DNA of 64,000 nucleotides from contig NZ_AP027370.1 of assembly GCF_030296055.1 (NCBI RefSeq), positions 944,501 to 1,008,500 on the forward strand, given 5' to 3'. Of this stretch, positions 1 through 64,000 are shown one piece after another (position 1 is the first letter of the stretch; the number at the start of each line of letters is the position of its first letter). Origin of the DNA: Hydrogenimonas cancrithermarum (GTDB lineage Bacteria; Campylobacterota; Campylobacteria; Campylobacterales; Hydrogenimonadaceae). Made by a program: the position numbers and the translations under genes. Under the pieces are notes generated by a model. It made no database searches. It worked only from the letters and a program-made list of their open reading frames with translations, and was not told the DNA's origin.

Positions 1-147
1 ATAGTCTCTGACTTTATTCTCTTCCCACGATACACGACACCTTCGATCGCTTTCAAAGCCACCCGTCCGCTGTGCCGCGAACATGCCGGGCATCGGTCCA
101 AAACCGCTCGCAAGAGCAGCGTTTTTGAAAAAAGCGTGACGATCCAC
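1..147 (-). CDS. Partial ORF at the left edge with a Tat-like N-terminus
   Basis: An open frame starts at a GTG just after the stop of the UPF0763-like gene and runs for 49 codons off the window edge. The N-terminus reads VDRHAFFKNAALASGFG, which resembles a twin-arginine signal (consensus RRxFLK) with the second arginine replaced by histidine, followed by a mildly hydrophobic Ala/Gly stretch. A GGGA sits unusually close to the GTG, so the start is doubtful. In Campylobacter the gene at this place is, from memory, hemN, but the visible residues do not look like HemN. It could be an exported redox protein; the function is unknown. Confidence 0.4.
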   Translation of the reverse strand, partial: MDRHAFFKNAALASGFGPMPGMFAAQRTGGFESDRRCRVSWEENKVRDY

Positions 148-150
148 TCC

Positions 151-660
151 CTACAATCCGGCCTCGTCGAGATCCCGTTCGTCGATCTGCAGATCCTTGA
201 GCGAATAGAAGAGATTGGGGTGCTGGCGCTTGATGCTTTTGACGAGATTTTCGAGGTTGACATTGGAAGCTTCGGCGCCACTCTCCTTCAGACGTTTTTG
301 AAGTTCGTGCATCGCGACCGTCCAGACATCGTGAAAATCGATTGGAAGCTCTTTGGCGATCGCCCGCTCGAGGCGCGCTTTGAAGACCTCCTCGCCCATA
401 TGCTGGAGCGAATTCATGATTCCCATCATCGCCTCGGCAGAGGAGAGGACCATGAGCTTTCCATCCTCGTCGATGACGAACCATGGCTGTTCGTCACTCC
501 ACTTTCCGCGTTTGAGTTCGAGAATTTTATGCTCCCCGTCCTCCCCCGGTTTGATCTCCAGTACCGGCCGTTCCGAGGGTTTCGGCATCCCCAGTTTCTG
601 TGCGACCAGATCGATCTCCTTGAGCTGCTGCTCTGCCGGTAGGTTTTTCAGACTTTTCAT
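151..660 (-). CDS. UPF0763 (DUF2603)-like conserved protein
   Basis: A 169-residue soluble protein with no signal peptide or membrane segment. The phrases QPWFVIDEDGK and LPIDFHDVWTVAM resemble the UPF0763/DUF2603 family, which to my knowledge is confined to Campylobacterota and has no assigned function. An ATG four codons upstream exists, but the chosen ATG has GGAGG at ideal spacing. The upstream neighbour argF ends about a dozen bases before this start, so the two are probably co-transcribed. The same neighbour order (this family, argF, hemB, ribA) is remembered from Campylobacter, which supports the assignment. Family identity is from memory of the family and not from a search. Confidence 0.75.
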   Translation of the reverse strand: MKSLKNLPAEQQLKEIDLVAQKLGMPKPSERPVLEIKPGEDGEHKILELKRGKWSDEQPWFVIDEDGKLMVLSSAEAMMGIMNSLQHMGEEVFKARLERAIAKELPIDFHDVWTVAMHELQKRLKESGAEASNVNLENLVKSIKRQHPNLFYSLKDLQIDERDLDEAGL

Positions 661-672
661 ATCGCCCTCCAT

Positions 673-1602
673 TCAGACCTCGTCCCGTTTTCCGTCGAGC
701 CAGACCATCACACCCTTTTGGGCATGGAGTCGGTTCTCCGCTTCGTCGAAAACGACGCTCTGCGGCCCTTCGAGTACATCTTCGGTCACTTCGAGTCCCC
801 GGTAAGCGGGAAGGCAATGAAGGAAAATGGCGTCGGCGTGGGCCAGTTTCATCATCTTTTCATCGACCGTGTAGCCGGCGAAGTCTCTCAGACGCTTCTC
901 CTTCTCCTCCTCATCGCCCATCGAAACCCATGTGTCGGTCGTCACGACATCCGCACCCGCCACCGCATCTTCGGGGTCGTTCGTAAACAGAAGCGCCGCA
1001 CCGCTTCGCTGGGCAAACTCCATCGCGTCCACGACGATCTCGGGATTGCATTCGTACCCCTTCGGCGTCGCGATACGAAGTTCGAAACCGAGTTTGGCTG
1101 CGAGCATCAGCCAACTGTGCGCCATGTTGTTTCCGTCACCGATATAGGCGACAACCGGATTTCGATCTTTGCCGTGTTCCATCATCGTCATATAGTCGGC
1201 CATGAGCTGTACCGGATGGTACTCGTCGGTCAAACCGTTGATAACCGGTACGTTCGAGAAGCTCGCGAACTCTTCGAGTTTGCTCTGGCTGTAGGTTCGT
1301 ATCATCACCATGTCGCACATACGGCTGATCACACGTGCGGTATCCTTCATCGGCTCGCCACGCCCGAGCTGAATATCGCGTGACGAGAGGAACAGGCCCA
1401 TCCCGCCCAACTGGTAAATTCCCGTTTCGAAGCTCACACGCGTTCGGGTACTGCTCTTTTCAAAAATCATCGCCAATGTCTGTTTTTCCAGATAAGGCGT
1501 AAACCGCTTCGCTTTCACTTCCGCTTTGATGCGAAGCCCCAGTTCGATAATCTCTAAAATCTCTTCTTTCGTATAATCTTTCAGTGTCAAAAAATGTCTC
1601 AT
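673..1602 (-). CDS. argF: Ornithine carbamoyltransferase
   Basis: A 309-residue cytoplasmic enzyme of arginine biosynthesis that makes citrulline from ornithine and carbamoyl phosphate. The carbamoyl-phosphate motif STRTR is at about residues 51-55, the ornithine loop [11 protein letters not shown] is in the C-terminal half, and the HCLP motif with the conserved cysteine is at about 262-265. Length is normal for the family. A TTG two codons upstream is possible, but AAGGA is better placed for the ATG. The gene is followed directly by the UPF0763-like gene and preceded by hemB on the same strand, so it probably belongs to a hemB-argF-UPF0763 operon. Confidence 0.96.
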
Positions 1603-1650
1603 TACCAAAAATCCTTAATTTTCTCTATCCAAACGGCCGGGGAGTGGTGA

Positions 1651-2625
1651 CTAACGACCAAGAAGCAGCTTTGCCGCTTCCTTCGCATGATAACTAATGA
1701 TGATGTCCGCGCCTGCGCGCTTGAAACCCAACAGCGTCTCCATCATCACCCGCTCATAGTCGATGACCCCCGCTTTGGCCGCCATCTTCAGCATGCTGTA
1801 CTCGCCGCTGACGTTGTAGACCGCAAGCGGCAGGTCGCTCGCTTCGCGGATATCGCGGATGATGTCCATGTAAGCCAGCGCCGGCTTGACCATCAAAATG
1901 TCCGCCCCCTCGCGCTCGTCTTCGAGACTCTCTAGAATCGCTTCGCGGCGGTTGGCCGGGTCCATCTGGTAGCTACGACGGTCACCGAAGCTCGGCGCGC
2001 TCTCCGCCACGTCGCGGAACGGCCCGTAGTAGGCACTTGAAAACTTCGTCGAGTAGCTCATGATCGGGATATGGCTGAAGCCTGCATGGTCAAGCCCCTC
2101 ACGAATCGCCGTGATCATCCCGTCCATCATGCCGCTGGGGGCGATCATGTCGGCACCCGCTTTGGCATGGACGATCGCCTGTTTGGCGAGGTTTTGGAGT
2201 GTTATGTCATTGTCGACCGTCTGCAGCGCAGGGTTGAGCACGCCGCAATGGCCGTGATCGGTGTATTCGCAAAAACAAAGATCGGTAATCACGAGCATAT
2301 CGGGATGCGCCGCCTTGATTTCACGCAGCGCAGTCGCGATGATCCCATGCTCGCAAAGCGCGTCGCTGCCGACCGAATCCTTCACATCGGGGATGCCGAA
2401 AAGGATGATCGCTTCAAGACCCAGCGACTTGAGCGATTCACACTCTTTGACCGCTTCGTCGATGCTCATCTGGAAAACGCCCGGCATCGACGCCACTTCG
2501 TTTTTGATTCCCTCGCCGCTTCGAATGAAGAGAGGATAGATAAAGTCGTTCGGTGTCAAAACCGTCTCGCGGACGAGATCACGAAGGACGGGATGGAGCC
2601 GCTTGCGTCTGAAACGTGCGAACAT
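1651..2625 (-). CDS. hemB: Delta-aminolevulinic acid dehydratase (porphobilinogen synthase)
   Basis: A 324-residue enzyme that condenses two 5-aminolevulinate molecules into porphobilinogen for heme synthesis. Both Schiff-base lysine regions are present ([16 protein letters not shown] and [12 protein letters not shown]). The metal loop [13 protein letters not shown] keeps the three cysteines of the zinc-type enzymes. The frame is open 26 codons further upstream, but that extension is not conserved-looking and reaches the divergent ribA. The chosen ATG begins [12 protein letters not shown], the usual HemB N-terminus. Heme supply fits the pentaheme cytochrome nearby. The upstream region is shared with ribA, transcribed the other way. 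Confidence 0.95.
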
Positions 2626-2646
2626 GGGCAAAACCTTTACATATGG

Positions 2647-2652
2647 TATAAT
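2647..2652 (+). promoter_or_regulatory. Probable -10 element for the ribA operon
   Basis: A perfect TATAAT lies in the 80-bp hemB/ribA divergent gap, 53 bp before the ribA ATG. There is no clear -35 box, which is common in Campylobacterota. The hemB promoter must lie in the same gap on the other strand, but I could not fix it. Confidence 0.5.
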
Positions 2653-2705
2653 CGCAATCAATATTGAAAGCATGTATTTTACCAAAACATTAGGAAAAAT
2701 CACGA

Positions 2706-3284
2706 ATGAACGTTGAAATCTCCGAAGTCGCCAACCTCCCCACGAAGTTCGGCGACTTCAAAATCCAGGCATTCAAAGAACTTCTCTCCAACGGTTGCTT
2801 CAAAGAACACCTGGCCATCTTTACCGACCCGATCCCCGAAACTCCGGTCGTGCGAGTCCACTCCGAATGCCTGACCGGGGACGCGCTCGGAAGCCGCAAA
2901 TGCGACTGCGGCGAGCAACTCGAATTCGCCCTTCACATGATCCAGAGCCAAGGCGGTATGGTGATCTACCTACGACAGGAAGGGCGAAACATCGGGCTTT
3001 TGAACAAAGTCAACGCCTACGCTCTGCAAGACCGCGGGCTCGACACCGTCGCGGCCAACCACCAGCTCGGATTCAGTGCCGACGAACGCACATACGAGAT
3101 GGTCGAAACGATTCTGGCCCACTTCGAGATCGAAAAGATCCGCCTCCTGACCAACAATCCGAAAAAGATCGAAAGCCTGGAGGGGATCGAAATTGTCGAA
3201 CGCCTGCCGATTATCGTCGAAGCCAACCCGCACAACATAACCTATCTACAAACAAAAAAAGAGAAGATGGGACACCTGTTTTGA
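2706..3284 (+). CDS. ribA: GTP cyclohydrolase II
   Basis: A 192-residue enzyme catalysing the first step of riboflavin synthesis, GTP to 2,5-diamino-6-ribosylamino-pyrimidinone phosphate with release of formate. The zinc site is visible as C-x10-C-x-C in [19 protein letters not shown], followed by [11 protein letters not shown], a family signature, and the C-terminal [12 protein letters not shown]. It is a stand-alone RibA, not fused to RibB. The stop overlaps the TTG start of rsmG, so the two are translationally coupled. This adjacency is also known in Campylobacter. Confidence 0.96.
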
Positions 3285-3874
3285 GCCTGAAACGAACAAT
3301 TGAAAATGTCGGTATCGACCTCTCTGAAACGATCCACAAAAACCTCGACGCTTTTGCCAAACACCTGATGAAGTGGAACCGTATCCACAACCTGACGGGC
3401 GCGAAAACCCGTACGGCGATCGATACACAGATCCTCGACTCGATCTGGCCATTGACCTTTCTACCCGAACGCGACTCGCTGCTCGATATAGGCACGGGTG
3501 CCGGTTTTCCGGGGATGGTCCTGGCCATCGCTCTGCCCGAAACCGAGTGTACGCTCTGCGAACCGCTTCGAAAGCGAGCGGCGTTTTTACGCTTCATCGC
3601 CCGTGAGCTGGGGCTGAAAAACGTCACTGTCGAAGCCAAACGTGTCGAAGCACTCGAGGTACGCCCCTACACGCTCATCACTTCCCGTGCCGTGACCGAG
3701 ACACCCACCCTCATCGACTGGAGCCGCCCTTTTGTATCGGAAGGTACGCAGATGCTCTTTTACAAAGGAGAGCAGGTTTTCGAAGAGATCGAGGGGCTCG
3801 ACGCATGTGGCGTCGAACTCATCTCGCGCGACAAGCGCAACTATTTATGGATAAAGGAAGCCTCCAAATGCTGA
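3281..3874 (+). CDS. rsmG: 16S rRNA (guanine-527-N7) methyltransferase
   Basis: A 197-residue SAM-dependent methyltransferase (formerly GidB) that modifies G527 of 16S rRNA. The SAM loop [12 protein letters not shown] and the RsmG-typical KRAAFLRF and SRAVT segments are in the expected order. The frame is open far upstream through ribA, but homology-like sequence begins at [10 protein letters not shown], so a TTG overlapping the ribA stop codon (TTGA) is the likely start. The 3' end overlaps the ATG of the next gene (ATGCTGA), so ribA, rsmG and the following small genes form one tightly coupled operon. Confidence 0.9.
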
Positions 3875-4104
3875 AAATCGTACTTACCATCGCCGTCATC
3901 GCGGCAGTCTATTTCTTTCTGATCAAAAAGCCGAAAGTCACCCAAAAACGACAGGAGCGCGCCGAAGCCGAAAAACGTAAACCCGGCAAAGATGAGGAGA
4001 TCATGGTCGAGTGCGAAAAGTGTGGCACCTTCGTCAGTTCCCATGAAGCGATCATCGTCGGCGGCAAATACTACTGTTCCAAAAGCTGTGCTGGAGTGAA
4101 ATGA
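3868..4104 (+). CDS. PP0621-family small membrane-anchored zinc-ribbon protein
   Basis: A 78-residue protein with an N-terminal membrane segment ([18 protein letters not shown]), a charged Lys/Glu linker, and a C-terminal CEKCGTFVSSHEAI...YYCSKSC unit, which supplies CxxC plus CxxxC as a likely small zinc ribbon facing the cytoplasm. This layout matches the PP0621 family of uncharacterised bacterial proteins as I remember it. The start overlaps the rsmG stop, and the stop overlaps the next start (ATGATGA), so it is translated as part of the ribA-rsmG operon. An upstream in-frame ATG would lie deep inside rsmG and was rejected. Confidence 0.75.
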   Translation: MLKIVLTIAVIAAVYFFLIKKPKVTQKRQERAEAEKRKPGKDEEIMVECEKCGTFVSSHEAIIVGGKYYCSKSCAGVK

Positions 4105-4493
4105 TGATCATTATCGGCCACCCCGATATTCCGTTCGACCCGCTTCACTATGTCGAGCGTATCGAAGAGATTGCCAAAACCCCGCCGAACAGCACATTGT
4201 GGCTCGGACCTTTCAGCGGCGCCAAAGCGATCGCAAAACACTGCTTCGAAAATCGCATTGCCTACACGGTGATGGCCGAGTCGGTGAGAGATGCCCTGCT
4301 GGCAAACGCTTTGCATGCGCGCTTCATCCTCGCTGACAAGACGCTGGCGCCCAAACTCCAGAAAATCGCCGAAACCTACCTTTTCGATGCCAAAATTATC
4401 GTACCGGTTTCCGAAGAGAGCGAGATGGAAGCGATCGCCCAAATGGGAATCGACGGCGTCATTTTTCAAAATGCGATTATTTTCTCTGAATAA
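4101..4493 (+). CDS. Conserved hypothetical protein, possible NAD-independent Rossmann-like fold
   Basis: A 130-residue soluble protein without a signal peptide. It shows alternating beta-strand and helix blocks (MIIIGHPDIPFD, TLWLGPFSGAKAIAKHC, AYTVMAESVRDALLANAL, ARFILADKTLAPKLQKIAETY, AKIIVPVSEESEMEAIAQMGIDGVIF), suggesting a small alpha/beta fold. I do not recognise a catalytic motif. It is the last gene of the ribA operon, its ATG overlapping the previous stop. Genes of this type between rsmG and htpX may be specific to the phylum; no function is assigned. Confidence 0.7.
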   Translation: MMIIIGHPDIPFDPLHYVERIEEIAKTPPNSTLWLGPFSGAKAIAKHCFENRIAYTVMAESVRDALLANALHARFILADKTLAPKLQKIAETYLFDAKIIVPVSEESEMEAIAQMGIDGVIFQNAIIFSE

Positions 4494-4495
4494 TC

Positions 4496-4524
4496 TTGAC
4501 TTTAGTTGATTTCGATAGTATATT
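4496..4524 (+). promoter_or_regulatory. Sigma-70 type promoter of htpX
   Basis: TTGACT and TATATT are separated by 17 bp, close to the vegetative consensus. The start point would fall near position 4531, leaving a 5' leader of about 78 nt before htpX. Confidence 0.7.
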
Positions 4525-4541
4525 TTAGTCGACAGCACTAA
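4525..4541. promoter_or_regulatory. Inverted repeat at the htpX start point, possible operator
   Basis: TTAGT and ACTAA flank seven bases and directly abut the -10 box, so a bound protein would cover the transcription start. It is shorter than CIRCE (TTAGCACTC-N9-GAGTGCTAA) and is not an HspR HAIR site. Heat-shock control of htpX would make sense, but this is inference. Confidence 0.35.
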
Positions 4542-4556
4542 AGAATCGACATGGAA

Positions 4557-4569
4557 ATGGCGAAGCCAT
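4557..4569. repeat. GAA-loop mini-hairpin in the htpX leader
   Basis: ATGGC-GAA-GCCAT, a five-base-pair stem around GAA. Its core GCGAAGC is known as an exceptionally stable DNA hairpin. Similar hairpins occur next to tandem tracts elsewhere in the window (see the 48.66 kb site). Confidence 0.5.
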
Positions 4570-4608
4570 ATCCTGAATTTTTCACTATTAATTTGAAAGG
4601 ACTTCAAA

Positions 4609-5472
4609 ATGGAAGCGGTCAAAACCGTTATATTGCTTACATTGATGACCCTTTTGATGGTCTGGATCGGTGGTATCTTCGGCGGTACGAGCGGGATGTT
4701 CATCGCCCTGCTGATCGCCGGCGTCATGAACTTTTTCTCATACTTCTACTCCGACAAACTGGTGCTTGCGCACTACCACGCCGTCGAAGTGGACGAACAC
4801 AGCGCACCCGGGCTCATCGCCATCGTACGCCGCCTGGCCGACAAAGCGGGCCTTCCGATGCCCAAAGTCTACATCATCCCCGAACCCGTACCCAATGCCT
4901 TCGCGACGGGACGCAACCCGCAGCATGCGGCGGTGGCGGTGACCGAAGGCTTGCTCGATCTGCTTGACGAAGAGGAGATCGAAGCGGTGCTGGCCCATGA
5001 ACTCAGCCACGTCTGCCACTACGACATCCTGATCGGAACGATCGCCGCGACAATCGCAGGCGCCATCGCCTGGATCGCCAACATCATGCAGTTCGGTGCC
5101 TTTTTCGGCGGCGGGCGCGACGAGAACAGCCCCAACCCGATCGTCATGATCGTTCTTTCGATCATCCTGCCAATCGCGGCAGGTATTATCCAGATGGCGG
5201 TAAGCCGAAGCCGCGAATTCGAAGCCGATGCCGGTGCCGCACGCCTGACAGGCCATCCGGAGTGGCTGGAGAGCGCACTCGTCAAACTCGAAAACTACAA
5301 CCGCCAAGGCATCCTGCCCGAAGCGACGCCCGAGACGGCACATATGTTCATCGTCAACCCCTTCACCGGCAAAGACATCAGTTTCGCCAACCTTTTCAGA
5401 ACCCATCCGACGACCGAACAGCGCATCGAGCGCCTGGAACAGATCCGACATGAAATGATGGGCGGCCGATGA
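4609..5472 (+). CDS. htpX: Membrane zinc metalloprotease HtpX
   Basis: A 287-residue inner-membrane M48 protease involved in membrane protein quality control. There are two N-terminal membrane helices (about 5-48), the zinc motif HELSH at 130-134, two more hydrophobic segments (about 140-200) and the third zinc ligand region [15 protein letters not shown]. The C-terminal [11 protein letters not shown] is typical of the family. AAGGA precedes the ATG. It has its own promoter, so it is likely expressed separately from the ribA operon, and its stop overlaps the next gene's start. Confidence 0.95.
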
Positions 5473-6371
5473 GCCAGCGCTTTATCAACTACATCAAGTG
5501 TGTCGGCACCGGCTCCAAACACAACCGTGACCTGACACATGAAGAGATGCGCGATGCGGTGGCGCAGATACTGAGTCAAGAGGCGGCACCGGAACAGACG
5601 GCCGCCTTTCTGCTCGGCTGGCGCCTCAAGCCGGAGAGCGTGGAAGAGTTTCGCGCAGCACTGGAAGTACTCGACGAATCGACCGTGAAGCGTCCTGTCG
5701 AAAACGGCCTCGAGCTTGGCTATCCCTTCGACGGCAAAGCCGATAACCCTTACATCTTCACCCTCGCTGCGCCCATGGTCGCCCCATTCGGCCTCAATCT
5801 CGTCGTAAATGGCGGCGCCCTGCAGCCCTCCAAAGGGGGTGCGACGGTTCGGGACGTATGCTCCGCCCTGCCACTGCCAGAAAACATCCACTATTTCGAC
5901 CGTACCGACTACTGCAAACCGCTGGCCGATTTGACACCGATCCGTCAGACACTGGGCCTGCGCACCGGCCTCAATACCATCGAACGCCTTCCGAACGTCG
6001 GCATGTGCGATACGGCGCTCATCGGCGTCTTCCACAAACCTTACGTCAAAAAATATGTCGAAATTTTCGGCAACCGCTACAAACGGCTGGTCATCGTCAA
6101 AGGGAACGAAGGCACACCCGAAATATTCGGCAAATGCCGCCTCTGGGTCTGTGAAAACGGAAATACCGAAGAGATTCTCCTCGATCCGGCCGATTTCGGT
6201 ATAGAGTACAAAAAGTCGTTCGATCGCATCGACGAAGCCGAAGCCCTGGAGATGGTGAAAAATCCCTCCGACGGGTTGATGCAGATCGCGAAACTCAACG
6301 CCGCCCTTTGGCTCTTCGCCAAAAGCGAAGCCCCAAGTATCGAAGAAGCCTGGACACTGCTGAATGGATAA
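5469..6371 (+). CDS. Glycosyl transferase family 3 protein, TrpD2/YbiB-like
   Basis: A 300-residue protein with the fold of anthranilate phosphoribosyltransferase: an N-terminal helical domain ([33 protein letters not shown]) and a nucleoside phosphorylase-like body. The canonical KHGNR loop of TrpD is replaced by [20 protein letters not shown], so it is probably not the tryptophan enzyme but a TrpD2/YbiB-type paralogue. YbiB in E. coli is reported to bind nucleic acid. The start overlaps the htpX stop (GATGAG) and the end overlaps the MFS gene start. Confidence 0.75.
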
Positions 6372-7578
6372 ATTCTCCAATCACGTCAAAAACATTCTCC
6401 ACGGCTTCTTTCTCGCCGTCGGCACCACGGTCGCCGAGCCGGCCACGATTCTACCGCTGATGGTCAACTACTTCGGTGGCAGTCCGGTGCTCATCGGCTT
6501 TTTCAGCGGCCTTCTGCGCGGCGGCGCGGTGCTGATGCAGCTCTTCGCTGCCTACAAAGCGCAACACTACGCCCGTATGCTCCCCTACCTGCGCCGCGTC
6601 TTCATCGCCCGCTTCCTGTCGTGGTTTTCGATCGGTGTGGCGATCATGCTCTTTGGTAAAGAGTACCCGACGCTGACCCTCTGGTGCATCGGCATCGGCC
6701 TCTTCTTCTTCTCCTTCAGCGCCGGGTTCGGGGCGATCTACTTCCGTGAGATCGTCGCGAAGATTTTCACCCACAAATTCCGCGGCAAGACGATGGCGTG
6801 GCGGCAGTTTTTCGCGGGGCTCGGCTCCATTATCAGCGGTGCCGTGGCCGCATATGTCCTCGAAGCTTTCGAACCACCCTACGACTTCGGTTACCTCTTC
6901 ATGCTCAGCGCCATTCTGATGGGAGTTGGGCTTCTGGCTTTCGCCACTGTCGAAGAGCCCGTCAAGGAGCATTTCGAAACGAAGATCGAATCGTTCACCG
7001 GTTTTTTGAAACACGCCCTTGAAATCCTGAAAGCCGACAAACAGCTGCAGACTCAGATTTTGACCTTTCTTTTCGCCTATAGCTACCTCATTGCCCTTCC
7101 GTTCATCATCCTCGACGCCAAAGAGACCATCGACCTGACAGGCACCGCCATCGGTCTTCTTATCACGACTCAGATGATCGGTGCGATGGTCAGCAACATC
7201 GTCTGGGGGAAACTGGGGGCCGCAGGCCGCTACCGCCTCATCGCCAACATTGCCATCGCGATGCAGCTGGCCGCCGTCGTGCTCGCCTTCTTCGCCGACT
7301 CGCTGCCGACCTACATGCTCATCTTCTTCCTTTTCGGTGCCGCCGCCGACGGCAACCGAATCGCCTCGAGCAACCTCATCCTGATCCTGGCACCCGAAGC
7401 GAAACGCCCGCTCTACGTCGCTGTGCAGATGAACATCGTCTCGCTCGGAATGTTCTTTTCGATCCTCGGCGGCTTCGTGCTCCATTTCGGCAGTTACACT
7501 CTTCTTTACGCCATCGCCGCAGCGGCACTCCTTTTCGCACTGGTCATGTCGTTCCGATTGAAAGATTCGTTGAATTGA
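6364..7578 (+). CDS. Major facilitator superfamily transporter
   Basis: A 404-residue inner-membrane protein with about 12 hydrophobic segments arranged as two halves joined by a charged loop near residues 195-220 (EEPVKEHFETKIESF). The N-terminal half has the arginine-rich cytoplasmic loop after the second helix and FRGKTMAWRQFFAGLGSIISG later. The substrate cannot be told from sequence. The start overlaps the stop of the TrpD2-like gene by 8 bp, suggesting co-transcription with htpX. Confidence 0.85.
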   Translation: MDKFSNHVKNILHGFFLAVGTTVAEPATILPLMVNYFGGSPVLIGFFSGLLRGGAVLMQLFAAYKAQHYARMLPYLRRVFIARFLSWFSIGVAIMLFGKEYPTLTLWCIGIGLFFFSFSAGFGAIYFREIVAKIFTHKFRGKTMAWRQFFAGLGSIISGAVAAYVLEAFEPPYDFGYLFMLSAILMGVGLLAFATVEEPVKEHFETKIESFTGFLKHALEILKADKQLQTQILTFLFAYSYLIALPFIILDAKETIDLTGTAIGLLITTQMIGAMVSNIVWGKLGAAGRYRLIANIAIAMQLAAVVLAFFADSLPTYMLIFFLFGAAADGNRIASSNLILILAPEAKRPLYVAVQMNIVSLGMFFSILGGFVLHFGSYTLLYAIAAAALLFALVMSFRLKDSLN

Positions 7579-7641
7579 TGAAAATCATAGATAGCAGGAA
7601 CCGGATCGGATAAAATGCGGTCAAAAAACAAGGATTCGACC

Positions 7642-8799
7642 ATGTTACGTTTGACCTTTCTGCTGATTGCGGCTCTCGATCTTTTCGCCACCCAGGGCTT
7701 CGTCAGTTCCAACGTCTGTAAAAAGTGCCACCCCATCATCTCCAAAGAGTACAGCGCTTCGATGCATAAAAACGCGTCGATCCACAACGATCCGGTCCAC
7801 AGGGCGGTCTGGGAGAAACACCCGCTGAAAAAGAGCGGAAAGTACGTGTGCGCCTCCTGCCATACGCCAACCGATACGAAAATCATGCAAGCGCTCAAAA
7901 GCAAAAAATCCGCTCTGCCGGAAGAGAATGCCATACAGAAAAACGAACCGATCGGCTGTGCCTACTGCCACCGTATTAAAGATATCGAAATCCATGCGAA
8001 AGCGAATCTCAATATCCTTAACGAAACACCCAAGTTCTATTACGCTTCGAAAGAGGGCAAGAGCGAAAAGCGCGTCGTCAAGTTCCATGAGGAGAGCAGT
8101 TTTTTCGGTCTGAGCAAAAAGACCGCCGGCTCCCCTTTCCATACGATCGATTACGGCAATGAAAACTTTTCCGACGGCAAGATGTGCCTCGGCTGTCACG
8201 ACCACAAACGCAACGACAAAGGTTTCGCCATCTGTTCGATGGATATCGAAAGCTCCGAAAAAAGTACAAACAACTGTATCAGCTGCCATATGCCACAGGT
8301 CGAAGGCTCCTACTCCACGATCGCCAAAAGCAAAACGCATGCCTACCACGGATTCACGGGGCTCCACAACCGGCCCGATATGCTTAAAAGCTACATTACG
8401 TTAAAAGCGACTGCGAAAGAGGGGAAACTCTCCGTTACGCTGAAAAACGGTGCCGATCACAAACTTTTCGCCCATCCGCTCCGCCTCGCACAACTGCGTA
8501 TCGAGATCGGCCGCGATGGCAAAACGATTCGGCTGGAACCGGTCAACTTCTTCACGATACTCGGACATAACGGTAAACCGGCGATGCCATGGAGTGCGGA
8601 TTCGATTCTGAAACAGAATGTGATCAAAGCGCATGAAGAGAAGCGAATCGACATGGCGTTCACTCCCCGAAAAGGCGACGAAGTACGCGTAACCCTCGGC
8701 TACTACATCGTCAATCCGAAAGCCGCCGGAAAACTGGGGATCACCCAAAAAGATTTCACGACATTCCGCACCCTTGTGTCAAAAATCTTCTTTTTCTAG
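7642..8799 (+). CDS. Pentaheme cytochrome c, cytochrome c-554-like
   Basis: A 385-residue exported protein with a signal peptide (MLRLTFLLIAALDLFATQG) followed by five CxxCH heme sites: CKKCH, CASCH, CAYCH, CLGCH and CISCH. The spacing places four in the first 220 residues and the fifth around residue 220-225. The C-terminal third has no heme motif and looks beta-rich (VTLKNGADHKLFAHPLRLAQLRIEIG). It resembles the cytochrome c-554/multiheme family of periplasmic electron carriers; donor and acceptor are unknown. AAGGA precedes this ATG. It may belong with the following envelope genes. Confidence 0.85.
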   Translation: MLRLTFLLIAALDLFATQGFVSSNVCKKCHPIISKEYSASMHKNASIHNDPVHRAVWEKHPLKKSGKYVCASCHTPTDTKIMQALKSKKSALPEENAIQKNEPIGCAYCHRIKDIEIHAKANLNILNETPKFYYASKEGKSEKRVVKFHEESSFFGLSKKTAGSPFHTIDYGNENFSDGKMCLGCHDHKRNDKGFAICSMDIESSEKSTNNCISCHMPQVEGSYSTIAKSKTHAYHGFTGLHNRPDMLKSYITLKATAKEGKLSVTLKNGADHKLFAHPLRLAQLRIEIGRDGKTIRLEPVNFFTILGHNGKPAMPWSADSILKQNVIKAHEEKRIDMAFTPRKGDEVRVTLGYYIVNPKAAGKLGITQKDFTTFRTLVSKIFFF

Positions 8800-8817
8800 C
8801 TGTAAAAATTGTTTTTA

Positions 8818-8837
8818 TGAATATTTATGAATATTTA
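8818..8837 (+). repeat. Direct repeat in the lipoprotein upstream region
   Basis: ATGAATATTT occurs twice in tandem in the AT-rich 99-bp gap before the large lipoprotein gene. It could be an UP element or a regulator site; no -10/-35 pair stands out clearly (TATAGT and TAAAAT are both possible -10 boxes). Confidence 0.3.
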
Positions 8838-8898
8838 AGTTCGATTCTTTTATGATCTTATCTATAGTTTAAAATAATAATTCAAGGAGTGAATCGTC

Positions 8899-11800
8899 AT
8901 GGGTCTTTCATTCAAAAACAAGATGAGCTCCCTGCTTCTTGCTGCATCGATCACCTTCGTCGGGTGCGGCGGTGGAGGCGGCGGGGGAGGCACTGAGCCG
9001 GCCGGAACCATTACGGCCAATGGCGTCACCGTGGTCTCGGGCACGACGGGTAGCCAAACCAGTGGAACCAGTGGCCGTTCGATCTTCAAGACACGCCAAA
9101 CTTCGGGTACGGAAAGCGCGGCGGTTGCCAGCGTTACCGTCGATACGAACGAAGATGGAATTTTCGATGAAAAAGACCCCACATTCACCTCTAGCGTGGA
9201 AAATGGCGCTTTTTCGGTGGAAATTCCCCTTCAAAATCTCGAAAAAACCTATAAAGGCCGCATCAGTGTCATCGCCGACGGCTACGCTCCATACAACAAA
9301 ATCATCGAAATAAAGGCAGGCCAAACGATCAACGTGCTGGCGGAAGCGGAAAAAATTCCCGTACTCAAAGAGACGGTGAATCTAAGCGATCTCAGTGAAT
9401 CGGCGAGAATGGGATCCTATATCCGTTTTGGTATTCGCACCACTGCCGACGGTGGAGTGAACTCCTTTTCGAAACTGGTTTCTCTTTCCGAACTCAAAGC
9501 CGAAGCGGATGCAAACGCATCGCTTGGAAAAGAGGATCTGGCGACCTATACGTTCCCACTCGCTTCCGTCCCAAAAGAGGTTAAAACACTCGACGTGACG
9601 ATGCAGGCTTTCGATTCGACGAAACCTGACGAACTGCAGTACTTCCCTGGTGAGTTCAAAGGCAAAGGGCTCTCCAACAAAGCGAATGCGGCAGACGACG
9701 AGGTCGGTCTCATATCCGCGGCTTTCGACATGTTCGTCATGAGAGACCAAAACGGCGACCCCGTCAAGCTCATCGAAACGGTGAACGACAAACTCTCTGC
9801 CAACGTGGACCTGAGCAATTGCAGTATGAAGTGGGTTCGCCGTATCACTCAGGCACAGGCACAGTTGATCGAAGGGTGGGGCGACTACGACCCATCCACT
9901 CCCGAATTCGAAGTACCAATCTGGAGCAACGACAATAGCGAAGGCACGTGGAAATTCGTAGGGGTCGGCAACGCCTACGATCTCAATGGCACCGACCCCT
10001 ATTTCGAAGTCTGTATACCCGACGAGTGGAATTCGGGCTATCTCAATTGCGACTCCCCCATCTCCTTCACCCAGCCGATAGAAGTCTGTGTCGAAACCTA
10101 CAACAACAATGGATTCCCTATCGAAGGCCTGCAAGTCTACGCCCAAAAGAGCAGCACCTACACCAGCAGCTATACGGACGCCAATGGCCATACCGTTCTC
10201 GAAATCCCCGATGCCGACATCACAGGCTGGAACTTCTACTACAAGGGTGCGATCACTGGATGGAGCGGTGTCGACGTTTCAGCTTCCCCCATCCCAGTAA
10301 CCGACAATCCGGAATGTGCCTACGAACTCAATGTAACAGGCATTGTCGATCCCTATTCCGCAGGCATCTACGTCACGGCCTACAAAATCGATGGGACACC
10401 GGCAGCCAATGAAAACGTCTACCTGAAAAGCACCGACTACTACGACTACTACCACAAAAGCAAAACGACCGATGACGAGGGCAAGGCTTTCTTCAAGGTC
10501 AAACCCAACGTTTCCTATACCGCTACGTATCGTGCCGGTTCCGCGAACGTGAAAGTGGATGGCAATCTCGTTCCCCCGGAAACTGCCGATACTGGCCGTT
10601 ACGCATCCGTGGACGTGAACGATACCAATATCGCACCGAGAGGACACATCTATTTCTATAAAAGCCGCCTCAAACCTTCGGCCGAGCATGTCAAATTCAA
10701 CCTTTCCGCCAGGGATGCCAACGGCGACACCATCACCATCAAACAGCTGAGCCTCAACGGAACCGTTTTGAAAAACGGCAGCGACTATACGATACTGGAT
10801 ATCTACTCCTACACCAACGGCTATCTCAGTACCATTATGGAACTCAACCTCACCCGGGTTTCACACATCGCGCCACAGGCACTGCAAGTGGGTACATACC
10901 GGCTCGAAGCGGTCGTGACCGACGGAACGGCGGAGACACCCATTTCAGGTGAATACAGTGTCGTAGCCAACGCCGCCCCGATCGTCAACGGCGCCACTGC
11001 CTACGATGAAAACGGGAGGATGTACAATATCGGCTACCGGCCACTGCCAAGCGAAGGTTTATACGACTTCTATATCTACGCTTTCGATCCCGACGGCGAC
11101 ACCATAACGATTAACGCCAATCTCGACGGTACCCCCCTCGTCTGCAACGGTTTCTACTGCACCGATGCCAACCTCACCGTAGGGGACAGAACGCTTACAG
11201 TGACGGCAACCGACAGCGATGGCGCCTCCGGTTCGCATACATTCCGTTTCCATGTGGGCAACCTGCCTCCTCGTATCGCTTCAGCCGGTGCGACAAGAGA
11301 TATCGTCGATATCAACAACCATGAAAGCTTCAGGCTCTTCGCCTATGCGAACGACCCTGAAGGAGAGAGCGACCTTCTTCTCAAAGCCATCGACCAGAAC
11401 GGCACGGAGCACAACCTGACGAAGAGTCGGGGAAGCCTCTACCAGAGCGAAGCCATCGAACCTACCGACCCCGGCATCTACATCTACACGATCACGGCGC
11501 AAGACTCGAAAGGGGCGCTCTCCGGCGCCGCGACCGTCACGGTGGAGGTGATCGCGAGCAACAGGCCTCCGATCTTCACCAAACAGCCTCACGGAGGCCA
11601 AATTACCGTAGGAACGACTCAGACGTTCGAATGTGAAGCGATCGATCCCGAAGGTACGCCGGTAAGCTACAGCTGGAAACTCGACGATGCCGTTTTGCCG
11701 GCGACGGGAACCACCCTTTCACACCTTTTCGACGAAACGGGCAACTTTACCGTCACCTGTATCGCGACCGACCTGGACGGTGAAAGCAGCAGCGCTTCGG

Positions 11801-13494
11801 CGAAGGTCTATGTCATCGATCCGAACCAGAGCGGTACACTGACGGTCAGAACCTCCTTCCCTGGCGTTCTCGTCGGCATCCACGATGCCAGCGACCACTA
11901 TCGACTCATCGGCTCCAAACGCACCGATTCCAACGGTGTGGCATCCTTCTCGGTCACGGGAGACAGGACCACCTTCTCCGTCACCGTCGAACCATCGATG
12001 ATCCTCGATACCGACACCGTCTACGAGCTCCTCGTACCCATGCTCGTCAACGACGCCTCCTACAACTGCCGATATGGCGATATCAACATGAGCGAATGCG
12101 ACAGCGCAGACTGGTGCGCCATCATGACGGCGGATTTTCTCCCGGCGTGGATCATCGATGCGGCACTGATCAAGGGTGGCAACGTCACATCGAGTGATGT
12201 CGACGCCAACGGCGACGGCATCGTGACCAGAGACGAATTCCATGCAGCCGCCATCGCCACTCTCGACAAAAACGGAGATGGAGCGCTCAGCCTGAAAGAG
12301 ATATACGACGATGAAAACATCATTCTTTCACGGATGTACGCCAACGCCCCCGTCAGAACCTACGACATTCCTTTCGGCCCCTGGGGGTACTACACCGAAG
12401 GCGAAGAACCCTATTTCTATGAATGTTACGCGAACGAAGACATCGACTTCAACATCACCGTCACGAACGTTCCATCCCCGAACGCATACATCGATATGAC
12501 CGGATCGTGCTACACCATGGGTTACGAAATCAACGGCTCCTCGTCCACGGCACACATCAAGGCTCGTGCCTACTATACCGACGAAAATGGAACGTACGAT
12601 TTCGGTATCAAGTTCTCTTTCGCGGACCACAACGTTTCGATCTACCTCGCAACCGACAAGACGGCGGCAGATCTGGCGAACGGCGTGACGCTGGACTATG
12701 CGAATTTCGTTCCGTTCGACCGGCTCAAAGATGTCAACATCACCGAGCGTACTACCGAGTGGCTTTGGGTCACTCCGACTTATAAAAACGTGACCCTTGC
12801 GACGTACGAACAGTTGCGTGTCGATTATTTGGAGAAAGCCACCATCAGACATTACAAATATCTCGACGACGCCCGCCTGAACTACCCGATAAAGGGGCAG
12901 CAATCCATCAACAACCAAACGAAAGGCCATAACGACTACTATGGCGACGGCACGCTCCAAAGCGCTTACGATGGCCGCAACTACGCCTACCTGGACCTGA
13001 ACATCACGTCTGAAAAAGGTAGCCAAACGGTCCGTTTCGTTGGAAACGACTGGCCCAAGATCGACATGACGACGCTGGACTATCGGACCGATCTTTATAC
13101 CAGGGAACAAGACAATGAATTCTCTTTCACGTTGATCGACTTCGCCCCCTCTGCCACGATCGATTTCGGCGACGTCAACCTCTCGGAGATCTACCCCCAG
13201 ACGGTCGCCGACGAAATTCTCTCCTTCGAAGAGAATGAATCGGCATCGCATTCCATGTCGGCCAATGCCGAGGAGTTCAAAAACATGACCTCCTATGAGT
13301 TCATCGATATCTTCTTCGACAGCGGATACGGGAAATACTCCTTTTACTTAAACGTTCCCGGCCGATACGTCACCGCTGATGGCCTCTACCAACCGATGGC
13401 AGCGTACTCTTCGCTTGGCAAAAAGAAAAAGCCCCATCGAAAAGCCAACCCGTTCACGATTCCTTTCGATCCTCGGCTTCTTCTGAGAAAATAA
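8899..13494 (+). CDS. Giant lipoprotein with Ig/PKD-like domains and EF-hand pair
   Basis: A 1531-residue cell-envelope protein. The N-terminus has a lipoprotein signal with the lipid-accepting cysteine at residue 23 (TFVGC) and a poly-Gly run after it. A calcium-type loop DTNEDGIFDEKD lies at 82-93. The middle has several carboxypeptidase-regulatory-like and Ig-like beta modules with DANGD/DPDGDT loops, and a PKD-like domain is at about 890-975. A dockerin- or EF-hand-like pair is at about 1100-1135 (DVDANGDGIVTRDEF and DKNGDGALSLKEI). No catalytic motif is seen; surface adhesion or scaffolding is likely. AAGGAG precedes the ATG. It is followed by the subtilase gene. Confidence 0.8.
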   Translation: MGLSFKNKMSSLLLAASITFVGCGGGGGGGGTEPAGTITANGVTVVSGTTGSQTSGTSGRSIFKTRQTSGTESAAVASVTVDTNEDGIFDEKDPTFTSSVENGAFSVEIPLQNLEKTYKGRISVIADGYAPYNKIIEIKAGQTINVLAEAEKIPVLKETVNLSDLSESARMGSYIRFGIRTTADGGVNSFSKLVSLSELKAEADANASLGKEDLATYTFPLASVPKEVKTLDVTMQAFDSTKPDELQYFPGEFKGKGLSNKANAADDEVGLISAAFDMFVMRDQNGDPVKLIETVNDKLSANVDLSNCSMKWVRRITQAQAQLIEGWGDYDPSTPEFEVPIWSNDNSEGTWKFVGVGNAYDLNGTDPYFEVCIPDEWNSGYLNCDSPISFTQPIEVCVETYNNNGFPIEGLQVYAQKSSTYTSSYTDANGHTVLEIPDADITGWNFYYKGAITGWSGVDVSASPIPVTDNPECAYELNVTGIVDPYSAGIYVTAYKIDGTPAANENVYLKSTDYYDYYHKSKTTDDEGKAFFKVKPNVSYTATYRAGSANVKVDGNLVPPETADTGRYASVDVNDTNIAPRGHIYFYKSRLKPSAEHVKFNLSARDANGDTITIKQLSLNGTVLKNGSDYTILDIYSYTNGYLSTIMELNLTRVSHIAPQALQVGTYRLEAVVTDGTAETPISGEYSVVANAAPIVNGATAYDENGRMYNIGYRPLPSEGLYDFYIYAFDPDGDTITINANLDGTPLVCNGFYCTDANLTVGDRTLTVTATDSDGASGSHTFRFHVGNLPPRIASAGATRDIVDINNHESFRLFAYANDPEGESDLLLKAIDQNGTEHNLTKSRGSLYQSEAIEPTDPGIYIYTITAQDSKGALSGAATVTVEVIASNRPPIFTKQPHGGQITVGTTQTFECEAIDPEGTPVSYSWKLDDAVLPATGTTLSHLFDETGNFTVTCIATDLDGESSSASAKVYVIDPNQSGTLTVRTSFPGVLVGIHDASDHYRLIGSKRTDSNGVASFSVTGDRTTFSVTVEPSMILDTDTVYELLVPMLVNDASYNCRYGDINMSECDSADWCAIMTADFLPAWIIDAALIKGGNVTSSDVDANGDGIVTRDEFHAAAIATLDKNGDGALSLKEIYDDENIILSRMYANAPVRTYDIPFGPWGYYTEGEEPYFYECYANEDIDFNITVTNVPSPNAYIDMTGSCYTMGYEINGSSSTAHIKARAYYTDENGTYDFGIKFSFADHNVSIYLATDKTAADLANGVTLDYANFVPFDRLKDVNITERTTEWLWVTPTYKNVTLATYEQLRVDYLEKATIRHYKYLDDARLNYPIKGQQSINNQTKGHNDYYGDGTLQSAYDGRNYAYLDLNITSEKGSQTVRFVGNDWPKIDMTTLDYRTDLYTREQDNEFSFTLIDFAPSATIDFGDVNLSEIYPQTVADEILSFEENESASHSMSANAEEFKNMTSYEFIDIFFDSGYGKYSFYLNVPGRYVTADGLYQPMAAYSSLGKKKKPHRKANPFTIPFDPRLLLRK

Positions 13495-13500
13495 GACGCC

Positions 13501-13516
13501 CCCGGCCCATGCCGGG
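13501..13516 (+). terminator. GC hairpin after the giant lipoprotein gene
   Basis: CCCGGC-CCAT-GCCGGG, a six-pair GC stem seven bases after the stop codon. There is no T-run, so it may end transcription weakly or protect the mRNA 3' end. A TATAAT for the next gene follows 15 bp later. Confidence 0.45.
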
Positions 13517-13531
13517 AGCTCTCGCATTGGC

Positions 13532-13537
13532 TATAAT
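13532..13537 (+). promoter_or_regulatory. -10 element very close to the subtilase start codon
   Basis: TATAAT ends only five bases before the ATG at 13543, so a transcript from it would begin at or just inside the start codon. No Shine-Dalgarno sequence is visible for this gene. This suggests either a leaderless mRNA or that the match is fortuitous and translation is coupled to the upstream gene. Confidence 0.4.
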
Positions 13538-13542
13538 TTCAT

Positions 13543-15948
13543 ATGATTCGAATCGAAAGGCATTGGTGCAACCTCTTTCTCTTTTTCCTCTATGCAGCGA
13601 TCGTATCGGGTTGCCATTCAGGGGGTTCCGAAACAAAAGAGCCGGCATACGGCTACGCCGTCATAGAGGGCCTGCTCGGTGAGGCGAATGTCTCTTTCTT
13701 CGATTTGGCATCGGGTGAAGCGATCGCCACTTCCCGGACCGGTGCCTGTTCCTGCAAAACTAGACCGGAGTGCGGGCGTTTCGCCATTCCGGATGCCGTT
13801 TCTCTGAACGTTCTATCCAAGCCGATACGTATCGAAGTCGTCGGAGGCTTCGATGCCGCTACCGGAAAACCCTTTACCGGAAGACTCGAAGCGGATATCG
13901 AAAGCCCTGTCTCCGATTCCTCCATCACGGTAAGCCCGATGAGTACGCTGCTCCATTTCGTTCAACGCCTGGAGACGAATACCACCGGGGTTATCGAAAG
14001 GGTATTCCTCGCTCCCGCGACAGCCGAGAGCTTCTATCGGTTCTCTTTTCCCGACATCCAGAAACTTCCATTCAAAAACCGGATGTTCTACAAGCGTCTG
14101 CTCGAAAGCGGATGGCTGGAAGCTCTGGATGAAAACGGCTCCACCGTGACCGCCTGGCTCCTGGAAGATAGCGATGGCGACGGACTGGAGAATCTCGAAG
14201 AGATTTTGCATCTTTGCGACACGCGCGATACCGACAGCGATAGGGACGGACTCGAAGACGGTTTCGAAGTGGCCGAAAGTCTCGACCCTTTCGATCCCGA
14301 CAGCGACGGTGACAGTATAAGCGACGGAAACGAAACCTACGTTTTCCATACCGATGCCCGAAAAGCCGATACCGACGAAGATTTTCTGCCCGATGCCGTG
14401 GAGATCACCGACGGAACCGACCCACTGGATCCGGACGAAAATCGCGACGGCGTGCCGGACGGCCTGGAGGGCGATCCATTTTTCGACGAACAGTGGTATA
14501 TACGAAGCGATGGCGATGCCGTGGCGAATACCGCCGGGGCCACCACCGTACCAGGAAACGACCTTGGCATACTCGATCTCAATCATATTACCCTCGGGGC
14601 CGGTATCGTCCAGATCGTCGACAGCGGTGTCGACGCCGAACACGAAGATTTGAATGTCGATCTCGACCACTCCTGGAACGTCGTCACCCATACCCACGAC
14701 CCCACACCCGTCCACTACCACTCCAGCGATCCGGTCACGACCTTCTACAACGGCCACGGTACGGCCGTCGCCGGCATCGTCGCCGCCCGCGCCAACAACG
14801 GCAAAGGGATACGGGGAATCGCACCCCGTATAAAGATCGCCGGAAGTAATTGGCTGGAAACGGAAAATATCGACGACCTCGACCTTCTGTGGTTCAGTGC
14901 CTCCAATGCCGACGAGATTCTGGTAAGCAACAACAGCTGGGGCGGGTCATTCGTGGAGGATACCGCTTTCGAAGAGATTCTAAGAGCCGGGACTTCGCAG
15001 CTTCGAAACGGCCTGGGACGAATCTACGTCTTCGCGGCGGGTAACGACAGAGAGGAGCACGGAAACGCCAACCTATCATACATTACGAACAACCCCTACG
15101 TCGTGACGGTGGGTGCCATCAACCACCGGAACGAAGTGGCTTCCTACTCTTCGAAAGGAAGCAACATACTCGTTACGGCCTACGGTGGCGAGCACTACTA
15201 CTCCGCACCGACCATCATGACCACTTTTCTGACCGGCGAATCGATGACCGAAGAGGAGCTCGGCGGAAGAAAAGGGCCTGTCACCGTCGGCGACGACATT
15301 CGAAGGGCCTACACGTTCGCGATGAACGGAACGAGCGCCGCGGCACCGATGGTAAGCGGTGCCATCGCTCTCGTGCTCGACGTCTGCCCGCAACTGAGCT
15401 ACAGGGACGTCAAATGGATTATCGCCCATACCGCACGGCGGATCGACCCTGAAAACGAATCGTGGATCCGAAACGGCGCAGGCCTGTACCACAGTGTCGA
15501 TTACGGTTTCGGGCTCATCGATACCATCGCGATGGTCGATAGATGCCGAAACAAAGGGTATGCGCCCCTTCCCGACGAACAGATATACAGCGTTCAAAGC
15601 GGAGATCTGCACATAAATATTCCGGATAGGGGAGATCCCGTTTTCGTGAACCTGCATGTTCCCAAAGATATGATTGTCGAATGGATGGGCCTTACGGCCG
15701 AGATCGACCATCCGTACGCAGGCGATATCCAAATCGACATCATTTCCCCTTCAGGGACCGATATGCCTCTCATCCAGCCGAATTTTCTCAACTTCAACGC
15801 ATACAAAAGAGGGTTTCGTTTCGGCAGCGTCGCTTTTATGGGCGAACGTTCCGCCGGCCGATGGCGCATCCGAGTCCAGGATATGCTCGAAGAAGACTCG
15901 GGGACACTTCGTTCGTTGAAACTCGAAATCAGGGGGCATCTGCAATGA
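13543..15948 (+). CDS. Kexin-like S8 subtilase lipoprotein with TSP3 repeats and P domain
   Basis: An 801-residue exported serine protease. The lipoprotein signal ends at IVSGC. Residues about 208-310 are thrombospondin type 3-like calcium repeats (DSDGDGLEN, DTDSDRDGLEDG, DPDSDGDSISDG). The S8 catalytic domain follows with D360 (QIVDSGVD), H405 (NGHGTAVAG) and S598 (NGTSAAAPMVSG), all present. A proprotein-convertase P domain occupies about 685-800 (YAGDIQIDIISPSGT to GTLRSLKLEIRG). No I9-type propeptide is visible between signal and catalytic domain, which is unusual because subtilases usually need one to fold. The stop overlaps the start of a small secreted protein that resembles such a propeptide. 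Confidence 0.9.
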   Translation: MIRIERHWCNLFLFFLYAAIVSGCHSGGSETKEPAYGYAVIEGLLGEANVSFFDLASGEAIATSRTGACSCKTRPECGRFAIPDAVSLNVLSKPIRIEVVGGFDAATGKPFTGRLEADIESPVSDSSITVSPMSTLLHFVQRLETNTTGVIERVFLAPATAESFYRFSFPDIQKLPFKNRMFYKRLLESGWLEALDENGSTVTAWLLEDSDGDGLENLEEILHLCDTRDTDSDRDGLEDGFEVAESLDPFDPDSDGDSISDGNETYVFHTDARKADTDEDFLPDAVEITDGTDPLDPDENRDGVPDGLEGDPFFDEQWYIRSDGDAVANTAGATTVPGNDLGILDLNHITLGAGIVQIVDSGVDAEHEDLNVDLDHSWNVVTHTHDPTPVHYHSSDPVTTFYNGHGTAVAGIVAARANNGKGIRGIAPRIKIAGSNWLETENIDDLDLLWFSASNADEILVSNNSWGGSFVEDTAFEEILRAGTSQLRNGLGRIYVFAAGNDREEHGNANLSYITNNPYVVTVGAINHRNEVASYSSKGSNILVTAYGGEHYYSAPTIMTTFLTGESMTEEELGGRKGPVTVGDDIRRAYTFAMNGTSAAAPMVSGAIALVLDVCPQLSYRDVKWIIAHTARRIDPENESWIRNGAGLYHSVDYGFGLIDTIAMVDRCRNKGYAPLPDEQIYSVQSGDLHINIPDRGDPVFVNLHVPKDMIVEWMGLTAEIDHPYAGDIQIDIISPSGTDMPLIQPNFLNFNAYKRGFRFGSVAFMGERSAGRWRIRVQDMLEEDSGTLRSLKLEIRGHLQ

Positions 15949-16298
15949 AACCTATTGCCACTCTCGCACTTTTGCCGCTCTTCTCTTTCCTCCATGGATT
16001 CTCCGCCGATATCGAATCGCTGCGCCTCTACAAAAAGAGCCATCCCGCAAAACAGATACCGCATGAGAAGAGAGCGAACCGCTTCCTCGTCAAATTTCAT
16101 GCCATAGAGAGCGCCGACTTCCGGAAGATCGAAAAGGAGTGTGGGCTCCTTTTCGAAAGCTGTATCGCCGACGGCGTCTGCATCTTTACGACGGAAAAAG
16201 CTCTATCTATCGAGAATCTTAAGAAAAAGATCGACTCCCGTTGCCCGGAAATCGAAGAGATCCGCCTCTACCGTCCGGTACCTCTTCGCATCTATTGA
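15945..16298 (+). CDS. Small secreted protein, candidate trans-acting subtilase propeptide (I9-like)
   Basis: A 117-residue protein with a signal peptide (MKPIATLALLPLFSFLHGFSA). The mature part reads RFLVKFHAIESADFRKIEKEC, then GLLFESCIADGVCIFTTEKA, then LKKKIDSRCPEIEEIRLYRP. This beta-alpha-beta-beta-alpha-beta pattern, with a closing 'V-x-x-V-x-P'-like strand, looks like peptidase inhibitor I9/subtilase prodomains, which end in similar 'VEYVEPD' strands. ATGA overlap with the protease stop implies coupled translation. I infer a foldase or inhibitor of the upstream subtilase. Three cysteines might stabilise it. The resemblance is by eye and needs a profile search. Confidence 0.55.
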   Translation: MKPIATLALLPLFSFLHGFSADIESLRLYKKSHPAKQIPHEKRANRFLVKFHAIESADFRKIEKECGLLFESCIADGVCIFTTEKALSIENLKKKIDSRCPEIEEIRLYRPVPLRIY

Positions 16299-16307
16299 AA
16301 GGAGGGG

Positions 16308-17150
16308 TCACCACTTCGAAACGATTCGCATGTAACGCTGCGGAAAAGTTTTGAAAGCCTCCACATGACCGGTACCTTCGAACCAGACGATACGGGCATC
16401 GGGGCAGAGGCTGCGCAGCTTTTCTCCGTGCCATGTTCCAAGGAGAGCGTCATCCTTCTCGAAAAGATAGAGAATATTGCGCCCGCACATCTTTTCGCAT
16501 CGGCGCCGATTGTCGACGAAATCGAAATCCTGCCCGAAAAGGGTTTTGGCGATACGTTCGACATAGCCGTAAAAGAAGGAGGGAAGTGCGGCGCGGCGCC
16601 AAAGCTCCTGCCTCGCAAGTCGTCCGAAGTCGATCCACGAGGCGTCGGCCACGACGCTCTTGAACCGCTCCGGCGCACACTCCAGCATCATCAAAGCCGT
16701 CGCGGCCCCCATCGAAAAGCCGTGGATGCGCCAAGAGTAGAGCCCGGATGCATCGATGCGATCGAGCCAACCGAGCATATCCCTATGCTCCTTCAATCCG
16801 AACGTCACGCGGTTTCCACCACTCTCACCATGGGCGCGCAGATCGACCATCATCACGTTCCATCCCGCTTCGTGGTATCGGCGTCCCAGGTCGAACACGC
16901 CACTGTGATAGCCGTTTCGGCTGCCCCCTTTGCCGTGTAGCAGAATAACAGCTTTCAAACTTTTCGCGGGGATCCACCACCCTTTGAGTAAAATGCCGTC
17001 ATCGGTTTCGTAGGCGATATCTTCGTAATCCGTTCCCCACTCGCCCGGGTTTCCGACAATCGGTTCATGCGTTCCGAGTGTCTGTCTATGTACGACCCAG
17101 ACAGGATAGAGAAGTGCAAAAAGCGCGACAGTAACAAGCAGAAACATCAT
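16308..17150 (-). CDS. Alpha/beta hydrolase, membrane-anchored (YqkD/FrsA-type)
   Basis: A 280-residue protein with an N-terminal membrane anchor (MMFLLVTVALFALLYPVWVV). The hydrolase fold follows: oxyanion strand VILLHGKGGSRNGY, nucleophile elbow GFSMGA with the serine, acid region LYLFEKDDALLGTWHGEKL and histidine in EGTGHVEAF. It belongs to the BAAT/dienelactone-like serine aminopeptidase S33 group; the substrate is unknown. Its start overlaps the alr stop, so both are in one operon. It converges with the propeptide-like gene, with nine bases between the stops. Confidence 0.85.
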   Translation of the reverse strand: MMFLLVTVALFALLYPVWVVHRQTLGTHEPIVGNPGEWGTDYEDIAYETDDGILLKGWWIPAKSLKAVILLHGKGGSRNGYHSGVFDLGRRYHEAGWNVMMVDLRAHGESGGNRVTFGLKEHRDMLGWLDRIDASGLYSWRIHGFSMGAATALMMLECAPERFKSVVADASWIDFGRLARQELWRRAALPSFFYGYVERIAKTLFGQDFDFVDNRRRCEKMCGRNILYLFEKDDALLGTWHGEKLRSLCPDARIVWFEGTGHVEAFKTFPQRYMRIVSKW

Positions 17151-18157
17151 TCGACGACCCGCACGATGGCGGGGCTCAGTTTGACCAGAATATCGTATGC
17201 GATCGTATCGAACTGCTTCGCGGCCCTGCGCGCATCATCGAAAAGCTGGACCGATTCGTCCTTACCTTCGACAGTGACGGCATCCATCGAAACGCGTCCG
17301 ACGATCTTTCGGCCGTCGGGAAGGGTATAGGGACGGGAAGCGTCACCCCGGAACCATCCATCACCATAGCCGATATCGTATGTCGAAACGATACCCCCTT
17401 TTGACAAAACCCCCTCTCCTCCGTAGCCGATACGCTCCGAAGGGGCCAGCTCTCTCGTCGCGATGCGGTCGGCCCAGAGTGACATGACCGGTTTGAGCGG
17501 AGGTACATTGAAGGAGTTCGGCATTTCCAGGCAGCCGTAGGCGGCGATGCCGATGCGGGCGATCCCTTCATCGAAATTCGTCGTGCGGAAAAGCGCCGCG
17601 GAGTTGCAGCTATGCCATCGCACCTCCCCGATTCCCAACTTTTCCGCTTCGTTCCGAATCCTCTCGAAGCGTTTGCGCTGCCAGAAGAGTTCACTTCCCA
17701 TCTCGTCGGCGCTCCGGTAGTGCGTCATCACACCGGAGAGCTTCAAACCCTTCGCCCCGAGGCTTTCGAGCACTTGAAAAAACTCCGTCGGCGATATACC
17801 GTTACGGTGCATTCCGGTGTCGACCTTCAACTCCACCCGGGTCCCGGTGGGAATTTTCTCCAGATGCGAACGATCGTTCACCGCAATCCGGATCTTCGCA
17901 CCGGGGTCGCTGACCGGTGTGTCGGAAAGCACCAGGATCGTCTCGAACCTTTCGTGAATCTCCCACGCCTCCGCCATCGTCCGTACCACGGCATGCCGTA
18001 TGCCGGCCTCCTGCGCCAGTTTCGCCATGATGCCGAGGCCATGGCCATAGGCGTTGTCTTTGAGTACCAGTGCGATCTTCTCGACCGATTGAGTTTTTCG
18101 GGCGATTTGGCTAATATTGTAAAAAAAATTTTCGCGAGAAATTTTGATTGTCGACAT
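17147..18157 (-). CDS. alr: Alanine racemase
   Basis: A 336-residue PLP enzyme that interconverts L- and D-alanine for peptidoglycan. The PLP lysine is K33 in LVLKDNAYGHG, and the second-base tyrosine region is RIGYGGEGVLSKGG. The C-terminal beta domain holds GRVSMDAVTV. At 336 residues it is slightly shorter than the usual 360-380. It overlaps the downstream hydrolase start by 4 bp. Divergent from a small membrane protein gene across a 32-bp gap. Confidence 0.95.
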   Translation of the reverse strand: MSTIKISRENFFYNISQIARKTQSVEKIALVLKDNAYGHGLGIMAKLAQEAGIRHAVVRTMAEAWEIHERFETILVLSDTPVSDPGAKIRIAVNDRSHLEKIPTGTRVELKVDTGMHRNGISPTEFFQVLESLGAKGLKLSGVMTHYRSADEMGSELFWQRKRFERIRNEAEKLGIGEVRWHSCNSAALFRTTNFDEGIARIGIAAYGCLEMPNSFNVPPLKPVMSLWADRIATRELAPSERIGYGGEGVLSKGGIVSTYDIGYGDGWFRGDASRPYTLPDGRKIVGRVSMDAVTVEGKDESVQLFDDARRAAKQFDTIAYDILVKLSPAIVRVVE

Positions 18158-18189
18158 GGCGACGATTTTACCGCATAAAGGATTAAGGA

Positions 18190-18414
18190 ATGGACGGACG
18201 CATCAAAAAGCTCCTATTTTTTTCAGCGCTCCCCTTTTTGACCGCATCGCTTCAGGCTGCGCAGTTTATGCCCGAGAAGGAGTCCCATCCCATCGTCGCA
18301 GGGATCAAAATCGCGGGGATGATTGCGACAGCCATCTTCGTCGGCGTCATGCTCTACAAAAGTATCCGCGTCGTAAAGGATGACGAAGATGACAGCGTGC
18401 ACCTTCCCGACTGA
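18190..18414 (+). CDS. Small membrane protein, unknown function
   Basis: A 74-residue protein with a signal-like N-terminus (IKKLLFFSALPFLTASLQA), a second hydrophobic stretch (IVAGIKIAGMIATAIFVGVMLY) and an acidic tail (KDDEDDSVHLPD). It may be a two-pass or processed single-pass inner-membrane protein. Its 3' end overlaps the agmatine deiminase start by about 26 bp, so translation is coupled. I recognise no family. Confidence 0.6.
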   Translation: MDGRIKKLLFFSALPFLTASLQAAQFMPEKESHPIVAGIKIAGMIATAIFVGVMLYKSIRVVKDDEDDSVHLPD

Positions 18415-19399
18415 GTGGCATCGGCAAGACGCCGTTTTGATGGCATTCCCTCACGCCGGAACCGACTGGGCGAAGGATTTGAAGGGCGCATTGACCCCAT
18501 TCGTCCGCATCGCCAGCTCCATCGCCTACAACGAACCTCTCATCATCGTCTGCGACGATGCCGAAAAGACCAAACAGCTCTTTTGTGAAATCCGAAACAT
18601 CACCTTCGTCGAACTCCCGACCAACGACACCTGGGCGAGAGACTTCGGCCCCATCACCGTCTATATCGACGGCAAACGGAAATTTCTCGACTTCACCTTC
18701 AACGCCTGGGGTGGGAAATTTGAAAGCGCTCTCGACAATGCCGTCACCAGAGAGCTCGTCGAAAAGGGCTACCTCTACGGCGACTACGAGAAAGTCGACT
18801 TCGTTCTCGAAGGCGGCTCGGTCGAAAGCGACGGCAAAGGAACGCTGCTGACGACATCCAGATGCCTTCTGAACCCGAACCGCAATCCCCACATGAACAA
18901 AGCGCAGATCGAAGACTTTTTGAAAGAGAAACTCTGCCTGAAGCGCATTCTTTGGCTCGATTACGGCGAACTCGAAGGGGACGACACCGACGCACATATC
19001 GATACGCTGGCACGTTTCGTCGACGAACGGACGATCGCCTACGTCGCCTGCAACGACCCGGAAGATTCCCATTACGAGGAGCTAAAAAAGATGGAGGAAC
19101 AGCTGAAAAGCTTCCGCACACCCGACGGCGAACCCTACCGTCTCGTCCCGCTGCCGCTTCCCTCACCCAAATATAAAGAGGGGCGGCGCCTCCCCGCGAC
19201 CTATGCCAACTTTCTCATTACCAACCATGCTGTTCTGCTGCCGGTTTACAATGACGAGAAAGACAAAGAGATTACGGAACTTTTCAAAGGGCTTTTCCCC
19301 ATGCGGGAGATTATCCCGATAGACTGTTCGAAGCTTATAGAAGAGGGAGGGAGCCTCCACTGTGTCACGATGCAGATCCCTTCCTTTTTTGAAGAATAG
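18389..19399 (+). CDS. aguA: Agmatine deiminase (PAD-family)
   Basis: A 336-residue cytoplasmic enzyme that hydrolyses agmatine to N-carbamoylputrescine and ammonia. PAD-family motifs are present: TNDTWARDFGPI, the FNAWGGKF turn, LEGGSVESDGKG and the C-terminal nucleophile cysteine in EEGGSLHCVTMQIP. Of two in-frame ATGs nine bases apart, the second has AAAGGA at proper spacing and was chosen. The next pathway enzyme, N-carbamoylputrescine amidase, is encoded 0.7 kb downstream on the same strand, separated by one gene on the other strand. Confidence 0.92.
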   Translation: MTACTFPTEWHRQDAVLMAFPHAGTDWAKDLKGALTPFVRIASSIAYNEPLIIVCDDAEKTKQLFCEIRNITFVELPTNDTWARDFGPITVYIDGKRKFLDFTFNAWGGKFESALDNAVTRELVEKGYLYGDYEKVDFVLEGGSVESDGKGTLLTTSRCLLNPNRNPHMNKAQIEDFLKEKLCLKRILWLDYGELEGDDTDAHIDTLARFVDERTIAYVACNDPEDSHYEELKKMEEQLKSFRTPDGEPYRLVPLPLPSPKYKEGRRLPATYANFLITNHAVLLPVYNDEKDKEITELFKGLFPMREIIPIDCSKLIEEGGSLHCVTMQIPSFFEE

Positions 19400-19429
19400 A
19401 AGAATAGATTCTATACTATAGTTTTACTC

Positions 19430-19855
19430 TCATGTCGGGCCGTCGGTCCCTTCCGATGGAGGAGGGGTCCCGTCGGAACCGCCTTCGTCGGCAGCCGGCG
19501 CGGAACCATCGCTATCCTCGACCACGTTGACATACCCTACAGCGGTATGAAAATCGTTCTTCAGAAGATCCCAGCCCCCCGTCAACGCCACGCCGTCGAA
19601 CAGATAACCGACACTTGCGTCGAGTCCGAACTTCTTGGCCGGTGCCCAGGGGTAATAGGTGGCGCCTCCGGCGGCGATCACCTTGTTCTTTTCGTTGTTC
19701 GAAAGCACTTTGACGGTAAAACCGATATCGCCTCCTTCTATATTGTACGCGACACCAAACATCGCGGCAGGCCCTGCATAGGCTGCCGTCACGGCGATTA
19801 CCGATCCTGCGGCGATCATCCGCTTCAGACGGCGCCATCCATATAACTTTTTCAT
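19430..19855 (-). CDS. Small exported protein with beta-rich body and acidic Pro/Gly tail
   Basis: A 141-residue protein with a signal peptide (MKKLYGWRRLKRMIAAGSVIAVTAAYA) and a body of short amphipathic strands (AAMFGVAYNIEGGDIGFTVKVLS, FGLDASVGYLFDGVALTGGWDL, FHTAVGYVNVVED), resembling half of a small outer-membrane barrel. The last about 25 residues are Asp/Gly/Ser/Pro-rich (DEGGSDGTPPPSEGTDGPT), which is unlike a barrel end because there is no terminal aromatic residue. The frame is open upstream, but the signal peptide sets this start. It sits between the two putrescine genes on the opposite strand. Confidence 0.65.
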   Translation of the reverse strand: MKKLYGWRRLKRMIAAGSVIAVTAAYAGPAAMFGVAYNIEGGDIGFTVKVLSNNEKNKVIAAGGATYYPWAPAKKFGLDASVGYLFDGVALTGGWDLLKNDFHTAVGYVNVVEDSDGSAPAADEGGSDGTPPPSEGTDGPT

Positions 19856-20073
19856 AGGGGAACCTTTCCCTTTATAAAGACGAATATGTCGTTTCATCTT
19901 TCTTTGGCCTAAGCCATCCGTATATGTACTGTTCCAACATATACAACAGGTATCCAACTTCATTATCACGCTTATCGCATAAATACTTACTTAATACATA
20001 GGTATAGTTTCGGATATAATTATCTTTATTAAACAAAATATTATTTTGTTTTTCTTCGCCGTCCGAACTTTGC

Positions 20074-20079
20074 TATACT
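20074..20079 (+). promoter_or_regulatory. Extended -10 promoter of the N-carbamoylputrescine amidase gene
   Basis: TGC-TATACT forms an extended -10 element 45 bp before the ATG in a very AT-rich gap. No convincing -35 is seen. Confidence 0.5.
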
Positions 20080-20123
20080 TTGCAATTAAAACTCCGAACG
20101 TGGCTTCGGCTGAAAGGAGATGG

Positions 20124-20996
20124 ATGAAAAGTGCGCTGATCCAGCAGCGATGGACCGGTACGAAAGAGACGATGCGACGCCGCTCATGCGATTTGATCGC
20201 TGAAGCGAGCGAAGATGGTGCCGAACTTGTTGTCCTTCAGGAGCTTCATCAGGGCCCCTACTTTTGCCAATATGAAAATACTGGTCTGTTCGACCTGGCG
20301 GAAGATTTCGAAAACGATCTTTCGTTTTGGAGTGAAGTAGCGAAAACCGACCGTGTCGTTCTCGTCACCTCGTTGTTCGAAAAACGTGCCCCGGGGCTCT
20401 ACCACAATACGGCGGTCGTTTTTGAAAAAGATGGCTCCATCGCTGGAAAATATCGGAAAATGCATATCCCCGACGATCCGGGTTTCTACGAAAAGTTCTA
20501 TTTCACTCCCGGTGATCTCGGATTCGAACCCATCGATACCTCCGTCGGACGCCTCGGTGTTCTGGTCTGCTGGGACCAGTGGTATCCCGAAGCCGCCAGG
20601 CTCATGGCACTCAAAGGTGCGGAACTCCTCATCTATCCCACAGCGATAGGTTGGTTCGACGAAGACCCCGAAGAGGAGAAAAAACGCCAGCTCGACGCAT
20701 GGGTTACCGTTCAGCGCGGCCATGCCGTCGCCAACGGCCTGCCGCTCATCGCCGTCAACCGCACGGGATTGGAAAAAGACGAAAGCGGTGTACTGAAGGG
20801 GATCCGTTTCTGGGGTACAAGTTTCGTCTGTGGGCCACAGGGAGAGTTGCTGGCAACCGCGGCAACCGACAAGGAAGAGATACTCTACTGCGACATCGAC
20901 CTGAAACGGTCGGAAGAGGTTCGGCGATGGTGGCCTTTCCTGCGTGATCGCCGCATCGACGCCTACGAAGGGCTGCTCAAACGCTTTATCGACTGA
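20124..20996 (+). CDS. aguB: N-carbamoylputrescine amidase
   Basis: A 290-residue nitrilase-superfamily enzyme that converts N-carbamoylputrescine to putrescine, carbon dioxide and ammonia. The catalytic triad is visible: glutamate in VVLQELHQGPYF, lysine in YRKMHIPDDPGF and cysteine in VLVCWDQWYPEAAR. The KMHIPDDPGFYEKFYFTPGD block is typical of the N-carbamoylputrescine group. The frame is open 26 codons upstream, but GAAAGGAG before MKSALIQQ fixes the start. With aguA it completes the agmatine route to putrescine. Its stop overlaps that of the convergent NUDIX gene by 11 bp. Confidence 0.93.
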   Translation: MKSALIQQRWTGTKETMRRRSCDLIAEASEDGAELVVLQELHQGPYFCQYENTGLFDLAEDFENDLSFWSEVAKTDRVVLVTSLFEKRAPGLYHNTAVVFEKDGSIAGKYRKMHIPDDPGFYEKFYFTPGDLGFEPIDTSVGRLGVLVCWDQWYPEAARLMALKGAELLIYPTAIGWFDEDPEEEKKRQLDAWVTVQRGHAVANGLPLIAVNRTGLEKDESGVLKGIRFWGTSFVCGPQGELLATAATDKEEILYCDIDLKRSEEVRRWWPFLRDRRIDAYEGLLKRFID

Positions 20997-21546
20997 AGCG
21001 GTCGAAAAACCACATGAACGCGAACAGAAGCCCGGGCGTCTTGACGATCGTTTCATCGAACATGAAACGCCGGGCCTCGCTCAACGGCAGCTCGATCACT
21101 TCGATCTGCTCCATCTCGATGCCGCCTCCATCACCCCTCTTCATCGTTTCGTCCACTTCGGCAAAGTAGAGCGTCTGTTTCGATCCGGCAAAGCCGACCG
21201 ATGTGTAAAATGCCGTCACCTTTTCGATCGATTCGAGCGGGACGTCGTAACCACACTCCTCCTCAATCTCCTCCTTTGCAATCTGCAGCAGCGAACTCTC
21301 TTTGTCGACGATTCCGGCACAGAGTTCATAGGTGTGGCCATCGCCATTTTGCAGATAGACCGCCGGTCTAAACTGCTTGACGAGAATGAAAGCATCTTTC
21401 GTTTTATGATAGATCAAAATCGCGACACTGTCATGGGCGCGAATCACCTCCCAGCACTTTTCGACCCCCTCTTGCGTGTAACGCACCAGTGCCGGTCTTA
21501 CGAAATGTGACTCCTCCAACGGTTCGATACGGAAATTTTCGATCAT
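20986..21546 (-). CDS. NUDIX hydrolase, ADP-ribose/UDP-sugar pyrophosphatase type
   Basis: A 186-residue cytoplasmic NUDIX enzyme. The NUDIX box is GIVDKESSLLQIAKEEIEEECGY, with Glu where most family members have Arg before the EExxEE core. The segment YTSVGFAGSKQTLYFAEV resembles the NUDT14/UDP-glucose pyrophosphatase branch, so nucleoside diphosphate sugars are likely substrates. Its start overlaps the stop of the upstream M23 endopeptidase gene by 4 bp, so the two are co-transcribed. Confidence 0.85.
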   Translation of the reverse strand: MIENFRIEPLEESHFVRPALVRYTQEGVEKCWEVIRAHDSVAILIYHKTKDAFILVKQFRPAVYLQNGDGHTYELCAGIVDKESSLLQIAKEEIEEECGYDVPLESIEKVTAFYTSVGFAGSKQTLYFAEVDETMKRGDGGGIEMEQIEVIELPLSEARRFMFDETIVKTPGLLFAFMWFFDRFSR

Positions 21547-22730
21547 CCGCCGACACTCGCATTTTCATCGATACAGTAGTCGGTTTTGGAAAGATCGTCC
21601 AGCCGTACCGGGCACGCTTTCGTTTCGACCGCTTTTTGCAGCTTCTCTTTCATGATCTTCGCATAATGCAGGAACTCTTTTCTCGTCTTGCCGTAAATCG
21701 TCTTTTTGGTCACTTTGATCACGCCCAACGGGTTGATTGGACGGCCGTTTTTGTAAAGACCGAAGTGCAGATGGGGTCCGGTACTCATACCGGTCGAGCC
21801 GATATAGCCGATCACTTGGCCCTTTTTGACATATTTGCCGCGCCGCATACCGCGACGAAACTTGTGCATATGGGCATAGAGTGTCATGAAGCCATCTCTG
21901 TGGCGGATCTTGATGACGTTGCCATAGCCACCGAGCCGCCCCGCAAAGATAATGCGTCCATCCGCCGCCGCATAGATCGGCGTTCCTGTCCTGCCGCCGA
22001 AATCGACTCCGAGGTGGGCACGGTAGCGATGCAAAACCGGATGCCAGCGCCTGAGCGTGAAACGGGAAGTGATTCGAACGTGGTTGACCGGCTTTCTAAA
22101 AAGAAACCCCTCGACTTCACGCCCTTTTTCGTCGTAATAACGCTCTTTGAAACGGAAAAGGTAGGTCGGCTTTTTACGCTTTTCGATCATCGCCGCTTCG
22201 ATCGTCGGAAGCCCGTAAGGGTGCCCAAGCCGCAGTTTCTCCTTGTAGACCACCGCGACCATATCCCCTTTACGAAGCCGTGTGAAATCGAAACTGTTTT
22301 TGAACGCATCGACGAAAGCGTACGCCAGAAGCCTGTTGTTCGTGGCTTTGATGATATCCTGGTAGGGAGAGCGTTCGATCGGAAGAGCGAAGATATCGGT
22401 AATCTCTTCATATGCAACGGGGATCATTTCGAATCGGTAGCCGTCGCCGTCGCGTACAAGATGAATCTGAAGCTCTTCGTTGATTGGAATCAACACCTGC
22501 TCGATCGTCGAACCGTTGTCGTCGGTCATCGTATAGTAGGTGACGCCTGCACGGATCTCCTCGCAAAGCTCCTTGTCCTCTTTGTCGAGGTTCCAGTAGA
22601 TCGACTGTGGCATGCCGTGATGCTCGAGGAAGTGCAGAAAGCTTTCCCCCTGCGGCCACGGCGCCTTCTGGACAATGGAAGCCTGCAGAAACGAGGCCAA
22701 AAAAAAGATAAGAAATAAAAATGTTCTCAT
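21543..22730 (-). CDS. M23 peptidoglycan endopeptidase, Csd3/Pgp3-like
   Basis: A 395-residue exported metallopeptidase with a signal peptide (MRTFLFLIFFLASFLQAS). The N-terminal half is the long non-catalytic region typical of Helicobacter Csd3/HdpA and Campylobacter Pgp3, including LRKGDMVAVVYKEKLRLG. The C-terminal M23 domain has HLGVDFGGRTGTPIYAAADG, MTLYAHM and TGPHLHFGLYKNGRPINP with the LytM zinc ligands. In those relatives the enzyme trims DD-crosslinks and shapes the cell. Orthology with csd3 is inferred from layout. Confidence 0.85.
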   Translation of the reverse strand: MRTFLFLIFFLASFLQASIVQKAPWPQGESFLHFLEHHGMPQSIYWNLDKEDKELCEEIRAGVTYYTMTDDNGSTIEQVLIPINEELQIHLVRDGDGYRFEMIPVAYEEITDIFALPIERSPYQDIIKATNNRLLAYAFVDAFKNSFDFTRLRKGDMVAVVYKEKLRLGHPYGLPTIEAAMIEKRKKPTYLFRFKERYYDEKGREVEGFLFRKPVNHVRITSRFTLRRWHPVLHRYRAHLGVDFGGRTGTPIYAAADGRIIFAGRLGGYGNVIKIRHRDGFMTLYAHMHKFRRGMRRGKYVKKGQVIGYIGSTGMSTGPHLHFGLYKNGRPINPLGVIKVTKKTIYGKTRKEFLHYAKIMKEKLQKAVETKACPVRLDDLSKTDYCIDENASVGG

Positions 22731-22810
22731 TGAGATTGCAATCGCTTAATTCAAAATAGCTTGTATTTTACTCGAAAGCGCGTTAAAGAGGCTTTAAAAG
22801 TTGGTTTGAG

Positions 22811-22816
22811 TATAAT
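22811..22816 (+). promoter_or_regulatory. -10 element of the pgbA-like/glcD operon
   Basis: A perfect TATAAT lies 35 bp before the start of the PgbA-like gene, within the divergent gap to the M23 gene. Confidence 0.55.
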
Positions 22817-22850
22817 CAACCCAACTTCTACAACCAAGGATTTCGATTCC

Positions 22851-23567
22851 ATGATACGCCTTTTTCTCTCTTTTCTCCTCTTCGTTCTAACGCTCGGTGC
22901 CGCGGAGGGTCCACGTAGTGTGACGGCGACTCTGCAAAATGTCGACAAAGAATATGCCACGATCGACATCGGAAACCTTCCAATCGGTGCAAGCGGAATC
23001 GTCATCCACCGCTATAACGATAGCCATCGCGCTATCGTCGCATCGGCTGCGATCACCGCCAGTGACGCAAGCGGTACGAAGATCCATTTGCTCCCCTATC
23101 ACGGTCTCGTGCAACCCAAGCTTCCGACGATCAAAACGAAACCGCAAAACGGCGATACGGTCATTCTCGGATATCTTTACGACCGTGTCCTGCCGATCGT
23201 CCCCAATCAAAAATCGTTGGAAAAAGCGAAAGCCGAATTTCCCCATTTGACACTCGTTCACCCCGACCTTTTCGCCGCCGAACTCTCCAAAGTCAAAGAG
23301 CCGCTACCCCGCAAGCGCCATTTTCGGCGCATGTGTGAAAAGATGCATCTGGGCCTGGTGATGTTCATGTTCCAAGACGGCACCGACTTCATCGATTGCA
23401 TCAGCTGGAAAAAGGTTGGCCATGCCGATGTCGCATCGGTCGACGAAAAAGAGTTCAAAGCTCCTTTCTTCCACCGTTTCGAATCGATTCCGAGCGCCTT
23501 TTTCGACTGGAGCGACTACACGATGAACGATTTCGACAGATACTACAAAAAAGTGGAGAAGAAGTGA
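22851..23567 (+). CDS. PgbA-like protein (plasminogen-binding N-terminal domain family)
   Basis: A 238-residue exported protein with a signal peptide (MIRLFLSFLLFVLTLGAAEG). The mature part begins with strands carrying VDKEYATIDIGNLPIGASGIVIHRY, which resembles the N-terminal domain of Helicobacter PgbA/PgbB, followed by DRVLPIVPNQKSLEKAKAEFPHLTLVHPDLFAAEL. The lysine-rich C-terminal tail implicated in plasminogen binding in Helicobacter is reduced here to YYKKVEKK, so the ancestral role is probably something else. The stop overlaps the glcD start (TGATG). The frame is open 30 codons upstream but CAAGGA supports this start. Confidence 0.75.
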   Translation: MIRLFLSFLLFVLTLGAAEGPRSVTATLQNVDKEYATIDIGNLPIGASGIVIHRYNDSHRAIVASAAITASDASGTKIHLLPYHGLVQPKLPTIKTKPQNGDTVILGYLYDRVLPIVPNQKSLEKAKAEFPHLTLVHPDLFAAELSKVKEPLPRKRHFRRMCEKMHLGLVMFMFQDGTDFIDCISWKKVGHADVASVDEKEFKAPFFHRFESIPSAFFDWSDYTMNDFDRYYKKVEKK

Positions 23568-24949
23568 TGATAGATGCCAAACATATCGAAGCGCTGAAAA
23601 CTTTTGTCGGAAATGAAAACGTCTACCACGACAAAGCCCACATGATCGCCTACTCCTACGATGCGACCCGGGAGCGATACGAACCCGATGCCGTCGTCTT
23701 TCCACGCGACGAAGCGGATGTGAGTGCCATACTCAGATACTGCAACGAACACAGGATTTCCATCGTCCCGCGCGGTGCGGGAAGCGGCTTCACCGGCGGT
23801 GCACTTCCAGCCAAGGGCGGCATTGTCCTGGCACTCGAGAAACATATGAACAAGATTCTCGAAATCGACATGGACAACATGGTCGCCGTCGTACAGCCCG
23901 GCGTCATCAACATGGACCTGCAAAAAGCGGTCGAAGCGAAGGGGCTCTTCTATCCGCCCGATCCGGCGAGTCAGGAGTACTCTACGATCGGCGGCAACGT
24001 CAGCGAAAACGCAGGCGGTATGCGGGCGGCAAAATACGGAATCACCAAAGACTATGTCATGGCGATCCGTGCCGTACGTCCGGGCGGCGACATCATCCGC
24101 GCCGGTAAAAAGACGATCAAAGATGTCGCCGGCTACAACATCGCCGGCATCCTGATCGCCAGCGAAGGGACGCTCGCCGTCATCACCGAAATCACCCTCA
24201 AACTGATCGCCAAACCGAAGCTCAAAAAGACGGCGATGGGCATCTTCCCGAGCGTCGAACGGGCGATGGAGGCGGTCTACAAAACGATGGCCAGTGGCGT
24301 CACGCCGGTGGCGATGGAGTTTCTCGACAACCTGACGATCCGTGCCGTCGAAGAGAAGTTCCACAAAGGGCTTCCGACTGAAGCGGGGGCGATCCTCATC
24401 ACCGATGTCGACGGCAATCTGCCCGAAGAGATCGACTACCAGATGGAGGTGATCGAACGGGTCTTTATGGAAAACGGCTGCATGGAGTTCAAAAAGGCAC
24501 GCAACGAAGAGGAGTCGGCCGACCTCTGGTTCGCCCGCCGAAACGCCAGCCAGTCGATCACGATCTACGGCAGCAAAAAGATCAACGAAGATATCACGGT
24601 TCCACGTTCTGTACTGCCGGAACTTCTGCGCCGCATCGACGACGTTGCACTCAGATACAAGGTCAAAGTCCCCTGCTTCGGCCATACCGGTGACGGCAAC
24701 GTCCACACCAACGTCATGGTCGACGGCAGCGATCCGAAGCAACTCGAAATCGGCCACAAGGCGATCGAAGAGATCTTCCGCATCACCGTCGAGCTGGGCG
24801 GCACCCTCAGCGGAGAACACGGCATCGGCCTCTCCAAAGCACCTTTCATGCATCTCGCCTTCACCGAAGAGGAGATGAACCTTTTTCGGGACATCAAACG
24901 TGCCTTCGATCCAAACAATATCCTCAACCCCGGTAAAATGGCGCTTTGA
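23567..24949 (+). CDS. glcD: FAD-linked glycolate/D-lactate oxidase subunit
   Basis: A 460-residue FAD enzyme of the vanillyl-alcohol oxidase family. The FAD-binding half has PRGAGSGFTGGALPAKGGIVLAL and the pyrophosphate segment PASQEYSTIGGNVSENAGGMRAAKYG; the substrate half ends with PCFGHTGDGNVHTNV and GTLSGEHGIGLSKAPF, typical of GlcD/D-lactate dehydrogenases. It is normally partnered with an Fe-S subunit (GlcE/F), not found adjacent here. The start overlaps the PgbA-like stop. Substrate choice (glycolate or D-lactate) cannot be read from sequence. Confidence 0.9.
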   Translation: MIDAKHIEALKTFVGNENVYHDKAHMIAYSYDATRERYEPDAVVFPRDEADVSAILRYCNEHRISIVPRGAGSGFTGGALPAKGGIVLALEKHMNKILEIDMDNMVAVVQPGVINMDLQKAVEAKGLFYPPDPASQEYSTIGGNVSENAGGMRAAKYGITKDYVMAIRAVRPGGDIIRAGKKTIKDVAGYNIAGILIASEGTLAVITEITLKLIAKPKLKKTAMGIFPSVERAMEAVYKTMASGVTPVAMEFLDNLTIRAVEEKFHKGLPTEAGAILITDVDGNLPEEIDYQMEVIERVFMENGCMEFKKARNEEESADLWFARRNASQSITIYGSKKINEDITVPRSVLPELLRRIDDVALRYKVKVPCFGHTGDGNVHTNVMVDGSDPKQLEIGHKAIEEIFRITVELGGTLSGEHGIGLSKAPFMHLAFTEEEMNLFRDIKRAFDPNNILNPGKMAL

Positions 24950-24997
24950 CGATTCCAGGAGAGGATGCATCCTCTCCAACTATGCTAAAATAACCGC

Positions 24998-25891
24998 ATG
25001 CGACATAAAACCGAACGACTCATCAAAACCATCTACTGCAACCTCAAACGCTTTTACGATCCCGATATTCCCTACTATGCCGCGAGTCTGAGCTTCTACA
25101 CGATCTTCACCATCATTCCGCTCCTGCTCATCAGTTTTTCGATTATCGTCCGTCTTCCAAACTTCAGCGAACAGTACGAAAAGATCAAATCCTTTATCTT
25201 CTCCAACATCATGCCCGCCTCGCACGACACCGTTGCACAATACATCGATACCTTTTTGGCCAACACCTCGAAACTGGGTGTCATCGGTTTCATCTTCATC
25301 ATGATCGCATCGATCCTCTTCTTTCAAAACTACGAATATATCGTTGGGAAAATTTTCAAATCGAAGCAAAAGGGGTTCTGGAACGCGCTGACGACCTACT
25401 GGACGCTCATTACTCTGGGCCCCATGGGGCTGGCGGCCTCGATCTACCTTTCGGTCAAAATTCAGCAGCTTCTGAACCAGTCGAGTTACACCAACAGCAT
25501 CGATTTTCTTGCACTCTTTCCCTACCTCATCATCTGGATGCTCTTTTTCGTCACCTACAAAATCTCGACCACCGTCGTCATCAAGTTCAAAGCGGCACTC
25601 ATCTCATCCTTTTTCGCGTCGCTCATCTGGTACATCGGCAAAAACCTTTTCATCTACTACACGGTTCACAACAAAACCTACGCCACCATCTACGGATCGT
25701 TCAGTACATTGCTCTTTTTTATGCTGTGGATCTATGTTTCATGGATCATTTTCCTCTACGGCCAAAAACTATGCTATCTGCTGAACCAGGTAAAAGAGCC
25801 ATCCGAGCGAAAGCCCAAACTGCATATAGAGTGCGATACGCCACCGGACGGCGGCGAGCGCAACGGCGAGGAAGAGCGAAAGGAACCATAA
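24998..25891 (+). CDS. YihY/BrkB-family inner-membrane protein
   Basis: A 297-residue integral membrane protein with about six hydrophobic helices. The N-terminal YYAASLSFYTIFTIIPLLLISFS and the C-terminal YATIYGSFSTLLFFMLWIYVSWIIFLYGQKL are the family signatures. It was once misnamed ribonuclease BN; the actual role is unsettled. The polar tail after residue about 265 (EPSERKPKLHIECDTPPDGGERNGEEERKEP) overlaps the 3' end of comEC on the other strand by 123 bp, an unusually long tail-to-tail overlap. Confidence 0.88.
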   Translation: MRHKTERLIKTIYCNLKRFYDPDIPYYAASLSFYTIFTIIPLLLISFSIIVRLPNFSEQYEKIKSFIFSNIMPASHDTVAQYIDTFLANTSKLGVIGFIFIMIASILFFQNYEYIVGKIFKSKQKGFWNALTTYWTLITLGPMGLAASIYLSVKIQQLLNQSSYTNSIDFLALFPYLIIWMLFFVTYKISTTVVIKFKAALISSFFASLIWYIGKNLFIYYTVHNKTYATIYGSFSTLLFFMLWIYVSWIIFLYGQKLCYLLNQVKEPSERKPKLHIECDTPPDGGERNGEEERKEP

Positions 25892-27043
25892 AGGCGTCGT
25901 CACATCTGCGGATGCCCCCGCCTCCGGCCAGTGAAGCAGCGCCACGATCCACCTGTCCGTCACCCCTCCGATACCGAGCAGATGGAGCGCCATCCAAAGC
26001 GGATAGAAGAGCGTGAAAAGCATCGTCAGAAGCGGTGATGCGAACTGATAGAACGAAAAAGTCCCGAAAATCGCGTGAACCACCGGAAGCATCGAAAGAT
26101 AGACCCAGAGATTCAACCCGATAAAAATGGCCCACTTGGGCCACGCCACCGTCCATTTCAAAAAGAGATAGATGAAAAAGACACCGCCGACGGAGAGCCA
26201 GAACCCGATGGAGAGCAGGAGCGCAGGGAAGAGCGCCGTCAGCATGACGACACAAACCCCCAGAAACGTGAACGACAGAAGTTCGATCCCCAACAGCAGC
26301 GCGATCCACCCCACCACGACCATGAAGTAAGCTCGAAGCAGCGACGGCGGCGATCCGGTCAGGAGAAGATAGCCGCCCAGAAAAAGCAGCGTTAACGCTC
26401 CGACGTCCAGAAGCCTGTGCCGCCACGGAAAAAGCCTCTGAAACGGCTTGTAGAGCTGCGAAAGCAGACTGTAGAGAATGAGCCAGAGCAGACCCATGTG
26501 AAATCCGCTCAATGCCAGCAGATGGTTGACACCAAGCAGTGTCACGCGCTCTCTCAAATCCTTCGGGACGGGAAGTGCGAGAAAGAGCGCACCGAAAAGC
26601 TCCCGCATCCATGCCGTTTCATGCTGCTTCGCGATCGTATCGCTCAGCCGCATCCTCAAAGCTTCGGCATGGTGGGTGCGCAAAAGGACGGAGGGGATGT
26701 AGGGTGTCGCGAGATAGTCGGGGAAGGTGACCCTTTTGGGAAAGAGAAGCACCGAAACGTTTTTCCCCTCCAGATTCTCCAACGCTTTTTTCGACGTGGT
26801 ATAGAAGGTGAGCCCCTCCGACGTTTCGAGCTTCAAAACCTCGTAGGTTTTACCCGCCCTCTTTTTGGTGTACTGCATCAGTACGTCGGCATCGGTGAAT
26901 ATCTTTTTTTGAGAGACGAAGAGGGTGTAGTCGTGGTATCGCCATCCGAGCGAAACGGTGAACAGGAGGAGGGAGAGGAGAAGGAACACTCCCCACTCTC
27001 GGCGCCCCTCAATGAGTGCCGGTTTAGATAGGCGGAAGCTCAA
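25769..27043 (-). CDS. ComEC/Rec2-family competence membrane protein (short form)
   Basis: A 424-residue polytopic membrane protein with the Competence domain signature LLGVNHLLALSGFHMGLLWL and LLTGSPPSLLRAYFM. In full-size ComEC an extra C-terminal metallo-hydrolase domain follows; it is missing here, as in other Campylobacterota. The start is uncertain: a TTG near the dnaB stop (chosen) or an ATG 69 bp further upstream inside dnaB are both possible, with no good ribosome-binding site for either. It would move single-stranded DNA through the inner membrane. The prepilin genes 7 kb away could be related functionally. Confidence 0.8.
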   Translation of the reverse strand: MSFRLSKPALIEGRREWGVFLLLSLLLFTVSLGWRYHDYTLFVSQKKIFTDADVLMQYTKKRAGKTYEVLKLETSEGLTFYTTSKKALENLEGKNVSVLLFPKRVTFPDYLATPYIPSVLLRTHHAEALRMRLSDTIAKQHETAWMRELFGALFLALPVPKDLRERVTLLGVNHLLALSGFHMGLLWLILYSLLSQLYKPFQRLFPWRHRLLDVGALTLLFLGGYLLLTGSPPSLLRAYFMVVVGWIALLLGIELLSFTFLGVCVVMLTALFPALLLSIGFWLSVGGVFFIYLFLKWTVAWPKWAIFIGLNLWVYLSMLPVVHAIFGTFSFYQFASPLLTMLFTLFYPLWMALHLLGIGGVTDRWIVALLHWPEAGASADVTTPLWFLSLFLAVALAAVRWRIALYMQFGLSLGWLFYLVQQIA

Positions 27044-29483
27044 TTTTCGTTTCGGCGCCCGTGTCGATGTTGGACTGTTCGTAGACCACTTCGACAGGCA
27101 CGCGTCCGGCATCGACGAAGCGTGTGAAACGCTTCTGGAACTTCAGCTCGACGATCCCGGTTGGACCGTTACGCTGCTTGCCGATGATGATCTCCGCATC
27201 TTCCTCCTCTTTTTCATGGAAGTTGGAGCGGTACTCTTTGCCTTCGGCACGCGCCTTCATCTCCTTCTCCTTCTCTTCACGAATGCGGTAGACATCGTCG
27301 CGGTAGACGAAAAGGATGATGTCGGCATCCTGCTCGATCGCCCCAGATTCCCGGAGGTCGGAGAGCATCGGCCGCTTGTCGGCGCGCGCTTCGAGAGAAC
27401 GGTTGAGCTGCGAAAGCGCGACAATCGGGATCTGCAGCTCCCGTGCCAGCATCTTGAGGCCACGGGAGATTTCGCTCACCTCTTGATGGCGGTCTTTGTT
27501 GCTTCCGCTGCTCATCAACTGCAGGTAGTCGATGATCGCCACTTTGATCTCGGGATGGTGCGATTTGAGTTTTCGCAGTTTCGCCCGCACCTGATGGATG
27601 TTGAGCGTTCCTTCGTCGTCGACGAAAAGTTTCTGGCCGCTCAGCCAATCGACCGCTTCACTGAGCCTGGTCCACTCTTCGTCCCGAAGATTCCCCACAC
27701 GAAGATCCTGCAAGGCGATGGAGGTTTTGGCCGAAAGCATCCGGAGCACCAGCTGTTCCGCCGGCATTTCGAGCGAGAAAAAGGCGACGCCATCCCCATT
27801 TTCGAGGGCTTTGAGAGCCATATTGAGCGTCAATGCCGTATTATGGGTCACGGTCATGTCTTCCAGCAGAAAAAGATGGTTGCCGTCCAAAACGAATCCG
27901 TAATAGTCGTCCACCCTGTCTGGTTCGATCCATATACCCGTATGGGAGACATCCCGGGCTGCCTTTCTCAGTCTCGCCTTTTTTCTGGGGATCTTCGTCG
28001 GAATCTCCTCCAGATCCCCCACGATTCTGACCCGATAGACTTCGCTTTCATACTCGATCGAACGGATCGTCGCTTTTTTGGGGATCAGCGAGGTTCGAAA
28101 GCCGAGGGTATCCGCCAGCAATTTGATATCCTCGGCCAGCGATCTGCTCTTTTGGGTGATCTCGATCACGTGAAACTTGTCATCATAATATCCGTCGCTG
28201 TCGACCAGGCCCGCGAGCAGCTGCAGCCGTATTTCGCGACTGTTGGCGATATAGTCGCGGGGAATCCTTTTGGCTTCGAGCATCCCCAGATCGCGAAGGG
28301 ATTTTTGCAGTGAAAAGGCTCCGTTCGGATCGACCGAGCGGCCATTGGTGATCCCGTACATCGGGCACTTACCCTCGGCGGCGTAGAGATAGAGCGTTAG
28401 ACCCAGTTTTGCGGCGTACGCCTCGAGAAACGCCACCACTTCGGGATCTTCCGTCGCAATCCGTACATCACTGCCACGCCCGTCTCCCAGCCAGATGCCT
28501 AGGAAATAGGGGTCGACCGGCACCTCTTTTTCGGCGAACTCCACGGCGACCTTGTACCCTTTGTAATTGCTCTTGAATTTGTCGCTTTTTTTCAGATACT
28601 CTTTGAGGGGAATGTTCAGAATTTCGCCATGTCTATGACCGTTTTCGTTTCGGCTTCGCTTGAGAGAGAGTATGTGGCTCTCGTTGACACGGTAGTCGAT
28701 ACCCCTGTTTTGACGCACCCAATACATCATTTCGCGTCCCCTCGCCAGCGAAAGGACGCGTCTTGGTGTCGAGTCGTCACCCATCAGAAGATCACCCACC
28801 TCGACATCTTCGACCTTTTTGAGCGAACCGTCGTACATCAGGACTTTCGTTCCTTTACCCAGGCATTTTCCCATCGCCGGCCGCGCCGCGACAATGACCA
28901 GATCCCCTTCGCCAAATCCAGACGTCATGCGGTTGAGATCGTTGAAGCCGGTATCGACGCCGATCAGCATCGAGTTACCCCGCTCTTTCATCTTTTTGAT
29001 ATGTTCGAGCGTACTGAGCGCCATCTCCTGGCTCTCACGGAAATCCTGTGTCGACGCTTCGGAAGTGATGGCGTAGAGTTTCGCCTCCACCGCATCCATC
29101 ACGTCGTCCGCCGGCAGGTCCTCTTCGATCGTCAGTTTTTTGATCTCCGTAGCCAGCGTCACGAGTGCGCGTTTTTGCGCCTTGGCTTTGATCTCTTTGA
29201 TATAGGCATGGGTATTGGAGAGCGGGTTGGCGCTTAGAATGTCCAGAAACGCCACTTCATCGAACTGATGCTTATGGCTCAGTTTTTCACGAAGAAACTC
29301 TTCGTCGATCGGCTGGTCGGCCCTAAAGAGTTCTTCCATTGCCATGAAAAGATGCTGGTGAAACGGATGGTAAAAATCTTCCGCTTTGAGCTGCGCCGCG
29401 ATCTCTTCATACTGCACCGGATCGAAAACAATCGTACTCAAAACAGCACGCTCGATATTTAGGTTATAAAGATGTTCTTCCAC
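27024..29483 (-). CDS. dnaB: Replicative DNA helicase DnaB, interrupted by an intein
   Basis: An 819-residue precursor. The exteins total 477 residues, normal for DnaB: the N-terminal domain (1-150), the linker and start of the RecA-like core up to Walker A (ARPAMGK, 200-206), then from residue 549 TALTLNMALK onward with DYLQLM (Walker B), SQLNRSLE and the C-terminal KQRNGPTG. The intein occupies residues 207-548, splitting GK from T of the P-loop, so the helicase cannot bind ATP until splicing. The core helicase acts at the replication fork. The start is three bases after the ispG stop and the end overlaps the likely comEC start. Confidence 0.95.
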   Translation of the reverse strand: MEEHLYNLNIERAVLSTIVFDPVQYEEIAAQLKAEDFYHPFHQHLFMAMEELFRADQPIDEEFLREKLSHKHQFDEVAFLDILSANPLSNTHAYIKEIKAKAQKRALVTLATEIKKLTIEEDLPADDVMDAVEAKLYAITSEASTQDFRESQEMALSTLEHIKKMKERGNSMLIGVDTGFNDLNRMTSGFGEGDLVIVAARPAMGKCLGKGTKVLMYDGSLKKVEDVEVGDLLMGDDSTPRRVLSLARGREMMYWVRQNRGIDYRVNESHILSLKRSRNENGHRHGEILNIPLKEYLKKSDKFKSNYKGYKVAVEFAEKEVPVDPYFLGIWLGDGRGSDVRIATEDPEVVAFLEAYAAKLGLTLYLYAAEGKCPMYGITNGRSVDPNGAFSLQKSLRDLGMLEAKRIPRDYIANSREIRLQLLAGLVDSDGYYDDKFHVIEITQKSRSLAEDIKLLADTLGFRTSLIPKKATIRSIEYESEVYRVRIVGDLEEIPTKIPRKKARLRKAARDVSHTGIWIEPDRVDDYYGFVLDGNHLFLLEDMTVTHNTALTLNMALKALENGDGVAFFSLEMPAEQLVLRMLSAKTSIALQDLRVGNLRDEEWTRLSEAVDWLSGQKLFVDDEGTLNIHQVRAKLRKLKSHHPEIKVAIIDYLQLMSSGSNKDRHQEVSEISRGLKMLARELQIPIVALSQLNRSLEARADKRPMLSDLRESGAIEQDADIILFVYRDDVYRIREEKEKEMKARAEGKEYRSNFHEKEEEDAEIIIGKQRNGPTGIVELKFQKRFTRFVDAGRVPVEVVYEQSNIDTGAETKIELPPI
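27840..28865 (-). mobile_element. Mini-gene intein with LAGLIDADG homing endonuclease in DnaB
   Basis: A 342-residue intein inserted in frame. It begins with Cys1 (CLGKGTKVLMYDGS, block A) and ends with TVTHN, and the next extein residue is Thr, which fits a class 1 protein-splicing element. A splicing block-B-like NESHILSLKR is present. Two dodecapeptide motifs, FLGIWLGDGRGSD and LLAGLVDSDGYYD, mark an apparently intact LAGLIDADG endonuclease between the splicing halves, with acidic residues kept. No frameshift or stop is present, so splicing and homing may both still work. Confidence 0.93.
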
Positions 29484-29486
29484 CGT

Positions 29487-30548
29487 TTACTCCGCCTCTT
29501 TCGCCATCTTTTCCACTTCCTGCAAAAAACGGCCGACCAACTGCTCTTCCGGCAGTTTCGCCACCACTTCGCCTTTGACCATTATCAACCCGCTACCCTT
29601 GCCGTAGGCGATCGCCACATCGGCACTTTTCGCTTCTCCGATCGCGTTGACGACACACCCCATCACCGAAACGTTGAGAGGGGTTTTGATATGCCTGGTT
29701 TTCTCCTCCACTTCGGCCACGGCTTTCACGAGATCGGCTTCGATACGCCCACAGGTCGGACAGGAGATGATGTTGAGCCCCTCCTTCGCCGCACCGCTGT
29801 CTTTGAGGATGGCACGTCCCACCTCGATCTCTTTTTCAAGTTCCCCGGTAATCGAAACGCGCAATGTGTCGCCAATACCTTCGAGCAGCAGTGTTCCCAG
29901 GCCAATGGCACTCTTGATCGTCGCATGAAAGACGGTACCCGCCTCCGTCACACCTAGATGAAACGGATAATCGACCAACGGACGCAGCGTCCGGTAGGCT
30001 TCGACGGTGCGCTCCACATCGCTCGCTTTGAGTGACACTTTGATGTCGGTAAAGCCGAGATCCTCGAGAAACTTGATGTTGTAGAGTGCCGACTCCACCA
30101 TCCCTTTGGCGGTCTGGCCATACCTCTCTTCGAACTCTTTTTCCAGGCTTCCGCAGTTGACGCCGACACGGATCGGAATGTTGCGCTCGCTGCACGCCTT
30201 CACAACCTCTTTCACACGCGACTTCTCGCCGATGTTCCCGGGGTTGATGCGGATACAGTCGACCGATTCCGCCGCGATGAGCGCCAGGCGGTAGTTGAAG
30301 TGGATATCCGCCACCAGCGGCAAAGACGTCTGTGCACGGATCGCCTTCAGCGCTTCGGCATCTTCATAATCCGGTACCGCCACACGCACGATATCCGCGC
30401 CCGCAAAATGCAGCCGGTTGATCTGCTCCACCGTCGCCGCCACGTCCGCCGTACGCGAATAGGTCATCGACTGCACCGAAATCGGAGCATCTCCACCGAC
30501 GGGCACGCTGCCTACAAAAATCTGTTTGGTTGGGTATCGTTGAATCAT
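29487..30548 (-). CDS. ispG: (E)-4-hydroxy-3-methylbut-2-enyl-diphosphate synthase
   Basis: A 353-residue [4Fe-4S] enzyme of the MEP isoprenoid pathway (formerly GcpE). The N-terminal TIM barrel begins [30 protein letters not shown], and the cluster cysteines are in [13 protein letters not shown] and [22 protein letters not shown]. Length is typical. It lies three bases upstream of dnaB on the same strand, so they are likely co-transcribed. Confidence 0.96.
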
Positions 30549-30573
30549 AATCGGATTGTAGCGAAAATGTGGA

Positions 30574-31116
30574 TCACTGTCGCCAGATTTTTGAAAAATC
30601 GAAATCGAATCGACACTTTTTTGTCTCGAACTCTATCGTTTCATTGTCGAAATCACCGACTTTAACGTATTTTCCAAGCTCGTTGCATCGATATACTTTG
30701 GCGACCTGTCCGTCCGGATAGACAAGTACATAATATCCAACACCCTCTTTTTGGTAAAGTTCGAACTTGATCGTCTCATCGCGACGTCCTGTTGCAGGGG
30801 AAATGATTTCGAAAATGATCTCCGGTACCTTGTTGACGACTTCGCCAACCGGCTTGCATATCAGCAGTACATCGGGGCGTACAACCGTATCTTCCGATAC
30901 TTCATAGTCGACATCCTGAAAGACTTTGCAATCTTCACAACCACTCTCTTCGATCTTTCGATAAAGCTGCATCGCAATCTGCAGCGATAGGCCCTGATGG
31001 GTCGTCGTCGGAGCGGGCGACATCGCATAAGGATGTCCATAGATCAACTCCCAGTCACCTTCCCAGCGTGCATAATCGGCTCTTGTATAGTGTTCGTCAT
31101 AATGCAATGCTTCCAT
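30574..31116 (-). CDS. Uma2-family (DUF820) putative restriction-fold nuclease
   Basis: A 180-residue protein with the PD-(D/E)XK-like core of the Uma2 family: [52 protein letters not shown] and a C-terminal strand. The nuclease residues D, E and K are in place. These proteins are abundant in cyanobacteria and patchy elsewhere, and their function is unknown. It stands between priA and ispG on the same strand. Start choice: the frame's first [13 protein letters not shown]. Confidence 0.85.
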
Positions 31117-31140
31117 ACCAAAGATTATACCACATCGTAT

Positions 31141-32976
31141 TTACGCGAAATCGACCGGGTCCATGTCGACTTCGAAACTTCCGTCATCGACAGCCTTGAC
31201 GACACGCAACAAATCGCTGCGGTTGGGGCTTCTAAGCAGGATGTTGAAACGGAACTTTCCCGCAATCTTCTCGATCGGAGCTTTGCCGGATCCGACGATT
31301 TCAACCTTGTCGAATCTCTCGATCAGTACTCTGACGCGCTCCACTTCGGCAAGCCCTTTTTTCTCGTCTTTGGAAGCGAAAAGCAGGCGGCACAGATGCA
31401 TCGTGGGCGGATAGAGCCCTTCACGAAACTGCAGCTCCTCTTTCAAAAACTTCTCGTAGTCACCGATGTATTCACTGAAAAACTCCGGCTGGTTGGTCTG
31501 CACGATCACCGTCGCTTCACGCGCTCTTCCGGCGCGTCCCGCGATCTGCACGAAAAGCGACTGTGCCCGTTCCCTCGCCCGGTAATCCGGCAGTGCCAGA
31601 ATGTAGTCGAGCCCCAAAACGATCGCCAGCGTTATGTCGGCATAGTCGTGTCCTTTGGCGAGCATCTGGGTACCGACCAAAACATCTGTCTCCTTGTTGG
31701 AGAATCTGTCGAGCGCTTTTTGGAGTTTGTTCGCCGTGGTGATCGTATCTTTATCGAACTGCTGGATTTTGATCTCCGGAAACCGCTCGCCCAACTGCTC
31801 GACCACTTCCGCCGTCCCGATGCGGTCCGCCCGGACGATCGACCCGCACTTCGGACAGCTTTCCGGGATCTTCTCGGCATAGCCACAGTAATGACAGCGC
31901 ACCAGCCGGCGATTTCTATGCAGACTCATCCCCACCGAGCAATATGGGCACTCGACCGTATAGCCGCAGTTGTCGCAGTAAAGATATTTGAAGTTGGCCC
32001 TTGTGGGCAGAAACACGAGCGCCTGGCCGCCGGCCTTGTGATGCGCTTCGAGCGCTTCGATCATCGTCGGCGTCAAAGCGCAGCCACCCCGCTCGAAAAT
32101 GTAGCGTTTTTTCGTTTTGACATAAGGGTCCCTGATACGAACGACAGGCTGTCTGGCATAGGTGGCGGCACTCGGTGTCGCACTTCCGAGCACGACCCTC
32201 GCCCCCAGCTTTTTCCCCATGAAAAGCGCCAGGTCTCTTGCATGGTAGCGGGGCCTGTTGTGCGCTTTGTAGCTGTCGTCGTGCTCTTCGTCGACGACGA
32301 TCACTCCGATGTCGTGCAGCGGCAGAAAGAGCGCCGAGCGCGGCCCGGCGACAATACGCACCTCGCCACTTCGAATCTTTTCGAGTGTTTCGGTTTTTCT
32401 CTTTTTCGTCAGCTTCGAGTGCCATATCGCGACGCGATCGCCGAAATGGACCTTCAGCCGCTTCTCCATCTGCGGCGTCAGGCTGATCTCGGGCATCAGA
32501 AAGACGGAGCTTTTTCCCTCCTGCAAAGCCTTGGCGAAGAGTTTCATGTAAATCTCCGTCTTTCCGCTGCCCGTCGGTGCGAAAAGAAGGGCAGAGCCAT
32601 GCTTTTGCAACGCTTCGAACGCTCTTTCCTGCGTATCGGAAAGCACGATATCGGTTTCAAATTCCGAATGTTGCGGCAAAGAACGGCCCATCTCGAAGGG
32701 TTCGAAAAGCGCCAGCGCCTCGCCGAAGGTACAGGCGTAATACTCTTTCACGAAGCGCGCCGTCTCGATCTGATAAGCGTCGAATCGGTAAGGCAAAGTC
32801 TCGACGATCGCATGCGTCTTGAAATCCGGTTTTTCAACCTCCGTAACAATCGCGGCCCTGTGCGTTTTTCCGCGTACCTCGACAACGACGAGGGTATGGG
32901 GTTGCACTTTTTCGTGAAAGCTGTAGGTGAAAAGCGGGGCCCGTTTGCCAAGCAGGCAAACTTCGTAGTAATTCAT
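31141..32976 (-). CDS. priA: Primosomal protein N' (replication restart helicase)
   Basis: A 611-residue superfamily 2 helicase that restarts stalled forks by loading DnaB. Walker A FAPTGSGKTEIY, Walker B VVDEEHDDSYKAHNRPRYHARDLA, and the zinc-finger region CDNCGYTVECPYCSVGMSLH with CHYCGYAEKIPESCPKCGS (eight cysteines) are all present, as is GTQMLAKGHDYADITLA. It is shorter than E. coli PriA, with a trimmed N-terminal domain, as in other Campylobacterota. The gene follows the prepilin genes on the same strand with an 7-bp gap, so it may be in their transcription unit. Confidence 0.95.
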   Translation of the reverse strand: MNYYEVCLLGKRAPLFTYSFHEKVQPHTLVVVEVRGKTHRAAIVTEVEKPDFKTHAIVETLPYRFDAYQIETARFVKEYYACTFGEALALFEPFEMGRSLPQHSEFETDIVLSDTQERAFEALQKHGSALLFAPTGSGKTEIYMKLFAKALQEGKSSVFLMPEISLTPQMEKRLKVHFGDRVAIWHSKLTKKRKTETLEKIRSGEVRIVAGPRSALFLPLHDIGVIVVDEEHDDSYKAHNRPRYHARDLALFMGKKLGARVVLGSATPSAATYARQPVVRIRDPYVKTKKRYIFERGGCALTPTMIEALEAHHKAGGQALVFLPTRANFKYLYCDNCGYTVECPYCSVGMSLHRNRRLVRCHYCGYAEKIPESCPKCGSIVRADRIGTAEVVEQLGERFPEIKIQQFDKDTITTANKLQKALDRFSNKETDVLVGTQMLAKGHDYADITLAIVLGLDYILALPDYRARERAQSLFVQIAGRAGRAREATVIVQTNQPEFFSEYIGDYEKFLKEELQFREGLYPPTMHLCRLLFASKDEKKGLAEVERVRVLIERFDKVEIVGSGKAPIEKIAGKFRFNILLRSPNRSDLLRVVKAVDDGSFEVDMDPVDFA

Positions 32977-32983
32977 CGAATCG

Positions 32984-33400
32984 TCAATGGGTCAACGAAG
33001 CGCACTCTCCGCTGATACAGTCGAACCGGCCGCTTGTGGCGTTGTACTCGAAGGTGGCGTTGGTATCGTAGCCGATATGGTAGACATAGTAGTTGCCACT
33101 CTTGCTCCAGTGCCCCGGCGTCGTATCCGATGTCATTCCATAATCGAGAAGGTTGGCGAAAAGCGGTTCCCCTGTATCTTCCAGCGCCGAAGGGTAGCTG
33201 GCATTCCCTTCGAGCAGATTTTTCTGTCTCGAAGTCGCGATGGCACTTCGAATCGTCGCGACTTCCGCCCGTCCTTTGCTGATGATGGCATCAGTGCGCG
33301 TCACCCAAAGTTTTGGCATAGCAATAGAGGCGAGAATGCCTATCACTACTATGACAAAAATGAGTTCGATCATCGTAAACGCGGCTTTAGAATTTTGCAA
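32984..33400 (-). CDS. Type IV-like prepilin 3
   Basis: A 138-residue prepilin with the class III-like leader MQNSKAAFTMIELIFVIVVIGILASIAMPKLW: cleavage is expected before F8 and the conserved Glu is at +5. The C-terminal domain contains DATNATFEYN-like strands and two cysteines (FDCISGECASLTH) that may form a D-loop. It overlaps the previous prepilin stop by 14 bp. It is the last of three tandem prepilins. Whether they belong to a pilus, a competence pseudopilus or a secretion system is not shown here, because no assembly ATPase or platform gene is in the window. Confidence 0.88.
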   Translation of the reverse strand: MQNSKAAFTMIELIFVIVVIGILASIAMPKLWVTRTDAIISKGRAEVATIRSAIATSRQKNLLEGNASYPSALEDTGEPLFANLLDYGMTSDTTPGHWSKSGNYYVYHIGYDTNATFEYNATSGRFDCISGECASLTH

Positions 33401-33845
33401 GTTGTCCCCTTATCTTCATAACGTAATTCTGGTTGCCCAACAGTTTTTGCACCCCGTCGCAAATGGGATCGTCGCTTATATTCTGCCCCATCGTGACACT
33501 CAGGTTGAGCTCCTGGTTATTACCGACCAGACTCAACGACAAGCAACTGTTTTCCGAACCGGTATCGATCGTAATTTGACTACCGTCATGATTCAAAACC
33601 GCGACACCCTCCGCTATCATTTCGTTGACCATATTGGAATAGGCTGTGATATTGTTGTCCAGATTTCCGCTTGCCAATGCGTGAGATTTTATTTCATTGA
33701 TACTGAGGATGATTTTTTGAGCCAATACGGAAGTTTTCGCATCGACCCTCGTCGCATTGAGTTTGGGTATGGCGACCGCCGCCAAGATACCGATAATCAC
33801 AATGACAAAAACAAGTTCGACAATAGTAAACGCTCTTTTTTGCAT
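33387..33845 (-). CDS. Type IV-like prepilin 2
   Basis: A 152-residue prepilin beginning MQKRAFTIVELVFVIVIIGILAAVAIPKLNATR, with a short basic leader, Glu+5 and a long hydrophobic N-terminal helix. The head has two cysteines (ENSCLSL and DPICDGVQ). The upstream in-frame ATG would place a hairpin inside the coding region and give an untypical leader, so it was not used. The ribosome-binding site is weak, suggesting coupling to, or reduced expression after, the upstream prepilin 1. Confidence 0.88.
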   Translation of the reverse strand: MQKRAFTIVELVFVIVIIGILAAVAIPKLNATRVDAKTSVLAQKIILSINEIKSHALASGNLDNNITAYSNMVNEMIAEGVAVLNHDGSQITIDTGSENSCLSLSLVGNNQELNLSVTMGQNISDDPICDGVQKLLGNQNYVMKIRGQLAKF

Positions 33846-33856
33846 TAAATATGACA

Positions 33857-33882
33857 AGGAGTGCCTTTTTGGAGGCACTCCT
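33857..33882 (-). terminator. Hairpin between prepilins 1 and 2
   Basis: A nine-pair stem (AGGAGTGCC with GGCACTCCT) and an eight-base A-rich loop lie in the gap after prepilin 1. Only a weak T tract follows on the transcribed strand, so partial termination or mRNA stabilisation of the first cistron is more likely than full termination. It would let prepilin 1 be made in excess over the others. Confidence 0.6.
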
Positions 33883-33890
33883 CACTCGAA

Positions 33891-34352
33891 TCAGTATTTA
33901 ACTGACTGTCCGCTGACCGTGATATTGGACTCTTTCACGAGACCCTTGACACCGGTACAAATGGCACTACTGGCGTCCGTCCCTTCTTTAATGACGATGT
34001 TGTTGCCAGCGTACTGCAACGTCATGCATGTCTCGTTGTGATCCTTGTCCAGAAAATTCACCGTTGCAGGACCTGACCCAGTGATGGTGATATCCTCTGA
34101 TGAAACACCTTCGCTGATGATGTTCGAAGCTGTCTTATACCAATCAGCATCTATGTTCGTGGCGTTCGCTTCGGTTCCTTGCGCAACGACATAGGATGCA
34201 ATTTCGTTTTTCGCCGCTTGAATATTGCTTGCGATTTTCGAAATTTTCGCATCATCTCGCGTTGCCGCAAGCTTCGGAATGGCAACTGCCGCCAAAATAC
34301 CCAGAATCACGATCACGAAGATCAATTCAATCATTGTAAAACCACGTCGCAT
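33891..34352 (-). CDS. Type IV-like prepilin 1 (probable major subunit)
   Basis: A 153-residue prepilin starting MRRGFTMIELIFVIVILGILAAVAIPKLAATRDDAK, with a four-residue leader before F5 and Glu at the +5 position. Two cysteines in the head (NETCMTLQ, SAICTGVK) could form the D-region disulfide. A strong TAAGGAG site precedes the ATG, and the gene has its own promoter, so it is likely the most abundant of the three. It shares leader and head design with prepilin 2, indicating duplication. Confidence 0.9.
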   Translation of the reverse strand: MRRGFTMIELIFVIVILGILAAVAIPKLAATRDDAKISKIASNIQAAKNEIASYVVAQGTEANATNIDADWYKTASNIISEGVSSEDITITGSGPATVNFLDKDHNETCMTLQYAGNNIVIKEGTDASSAICTGVKGLVKESNITVSGQSVKY

Positions 34353-34406
34353 GGTTACTCCTTAAAAGTAGTATTTGTCCTTTGTCGCTACAAAGGCTCG
34401 GAACTA

Positions 34407-34433
34407 TTATCGGCCAATCTGTGTAAAAGTTAA
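34407..34433 (-). promoter_or_regulatory. Sigma-28 (FliA)-like promoter of the prepilin genes
   Basis: On the minus strand TTAA, 15 bp, GCCGATAA. The -10 matches the FliA consensus (TAAA-N15-GCCGATAA) exactly and the spacing is exact; the -35 differs at two bases (TTAA). The start of transcription would be about 48 nt before the prepilin 1 ATG. GATAAT inside the same site could also serve sigma-70, so the choice is open. Confidence 0.5.
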
Positions 34434-34434
34434 C

Positions 34435-34650
34435 TTAATCTGGAAATTTTTTCAGAAGTTCGTTCAGTTTCTCTTCGAGTTCGAGGCACTCGATCTGTTT
34501 GGTGAGAAACGCCTGCAGCAGTGTTTTGGTCTCGTTGTCCTTGGCAGGATCGAAAAGTTCGGTCAACTCTTGTTCGACCGCTTCCGCAAACGGCTCTTCG
34601 AGGGTGATCGTATAGCGTTTGCCGCCGATGACGAGGGAGATTTTTTTCAT
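34435..34650 (-). CDS. Small conserved protein, ZapA-like N-terminus
   Basis: A 71-residue soluble protein: MKKISLVIGGKRYTITLEEP forms the short beta-hairpin seen at the start of ZapA proteins, followed by helical, acidic sequence (LEELTELFDPAKDNETKTLLQAFLTKQIECLELEEKLNELLK). ZapA promotes FtsZ bundling. It lies just after a coiled-coil gene and both precede the prepilins on the same strand. The ZapA likeness is weak and based on a short motif. Confidence 0.6.
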   Translation of the reverse strand: MKKISLVIGGKRYTITLEEPFAEAVEQELTELFDPAKDNETKTLLQAFLTKQIECLELEEKLNELLKKFPD

Positions 34651-34681
34651 CTCGCGTTACCCTCGATTGGATATGAGCGTC

Positions 34682-34912
34682 TCATTCGCCCAATATCGCT
34701 TCGATTTTTCCGATGACCTCTTCGATTTCGAGGTCTTTCATCGTCAGCTCTTCGTTCAACCTGTCGATCTGGGCATCTTTGGCTTCGTTCTGGGCTTTGA
34801 CGGCGACCAGTTCGTTACGAAGACGGCCGTTCTCCTCTTCGAGCCTCTTCAGGCGTGCCAATACTTCGTCGATCTTTTTGGAGAGCTGGTCGATGACGGG
34901 GATGTTTTCCAT
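34682..34912 (-). CDS. Small coiled-coil protein, ZapB-like
   Basis: A 76-residue protein that is almost one coiled coil (IDQLSKKIDEVLARLKRLEEENGRLRNELVAVKAQNEAKDAQIDRLNEELTMKDLEIEEVIGKIEAIL). This size and composition recall ZapB, and the next gene resembles ZapA, so a division-related pair is possible. The frame is open far upstream through the repeat tract, but AAGGA before MENIPVIDQL and the promoter position fix the start. Confidence 0.65.
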   Translation of the reverse strand: MENIPVIDQLSKKIDEVLARLKRLEEENGRLRNELVAVKAQNEAKDAQIDRLNEELTMKDLEIEEVIGKIEAILGE

Positions 34913-34948
34913 ACGGGGAATCCTTCGTAAGTTGAGTTTGCTGATATA

Positions 34949-34978
34949 ATTATAGACTAAAATGGCAAGGTTTGTCAT
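34949..34978 (-). promoter_or_regulatory. Sigma-70 promoter of the coiled-coil/ZapA-like pair
   Basis: On the minus strand ATGACA and TATAAT are separated by 18 bp; the start of transcription would be about 30 nt upstream of the coiled-coil gene. A GAGTTTT tandem tract starts seven bases upstream of the -35, in the UP-element position. Confidence 0.6.
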
Positions 34979-34984
34979 TAGAGG

Positions 34985-35036
34985 GAGTTTTGAGTTTTGA
35001 GTTTTGAGTTTTGAGTTTTGAGTTTTGAGTTTTGAG
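34985..35036. repeat. Perfect heptamer tract (GAGTTTT), 7.4 copies
   Basis: Seven perfect copies plus GAG. It lies between the divergent coiled-coil gene and uvrB. The unit being seven bases makes it slippage-prone. Copy number would change the distance between the divergent promoters but not the -35/-10 spacing. Confidence 0.95.
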
Positions 35037-35101
35037 AAGGTGAGCACGGCTCGCCGAGCCTTGTCAAGAGTTTTAGTCAAATTCGGGACGAAAACCCATC
35101 C

Positions 35102-35151
35102 CAATTCCCAACACTCAACCCTCAACACAAACCGCCGTCCGCAAAGCGGAC
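35102..35151. repeat. Degenerate heptamer tract plus CGC-AAA-GCG hairpin upstream of uvrB
   Basis: Four heptads (CAATTCC, CAACACT, CAACCCT, CAACACA) are followed by GTCCGC-AAA-GCGGAC, a perfect six-pair hairpin. It belongs to the dispersed tract/hairpin family and lies 26 bp before the uvrB start, so it will be in the uvrB leader if transcription starts upstream. Confidence 0.7.
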
Positions 35152-35176
35152 AAATGAAAAATGAAAAAGGAGTTCC

Positions 35177-37147
35177 TTGCTCTTCGAACTGAAAAGCGAT
35201 TTCGAACCTTCCGGCGATCAGCCGCAGGCGATCAAACTGCTGACCAACTCCATCGAGGCGGGGCACCGCTACCAGACACTGCTCGGCGTCACCGGAAGCG
35301 GCAAGACTTTCACGATGGCGCAGATCATCCAGAAGCTGCAGATCCCGACGCTCATCATGACTCACAACAAGACACTGGCGGCACAGCTTTACAGCGAATT
35401 CAAGGGTTTTTTCCCCAACAACCATGTCGAGTACTTCATCAGCTACTACGACTACTACCAGCCCGAAGCCTACATCCCGAGGCAGGATCTCTTCATCGAA
35501 AAGGACAGTTCGATCAACGAAGAGCTCGAACGACTGCGTCTCAGTGCGACGGCGAGCTTGCTGACATATGATGACGTCATCGTCGTCGCATCGGTTTCGG
35601 CGAACTACGGCCTTGGTAACCCGATCGAGTTCAAAAAGATGGTCCAGAAACTGGAAATCGGTGACGAGATCGACCAGCGCACGCTGCTGCTGCGGCTGGT
35701 CGAGATGGGGTACAAGCGCAACGACAACTTCTTCGACCGCGGCGATTTCCGCCTCAGCGGGGACGTCATCGACATCTACCCCGCCTACAGCGAAGAGGAA
35801 GCCATACGCGTCGAGTTTTTCGGTGACGAGATCGAGGCGATCTACACTTTCGACCCACTGACCAACCGCAAGATCGAAGAGCTGAAAACCACGACGATCT
35901 ACGCCGCCAGCAACTTCATCGTCGGCGGCGACAAGCTGCAGGAGGCGATCAAGAGCATCGAAGAGGAGCTGGCCGAACGGCTCGCCTGGTTCAAAAAAGA
36001 GGGCAAACTTCTCGAGTACCAGCGCCTCAAGCAGCGCACCGAGTTCGACCTCGAGATGCTCGAAACCACCGGTATGTGCAAAGGGATCGAAAATTACGCC
36101 CGCCACCTGACCGACAAAAAGCCCGGCGAAGCACCCTATTCTCTGCTCGACTACTTCGAGATCAAAGGCAAGCCATACCTCATCATCGTCGACGAATCAC
36201 ACGTGAGCCTCCCGCAGTTTCGCGGGATGTACGCAGGCGACAGAAGCCGCAAGGAAGTACTGGTGGAGTACGGCTTCCGGCTTCCCAGTGCGCTCGACAA
36301 CCGGCCGCTCAAATTCGAAGAGTTTATCGACAAAGCGCCCCACTACCTCTTTGTCTCGGCGACGCCTGCCGAACTGGAGATCGAGCTGAGCGCCGTCGTC
36401 GCCGAACAGATCATCCGTCCGACGGGGCTGCTGGACCCGGAAGTGGAGATCGTCGACAGCGAATATCAGGTGGAGCACCTGTACGATCAGATCAAAAAGG
36501 TGGTCGAACGGAATGAGCGGGTACTCGTGACGGTGCTTACAAAAAAAATGGCCGAAGAGCTGACCACCTACTACAACGACCTGGGGCTGCGCGTCAAATA
36601 TATGCACTCCGATATCGACGCTATCGAGCGCAACCAGATCATCCGAAGCTTACGGATGGGAGAATTCGACGTGCTGGTGGGGATCAACCTCCTGCGCGAG
36701 GGGCTCGATCTGCCCGAAGTGAGTCTCGTGGCGATCCTCGATGCCGACAAAGAGGGGTTTCTACGTTCCGAGACGGCGTTGATCCAGACAATGGGCCGTG
36801 CGGCGCGAAACCTCAACGGCCGCGTGTTGATGTACGCCAAAAAAGAGACCCCTTCGATGAAACGGGCGATCGACATCACGCAGCACCGCCGCGAACGGCA
36901 GATGATCTACAACGAAGAGCACGGTATCACACCCAAGTCGGTCGGACGGCGTCTCGACGAAAACTTGAAACTCGAAGACCACGGCATTCTCTACGAAAAG
37001 AAGAGTAAAATCGAAAGAATGCCGGCCAAGGAGCGGCAGAAGATGGTCAAAGAGCTGACCAAAAAAATGCAAGAAGCGGCCAAAAAACTGGAGTTCGAAG
37101 AGGCGGCCAGACTGCGCGACCAGATCAATAAGATCAAACAGTTGTAA
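35177..37147 (+). CDS. uvrB: Excinuclease ABC subunit B
   Basis: A 656-residue DNA repair helicase-like subunit that verifies damage with UvrA and recruits UvrC. Walker A is GVTGSGKTF, the beta-hairpin region [21 protein letters not shown] is intact, [10 protein letters not shown] is motif II, and the C-terminal UVR domain ([22 protein letters not shown]) is present. The start is a TTG ([19 protein letters not shown]) with AAAAAGGAG at proper spacing; no better ATG exists. Confidence 0.96.
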
Positions 37148-37207
37148 GTGAATAGTGCGTATAAATTTATGGTATATTCTCTGAACTTTTCCTGAAGAGG
37201 AGTCAAC

Positions 37208-37744
37208 ATGTTGCTGCGATACAAAGAGTGGTTTCCGAAATTTGGCGAAAACACATGGACAGCGCCCGATGCCACCGTTATCGGGAATGTCGAAACGGGC
37301 GAGGAGTGCTCCATATGGTTCGGCTGTGTCATCCGCGGCGACGTGCACAAGATACGCATCGGCGACCGCACCAACATCCAGGATCTGACGATGATCCATG
37401 TCACCCACTATAAAAATCCCGACATGAGCGACGGCCATCCGACGATCATCGGCAGTGACGTCACCGTCGGCCACCGCGTCATGCTGCACGGCTGTACCAT
37501 CGAAGAGGGCTGTCTTATCGGAATGAACAGCACCATTCTCGACGGCGCCGTCATCGGCAAGGAGTCGATCGTAGGGGCGGGCGCGCTCGTCACCGGTGGC
37601 AAAAAGTTCCCGCCGCGAAGCCTCATCATCGGTTCGCCCGCCAAAGTCGTGCGCCAGCTGAGCGATGAAGAGGTCGAAGAGCTATACGCTTCGGCTCGCC
37701 GATACGTCGCGTTCAAAAACGACTACATCGATTTCCTGGCATGA
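37208..37744 (+). CDS. Gamma carbonic anhydrase family protein
   Basis: A 178-residue left-handed beta-helix protein of the YrdA/CaiE group. Hexapeptide turns run through the whole length (VIGNVETGEECSIWFGCVIRGDVHKIRIGDRTNIQDLTMIHV), and the likely zinc histidines are in MIHVTHY and GHRVMLHG. Members may hydrate carbon dioxide or have other roles. A ribosome-binding site (GAGGAG) precedes it, and the stop overlaps the TRIC-family gene by 4 bp. Confidence 0.9.
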   Translation: MLLRYKEWFPKFGENTWTAPDATVIGNVETGEECSIWFGCVIRGDVHKIRIGDRTNIQDLTMIHVTHYKNPDMSDGHPTIIGSDVTVGHRVMLHGCTIEEGCLIGMNSTILDGAVIGKESIVGAGALVTGGKKFPPRSLIIGSPAKVVRQLSDEEVEELYASARRYVAFKNDYIDFLA

Positions 37745-38352
37745 GCCTTTTTGCCGCAGCCGACGCGATCGGTCTCGTGACCTTTGCCGTCAGCGGCTTT
37801 CTGATGGGAGTACGCAAAGGGCTCGATCTACTCGGCATCGTCATCGCCGCGTTTCTGACGGCACTCGGCGGCGGCGTCATCCGCGACGTCATCGTCGGGC
37901 GCATGCCCATCGCCTTTACCGAAGGCAGCGTGCTTCTATTCGTCGTTGCCGGCATCGTGCTGGCACTCTCGCTCAAACTCCATAAAAAAGAGCGGCCCGA
38001 GCGTTTCGCCATCTTCATCGTCATGGACAGCATCGGGCTCGTCGCATTCGCGATCACGGGGGCGCTGGTCGGCATCGAAGCTAAGTTCAATCTCTTCGGC
38101 GTGATGCTGCTCGCCTTCATGACCGCCGTCGGAGGCGGCATGCTGCGCGACATGATGGTCAACGAAGTCCCCATCGTGCTCACGAGCGATTTTTACGGCA
38201 CCATCGCCTTGCTGATCGCCCTTCTTGTCTACCTGTGCAGTCTCGTCGGATGCCTTGGTACCTTTACATTGATGAGCATCGCCGCCGGGGCGCTCTTTTT
38301 GCGCCTTCTCGCCTACTACAAAAAATGGCAACTACCCAAACTTGGAGGATAA
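37741..38352 (+). CDS. TRIC-family (UPF0126) cation channel
   Basis: A 203-residue inner-membrane protein with about seven hydrophobic segments and an internal duplication: the first half has LGGGVIRDVIVG and the second VGGGMLRDMMVN, the GGG-x-x-RD motif of bacterial homologues of trimeric intracellular cation channels. It probably conducts monovalent cations as a homotrimer. The start overlaps the gamma carbonic anhydrase gene and the symporter gene follows three bases after the stop, so the three genes form an operon. Confidence 0.9.
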   Translation: MSLFAAADAIGLVTFAVSGFLMGVRKGLDLLGIVIAAFLTALGGGVIRDVIVGRMPIAFTEGSVLLFVVAGIVLALSLKLHKKERPERFAIFIVMDSIGLVAFAITGALVGIEAKFNLFGVMLLAFMTAVGGGMLRDMMVNEVPIVLTSDFYGTIALLIALLVYLCSLVGCLGTFTLMSIAAGALFLRLLAYYKKWQLPKLGG

Positions 38353-38355
38353 TCG

Positions 38356-39540
38356 ATGAAACGCTATCTCTCGACCGAAACACTGACCATCGCCGCCATC
38401 TTTCTCGGCATCGCCGCAGGTGTCTGGATGCCGGAGACGATGCTCTCGCTCAAATGGGTCGGTGATCTCTTTTTGATGCTGCTGAAGATGCTCATCGTCC
38501 CGCTCGTCTTCGCTTCGGTCTTCGTCGCCATCGTTTCGCTCGGAAGCGGCGAAGCGCTCAAAAACCTCGGCCTCAAAGCGTTCGGCTACTACTTCCTCAC
38601 CACCGCGCTGGCCGTGAGCACCGGACTGCTCGTCGTCAACATGATCGAACCGGGTTCGACGCACCAGATGGCAGCCGCGGCAGCAGTCTCCAAGCCTGCG
38701 GAGCACACCTTCGCCTCCCTTCTGCTCTCCTTCGTTCCAAGCAACATTTTCGCATCGCTCAGCGAAGGAAAGATCGTGCAGGTACTGCTTTTCGTCATCT
38801 TCTTCGCCGTGGCGGCCCTCCATCTCGAAACAGCCAGACGCGAGACGCTGCAGGATTTTTTCGAGAGCGTAAACGACGCGATGGGGAAGATCGCCGAATG
38901 GGTCATCGCATTGACGCCGATTGGCGTCTTTTCGCTCATCGGCTACGTGATCGCCAAAGAGGGGCTCGCAACACTGTGGGAGCTTAAAAGCTATGTGCTG
39001 GCGGTGCTCGTCGCACTCTTCATCCATGCGCTTGTCGTCCTGCCCGCCGTCGCGGCTTTCATCGGCCGCTTCAACCCCTTCGATTACTTCAAGAGAGTGC
39101 GCGAAGCGGTGCTCGTCGCCTTCTCGACCGCCTCGAGCTCGGCGACGCTGCCCGTCTCGATCGAAGTCGCATCCGTGCACGGCGGCGTCAAAAAGGAGAG
39201 TGCCGGGTTCATCCTTCCGCTGGGCGCCACCGTCAATATGGACGGCACGGCGCTCTACGAAGCGATCGCCGTCATGTTCATCGCCAACAGCTACGGCGTG
39301 GAGCTCGGTTTTTCGCAGCAGATCGTCATCTTTTTGACGGCGACCTTCGCTTCGATCGGTGCGGCGGGCATTCCGGGAGCGGGACTCGTGATGATGACGA
39401 TGATTTTAAGTGCCGTCGGCCTGCCGCTCGAGGCGATCGGTCTTATCGCCGCCGTCGACAGGATCCTGGACATGTTCCGAACGGCGATCAACGTCTGGGG
39501 AGATCTGCTGGCGGCGAAGGTTCTGAACAGGTTTATATGA
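38356..39540 (+). CDS. Dicarboxylate/amino acid:cation symporter (DAACS family)
   Basis: A 394-residue inner-membrane secondary transporter. Family motifs are visible: FSTASSSATLPVSIE (the serine-rich hairpin tip), LPLGATVNMDGTALYEAIAVMFIANSYG (with NMDGTAL) and FASIGAAGIPGAGLVMMTMILSAVGLP. Such carriers take up glutamate, aspartate or C4-dicarboxylates with Na+ or H+. The exact substrate is not given by sequence. It is the last gene of a three-gene operon. Confidence 0.92.
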   Translation: MKRYLSTETLTIAAIFLGIAAGVWMPETMLSLKWVGDLFLMLLKMLIVPLVFASVFVAIVSLGSGEALKNLGLKAFGYYFLTTALAVSTGLLVVNMIEPGSTHQMAAAAAVSKPAEHTFASLLLSFVPSNIFASLSEGKIVQVLLFVIFFAVAALHLETARRETLQDFFESVNDAMGKIAEWVIALTPIGVFSLIGYVIAKEGLATLWELKSYVLAVLVALFIHALVVLPAVAAFIGRFNPFDYFKRVREAVLVAFSTASSSATLPVSIEVASVHGGVKKESAGFILPLGATVNMDGTALYEAIAVMFIANSYGVELGFSQQIVIFLTATFASIGAAGIPGAGLVMMTMILSAVGLPLEAIGLIAAVDRILDMFRTAINVWGDLLAAKVLNRFI

Positions 39541-39543
39541 AAA

Positions 39544-39603
39544 AGTGGGTAGTGAGACGCCCGCTTTGCGGGCTTAGTGAGTAGTGGGTAGTGAGTAGTG
39601 GGT
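39544..39603. repeat. Heptamer tract (AGTGAGT/AGTGGGT) with GC hairpin inside
   Basis: AGTGGGT-AGTGAGA, then GCCCGC-TTT-GCGGGC (six-pair hairpin), then AGTGAGT-AGTGGGT repeated twice. It follows the symporter stop by three bases. The hairpin could serve as a terminator, though it has no T-run. Confidence 0.8.
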
Positions 39604-39670
39604 AGAGCATTATGGTTAATAGCGCTTCGCACGGGCTTTATCAAAGATGAAACCGACGTAGCCGTATCCG

Positions 39671-39712
39671 TAACTTTTAGTTTTTAACTTTTAGTTTTTA
39701 GTTTTTGGTTTT
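39671..39712. repeat. Degenerate heptamer tract (TAGTTTT/TAACTTT) reaching into the exonuclease gene
   Basis: Six heptads: TAACTTT, TAGTTTT, TAACTTT, TAGTTTT, TAGTTTT, TGGTTTT. The last three and part of the third lie in the 3' end of the DnaQ-like gene and encode its KPKTKN tail, so the tract has supplied its stop codon and last residues. Confidence 0.85.
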
Positions 39713-40500
39713 TCACTCTCCAGCAGGCGTTTCGCCTTCTTCACCGGAAGTTTCGTGAAATCGATCAGCTCTTCGGTCGTTACGACCGATTTCGGAACGT
39801 TTTTCAGTCCGATCTCCAGTACCTTGGAAGCGGTTATCGCATCGGCGTAGGCGCGGTGGTGAACGAGTGTGTTGATATCGAGCACGATATTGAGATGTCC
39901 CAGGCCGTAACGCTCCGCTTCGATCGTGCGACGGGCCAGTTCGATCGTGCAGAGTTTACGGTTGCCCAGCACCCCGAGGCCGAAACGCTCGAAAGAGTGG
40001 GAGATGAAGTTGTAGTCGAACGAAACGTTGTGGGCGACGAAAAGGGTGTCGCCGAGAAACGCCTTGAACTTCGGAAGCATCTTCGCCAGCGGCGGAGCCC
40101 CCTCGAGGTCTTCTGGATTGATTCCCGTGATTTCACTGATCTGATAGGGCAGATAGCTACAGGCGGCAAACGATTCGAAGCGGTCCACGATCTCGCCGTT
40201 TTTCCACTTCAGCGCCCCGATCTCGATGATCTGCGAGCGCATCGGCTGGCTTCCGTTGGTCTCGATGTCGACGATGCAGAAGGTCTCCTCCTCCCATGGC
40301 CTGAAACAGGTTTTCAGCACCACCTCGTCCCCTTCGATATCGATCGGCAAACCCGATGCGATGATCAGCTCCATCAGTGTATCGACATCCTCGAAGAGAG
40401 AATCCCTTGTTTTCATAATCAGCTGTCGAAACCGCTCGAGCTCCATCTTGCCGCCGCTCTTTTTCATCGCGGCGACGATATTGTCGATCAGTGGGCGCAT
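39691..40500 (-). CDS. DnaQ/PolC-type 3'-5' exonuclease (DEDDh)
   Basis: A 269-residue protein with an N-terminal helical region (1-75) and a DEDDh exonuclease domain: FCIVDIETNGSQPMRSQIIEIGALKW (D and E), FVAHNVSFDYNFI (D) and HHRAYADA (H and D). This looks like a proofreading epsilon-like subunit or a stand-alone nuclease; DnaQ paralogues are common. The frame is open upstream but the start is set by overlap with trpF (13 bp). The C-terminal KPKTKN is encoded by a tandem heptamer tract. Confidence 0.85.
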   Translation of the reverse strand: MRPLIDNIVAAMKKSGGKMELERFRQLIMKTRDSLFEDVDTLMELIIASGLPIDIEGDEVVLKTCFRPWEEETFCIVDIETNGSQPMRSQIIEIGALKWKNGEIVDRFESFAACSYLPYQISEITGINPEDLEGAPPLAKMLPKFKAFLGDTLFVAHNVSFDYNFISHSFERFGLGVLGNRKLCTIELARRTIEAERYGLGHLNIVLDINTLVHHRAYADAITASKVLEIGLKNVPKSVVTTEELIDFTKLPVKKAKRLLESEKPKTKN

Positions 40501-41096
40501 CCAGCCTCCTTCGCGGCCTGAACGAACGCACGCACCTTTTCCGGATCTTTCTTTCCTTTCTCCAGCTCCACACCGCTGCTCACATCCACGCCGTAAAAGC
40601 CGTAGCGCCGAACCGCTTCCGCGACATTTTCCGGGGTCAAACCACCGGCGAGAACGATTCTTGAGCAGTCGACCCCTTCGAACCACTCCAGATTGAGCCG
40701 TTTACCGGCTCCGCCATAGCTCTCACAATAGGCGTCCACCAGCCGATAGTGTCCCGCGAAGTTCATCACCTCTTCGGGTTCCCGGGCACGCACCACCGGC
40801 AGCGTTTTGGTCTTCAAGGCATGCAGATAACTCTCGTCCACTTCGAAGTGGATCTGCGCCAGCCCCATGCCCGCTTCGGCACAGGCGATATCGACCTCTA
40901 GCGGCGTACGGTCGACGAAAAGGCCGACACGCTCCACGAAGGGCGGGAGCTGGTCGACGATGGCACGCGCCATTGCAGGGGTAATGAAACGCGGCGATTT
41001 TTCATAAAAGACGAAGCCGAGCGCATCGGCACCCGCTTCTATCGCCGCCATCGCATCTTCATACGAGGTGATACCGCAGATTTTGACGCGCGGCAT
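40488..41096 (-). CDS. trpF: Phosphoribosylanthranilate isomerase
   Basis: A 202-residue TIM-barrel enzyme of tryptophan synthesis. The N-terminus MPRVKICGIT carries the catalytic cysteine region, with DALGFVFYEKSPR and LAGGLTPENVAEAV as phosphate-binding loops and GVDVSSGVE near the end. An upstream in-frame ATG exists, but the 17 extra residues are a translation of the CCTTCTCA/CCTTCCCA repeat tract and so are not used. It is placed after rpe and overlaps the exonuclease gene. Confidence 0.93.
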   Translation of the reverse strand: MPRVKICGITSYEDAMAAIEAGADALGFVFYEKSPRFITPAMARAIVDQLPPFVERVGLFVDRTPLEVDIACAEAGMGLAQIHFEVDESYLHALKTKTLPVVRAREPEEVMNFAGHYRLVDAYCESYGGAGKRLNLEWFEGVDCSRIVLAGGLTPENVAEAVRRYGFYGVDVSSGVELEKGKKDPEKVRAFVQAAKEAGCAH

Positions 41097-41101
41097 TCGC
41101 G

Positions 41102-41156
41102 CCTTCTCACCTTCCCACCTTCTCACCTTCCCACCTTCCGACTTCAAACCTTCAAA
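41102..41156. repeat. Octamer tract (CCTTCTCA/CCTTCCCA) between rpe and trpF
   Basis: CCTTCTCA and CCTTCCCA alternate twice, then CCTTCCGA, CTTCAAA and CCTTCAAA. It is the eight-base variant of the dispersed tandem family. Its right end includes the last codons and stop of rpe. Confidence 0.85.
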
Positions 41157-41785
41157 CTCTCGATCGCTTTGGCGATATTTTCGTGCTTGAAAACATAGCT
41201 TCCCGCGACGACGACGTCGACGCCGGCCGCTTTGAGATCATGGACATTTTTGTCGTTGACGCCGCCGTCAACCTCTATGAGACATTTGGGATTGCGCTTC
41301 TCGACCAGATCTTTCATCCGTTTCGCTTTCTCAATGACACTCGGGATGAACTTCTGCCCGCCGAATCCCGGATTGACACTCATCAGCAGTACCATATCGA
41401 GATCTTCGAGAAGAAACTCGATGCTTTCGGGCCGACTGTGAGGATTGAGCACGATCGCCGGCTTGATGCCGAGTCCCCGGATCTTCTGGATCAGACGGTG
41501 CGGATGCTTCTCCTCCTCGATATGGAAGGAGATGTAGCCCGGCGCCAGAGGTGCAAAGAGGTCGACGAAAAAGGTGTTGTTCTCCACCATCAGGTGGATG
41601 TCGAGCAGTTTGGTGGCGGCCTTGGCGACGGCCTCGACGACCACGGGCCCAATGGTGAGGTTCGGTACGAAATGGCCGTCCATCACATCGACATGGACCA
41701 AATCGCATCCGCCGTCGCAAATCGCTTCGACATCGCGTGCGAGATGTCCGAAATCGGCCGAAAGAATACTCGGGGCTACCAGCAT
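41144..41785 (-). CDS. rpe: Ribulose-phosphate 3-epimerase
   Basis: A 213-residue TIM-barrel enzyme interconverting ribulose-5-phosphate and xylulose-5-phosphate. Motifs VAPSILSADFGHL, LVHVDVMDGHFVPNLTIGP, LLDIHLMVENN, LMSVNPGFGGQKF and EVDGGVNDKNV are all present in order. Of two in-frame ATGs the second has AAGGA properly spaced. The last codons come from the tandem octamer tract. Confidence 0.95.
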   Translation of the reverse strand: MLVAPSILSADFGHLARDVEAICDGGCDLVHVDVMDGHFVPNLTIGPVVVEAVAKAATKLLDIHLMVENNTFFVDLFAPLAPGYISFHIEEEKHPHRLIQKIRGLGIKPAIVLNPHSRPESIEFLLEDLDMVLLMSVNPGFGGQKFIPSVIEKAKRMKDLVEKRNPKCLIEVDGGVNDKNVHDLKAAGVDVVVAGSYVFKHENIAKAIESLKV

Positions 41786-41806
41786 AAACATCCTTTTTTA
41801 CTTTAT

Positions 41807-43204
41807 TTACGGGCTCAAATAGAATGTGAAAGGATAATCATCGAAACTAAAATTAACCTGAACACCCTGTACGCCATCGAGCGTCGAAGCGAGATCGTCG
41901 ATGGAAGTGTAACTTCGCGGAAGGGTGATACTGATATTCACACCCTCCTCTTGCAAAAGTGTCTTGGACTTTCCCGCGACGATGTTGACCAGTTCGCTCA
42001 ACGCATCCGCAAGAATCTCCGTATCGTCACTCTCCTCACCGATCAATAGCGCGCACGACTTTTTTACGAGCTCTTTGGGCATCACCAATGTCATCAACCC
42101 GCCAATATCCCCGTAAAATGCGATGGAACTGGCCATAAGTTCCTCTCCATGGGGTTCGAAAGGCCGAATCTTCATCTCCTCTTTTATGGCGATCATATTG
42201 ACCATCATCTGCAGTGTGCCCATCGCCGCGGAGACCAGTACGGGCAGTCGGGCGACCACCGGCTTCGTGAGCCTGTTTTTCTCTTTTTTCGCGACCGCTC
42301 CGCCGCCGCTCATCGATTGCACCGTTTCGTCGCCGAAAAAATCCGCTTCACTTTCGAAAAACATGATGCCGGCATCTTCGAGCTCTTCGACAAAGCGCTT
42401 CGGAGTCTTCTCCAGATCGAGTCCCACAATGGCGATCAGCGCACCATACTCCGCACCCGCGGTAGAGAGCCGGGAGAAAAAATTCGCGGCATGGATGTTG
42501 AGCGAACTGACACGCGTGGCATCGAACATGAAAAGCTGAAAACCGACTTTGAGGCAGTTTTGATGGTAGACGACGTCGAACTGTTCCGTCACGGTGCCGT
42601 CGAGAAAGCCTTTGAGATAGTAGATAACGCAGTTGCCGCGTGTTTTGGCGGCGATGCGGTTGGCCATCATCCCCAGGTAGGTACTCTCGACGATCTCGAC
42701 AAATTTCTCTTTATCCTCCGCACGCGATGCGAAATCCTCGAAGGTCTGGACCACCACCGGGTTGTAACCCCGATCGAAGACCTCTATCGCCTGCATACTC
42801 CGCTGTGTTGCATCTTCATTGTAGACAAGAACGTTCTCTTCACCCTCTTTCGCTTCGTTCCCCCCTGCGAAAAGCAATGCGATATCGATCGTTTTGAAAA
42901 GAGAAAAAGGGACTTCCCCATCGAAAAATTTGAAAAAGGCTTCGTATTGCCTTCGCGTATAGTCACAAAAACCGATCGTCACACGCATCTGTTTCTGAAG
43001 TTTCGTCAACATGTCGAGAAGAATGGTGATGCCGTTTATGTTGAAAAAGACCACCTTCTTCAAAGAGACGAGAACCATCGAGACATTGGTGCTGCGAACC
43101 GTTTGCATCTCCTGAATCGAAATGAGCTGCGATGCATTGTTTCCGTCGAGAAATCCCTGAGGTGCGAAAAGTGCGATCTTCTGTTTTTTGATAATCGGCC
43201 TCAT
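41807..43204 (-). CDS. Two STAS-like domains fused to a CheX-like phosphatase domain
   Basis: A 465-residue soluble protein. Residues about 1-115 (KIALFAPQGFLDGNNASQL...VFFNINGITILLDML) and about 180-290 (VIYYLKGFLDGTVTEQFD...SSLNIHAANFFSRL) look like two STAS-type domains. Residues about 310-465 resemble the CheX/CheC class of CheY phosphatases, with ILADALSELVNIVAGKSK carrying the E-x2-N signature. The combination suggests an output or adaptor protein in chemotaxis or a stress switch. The frame is open upstream; the ATG that overlaps the HDOD gene stop by 4 bp is the start. Confidence 0.8.
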   Translation of the reverse strand: MRPIIKKQKIALFAPQGFLDGNNASQLISIQEMQTVRSTNVSMVLVSLKKVVFFNINGITILLDMLTKLQKQMRVTIGFCDYTRRQYEAFFKFFDGEVPFSLFKTIDIALLFAGGNEAKEGEENVLVYNEDATQRSMQAIEVFDRGYNPVVVQTFEDFASRAEDKEKFVEIVESTYLGMMANRIAAKTRGNCVIYYLKGFLDGTVTEQFDVVYHQNCLKVGFQLFMFDATRVSSLNIHAANFFSRLSTAGAEYGALIAIVGLDLEKTPKRFVEELEDAGIMFFESEADFFGDETVQSMSGGGAVAKKEKNRLTKPVVARLPVLVSAAMGTLQMMVNMIAIKEEMKIRPFEPHGEELMASSIAFYGDIGGLMTLVMPKELVKKSCALLIGEESDDTEILADALSELVNIVAGKSKTLLQEEGVNISITLPRSYTSIDDLASTLDGVQGVQVNFSFDDYPFTFYLSP

Positions 43205-44007
43205 TCGATTCCTATCACATTCTCGAAAGTCTCCAGTGCCGGTGTCGCAAACTCGGGATTGAAACTTATAAAGGCGTTCGCACCGGCTTCCAACATGATC
43301 GGCCGGCTGAGCTCGTAAAAAAGAAGCAGGTGCAGCAGACGTGCCAGACGGCACAGCGTATCGTCTCCTTTCGCTTCCATGCAGGAGAGGTTGCCGAAAG
43401 CCAGCCTCACGAGCCGAATGACATCCTCGTCCACCTCCCATTTTTTCGCTATGACGGCGACCAGCTGTTCGAACCTCAGATGGCTTACGCGCTCCAAAAT
43501 CGTATCCAGATCGTAGTCTCCGCTCTCTCTCAGCAGCGCCACATCGGAAGCGTGTTCACCGAAAACCGCATCGGCCACCACGAGCCCCCCGCTCATCACG
43601 GCAGCGGCGCTCAAAAATTTTTCATCTGCCGATTCATGCCTTACAAGCATTTCCCATTTGTGCATCAATGCCGTCTGGAAATGGGTAAAATCATCGTTGG
43701 AAAGAGCGAAATAACGCCATTTTTCAGGTGCGATACGGCTTACCATATAGGCGTACAGCAACTCTTTCGCACGCTCGACGCCGAGTGCCGAAAAGATCTG
43801 TGCCGGATCGTTCACCCTGTTGCGAAAGCCGTAAGCGGCACTGTTGACGACCCGTTTGAGATAGCCGATCAATCCCGCATCCGAAGCGGCCGCTTTGGCG
43901 GCAGCCGCCAAATTCCCTTTTTCCAGGGCGTTCAGGCTTTTCTGTAAACTTTCCGGCAATGGCGGGACGCGTTGCAAATAGATATCGATCTGTTGGGGTG
44001 TAACCAT
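43201..44007 (-). CDS. HDOD-domain protein
   Basis: A 268-residue soluble protein whose pattern (LPESLQKSLNALEKGNLAAAAKAAASDAGLIGYLKRVVNSAAYG, then FSALGVERAKELLYAYMVSRI, then LMHKWEMLVRHESADEKFLSAAAVMSGGLVVAD) is that of HDOD domains, catalytically inactive HD-related modules found in two-component and cyclic-dinucleotide systems. It is coupled to the STAS-CheX gene by a 4-bp overlap, implying a joint role in signalling. Confidence 0.8.
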   Translation of the reverse strand: MVTPQQIDIYLQRVPPLPESLQKSLNALEKGNLAAAAKAAASDAGLIGYLKRVVNSAAYGFRNRVNDPAQIFSALGVERAKELLYAYMVSRIAPEKWRYFALSNDDFTHFQTALMHKWEMLVRHESADEKFLSAAAVMSGGLVVADAVFGEHASDVALLRESGDYDLDTILERVSHLRFEQLVAVIAKKWEVDEDVIRLVRLAFGNLSCMEAKGDDTLCRLARLLHLLLFYELSRPIMLEAGANAFISFNPEFATPALETFENVIGIE

Positions 44008-44071
44008 CTACGGGCCTTGTGCTATTTGCCTTTATTATACACCATTTCAATCTACTTAAACAATACTCACG

Positions 44072-44090
44072 GCATCGCATGAAGCGATGC
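44072..44090. repeat. Seven-pair hairpin in the HDOD/rpmB divergent gap
   Basis: GCATCGC-ATGAA-GCGATGC. It might act in either transcript; the rest of the 270-bp gap shows AT-rich promoter-like sequence (near 44150-44200) but no clear consensus pair. Confidence 0.45.
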
Positions 44091-44277
44091 TCGTCGCACT
44101 TGGACACTTTGAGCGAGTCGACATGGACAAAAGCCGAACATTCTAAATCGATTCTTAATTTAAGCAAACTCTATGGTTCATTTCAATAGAATTAGCCAAC
44201 TTAAAGTCCAGGCGAAGAAATGATCGCACGATTATTGCGGCAAGGACTTACATCACTCAAATTCAAAGGTTTAAACC

Positions 44278-44469
44278 ATGGCACGTAAATGCGCAATTAC
44301 CGGTAAAGGCCCAATGTCTGGCAACAACGTCAGCCACGCCCACAACAAAACCAAACGACGCTTTTTGCCGAACCTTCGTACGGTACGCATCACCCTCGAA
44401 GACGGTACACGCAAAAAGATCCGAGTTGCGGCTTCTACACTCCGCACGATGAAAAAACAGGGCGCTTAA
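44278..44469 (+). CDS. rpmB: 50S ribosomal protein L28
   Basis: A 63-residue ribosomal protein beginning [33 protein letters not shown], the L28 signature, ending RTMKKQGA. It lacks the zinc-binding CxxC pair seen in some L28 proteins (one Cys only). AAAGG lies nine bases before the ATG. A short upstream frame (22 codons from 44220) overlaps the start, possibly a leader peptide. Confidence 0.97.
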
Positions 44470-44479
44470 CCCCTGTTTT

Positions 44480-44500
44480 GCCAAAGGCGTCTCCTTTGGC
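44480..44500 (+). terminator. Hairpin after rpmB
   Basis: GCCAAAGG-CGTCT-CCTTTGGC, eight pairs, 10 bp after the rpmB stop and followed by TTGTCTCG without a clean T-run. It probably separates rpmB from argJ expression. Confidence 0.55.
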
Positions 44501-44577
44501 TTGTCTCGACACTTTCCTTATCGTTCCAATTTTTTCTGCTTCTTTAACCCATTCCAGCAACTTTCCAGGAGTTTTCC

Positions 44578-45765
44578 ATGTATACGCTTCTATCGATTGA
44601 AGGCGGTGTCTGTGCCCCGAAAGGTTTTTTTGCCGACGGAATCTCTGCAGGATTGAAACCCGACAACCAAAAAGACCTCGCCTTTATCCATTCGGAGACA
44701 CTTTGCGATATCCGCGCCATTTTCACCACCAACCGCTTCCAGGCGGCTCCGATTCTTCATTTTAGAAAACATGCGATCGAAACGACCAATTTCGTACTGA
44801 TCAATGCGAAAAACGCCAATGCCATGACGGGAGAGCGCGGCATCGAAGATATCGAAACGGTCTTGGAACATGCCCGTGCGACGTTCAAAAAGATCCAAAA
44901 TCCCGTCATGAGCTCCACAGGGGTTATCGGTGTTCCCCTGCCCAAAGGGAAGATCATGAAGGGCCTCGAGCGTTTCGACCTCGCGAAGCGGGATGGGAAT
45001 GCCGCCGCCAAAGCGATCATGACGACCGACAGCTACGAGAAACACGTTGCATTCGAAGTGATTCTCGAAAACGGTGAATCCTTCAGAATCGGTGCGATGG
45101 CCAAAGGTGCGGGGATGATCAATCCTGCGATGGCGACGATGCTCTGTTTCATCACGACCGATGCGGCGATTCCGGCGGATGAAATGGGGCCGATGTTGAA
45201 AGCTTATGCCGAAACCACGTTCAATGCCATCAGTGTCGACGGAGACACTTCGACGAACGATACCGTGATGCTGCTCAGCAACCGCTTGTCGGGAGTTTAC
45301 GACAAAGAAGCGTTCGCCCATGCGATCGAAAGGGTCATGCATGAACTTGCACTGAAGATCGTCTCAGACGGTGAAGGTGCGACCAAATGCGTCGCATTCG
45401 AGATTACCGGTGCAGCCAACCGTGAAGAAGCCGCCATTGCCGCCAAAGCGCTCACCAATTCGCTTCTGGTCAAAACGGCCCTATACGGAGAAGACCCCAA
45501 CTGGGGACGCATCGCATCGACGATCGGTGCGAGCGGGGTTGCGTGCGATCCGGCGACATTGACCATCACGTTCGGCAATGTCACCGTTTACGAGAGGGGA
45601 GAGATCCTTTTCGATGAAGAGCGGGAAGCCAAAGCGGCGAAAGTGATGCAAAAAGATGCATTCGCCATTCATTGTGACCTCGGCATCGGCAAAGGAAGCT
45701 TTACGGCCTACGGATGTGATTTGGGGCATGAATATGTCAAAATCAATGCCGATTACAGAACATAA
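44578..45765 (+). CDS. argJ: Bifunctional glutamate N-acetyltransferase / ornithine acetyltransferase
   Basis: A 395-residue arginine biosynthesis enzyme made as a self-cleaving precursor. The cleavage site is in [16 protein letters not shown], where the Thr of ATML becomes the nucleophile of the beta chain. [17 protein letters not shown] and the C-terminal [17 protein letters not shown] are typical. Together with argF at the left end it shows a functional arginine pathway, though the genes are not clustered. Confidence 0.95.
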
Positions 45766-45780
45766 TAAGCAAGAATTTAA

Positions 45781-45786
45781 TATAAT
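45781..45786 (+). promoter_or_regulatory. -10 element before the DUF465 gene
   Basis: TATAAT 27 bp before the start codon, in the 47-bp gap after argJ; no distinct -35. Confidence 0.45.
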
Positions 45787-45812
45787 CTGAAAAATTTAAA
45801 CAGGAGAGAAAG

Positions 45813-46040
45813 ATGCTTCACGAATATCGCGACATCATCAGCAAACTGAAAGTGGAAAATGCACATTTCGCAAAGATTTTCGAGCGCCACAACGAACTTG
45901 ACAAAATTGTAACCGAAGTGGAAGAGGGACGCCAGCATATGGACGACCTGGAGCTCGAGAAGCTGAAAAAAGAGAAGCTGCGCCTCAAAGACGAAGCTTA
46001 CAAAATGATTCTCGAATACAAGAAGAAACACAACCTCTAA
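45813..46040 (+). CDS. DUF465 (YdcH-like) small coiled-coil protein
   Basis: A 75-residue, highly charged helical protein (MLHEYRDIISKLKVENAHFAKIFERHNELDKIV...LEKLKKEKLRLKDEAYKMILEYKKKH). This is the DUF465 pattern, small proteins with unknown role. AGGAGAG precedes the ATG. It is followed by a strong hairpin shared with accA. Confidence 0.85.
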   Translation: MLHEYRDIISKLKVENAHFAKIFERHNELDKIVTEVEEGRQHMDDLELEKLKKEKLRLKDEAYKMILEYKKKHNL

Positions 46041-46050
46041 AAACCCGTTG

Positions 46051-46072
46051 ACGGCGGCAAAAAAGCCGCCGT
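46051..46072. terminator. Bidirectional terminator between DUF465 gene and accA
   Basis: ACGGCGGC-AAAAAA-GCCGCCGT, an eight-pair stem between converging genes. On the plus strand the T tract is weak (TTCCCCC), and on the minus strand likewise, so it may need Rho or act mainly as a barrier. Confidence 0.65.
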
Positions 46073-46096
46073 TCCCCCTGTATCTTCGCTTTTAAA

Positions 46097-47044
46097 CTAC
46101 TTCTTTTCCGGTTCAGCAAACGCACCGAAACTCATCATCTTTTCGTAACGCTGCTGCATGCGCGCCTCTTTGCCCATCTCTTCGAGTGCCGCGACCTGTG
46201 AAAGAAAATAGTCGCCGACCGCTTGGGCGGCACCCTCTTTATCGCGATGCGCACCAATCAGAGGTTCGTCGATTATATCGTCGATCAGCCCCATTTTCGA
46301 AAGCTCGTCAGGGGTGATTTTGAGCGCTTTCGTCGCCTGCTCCACCTTCGCGGGATCGTTCCACAAAATAGCGGCACATCCCTCCGGTGAAATGACACTG
46401 AAGATCGAATAACGCATCATCGCGAGTTTGTCGGCGACACCGATCGCCAGTGCACCGCCGCTGCCGCCTTCGCCGATGACCACGGAAACGGTAATCGTAT
46501 CGAGGCGGCTCAGTTCCAGCAGGTTTCGCGCAATCGCCTCGCTCTGCCCGCGTTCTTCCGCCCCGAGCCCGGGGTAGGCACCCGGCGTGTCGATCAGCAT
46601 CAAGATCGGAAGGCCGAATTTTTCGGCCATCTTCGCGGCACGAAGCGCTTTTCTGTACCCCTCGGGGTGAGGCATGCCGAAATTTCTTTTCAGCTTGTTT
46701 TTCGTCCCACGCCCCTTCTGTTCACCGATCACCAGACATTTTCGGTCGTCGATATAACCAAGATAGCAGATAATCGCCGGATCGTCCCTGAACGTTCTGT
46801 CACCGTGGATTTCAACGGCGTCACGCATCAAAAGACGGATATAGTCGAGTGCGTAGGGCCGGTCGGGATGACGTGCAAGTTGGAGTTTTTGGTAGTCGGA
46901 GAGGTTTTTATAGACTTTCGCGAGCTCTTTTTCAAGATCTTTTTCGAGTATGACTATCGCTTCCGTATCGCCCCGCACTTTAGCGGAGGCGATCTCGTCC
47001 TCTATCTCTTTGAGTTTCTCTTCGAACGGAAGATAGGTAGCCAC
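46097..47044 (-). CDS. accA: Acetyl-CoA carboxylase carboxyltransferase subunit alpha
   Basis: A 315-residue subunit of the enzyme that makes malonyl-CoA. Signatures include [58 protein letters not shown] and [22 protein letters not shown]. It immediately follows fabF on the minus strand (one base gap) and belongs to the fabG-acpP-fabF-accA fatty acid cluster. Confidence 0.96.
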
Positions 47045-47045
47045 A

Positions 47046-48269
47046 TCAGACCTTTTTGAAAATCAGGACACCGTTGGTGCCGCCGAATCCGAAGGAGTTG
47101 CTCATCGCGACCTCGATCTTCGCCTCGCGCGGCGTGTTCGGAACATAGTCGAGATCGCAATCCGGATCGGGGTTTTCGTAGTTGATCGTCGGGGGCATGA
47201 TGCTGTCGCGCATCGCCATCAGCGTCACGACCGCTTCGATCGCTCCGGCGGCACCGAGACAGTGTGCCGTCTGCCCCTTGGTCGAGCTGACCGGAGGGCA
47301 GTTCTCCTTCCCCCCGAAAGCTTTCTTGATCGCCATCGTCTCGTACCAATCGTTGTATTTGGTACTGGTACCGTGTGCATTGATATAGTCGACATTTGGA
47401 TTGCCGGCCATCGTCAACGCCGCTCTCATCGCACGATAAGCACCCTCTCCTTCGGGAGCCGGTGTCGTGATATGGTTGGCATCGCCGCTCTCGCCGAATC
47501 CGATCAGCTCGCCATAGATGCGGGCACCACGTGCAACGGCGGCATCGTACTCTTCAAGAACGAGCGCACCCGCCCCTTCTCCCATGACAAAACCGCCACG
47601 CTCCGCATCGAAAGGGCGTGACGCTTTCTTCGGCTCGTCGTTACGTGTCGATAGCGCTTTCATCGCCGCGAAACCTCCGATACCGACCGGGCAGATCGCG
47701 GCTTCCGCACCAACGACGAGCATTCTGTCGGCACCGCCGAGAAGAATGGTTTTCGCCGCTTCACTGACGGCATGGGTTCCAGCTGCACAGGCCGTGACAC
47801 TCGAAAGGTTCGGGCCTTTGAGCTTGTGCTCGATCGAAACGAATCCGCCCAGCATGTTTACGAGTGCGGAGGGGATGAAAAATGGAGAGATTCGGCGCGG
47901 GCCTCTGTTTTCGCAGATGATGGCGTTTCTTTCGATATTCGCCAATCCGCCGATTCCGGATGCCGAAGAGACACCGAAACGCTCCCGTTCGACGCTATCG
48001 TCGATACCGGCATCCGCCATCGCTTCGGATGCCGCTTTGATGCCGAGTTGAATGAAGCGGTCCGCCTTTTTGACCTCCTTGGGATCCATCACAGTGGTCG
48101 GATCGAAATCTTTCACTTCCGCCGCGATCTGAACGCTCTGTTTGCTCGCGTCGAACAAAGTAATTCTTTCAATGCCACATTGTCCGTCAAGTATGGCTTT
48201 AAAAGAACTCTCTTTATCGTGTCCTACTGCATTGATCATTCCAAGTCCGGTTACGACCACTCGCCTCAC
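47046..48269 (-). CDS. fabF: Beta-ketoacyl-ACP synthase II
   Basis: A 407-residue condensing enzyme for fatty-acid elongation. The nucleophile cysteine is in [17 protein letters not shown], the histidines are in [14 protein letters not shown] and [15 protein letters not shown], and the start is [16 protein letters not shown]. It lies between acpP and accA on the same strand. Confidence 0.96.
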
Positions 48270-48295
48270 ATAATCTCCTTTATTCGTTCATCAAT

Positions 48296-48311
48296 CCCGC
48301 ACGAAGGCGGG
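48296..48311 (-). terminator. Small hairpin between acpP and fabF
   Basis: CCCGC-N6-GCGGG eight bases after the acpP stop (read on the minus strand). It is likely an attenuator or mRNA-end protector letting acpP, needed in excess, be expressed above fabF. Confidence 0.45.
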
Positions 48312-48318
48312 AACAGTG

Positions 48319-48549
48319 TTACTTGTTTTCTTCGATATACTTGACCGCGTCACCGACAGTCTGGATCTTTTCAGCCTGGTCGTCCGGAATTTCGATACCG
48401 AATTTCTCTTCAAGGGCCATAACCAGTTCAACAACATCGAGGCTGTCGGCACCGAGATCCTCAACGAATTTCGACTCCATCTTTACTTCGTCCGGGTTGA
48501 CGTTGAGCTGCTCTACAACTACCTCTTTTACGTCGTCAAAAAGTGCCAT
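48319..48549 (-). CDS. acpP: Acyl carrier protein
   Basis: A 76-residue acidic helical protein with the phosphopantetheine attachment serine in [31 protein letters not shown]. It carries acyl chains in fatty acid synthesis and is located between fabG and fabF as in many bacteria. GGAG lies before the ATG. Confidence 0.97.
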
Positions 48550-48617
48550 TACAATCTCCTTTTAAAATGAATTGCATAATGGTAGCAAAAATATCTTTAA
48601 ATGAATAGAAATAAGGT

Positions 48618-48671
48618 GGTTATCGGTTATCGGTTTTTCGTTAACGGAGGAATATGGGGACGCGAAGCGTC
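48618..48671. repeat. Heptamers (GGTTATC) plus GAA-loop hairpin between acpP and fabG
   Basis: Two perfect GGTTATC copies and GGTTTTT, then after 20 bp GACGC-GAA-GCGTC, a five-pair hairpin overlapping the fabG stop codon. Same family as the 35.1, 39.5 and 49.4 kb sites. Confidence 0.7.
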
Positions 48672-49416
48672 ACGCCATATTCATACCACCGTTGACTTTG
48701 AGGGTTTCGCCGGTAATGTAACTCGCGTGGTCGCTGAGAAGAAAAGCGATCGATTCTGCGACCTCTTTGGGGTCTCCGAAACGTGAAAGCGGAATACGGT
48801 CGATGAAAGCCTGCTTGATCTCCTCTTTCAACTCGTCCGTCATATCGGTCTTGATGAATCCCGGTGTAACGGTGTTGAAGCGAATGTTGCGCGCTGCTCC
48901 TTCGATGGCGAAACTTTTGGTCATCGCGATGAGCCCGCCTTTACTGGCACTGTAGTTGGTCTGGCCTGCGTTGCCCGTCTCTCCAACGATCGACGCGACG
49001 TTGACGACGGCACCGAAGCGCTTCTTGCCCATCACTTTGATCGCCTCGCGGCAGCCGATAAAGGCGGAAGTGAGGTTGGCGCGGATCACCGCTTCGAACT
49101 CTTCGACCTTCATACGCATCGCCAGTTTGTCTTTGGTGATACCGGCATTGTTGACGATGTACGCCAGTTCCCCATCGGCATCGACAATCGTTTTGACCGC
49201 ATCGACATAGGCCGCTTCGTCACTGACGTCGAAACCTATTACCGCCGCTTCGCCGCCCGCCGCTTCGATCTCCGCCTTCACTGCGTCGGCCGCTTCCGCG
49301 CCGCTTCGGTAGTTGATCCACACTTTCAAGCCATACCCCGCGAGAACTTTCGCGATCTCAGCACCGATCCCTCGGCTCGCACCCGTCACCAGTACGTTTT
49401 TACCTGTAAATTTCAA
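48670..49416 (-). CDS. fabG: 3-oxoacyl-ACP reductase
   Basis: A 248-residue short-chain dehydrogenase that reduces 3-ketoacyl-ACP with NADPH. The cofactor loop is TGASRGIGAEIA, NNAGITKD follows, the catalytic Ser is near VNVASIVGETG, and YSASKGG has the Tyr and Lys. The C-terminus TGETLKVNGGMNMA is typical. The stop codon lies in a repeat-family hairpin. Confidence 0.96.
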   Translation of the reverse strand: MKFTGKNVLVTGASRGIGAEIAKVLAGYGLKVWINYRSGAEAADAVKAEIEAAGGEAAVIGFDVSDEAAYVDAVKTIVDADGELAYIVNNAGITKDKLAMRMKVEEFEAVIRANLTSAFIGCREAIKVMGKKRFGAVVNVASIVGETGNAGQTNYSASKGGLIAMTKSFAIEGAARNIRFNTVTPGFIKTDMTDELKEEIKQAFIDRIPLSRFGDPKEVAESIAFLLSDHASYITGETLKVNGGMNMA

Positions 49417-49450
49417 AGAGACTCCTTTTTATAATTTCATAAAAATGATA

Positions 49451-49503
49451 GAGCGCAAAGCGCTCATCCAAAATTTCTCATCGCTCACTTCTCATTACTC
49501 ACC
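49451..49503. repeat. CGC-AAA-GCG hairpin followed by heptamers, before gpmI stop
   Basis: GAGCGC-AAA-GCGCTC is followed by TCTCATC, GCTCACT, TCTCATT and ACTCACC, ending two bases before the gpmI stop codon. The order hairpin-then-heptads mirrors the uvrB site in reverse. Confidence 0.75.
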
Positions 49504-49505
49504 GC

Positions 49506-50987
49506 CTAGATCAGCGGCTCATCCATCTCTTCCGGTATCGGAAGCTCCATCAGCTTCAATACCGTCGGTGCGATGTTGTTCAACGCTCCGGGTTTGACCT
49601 CTTCGACATCGGGCGCCATCACAAAACCCCAGACGTCACCGACCGTATGGTTGGTCAGGACATTCCCCTTCTCGTCCAGCATCTCCTCGCAGTTGCCGTG
49701 GTCGGAAGTGAGTACGAGGCGATAATCTTTCTCTCTCGCCTTCTCGACGATGCGCCCAAGCTCGCGGTCGACCGCTTCGACCGCTTTGACCGCCGCTTCG
49801 AAATTGCCTGTATGGCCCACCATATCGCCATTGGCGAAGTTGACGACGATAAAATCGTACGCCTCGTCCATTGCCGTCAATACCGCATCTCCCACCTGCG
49901 GTGCACTCATTTCCGGTTTCATATCGTAGGTCTTGACCCTCGGGCTTGGAATCAACACACGCGACTCGTTCAGCACCGGCTCCTCCACACCGCCGTTGAA
50001 AAAGAATGTCACGTGCGCGTACTTCTCGGTTTCGGCTGTATGCAGCTGTGTCAGGCCCGCATTGGAAATGACTTCCGCCAATGTGTTTTTGGGCACCTCT
50101 TTTCTGAAAAGTACCGGGTAGGGAAAGGACTTGTCGTATTCGGTCATCGTCGCGATATGCAGATGCAACGGTTTGCGCTCGAACGCGTCGAACTTCGGAT
50201 CGCCGATGGCCGTGACGATCTCTCTCATCCGGTCGCTTCTGAAGTTCATGAACAAAACAGCGTCGCCATCTCTCATCCCCTCGTACCCGTCGAACGCAGT
50301 AGGCTCGATGAACTCGTCGGTCACATCTTCGGCGTAGCTGGCCTCGACGTACTCGAGGCAAGAGAGGTCGGTCTTCGGTGTCGCTTCGACGATCGCACGG
50401 TACCCTTTTTCTACACGCTCCCATCGCTGGTCACGGTCCATCGTATAGAAGCGGCCGCCGATCGTGGCGATGGAGATGTTGTCGTTCAGAATCTCTTCGA
50501 TCTGTTTCAGATACTTCGGTGCCGATGTCGGAGAGACATCGCGTCCGTCGGTAATGAGATGCAAAAAGACCCTCTTGCCCGCTTCGGCCGCGATCTTCGC
50601 CACACCGATAATGTGCTCGATATGGGAATGAACCCCGCCGTCGCTCATCAAGCCGATCAGGTGGAGGCGGTCGCTTTCGCTCAAAAGCGCTTGCAGTACC
50701 TCGTTGCTCTTGAGGCTGCCGTCTTCGAGCGCCAGAGAGATCTTCACCAGATCCTGGTAAAGCACCCGGCCGCTGCCGATCGTCATGTGGCCCACTTCGG
50801 AGTTGCCCATCTGTCCCTCGGGTAGCCCGACATGGAGTCCGTAGGTGTGGATCAGCGTATGGGGAAGTTCTTTGAAGAGTTTTTCATACGTCGGTTTTTG
50901 CGCCGCTTCGAAAGCGTTGGCTTTGGAGTTCGGCTTGTAGCCAATGCCATCGGTAATGACAAGTATCGCCTTTTTTGACACGTTCAT
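49506..50987 (-). CDS. gpmI: 2,3-bisphosphoglycerate-independent phosphoglycerate mutase
   Basis: A 493-residue manganese enzyme of glycolysis/gluconeogenesis. It starts with [17 protein letters not shown], containing the metal Asp and, further on, the catalytic Ser region [20 protein letters not shown]. The second metal region is [31 protein letters not shown], with [10 protein letters not shown] near the C-terminus. It is divergent from mraY, with a 107-bp AT-rich gap. Confidence 0.96.
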
Positions 50988-51094
50988 ATCCCTTAATCGA
51001 GTATTATGGTAAATTTATACTGTTTTATGCGCAACTATATTAAAATACCGCTTTCAAGCTCCTAAAAATTCATAACGATATAGGTTTTAAAATA

Positions 51095-52159
51095 ATGCTT
51101 TATTGGTTTTACCGACACCTCGATATCAACCTTTTTCAATACATCACCGTCCGTGCCGGTTTCGCCTTCTTCATCGCGTTCGTGTTCACCATCTACCTCA
51201 TGCCTCTTTTCATAAGCTGGGCGAAGACGAAAAAAGCGAGCCAGCCAATCAACAAATTCGTCCCGAAAGCCCATTTGAAGAAGAGCAATACACCCACGAT
51301 GGGCGGTGTCGTCTTCATCTTCTCCACCGTCGTCGCGACACTCTTGAGCGCCAACCTCAGCAACCTCTACATCATCGGCGGCCTCATGACGCTTGTCGGT
51401 TTCTGCGCATTGGGGCTCGGCGACGATCTCGGCAAAGTCGTTTCTGGCAACAACCTCAAAGGGCTCACCGCTCGGGCGAAATTCGCCATCCAGCTTCTTT
51501 TGGGGCTGGGAATCGGCGCTTTCTTGCTTGGCATCATCGGTTTCAATACCGAATTTTACGTGCCTTTCGTCAAGTTTCCGCTCTTCGACATGCAGTGGGG
51601 AGCCGTCCTTTTCTGGGCGCTCGTCATCGTCGCGGCGAGCAATGCCGTCAACCTCACCGACGGCCTCGACGGCCTTGCCACCGTCCCATCCGTCTTCGCC
51701 CTCTTTTCGCTCGGTGTCATCGTCTACGTCACCGGCAACGCGGTCCTCAGCCACTACCTGCTCTGGCCGAAAGTCATCGGCGTGGGGGAAGTGGCGGTCG
51801 TCGCATCGGCACTCATTGGCGCACTCATCGGTTTTCTGTGGTACAACTGCAACCCGGCCGAAGTCTTCATGGGCGACAGCGGCAGCCTCGCCGTCGGTGC
51901 TTTTTTGGGTTATATGGCGATTCTTGGCAAAAGTGAAATCCTGCTCATTCTCATCGGTGCGATCTTCGTCATCGAAACGGTTTCTGTCATCGCGCAGATC
52001 GGCAGCTACAAACTGCGTGGCAAGCGGATCTTCCTGATGGCACCGATCCACCACCATTTCGAGATGAAACAGTGGGCGGAGAACAAGATCATCGTACGAT
52101 TTTGGATCATCGCCTTCATCGCCAACCTTTTGGCACTCATCACACTGAAGATCCGATGA
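51095..52159 (+). CDS. mraY: Phospho-N-acetylmuramoyl-pentapeptide transferase
   Basis: A 354-residue ten-helix inner-membrane enzyme making lipid I from UDP-MurNAc-pentapeptide and undecaprenyl phosphate. The Mg-binding aspartates are visible in [25 protein letters not shown] and [15 protein letters not shown], and the histidine loop is [11 protein letters not shown]. It overlaps murD by 4 bp, so they form a peptidoglycan operon. Confidence 0.97.
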
Positions 52160-53400
52160 TGGCACGCATCACGCTTTTCGGATACGCAAAAACGACGCGG
52201 GCCATCGCCAAACGGTTCGGCCCTTGCACCTTTTTCGACGACAAAGTCACCGTCCCACACAAAGACGACGACGGCAACCTCTTGATGCCCCCATCGCTCT
52301 TCGATCCCGACAAGAGCGGTGTCGAAATCCCGAGCCCCGGATTCCCACCAAACCACCCGCTCATCCAAAAAGCCAAAAACCTCATCAGCGAATACGACCT
52401 GTTTCTTTCGAATCACGGAAAAAAATTTCTCAACACTCAGCACTCAATACTCAACACTCCTTATACCATCTGGATTTCAGGCACCAACGGCAAAACCACG
52501 ACGACACAGATGATTACCCACCTGTTGTCCCATAGAGGGGCTGTCAGCGGCGGAAACATCGGGACACCGCTGGCCGAAATGGATCCCGACGCTCCGATCT
52601 GGATTCTGGAAACCAGTTCGTTCACCCTCCATTACACCAAATATGCCAAACCCGACCTCTACCTGCTGCTGCCGGTCACGCCCGACCATCTCGCGTGGCA
52701 TGGCGGCGAAGAGGGATACATTTCCGACAAGCTCTCTCCACTAAAGCGGATGCGGGAAGGGGAGGCGATTCTGCTTCCAGAAATGTTTGCCGGCCGGCCA
52801 ACCGACGGTTTCAAAATTCCCTACACATCGGTCGGCGATCTGGCGGAATATTTTGGCATCGACCCCAGAAAGATCCGTTTCGAAGGAGCCTTTTTACTCG
52901 ATGCCCTGCTCGCACTCGGCGTATCGAAAATCCTTTTCGACGAAATCGATTATGAGAAGATCAACGCCTTCAGGCTCGATCCGCACCGCCAAGAGAAGAT
53001 CGTCGACAGCCGTGACAGGCTATGGATCAACGATTCCAAAGCGACCAATATCGATGCGACGATCCAGGCACTGGTACCATTCAAAAAGAGAAAAATCTTT
53101 CTCATCCTCGGAGGCGATGACAAAGGAGTCGACCTCACCCCACTTTTCGACGCGCTGAAATCTTACGACGTGGCCATCTTCGCCATCGGAAAAAACAGTG
53201 AAAAAATCGCCGATCTCGCCGACAGACACGCCCTCCGGTGCATCGTAACCGAAACCCTTGACCATGCCGTCACCGCGATCGACAAAATCCATACGCGTGA
53301 CGCCGTCGCCCTCCTCTCCCCCGCAGCGGCCAGCCTGGACCAATTTTCATCCTATGCCGAACGGGGAAATCTTTTCAAAGAAATCGTCAGCAGTTTTTAA
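52156..53400 (+). CDS. murD: UDP-N-acetylmuramoylalanine-D-glutamate ligase, with repeat-derived insert
   Basis: A 414-residue cytoplasmic ligase adding D-glutamate to UDP-MurNAc-L-Ala. The P-loop is [22 protein letters not shown] is the conserved acidic strand, and [16 protein letters not shown] and LILGGDDKG are the C-terminal domain motifs. Between residues about 92 and 102 the sequence [11 protein letters not shown] is encoded by four tandem heptamers (CTCAACA etc.). It sits on the surface just before the ATP-binding domain and does not disturb the frame. The start is the first of two adjacent ATGs, overlapping the mraY stop. Confidence 0.93.
52429..52456. repeat. Heptamer tract inside murD
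   Basis: CTCAACA, CTCAGCA, CTCAATA, CTCAACA: 28 bases in four heptads, flanked by CTCC. It is translated as part of a linker. This is the only member of the family fully inside a gene in this window. Confidence 0.85.
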
Positions 53401-53412
53401 GCGTAATTCTTC

Positions 53413-53418
53413 TATAAT
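53413..53418 (+). promoter_or_regulatory. -10 element of the tRNA-Phe gene
   Basis: TATAAT 19 bp before the tRNA 5' end, in the short gap after murD. Confidence 0.5.
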
Positions 53419-53436
53419 TTCGACCACTCAAAAGGC

Positions 53437-53512
53437 GGCCAGATAGCTCAGTCGGTAGAGCAGCAGACTGAAAATCTGCGTGTCGGCAGTTCGATTCTGC
53501 CTCTGGCCACCA
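53437..53512 (+). tRNA. tRNA-Phe (GAA)
   Basis: A 76-nt cloverleaf: acceptor stem GGCCAGA with TCTGGCC, D-arm TAGCTCAGTCGGTAGAGC, anticodon arm CAGACTGAAAATCTG with anticodon GAA, and TTCGATT in the T-arm. The CCA end is encoded. It is a likely attachment point for mobile DNA, and an IS30-type element lies 42 bp downstream. Confidence 0.98.
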
Positions 53513-53554
53513 CCTCTTTTCTATTCTGCATTTGAAACATCAACGAAATCGAAA

Positions 53555-54673
53555 CGCCCATTCAACCAGAGACTGCAACACCACCGATCAAGCCACAGAA
53601 TAAGCGACTGCCATTTTAGCGAAGAAAACTTCAGCCGGCGTTTTGTAGCCCAACACTTTCCTGGGTCGGTGGTTCAACCGGTTTTGCACCGCCACCACCT
53701 CTTTGTCCGTAATCTCTTCGAAAGCCTTGTGCTTGGGAAAGTATTCTCGTATCAATCCATTGGTATGTTCGTTGAGTCCTCTGTCACAGGAGTGGTAGGG
53801 ACGGGCGAAGAAGAAGCCGCTCTTTAGCCTTTCGCTGATGAGAGCGTGGTAAGCGAACTCCTTGCCGTTGTCGCTGGTGATGGTTCGGGTGATGGCTTTG
53901 ACGGGTTCGAGCAGGTGGAGAATGGCCCGGGTCACGTCATCGGCTCTTTTGCTGGTGACCTTTTTCATCAGCGTGAATTTCGAATGCCTGTCCACCAGGG
54001 TTACAATCCCCTGATGGTGTCCTCTGCCGATGATCGTGTCGGCCTCCCAGTCACCCACTCGGCGCTTGGTCTCGACGATGGCGGGACGCGCTTCGATGCC
54101 GATTCGCCCTTTGATGCTCCCTCGTTTGGCGTAGTTGTCCGAACGCCTGGTGTACTTTTTGCGTTTGTGGCGCAAAAAGAGATAGAGCGTACCACCCTGC
54201 TTCTGGTCACGGTAGACATAACGGTAGATCGTTTCGTGACTCACAGGATCGAGTCCATCCAGCCGCATACGTCCGCTGATCTGTTCGGGACTCCACCCCT
54301 CTTGCAGATGTTGACGGATGTAGCGTATGTGACTATGGCTCATGCGACGGTTCTTCTTCTTGTACTGATACCGCAACCGTGCCTCGATGGCGGCCTTTTC
54401 CGCAATGTACTCACCACCTGGACTGCTGTTGCGTTTCAGCTCCCGGCACACCGTCGAACGGTGCACGCCGATGTGTCTGGCGATGGCGCTTTGGCTCAAC
54501 CCCTCTTTTTTCAAAGCTTCGATCTGATATCGTTCTTTCAAGGTCAGCTGCGTATAGCTCATAAGTGTCCTTATCTTGCCGGATAATCTCACTTACTTAT
54601 TCTATCGCAGCTGACCTCTTCTGATTATCCGCCTCTGATTTTCTTGCTGTTGCACTTTAAAGTTGAATGGGCG
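53555..54673 (-). mobile_element. IS30-family insertion sequence, apparently complete
   Basis: The element is 1119 bp. Its ends are imperfect 25-bp inverted repeats (53555-53579 and 54649-54673): both read CGCCCATTCAAC, seven variable bases, TGCAAC, with 20 of 25 matching. AAA flanks both ends and may be a 3-bp target duplication. One intact transposase gene fills it. The insertion replaced the 3' end of a small ORF (see 54602). Confidence 0.88.
53588..54562 (-). CDS. IS30-family transposase
   Basis: A 324-residue DDE transposase. The N-terminal helix-turn-helix (YQIEALKKEGLSQSAIARHIGVHRSTVCRELKRNS) is typical of IS30, as is HIRYIRQHLQEGWSPEQISGRM. The catalytic acidic residues are in VGDWEADTIIG, TITSDNGKEFA and LNEHTNGLIREYFPK (DDE order). 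No frameshift is present, so it may be active. The upstream extension of ten codons is ignored because the start MSYTQLTLKERYQIE is typical. Confidence 0.93.
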   Translation of the reverse strand: MSYTQLTLKERYQIEALKKEGLSQSAIARHIGVHRSTVCRELKRNSSPGGEYIAEKAAIEARLRYQYKKKNRRMSHSHIRYIRQHLQEGWSPEQISGRMRLDGLDPVSHETIYRYVYRDQKQGGTLYLFLRHKRKKYTRRSDNYAKRGSIKGRIGIEARPAIVETKRRVGDWEADTIIGRGHHQGIVTLVDRHSKFTLMKKVTSKRADDVTRAILHLLEPVKAITRTITSDNGKEFAYHALISERLKSGFFFARPYHSCDRGLNEHTNGLIREYFPKHKAFEEITDKEVVAVQNRLNHRPRKVLGYKTPAEVFFAKMAVAYSVA

Positions 54674-54886
54674 AAATATATACATCCAGTTCGACCCAAG
54701 AATTCTATCTTGATCCTCAAACATCTTCACAAAGAAAATTTCATCATAGTCTATCTCTTTTATATCCTCTAGTCTCCGGCCAAGTACCATGTCCGCTCGG
54801 CAGCAAGTCGATCGTAGCTCATACGTCTCTAAAAAACTGCACTTATTTTTTGAATCAACGATGATAATAATCACAGATTTAATCAT
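54602..54886 (-). pseudogene. Small ORF with 3' end replaced by the IS30 element
   Basis: The frame encodes 94 residues; the first 71 (MIKSVIIIIVDSKNKCSF to GSNWMYIF) are native, and the last 23 (RPFNFKVQQQENQRRIIRRGQLR) come from the IS end. Removing the element with one AAA target copy joins TATATATTT to CGATTTCGTTGA, so the original reading frame would have ended IFRFR and stopped only four codons on, at 53540-53542. The gene therefore lost almost nothing and may still work. I do not recognise the protein. Confidence 0.45.
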
Positions 54887-55336
54887 TTTTTTATCGTTTA
54901 AGAGTGATAATATGTTTAATTAAAATATAATTAAATAAATATAGTTATACATTTTTAGAAAAAGTGTGAAAATATGATTTTATTCTTGAAGCGCTCGTTC
55001 AGGAGTGTTTCAAGGATGAAATATCTGTTTCATCGTTACAGTCGGGATGGTGGCGGCCTATCGTATTGCCGACCTGTTTTAAACGGTTGTTGTGTTCTTT
55101 TAGAGTTCTCTATCAATGGCATTCAAAATAGGGGGTTTGTTCAGGGTTTGGCTTTTGCCTCTCCTGTGATTGAAGTGGTATGCCGTCTTGAATCGACAGA
55201 GTTCAACTTCGTCGACATCGAAAGAAAAAAACAGATCGGTTATCTATCGCCATTGATCGCAAAGTTTTTACAGGCTTCTACTCCTTGTAGGTGATGAAAC
55301 TGTAATTTGCTCGATGATCCATGATAGGAGGAAGAT
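54887..55336. other. AT-rich gap between the IS30 region and the PKD gene
   Basis: About 450 bp, starting very AT-rich (54887-54970). It contains one possible weak gene (54974-55294) and otherwise nothing I recognise. The base composition differs sharply from the neighbours and suggests foreign or decaying DNA. Confidence 0.5.
54974..55294 (+). CDS. Doubtful hypothetical protein
   Basis: A 106-residue frame (MILFLKRSFRSVSRMKYLFHRY...). It has no recognisable domain, and no good ribosome-binding site. Its body (FNFVDIERKKQIGYLSPLIAKFLQ) could be part of a PilZ-like or flagellar-brake-type fold (the phrase LSxxG is not visible), so I do not claim this. It may be a remnant. Confidence 0.3.
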   Translation: MILFLKRSFRSVSRMKYLFHRYSRDGGGLSYCRPVLNGCCVLLEFSINGIQNRGFVQGLAFASPVIEVVCRLESTEFNFVDIERKKQIGYLSPLIAKFLQASTPCR

Positions 55337-57667
55337 ATGACGAAAGCAAAAATGTTCCGCGGAATCGGACGATTCGCCGTGACCGCGGCTATGATTGTGG
55401 CTGCCAATCCTCTGGCAGCCTCCTACTGGTCGGAAGGGTTGAAAAGTGGCAATGCTTCGTTAAAAGGTGATGGAAGGAGGATAGCCACCGCATCCGATGG
55501 TGGATACTGGCTATTGCGCCATTACAATCCTGGAATCGGTCTTTTCCGGCTCGATGAAGACGGCCGGATAGTATGGGCGAGATCCCATGGTGCCGGGGAA
55601 GCGTTCGCCGGTACTCCCACCCCCGACGGCGGATACGTGATTGCCGCCAACACGAAGGAGACGGATGATGACAAAGCATCGGACATCTGGATCGTGAAAT
55701 TCGACGGAAGCGGGAACGTCGTGTGGCAGACTTACGCCAGCGCACAGGACAATCTGCATGCTATGGCTTACGACATCACACCCGTGAAAGGGGGCGGATA
55801 TCTCGTTGCAGGATATGAACAGACGGAAAAAGGTGGATATGGCGATGCGCTTTTGCTGCGGATATCCGAAGATGGAAAGCTGCTTTGGAGAGGTCTATAC
55901 GGCACAAAATACGACACTGCATCCTACTCGAACGATCCCTACGACGACAAATGTCATGGAGTGACCGAGACGTCGGATGGCGGATTCGTCGCTGTGGGCG
56001 ATACCAGTAGCGCAGGGCCGAAATATAGACAGTTGATCTTCAAAGTGGATGAAAACGGTTCACTGCTTTGGAGCAAACAGGTTTCTCCGACCGCCCACTA
56101 CGGAACGAAAAGCTCCGATACATACACGTATGCGGAAAGGGTGGTTTCCGGAAACGACGGAAGCGTGGTCGTGACCGGATACGACGGTGGATATTACGAA
56201 GACAGCAACGGAACTCGTAGAAGTTACGCATATCTGCGAACGATCAAACTCGACGAAAATGGAACGACTCTGTGGTCCGACGCGATTTCGGCGGATAAGC
56301 TGACTGTGCTGACGGCAAGAGGCTACGATATCGCACGCCTGCCTTCGGGAGGCTACCTGGTAGCTGGATGGACATCAGGATTCAACGATAACAACGCCAA
56401 CGACGGCTGGCTTGTCGCCCTGGATGAAGAGGGTGAAATCCTCTGGCAGAAGGCCTACGGCTCCGCAACTACTCATCAGGAGTTCTATTCGGTCGCAACG
56501 CTGCCCGACGGCATACTGACAGGAGGATCCGACAGAGGGGATCTATGGCTTTTGAAACTCGATGAAGAGGGAATGATTCCGGAGTGTTCGGCCGACAGAG
56601 ATGTACAGGCCCTTCGCAGAAGTGGAACAGTATCGCGAGATGTGAATTTGACATGGAAGGTCATACCCGGCACACTTGGGGATGCGAATCTTACTTTCGA
56701 CGAATCGGCAGTCACCGACAGAAAAAAATGTCCTCCCCTTATCGACTCTTTCCGAGCCGTTCCCGCAACCGGTGGTGTGCCGTTGACGGTCACCTTCGAA
56801 TGTTCAGCACGCTCTCACGATCCTCATGGCTCCATCCGTTACTACCGCTGGGATTTCGATGATGACGGACGAATCGATCGCATAACCCAAGAGGAGAGGG
56901 TGGACCATACCTACACAGCCACCGGTGAATACAACGCGACGGTGGAAGTGGTCGACACCAACAACCTGACCACTCTCTCCGCCCCACTCACCATCCGAAT
57001 CACGCAACCCCCGGTTATCGACGCATTCGAGGCCGACACACGAGAAGGAAAAGCACCGCTGAAAGTCTCGTTCGAGTGTCGGGCCCACGATCCCGACGGC
57101 ACTGTCGGCGCTTACGAGTGGGACTTCGACGGCGATGGAACCGTGGATAACGTAACAACCGGCGGTACCATCTCTTTTATCTATGACAAGGCGGGCGAGT
57201 ACAACGCAACCGTCACCGTAAAAGACGACCTGGGCGTCCGTTCCGTCCCCTCCACCCTCACCTTGCGGGTGGCACCACCCAACCGGGCACCAGAAATCAC
57301 GGTGCTGACCGCCGAGCCAACGAGAGGAAAAGCCCCTTTGAGCGTCGAATTCGAATGTGTCGCCAACGACAAGGACGGGAAAATCGTTTCCTATGGATGG
57401 GATTTCGATGGTGACGGAATCGTGGACGAAACCAGTGGATCGGGGCGTATCTCCCATACGTTCGAAACAGCCGGTCATTATGCCGTGACCGTGACGGTTC
57501 GGGACGACGATGGGGCCGAAACGAAATCCGAAACGGTAACGATCCGTGTCGATACGGCCGGAAAGAGACATCACCGCATTCCTTTGGCGAATGGTGGAGT
57601 GTTGATGCTCTGGGCACTCCTCTTGATAGGATTGGTACGGCTTGCTGAGAGGAGAAGAGTCTCGTGA
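55337..57667 (+). CDS. Exported repeat/PKD protein with C-terminal sorting signal
   Basis: A 776-residue protein. After a signal peptide (FAVTAAMIVAANPLAAS) come about six similar repeats of the form DGGYxVAG...DExGxxLWxKxYG (residues about 45-430), a beta-propeller-like pattern. Three PKD domains follow (about 463-735; each has YxWDFDGDGxVD and HTYxxxGxYxxTVxV). The C-terminus reads RIPLANGGVLMLWALLLIGLVRLAERRRVS: a short motif, a hydrophobic helix and an arginine cluster, the layout of exosortase substrates. The stop overlaps the GTG start of the exosortase gene. AGGAGG precedes the ATG. Confidence 0.85.
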   Translation: MTKAKMFRGIGRFAVTAAMIVAANPLAASYWSEGLKSGNASLKGDGRRIATASDGGYWLLRHYNPGIGLFRLDEDGRIVWARSHGAGEAFAGTPTPDGGYVIAANTKETDDDKASDIWIVKFDGSGNVVWQTYASAQDNLHAMAYDITPVKGGGYLVAGYEQTEKGGYGDALLLRISEDGKLLWRGLYGTKYDTASYSNDPYDDKCHGVTETSDGGFVAVGDTSSAGPKYRQLIFKVDENGSLLWSKQVSPTAHYGTKSSDTYTYAERVVSGNDGSVVVTGYDGGYYEDSNGTRRSYAYLRTIKLDENGTTLWSDAISADKLTVLTARGYDIARLPSGGYLVAGWTSGFNDNNANDGWLVALDEEGEILWQKAYGSATTHQEFYSVATLPDGILTGGSDRGDLWLLKLDEEGMIPECSADRDVQALRRSGTVSRDVNLTWKVIPGTLGDANLTFDESAVTDRKKCPPLIDSFRAVPATGGVPLTVTFECSARSHDPHGSIRYYRWDFDDDGRIDRITQEERVDHTYTATGEYNATVEVVDTNNLTTLSAPLTIRITQPPVIDAFEADTREGKAPLKVSFECRAHDPDGTVGAYEWDFDGDGTVDNVTTGGTISFIYDKAGEYNATVTVKDDLGVRSVPSTLTLRVAPPNRAPEITVLTAEPTRGKAPLSVEFECVANDKDGKIVSYGWDFDGDGIVDETSGSGRISHTFETAGHYAVTVTVRDDDGAETKSETVTIRVDTAGKRHHRIPLANGGVLMLWALLLIGLVRLAERRRVS

Positions 57668-58185
57668 CGAAAGTCAAAACTCCCATCTTCGGAAAAAGTG
57701 CGCTCCATTTCGCCGCACTTTCCATGGGGATGCTGGTGCTGGTACACGGGACCGTATTACGCGAAGCGATCGATGCAACCTACTCCCCCTTTCTGGCACG
57801 CACCGCCTCCCATTTGCTTGGCTTGCTGGGAATCGAAGGGAAGGTGTCACACGCCACCATCATCCTTGCGAATGGTTCGATGGAATTGGCGTGGCTTTGC
57901 AATGGTGTGGATGTGACCTTGATACTGGCATGTGCGATCGCAGCGACCGCCAGGGTCACCCCCCTTCGCAAAGTGCTCTGGATCGCAGCGGGGGTACTGG
58001 TGGCAGCGATGATAAACCTATTGCGTATCGTCATCCTGGGATGGGTTCTGAAAAACTTTCCGAGCGGCTTTGAAGCGATTCATGACATCCTGACGATCCC
58101 TTCGCTCTTGTCGCTTGCACTGTTTTACTCTCTCTTTCTTTTTTCGAGCGGAGGTGCGGTACCGCCGATAAACAGGTGGGCATGA
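57664..58185 (+). CDS. Compact exosortase/archaeosortase-family transpeptidase
   Basis: A 173-residue integral membrane protein with about five to six helices. The conserved catalytic residues are visible: Cys in ELAWLCNGVDVTLIL, Arg in INLLRIVILGW and His in FEAIHDILTI. This triad (C-N-G-V, N-x-x-R, H) marks exosortases, which cleave the C-terminal tail of exported proteins. It is of the short type similar to XrtH. The GTG start overlaps the stop of the PKD gene, and AGGAGAAGAG precedes it, so enzyme and presumed substrate are translated together. Confidence 0.85.
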   Translation: MTKVKTPIFGKSALHFAALSMGMLVLVHGTVLREAIDATYSPFLARTASHLLGLLGIEGKVSHATIILANGSMELAWLCNGVDVTLILACAIAATARVTPLRKVLWIAAGVLVAAMINLLRIVILGWVLKNFPSGFEAIHDILTIPSLLSLALFYSLFLFSSGGAVPPINRWA

Positions 58186-58354
58186 CGCTCGACAGAGGCA
58201 TCGTTTTTTCAGCGTTACAGCGCGATGCGCAGCTCCACTTTTACCACAATCCATCATTTTCCTCTCCCCTTTTACCACGCATTGCCAGAATGCAACACTT
58301 TTGCAACACCTCCGTACTACTATAAAAAAAAACGTATCGAAAGGGAAGGAAACC

Positions 58355-61300
58355 ATGGCAGACGGAAATTATCAGATCTTTTCACTCAAAGACGATGTCG
58401 ATACAACCAAAGAATGGGAGGGGATCGAATGGCTGCGCGCGAATGCCGGGTACGAGATAGGACTCGGGTTGTCGGCCGACGCGGAACTGTGCCACGGGAT
58501 AGAATTGGCCCTGGGTGCGGATCTCGATGCCGAAGCGCAGGCGGCTCTTTCCATTTTTCTACGCCTTGCCGCCAATTTACAGCTCGAAGCCGCTGCCGGC
58601 ATCAAGCTGCAGGCCCAACTCAAGCCAGACCTTTTTGAAGAGTTCGGCCTTCTGGCCAACGTCGGAGCCTATGCGAAAGCACAAGCCGCCGCAGGATTGG
58701 ACATTGGGCTGGAGAGCGATCAGTTGATGCAGCTCTTCGAAGTGGAAGCGGCATCGAGAATGGACCCAGCCGAAGCCATTCTGGCACGAAAGATATTCCA
58801 CCGTTTTCTCCAGCAGCTGGAAGCCAAAGCCGGTGTCTGGGGCAAAGCCTCTTTCTCCGCCATGGCACAAGGGTACTGCAACATCTACGGCACGTTCGCA
58901 GACCCGGACGCTTCCGGTTTTTTCATCGAAGCCGGCGGCGATGTCGGCCTTGAAGTGGGGTTCGGCGCCGACTTTTTCGCTGCGGGACGCATCAAATCCC
59001 CGGCACGCTTTCTCAGAAACGTCGGAATGGATATCGTTCCCTATCTTCAAATGAAGCTCGATTCGGAATATCCCGAATATGCCTCGAACGTGAAAATCGC
59101 CGCCTACGCTTTTCTCGCACTGGGAGGGTTGGGTTTCGTCGCCTGGCAGATCCATTCGGCCTGGATCGGTGCCCCGGACGAGAAAGCGACGAAAAAGGCG
59201 CTGGAAGCCCTTTTCGACAGTTACCGCATCATGATCCTTCATGCGATCAAAGAGAACATCACGACCATCAACAAAACGGTTATCGACGCCATCGTCGAAG
59301 CGCTGTTATCGTCCGACAGGTATTCCACCGAACAAAAAAGTACGATCAAAGCGTCGCTGCTCGAGATCGCGGAACGGATCGAGGGTGAAAAATTCAACGA
59401 TTTTGCCGAGATCAACGCCATCGTTACGGAAGCGGCCGACATCATGGACCAACTTTTACCCGAAGCACGACGGAACTTGAGAGAACCGTTGACGATTCTA
59501 TGGTGCAGTGTGGCGATCCTTCACGCTTTGAGCGATAAGAAACCCGACAAAAAATTGAAAGAGCAAAGCCTGGATTTGCCCGATGCTCCGGTCATGGTCA
59601 TCGGAGAACTTGTCAGCGCGATGGAGATCGAAGAACCCCTTTCCACCATACCTGTCTCCCTGGCCATCGATTATCTGGCCACCCGGACGATTCACGAAAC
59701 CCTCCCGAACGATCTTCCCGAGGAGTGGCAGCCTCTGATGGAGATCCTAACAAGCACCCTGCATCTAAGCCCCGGCACGCTCGTCTCCGCGCTACTGTAC
59801 GCGCGCATCGGAGGAAACCTGACCGACACCCAGCTCTATGGCCGCCTGCGCGACGCACTCAAAGCTTTTTTGGAAAGAACGGAACACGAACTTCTGACCC
59901 AAACCCGCCTTTTGGAGTCCGAAGACCCTTTTGTCAAAGAGTACATGAGGTATACCGTGCTTCCCTCCCTACACCTGGCAAACAGTTTTTTGCTAAATCA
60001 GATCGACCTGCTGGTCATGCATTCGGGCGATTTCGACGAGGAGCGTTTTCGACAGGCATTGAGCGTGCTTTTCTACCGTATCGTCGCCAAATCGACCCTC
60101 ACCTTCGCATTCATGCTGCAAGAGCATGTGGACAACGAGATCGTCAAAGCCCTCGACACACTCATAGAGCGGCTGAAAGAGGAAAAAGAGACGCCACTGC
60201 TGCACCTCGCCTCGGAGATGTCAGAAAAACTAAGTGCAGGGCTCGTGCAGGAAGAGCAGGCCGAGAAAGCGACGAAACGGTTGCTGATCGACCTTTTTAC
60301 CCTGGCCAAAAGGCTCCAGGGCGAAGAGGTTTGGTCTCAGGCAAGAAAATCCCAGAGGCGTCAGCTCCTCGAAACCGCACTGGTCGGCAAAGAGATGCTT
60401 CCGAAGTTTTTCGAATCCCAGTCCATCGAAGCCTACCTGGAGTGGGTCATGGAGTGCAACATGGTGCCGAACCAGCAAACCCTTCAGGCACTCAACATTC
60501 TCTATGGCGAAGTTCTGGTCGATCAGATCACCCTGTTGTTAAACCGCCTGCCCTCGATCCTCTCGACTTTTTTCCTCACTCTTTCGACGGACGCTTACGA
60601 AGAGGCCAGAGAGCGGCTCGAAGAGACGGCAGAAGAGCTGGAAAGCCTCGTAGGGCAACTTCGGATCATCGTCGAAAATCTGGAGCGACAGGTCGAAGAG
60701 CTCGAAAATGTGTTAAGGGCCAGCCTGGAAGATCTGAGTCGACAATTGAATGATCTGAAAAACTACCTCGAATCCGACGAACTTCTGGAAAACGCCCTCA
60801 ACGCCATACATGTCATGGCTCTCAAAATATGCGAAAACGACCTTTGCCGGAGTGCTTTCGAAATGGCATGGCCCGCGACAGAATTCTTTTTGTCCCCTGT
60901 CATCGAAGAAGGATTGATCCTGACGGAACCTCTCGTCAAAGCGGCCGCCGAAGAGGCTTCGTCACTCATCGACACCCTTTTGGATGCGGAAACCACCCTT
61001 TCGGACATCGAAACGAGCCTGGCGGCCAAGATCGAAAAGACTTTCCAGGACTTATGCGGCGGCGCCACGTTGCAATATCCTTTGACACCGGAGAACATCG
61101 GCAAGACCCTTTCCGCACTCATCGTTGCAGGAGTGCCCGCCTTCGAATCAGCCATACAAAACGAAGAAGAGCTTCGAAGCAAACGAACGACCCATGAAGA
61201 GAACCGAAACCGTTTGGAAACCACTCACAAATTGCGAGAGGATGCTTATCGCACCATAGAGGCCACGATACTTTCACCAGTGAACACCGTAGATCGCAGG

Positions 61301-61993
61301 CATCTTTACATGCATGGCGCCGAAGTTCCCCTCTCCATCTTTATCGAACATGGAACGTTGGAGATGGTGAGCCCTAACGGCTGGGATCGGATCTTGATCC
61401 ATATCAATGGAAAAAAGTTGAAAACCCGAAAAAGCGACTGGCAAGAACACGAAAACGGCATTCTCTTCAGCAAAACGCTCCGCTACCCCCAAAGTGGCCT
61501 CAGGCCGGGACTCAATGTCATCGAATGCTCCGTCACCAATACCATCCCTTCGGCTTTGAGAAGAGGGCCGAGACACATGCCCCACTCCGGAAAAAGGACT
61601 GGCGACAACAGGCGTTCAACCACTTTCTTTTTGGACCCCTTGGCCACCCTGCCGAACGCCTTGCAGGTCGACCGGACCCTTTCACAGTTCGAAGTCCCCG
61701 GCAAGAACGATCATCTCTACACCAAAGAGGAGTACGTCACTTTCGTCAACCGTGGCGACAAACCCCTGAACATCGGTGGATGGACCTTGTCGGATGCCAA
61801 AGAGCATATTTTCGTCTTTCCGGAAGGTACGGTGGTCGAACCGGGGGCGACGGTGAGAGTCGTCACGGGAAAAGGCACCGACACCGCCACAGAGTTTTAC
61901 ATAGGCCGGCGTGCGGCCATCTGGAACAATCGTGGCGATACGGTTTTGCTCGTGAACAGGGAAGGGGTGTTGCACTCCAGTTTCATCTACTGA
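58355..61993 (+). CDS. 1212-residue helical protein with C-terminal lamin-tail domain
   Basis: A large protein without signal peptide. Residues about 15-150 are Ala/Leu/Glu-rich amphipathic helices with repeated GLxLxADAEL-type segments. A hydrophobic stretch AYAFLALGGLGFVAWQIHSAW near 260 may be a membrane anchor. The middle is almost all helix, with a coiled coil near 750-810 (ESLVGQLRIIVENLERQVEELENVL). The last about 110 residues match a lamin-tail (LTD) beta-sandwich: EEYVTFVNRGDKPLNIGGWTLSDAKEHIFVFPEG...NNRGDTVLLVNREG. AAGGGAAGGA precedes the ATG; the frame is open 18 codons upstream. Function unknown; its position suggests the same accessory island as the exosortase. Confidence 0.7.
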   Translation: MADGNYQIFSLKDDVDTTKEWEGIEWLRANAGYEIGLGLSADAELCHGIELALGADLDAEAQAALSIFLRLAANLQLEAAAGIKLQAQLKPDLFEEFGLLANVGAYAKAQAAAGLDIGLESDQLMQLFEVEAASRMDPAEAILARKIFHRFLQQLEAKAGVWGKASFSAMAQGYCNIYGTFADPDASGFFIEAGGDVGLEVGFGADFFAAGRIKSPARFLRNVGMDIVPYLQMKLDSEYPEYASNVKIAAYAFLALGGLGFVAWQIHSAWIGAPDEKATKKALEALFDSYRIMILHAIKENITTINKTVIDAIVEALLSSDRYSTEQKSTIKASLLEIAERIEGEKFNDFAEINAIVTEAADIMDQLLPEARRNLREPLTILWCSVAILHALSDKKPDKKLKEQSLDLPDAPVMVIGELVSAMEIEEPLSTIPVSLAIDYLATRTIHETLPNDLPEEWQPLMEILTSTLHLSPGTLVSALLYARIGGNLTDTQLYGRLRDALKAFLERTEHELLTQTRLLESEDPFVKEYMRYTVLPSLHLANSFLLNQIDLLVMHSGDFDEERFRQALSVLFYRIVAKSTLTFAFMLQEHVDNEIVKALDTLIERLKEEKETPLLHLASEMSEKLSAGLVQEEQAEKATKRLLIDLFTLAKRLQGEEVWSQARKSQRRQLLETALVGKEMLPKFFESQSIEAYLEWVMECNMVPNQQTLQALNILYGEVLVDQITLLLNRLPSILSTFFLTLSTDAYEEARERLEETAEELESLVGQLRIIVENLERQVEELENVLRASLEDLSRQLNDLKNYLESDELLENALNAIHVMALKICENDLCRSAFEMAWPATEFFLSPVIEEGLILTEPLVKAAAEEASSLIDTLLDAETTLSDIETSLAAKIEKTFQDLCGGATLQYPLTPENIGKTLSALIVAGVPAFESAIQNEEELRSKRTTHEENRNRLETTHKLREDAYRTIEATILSPVNTVDRRHLYMHGAEVPLSIFIEHGTLEMVSPNGWDRILIHINGKKLKTRKSDWQEHENGILFSKTLRYPQSGLRPGLNVIECSVTNTIPSALRRGPRHMPHSGKRTGDNRRSTTFFLDPLATLPNALQVDRTLSQFEVPGKNDHLYTKEEYVTFVNRGDKPLNIGGWTLSDAKEHIFVFPEGTVVEPGATVRVVTGKGTDTATEFYIGRRAAIWNNRGDTVLLVNREGVLHSSFIY

Positions 61994-62009
61994 GTGCCAC
62001 ACAGCGCAC

Positions 62010-62027
62010 TTGCCGGCGGCCCGGCAA
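62010..62027 (+). terminator. GC hairpin after the lamin-tail gene
   Basis: TTGCCGG-CGGC-CCGGCAA, seven pairs, 17 bp past the stop; no T-run follows. Confidence 0.5.
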
Positions 62028-62108
62028 TCGGAGGGTCGCCCCAGACGACAGACGAAGTTGACACTGCTGCCGGTCCGGTATCCACCGTTTTGCATTCCGG
62101 TTATCCGG

Positions 62109-62309
62109 TTAGAAGCTGTAGACGATGCCTGCCGTTGTCGTCGTATCGGTTTTTTTCTTTCCGACAGGCGGGACGTTGTCGTATTTGAGCTCGAACCCGA
62201 GGCGGAACGACAGCTTATCGACGATCAGCATCTTCAATCCGAGATCGATGACGGTTTCGACATCCTTGACCCGTTTCAAATTGTCGAGAACATCCCATGT
62301 GGCCGTAAA
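62109..62309 (-). pseudogene. 3' remnant of a DUF481-type outer-membrane protein
   Basis: The last 66 codons of a beta-barrel-like protein: TWDVLDNLKRVKDVETVIDLGLKMLIVDKLSFRLGFELKYDNVPPVGKKKTDTTTTAGIVYSF. The NVPPxGxxKTDTTT-x-GIVYSF end is the DUF481/YdiY signature, including terminal aromatic Phe. There is no upstream half: the frame continues directly into an IS orfA fragment, making one chimeric open frame. Confidence 0.75.
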
Positions 62310-62565
62310 CTGATTCTCTTTGGGGCGGGCACGCAACTGGTTCTCCATACCGCGACACGCTTCCTCCATCCACTCCTCGATCTGCGCCGGTGTCAAATCG
62401 TACTTACGCGACACTTCCGCCACTGTCGTTTTACCCTGGAATATATCCATCACGAGTTCCGCCTTCTTCTTGGCGGTCATCCGTTTAATTTCTGGTTGTG
62501 ACTCTCCCATTTTCTCTCTCCTGTCTCATGTATTATACATTGTGCAGGTGGTCTGGGGGGGGTCA
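62310..62565 (-). mobile_element. IS3-type element remnant (left end plus 5' part of orfA)
   Basis: The end reads TGACCCCCCCCAGACCACC on the minus strand, as in IS3-family termini. An orfA start follows (MGESQPEIKRMTAKKKAELV, IFQGKTTVAEVSRKYDLTPAQIEEWM), a helix-turn-helix of the IS3 orfA kind. It stops at residue 67, where the DUF481 remnant begins. The rest of the element is gone. It broke cas1 at its 5' side. Confidence 0.7.
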
Positions 62566-62569
62566 CTAA

Positions 62570-62965
62570 ACATATTACAATGTCGTACTCAGTAAAACCT
62601 ACAAAACGGAACTCGATCCCAGGATCGGTTTTCTACATGAGCCCAACTACAGAGCGCTGAGCCAGCATCTGGATATCGTCGAAATTTTCAAACCCGTCTT
62701 AGGAGACAACCTGATTTTCACCCTTCTCAATCGTGAGCAGATCACCGCCAAATCTTTCAAAACGGATGCCGGACTAATCCGCTTTACCAACGAAGCGATC
62801 AAAACCATCGAAACAGCCATGATCGGGAAACTGACCGAACAGATCAAAATCGGCACCCAACGTTTGACTTGGCGCCAGGTGATACGAAGAGAAGTCAACC
62901 ATGTTAAACGTTGTATATGCGAATTCGATGCATATCAACCTTTCATTTACGAAAAATATCGATAA
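62570..62965 (+). pseudogene. cas1: cas1 3' fragment
   Basis: About 131 codons encode only the C-terminal lobe of a Cas1 integrase. LDPRIGFLHEPNYRALSQHLDIVEIFKP holds the catalytic His and acidic residues, and TWRQVIRREVNHVKRCICEFDAYQPFIYEKYR is the C-terminal signature of the type I-B/III Cas1 group. The N-terminal lobe and the catalytic Glu are absent, and an IS end abuts the fragment. It has no start codon of its own. Next to it there is no cas2; the CRISPR leader starts immediately. Confidence 0.85.
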
Positions 62966-63099
62966 AGTGTTTTTTAAGAATAATTCATACCCTTGAAATC
63001 GGGTTCCGTAAACACTTTTTTAAAAATTAAGCATTGTTTCAGGGATTCTCTTAAAGACAAAAACTTGAAAAGTGCTATAATTATGGGGAATAGCTTGCT
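62966..63099 (+). promoter_or_regulatory. CRISPR leader
   Basis: A 134-bp AT-rich stretch between the cas1 fragment and the first repeat, with TATAAT at 63076-63081, 19 bp before the first repeat. This orientation, with repeats ending ATTGAAAC, implies transcription rightward. Confidence 0.7.
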
Positions 63100-64000
63100 A
63101 TTCTGATGTACCCTATGGGAATTGAAACGTCCGAAAATCCTAAATTTCATAGTCCCTCGCTATACATTCTGATGTACCCTATGGGAATTGAAACAGATCA
63201 GGCTCTGCGCAGGTATCGCTCCGTAATGTATTCTGATGTACCCTATGGGAATTGAAACTCGCCTGCTGACGCGTCCACATCGTCCGCCATGACATTCTGA
63301 TGTACCCTATGGGAATTGAAACGAGATAACCCGGTATTTGTCTTTGTGTTTCGGATCCGATTCTGATGTACCCTATGGGAATTGAAACTCTTCGATATAT
63401 CCCAGATCGTCATAATCGTTAAAATTCTGATGTACCCTATGGGAATTGAAACTAGCAGAGCCTCAACCGATACGCGGGAGAGGGGGATTCTGATGTACCC
63501 TATGGGAATTGAAACTCCAGAACAATGGCAATATATCAAAGATACGCAAATTCTGATGTACCCTATGGGAATTGAAACTAAGCTCCCCAGCCGTAAGTAA
63601 CGGGCCATTCTTTTATTCTGATGTACCCTATGGGAATTGAAACCCTTCGTGAGTACACAATAGACATCGATCACGAAGGATTCTGATGTACCCTATGGGA
63701 ATTGAAACTGGCGAAATTGGCGAAAGATGTAGCATTAGGTAAATTCTGATGTACCCTATGGGAATTGAAACCCGATGAATTTTCATAATCTTCCTGCCAT
63801 TCTTCATATTCTGATGTACCCTATGGGAATTGAAACTTTCGCGATCGCTCGCGCGATCATCGAGCTGCATCCATTCTGATGTACCCTATGGGAATTGAAA
63901 CTTCAAGCGATAGACAAGCTCTTCGCCGTAGGTTCTGATTCTGATGTACCCTATGGGAATTGAAACTATCTGATCGACACGACCTACTACAAGGACCGCC
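63100..64000 (+). CRISPR. CRISPR array, at least 14 repeats, open at the right edge
   Basis: The repeat is 29 bp, starting ATTCTGATGTACCC and ending GGGAATTGAAAC, with all 14 copies identical. Copies start at 63100, 63166, 63230, 63294, 63360, 63424, 63487, 63550, 63615, 63680, 63743, 63808, 63873 and 63938. The 13 complete spacers are 34-37 bp and all different. The GAAAC end gives crRNA orientation to the right. The repeat type fits subtype I-B/III. The array continues past the window. No effector genes are in the window. Confidence 0.98.

Follow-up and report, generated by a model that had tools for sequence, protein, structure and literature searches.

Most exosortases act on many targets, which makes them difficult to assay; the dedicated type of system, in which one sorting enzyme serves one target, is represented, for instance, by XrtE/VPEID-CTERM. 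The EpsH (XrtA)/PEP-CTERM system is of the many-target type and is associated with EPS loci; the published EpsH motifs are C-x-G, N-x-x-R and H, a cysteine transpeptidase chemistry has been proposed for the enzyme, and the glycine of an HxxxG motif was invariant in the EpsH set of 2006 (PMC1569441). Compact exosortases of about 160 aa are found in the XrtH/IPTL-CTERM system (TIGR04177, TIGR04174, NF041730), whose tails have a P-L near their start. C-terminal tails are also cut by rhombosortase (GlyGly-CTERM) and myxosortase (MYXO-CTERM), two enzymes that are unrelated to exosortases, the former being a rhomboid and the latter a member of another intramembrane protease family. MYXO-CTERM proteins are known to leave by type II secretion (PMC11980579), which is also a correlate of GlyGly-CTERM, and the genes of rhombosortase and of its target adjoin when only one target exists (PMC3237569).

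Here we analyzed a window of 64,000 nucleotides from the genome of Hydrogenimonas cancrithermarum, in which the gene of a PKD protein is followed by that of a 173-aa protein. The best explanation of this pair, to which we give a probability of about 0.78, is a dedicated single-target exosortase system. It shares with XrtE/VPEID-CTERM the apparent pairing of one enzyme with one target, but both the tail motif and the phylum are different, and neither XrtE nor VPEID models were among the model matches of the window enzyme and tail. With EpsH/PEP-CTERM it has in common the Cys, Arg and His motifs and a tail composed of a motif, a helix and a basic cluster; however, the enzyme has 173 aa rather than the 8-TM length of EpsH, there appears to be one target and there are no obvious adjacent EPS genes, HxxxT is found in place of HxxxG, and the tail has no PEP motif. 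With the rhombosortase and myxosortase systems the likeness lies in the cutting of a C-terminal tail and in the link to type II secretion.

The first gene of the pair (55337..57667, + strand) encodes a 776-aa secreted β-propeller protein with three PKD domains and a C-terminal sorting tail, an assignment that was based on the ORF, its Shine-Dalgarno sequence, the Pfam PKD matches and propeller homologues. The Shine-Dalgarno sequence is strong (AGGAGG ahead of the ATG at 55337). The second gene (57664..58185, + strand) encodes the 173-aa exosortase. Both ORFs have exactly the coordinates given in the original prediction, and the overlap that it had described between the stop of one gene and the GTG of the other was confirmed: the TGA of the PKD gene (57665-57667) lies on the GTG of the exosortase gene (57664-57666), so that the two share the four nucleotides GTGA. 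The sequence across this junction is ...GTCTCGTGACG..., and the Arg-cluster codons, AGGAGAAGA, double as a Shine-Dalgarno-like sequence (junction, 57649..57667, + strand), i.e., an AGGAG located 9 nt before the GTG within the codons AGG AGA AGA. From the overlap and the position of this AGGAG, translational coupling of the two genes is likely. An origin of the pair as recent foreign DNA was considered and rejected, as its composition gives no sign of it: the GC content is 0.55 (0.53 in the window) and third-position GC is 0.59-0.63 (0.65 ± 0.07 in the window), although there is an IS30 element a short way upstream.

The lamin-tail gene that follows (58355-61993) had been proposed as a possible further component, a proposal for which we found no support. 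The product has 1212 aa, with the lamin-tail domain (67 bits) at its C-terminus; the gene is preceded by a spacer of its own (about 170 bp) and, within the genus, was detected in the host genome only. Neither a signal peptide nor a sorting tail was seen in the sequence. Hence, this gene is probably not part of the exosortase system. Other features of the window were recorded. Upstream of the pair, at a distance of about 0.7 kb, an IS30 transposase gene (53588-54592, 283 bits) separates it from a murD-like gene. A 133-aa ORF (62109-62510, - strand) looks like a fusion or a remnant, its first half matching a transposase helix-turn-helix and its second half the last 70 residues of DUF481. Finally, a 1531-aa PKD-containing protein (8899-13494) has a lipobox-like Cys with a run of Gly behind it (CGGGGGGGG), and similar Cys-poly-Gly starts were seen in two other loci (L021 and L037).

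The 173-aa protein had been taken for an exosortase from its Cys, Arg and His residues, and this identity is upheld by both curated family models, whose cut-offs are passed (PF09721, 40.4 bits over 25.7; TIGR04178, 41.4 over 23). No subtype cut-off was reached with the models of XrtH (23.9 against 86), EpsH (34.7 against 105.55), XrtX (33.9 against 170), archaeosortase B (36 against 150) and XrtA (22.1 against 208). In an alignment of the window enzyme and 11 further exosortases from Campylobacterota, C79, N80, G81, N118, R121 and H140 were among the invariant columns, so that the motifs LCNGV, NLLRI and AIHD of the window enzyme fall in the invariant CNG, NxxR and H columns and the catalytic candidates Cys79, Arg121 and His140 occupy the catalytic positions of the family, as predicted. 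The groups C79-N-G81, N118-L-L-R121 and H140 agree with the EpsH motifs. The HxxxG motif is altered, since the enzyme has HDILT, with Thr144 replacing the Gly after His140. Thr is also found there in the f18 enzymes, XrtH-like proteins encoded beside an XrtH-associated protein, and for this reason we would not take the glycine as defining for compact exosortases. The protein has four hydrophobic segments, and both its hydropathy and the helical AF2 model are those expected of a multi-spanning membrane protein. This model, obtained from four sequences, has a pLDDT of 80.2 (the single-sequence model was poor, 55.6) and contains a small β-meander just ahead of the Cys, followed by three helical segments. 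No match was found between solved structures and the sequence profile of the exosortase, nor in a fold search of the PDB and viral folds with the AF2 model at E ≤ 0.001.

The PKD protein starts with a Sec signal-peptide-like N-terminus, MTKAKMFRGIGRFAVTAAMIVAANPLAAS (55337..55426, + strand; hydropathy 1.61 at residues 13-29). Its N-terminal part is a propeller of W-containing repeats of the type DGWLVALDEEGEILWQKAYG, and a Pfam search recognized the three PKD domains (PF18911, 141 bits). Besides the signal-peptide-like helix, the hydropathy profile has one C-terminal helix (residues 754-770, hydropathy 2.28), which is preceded by HHRIPLANGG and followed by ERRRVS (tail, 57566..57664, + strand; complete sequence, HHRIPLANGGVLMLWALLLIGLVRLAERRRVS). 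Sequence and hydropathy thus bear out the tripartite tail originally described (RIPLANGG, hydrophobic helix and Arg cluster), and a hydropathy scan of the 64-kb window found no other ORF with such a tail. With the NCBIfam models of C-terminal signals, the tail gave no match at E ≤ 10, within the filters of HMMER. Furthermore, it was not recovered by leave-one-out profiles built from the other Campylobacterota tails, and a single motif common to the whole phylum was discarded as unsupported; judged from their sequences, what the tails have in common is the architecture and the P-L pair, without a shared motif.

Could the C-terminal helix be a plain membrane anchor, with the downstream enzyme acting elsewhere or being inactive? 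A tail motif unlike any known signal and the loss of the HxxxG glycine would fit with this, but the two genes overlap, all three catalytic candidates are kept in an open frame, and the tail architecture is concentrated beside exosortases. When 462 ORFs were scanned by hydropathy for a hydrophobic segment at the N-terminus, a single helix at the C-terminus and a basic end, 9 were positive, and 8 of these 9 have an exosortase gene within 2.5 kb (Fisher p = 1.4e-4, a value that is indicative, given that the criteria were home-made, the thresholds were set by the author and the eight include L031, which is probably no substrate). The ninth belongs to G034, an exosortase genome, and has the tail type of that genome. 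Tails also follow exosortases across genomes, which again argues against a plain anchor. Propeller homologues of the PKD protein are present in 45 of 397 Campylobacterota genomes, the host genome included, and those inspected from exosortase-free genomes carry no exosortase-type tail; nor was such a tail seen at the end of the homologues from genomes of the Sulfurovum type, whose exosortases are of a different kind. In G034, two of these homologues bear the tail type of their own genome. Within the same genus (g18), exosortase and tails are found in G034 and G075, and G051 has neither tail, nor exosortase, nor GspG. On this evidence the plain anchor is quite improbable, and the window enzyme most likely cuts the tail off the adjacent PKD protein.

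A profile search of the host genome detected two exosortases, and the window enzyme as the sole exosortase of the genome was therefore rejected. The second enzyme is encoded about 740 kb from the window pair, and its gene overlaps that of a subtilase-kelch protein with a tail of its own, GGAPLIDTLFLLLSLAGFVSIGWVWGKFEERKPS. Scanning the genome with a tail profile returned these two tails, each located next to the corresponding exosortase, without further hits at E < 0.2 (the rows of the profile were both host-genome tails, that of the window included, and four others, so that tails with other motifs may be missed). A PEP-CTERM search of the host genome gave no hit over the cut-off. As the profile finds no third tail, each exosortase appears to have one target. 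Hence, the pairing and the very small number of tails stand as originally proposed, and the uniqueness that the proposal implied does not, since the genome has two such pairs. Both have overlapping enzyme and target genes and a tail with P-L, a helix and a basic end; in the second one, however, the enzyme gene comes first, the enzyme is 20% identical to that of the window, the target is a protease, a type II secretion cluster is near, and other species have the pair. It is conserved in a congener (L037 in G004) and has a counterpart with the same type of target in another family (L066 in G084); the coordinates are L021:7014-10147 for the host genome (G000), L037:5141-8283 and L066:6636-10279, and the tail reads APL[IVF]D. 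The coexistence of two exosortases with two tails in the genome, both tails with a PL motif before the helix, might also mean that the enzymes are redundant, each one processing both tails, and that the pair arose from enzyme duplication and is not a dedicated system. This is unlikely, because the enzymes are only 20% identical and are placed in different parts of the tree, each gene overlaps that of its own target, and the second pair is found where the first is missing, in G004 and, with a target of the same type, in G084. A dedicated enzyme for each tail is the reading that we keep.

The original prediction knew of no such pair in Campylobacterota, but exosortases are not rare there (20 of 397 genomes, plus G004) and the phylum has other small enzyme-target sets. 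A search of about 85,000 species genomes, with the sensitivity that was applied, and of plasmids gave no close relatives of the window pair; at this level of sequence comparison the pair is a singleton. The nearest relatives found for the enzyme are the f18 enzymes, with about 28-30% identity. A collection scan with these enzymes gave four loci, all from Campylobacterota (records named Campylobacterales and Sulfurovum); the 12-exosortase alignment was too divergent to serve as query. In the exosortase tree the window enzyme joins the f18 enzymes with a support of 99/98, a join of which we are unsure given that the window enzyme is a long branch. The f18 loci encode an XrtH-associated membrane protein (37.0 against a cut-off of 35), and of their tails one is over the cut-off of the IPTL-CTERM model (21.5 > 20.5) and one is just under it (19.2). 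The f18 systems therefore look like diverged XrtH/IPTL-CTERM systems, as far as sequence models can tell, although the enzymes score only 59-65 on the XrtH model (cut-off 86).

These affinities raise the possibility that the window enzyme is itself a diverged, stripped-down XrtH/IPTL-CTERM member, that the PKD protein is an IPTL-CTERM target which has likewise diverged, and that the pair does not represent a separate type. The identity to the f18 enzymes and the tree point in this direction, as do the Thr shared at the HxxxG position, the XrtH-associated protein and IPTL-like tails of the f18 loci, and the homologous propellers of G034, one of the f18 genomes, that bear the tail type of their genome. 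The score of the window enzyme on the XrtH model is nevertheless far below the cut-off, no model recognizes its tail, which the f18 tail profile also fails to pick up (rank 23, E = 8), no homologue of the XrtH-associated protein is encoded in the window, the apparently single target adjoins its enzyme, the long branch makes the join unsure, and the f18 enzymes themselves fall short of the XrtH cut-off. We consider membership in XrtH/IPTL-CTERM possible, yet the less probable choice. Thus, the separation from XrtH that was originally drawn holds by enzyme score and by tail model, and is less clear-cut when the XrtH-like nearest relatives and the propeller tails of G034 are taken into account. 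The window pair is best read as a dedicated single-target pair that is related to, and diverged from, an XrtH-like/IPTL-CTERM system.

We then considered where the product of a dedicated system might go. Among 24 exosortase loci inspected, 14 are in or near Gsp genes (eleven Sulfurovum-type loci, those of G084 and G004, and the second locus of the host, within about 8 kb of a Gsp cluster); those inside or near such clusters span three families (L025, L026, L027, L030, L032, L033, L069-L072, L109, L066, L037 and L021). GspG was detected in 20 of the 21 exosortase genomes examined and in 28 of 38 other genomes, the latter being chosen by the author and not a random sample. The host genome has a Gsp cluster, but the window pair lies outside it. 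GspG occurs twice in three genomes (G210, G229 and G365), where the exosortase sits in the cluster of the lower-scoring one. At several Sulfurovum-type loci, a gene for an OmpA-like outer-membrane β-barrel is found beside the exosortase gene (L026:11287-11910, PF13505, 60 bits; homologues in L025, L027, L028 and L029). In L028 two copies of it (3768-4412 and 8995-9639) flank a long ORF near the exosortase, and their equal scores to the query suggest a duplicated segment.

In the mechanism that we propose, the PKD/β-propeller protein would be exported by Sec, as its N-terminus suggests, and its C-terminal helix would hold it in the inner membrane, the Arg cluster lying on the inner side and RIPLANGG facing the periplasm. 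The exosortase would probably be produced from the same message via translational coupling, and by analogy with its family Cys79, together with Arg121 and His140, would cut at or near IPLANGG, so that the helix is removed. The freed protein, possibly with a new C-terminal group, would then be exported or displayed, whether released or re-anchored. Because of the association between Gsp genes and exosortases, and the precedent of MYXO-CTERM and GlyGly-CTERM, it would most likely leave, by analogy, through the type II secretion system of the host. For the phylum as a whole, we tentatively suggest, at somewhat less than even odds, that a type II secretion-linked exosortase pathway replaces the EPS-linked one in Campylobacterota: the exosortase of the Gsp cluster would cut membrane-anchored propeller, protease and adhesin-like proteins for the type II machine, and the window pair would be a translationally coupled offshoot that has an enzyme, a tail motif and a single target of its own.

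The window pair may thus be regarded as a version of a known sorting system in which one enzyme serves one target, and no curated subtype model covers it. This two-gene unit, in which the Arg codons of the target carry the ribosome site of the enzyme, lends itself well to tests of cleavage, of the attached group and of specificity. In addition, unclassified exosortases occur in about 5% of the Campylobacterota genomes sampled, many of them within type II secretion clusters, and the survey of the phylum suggests a testable export route for C-terminally sorted proteins.
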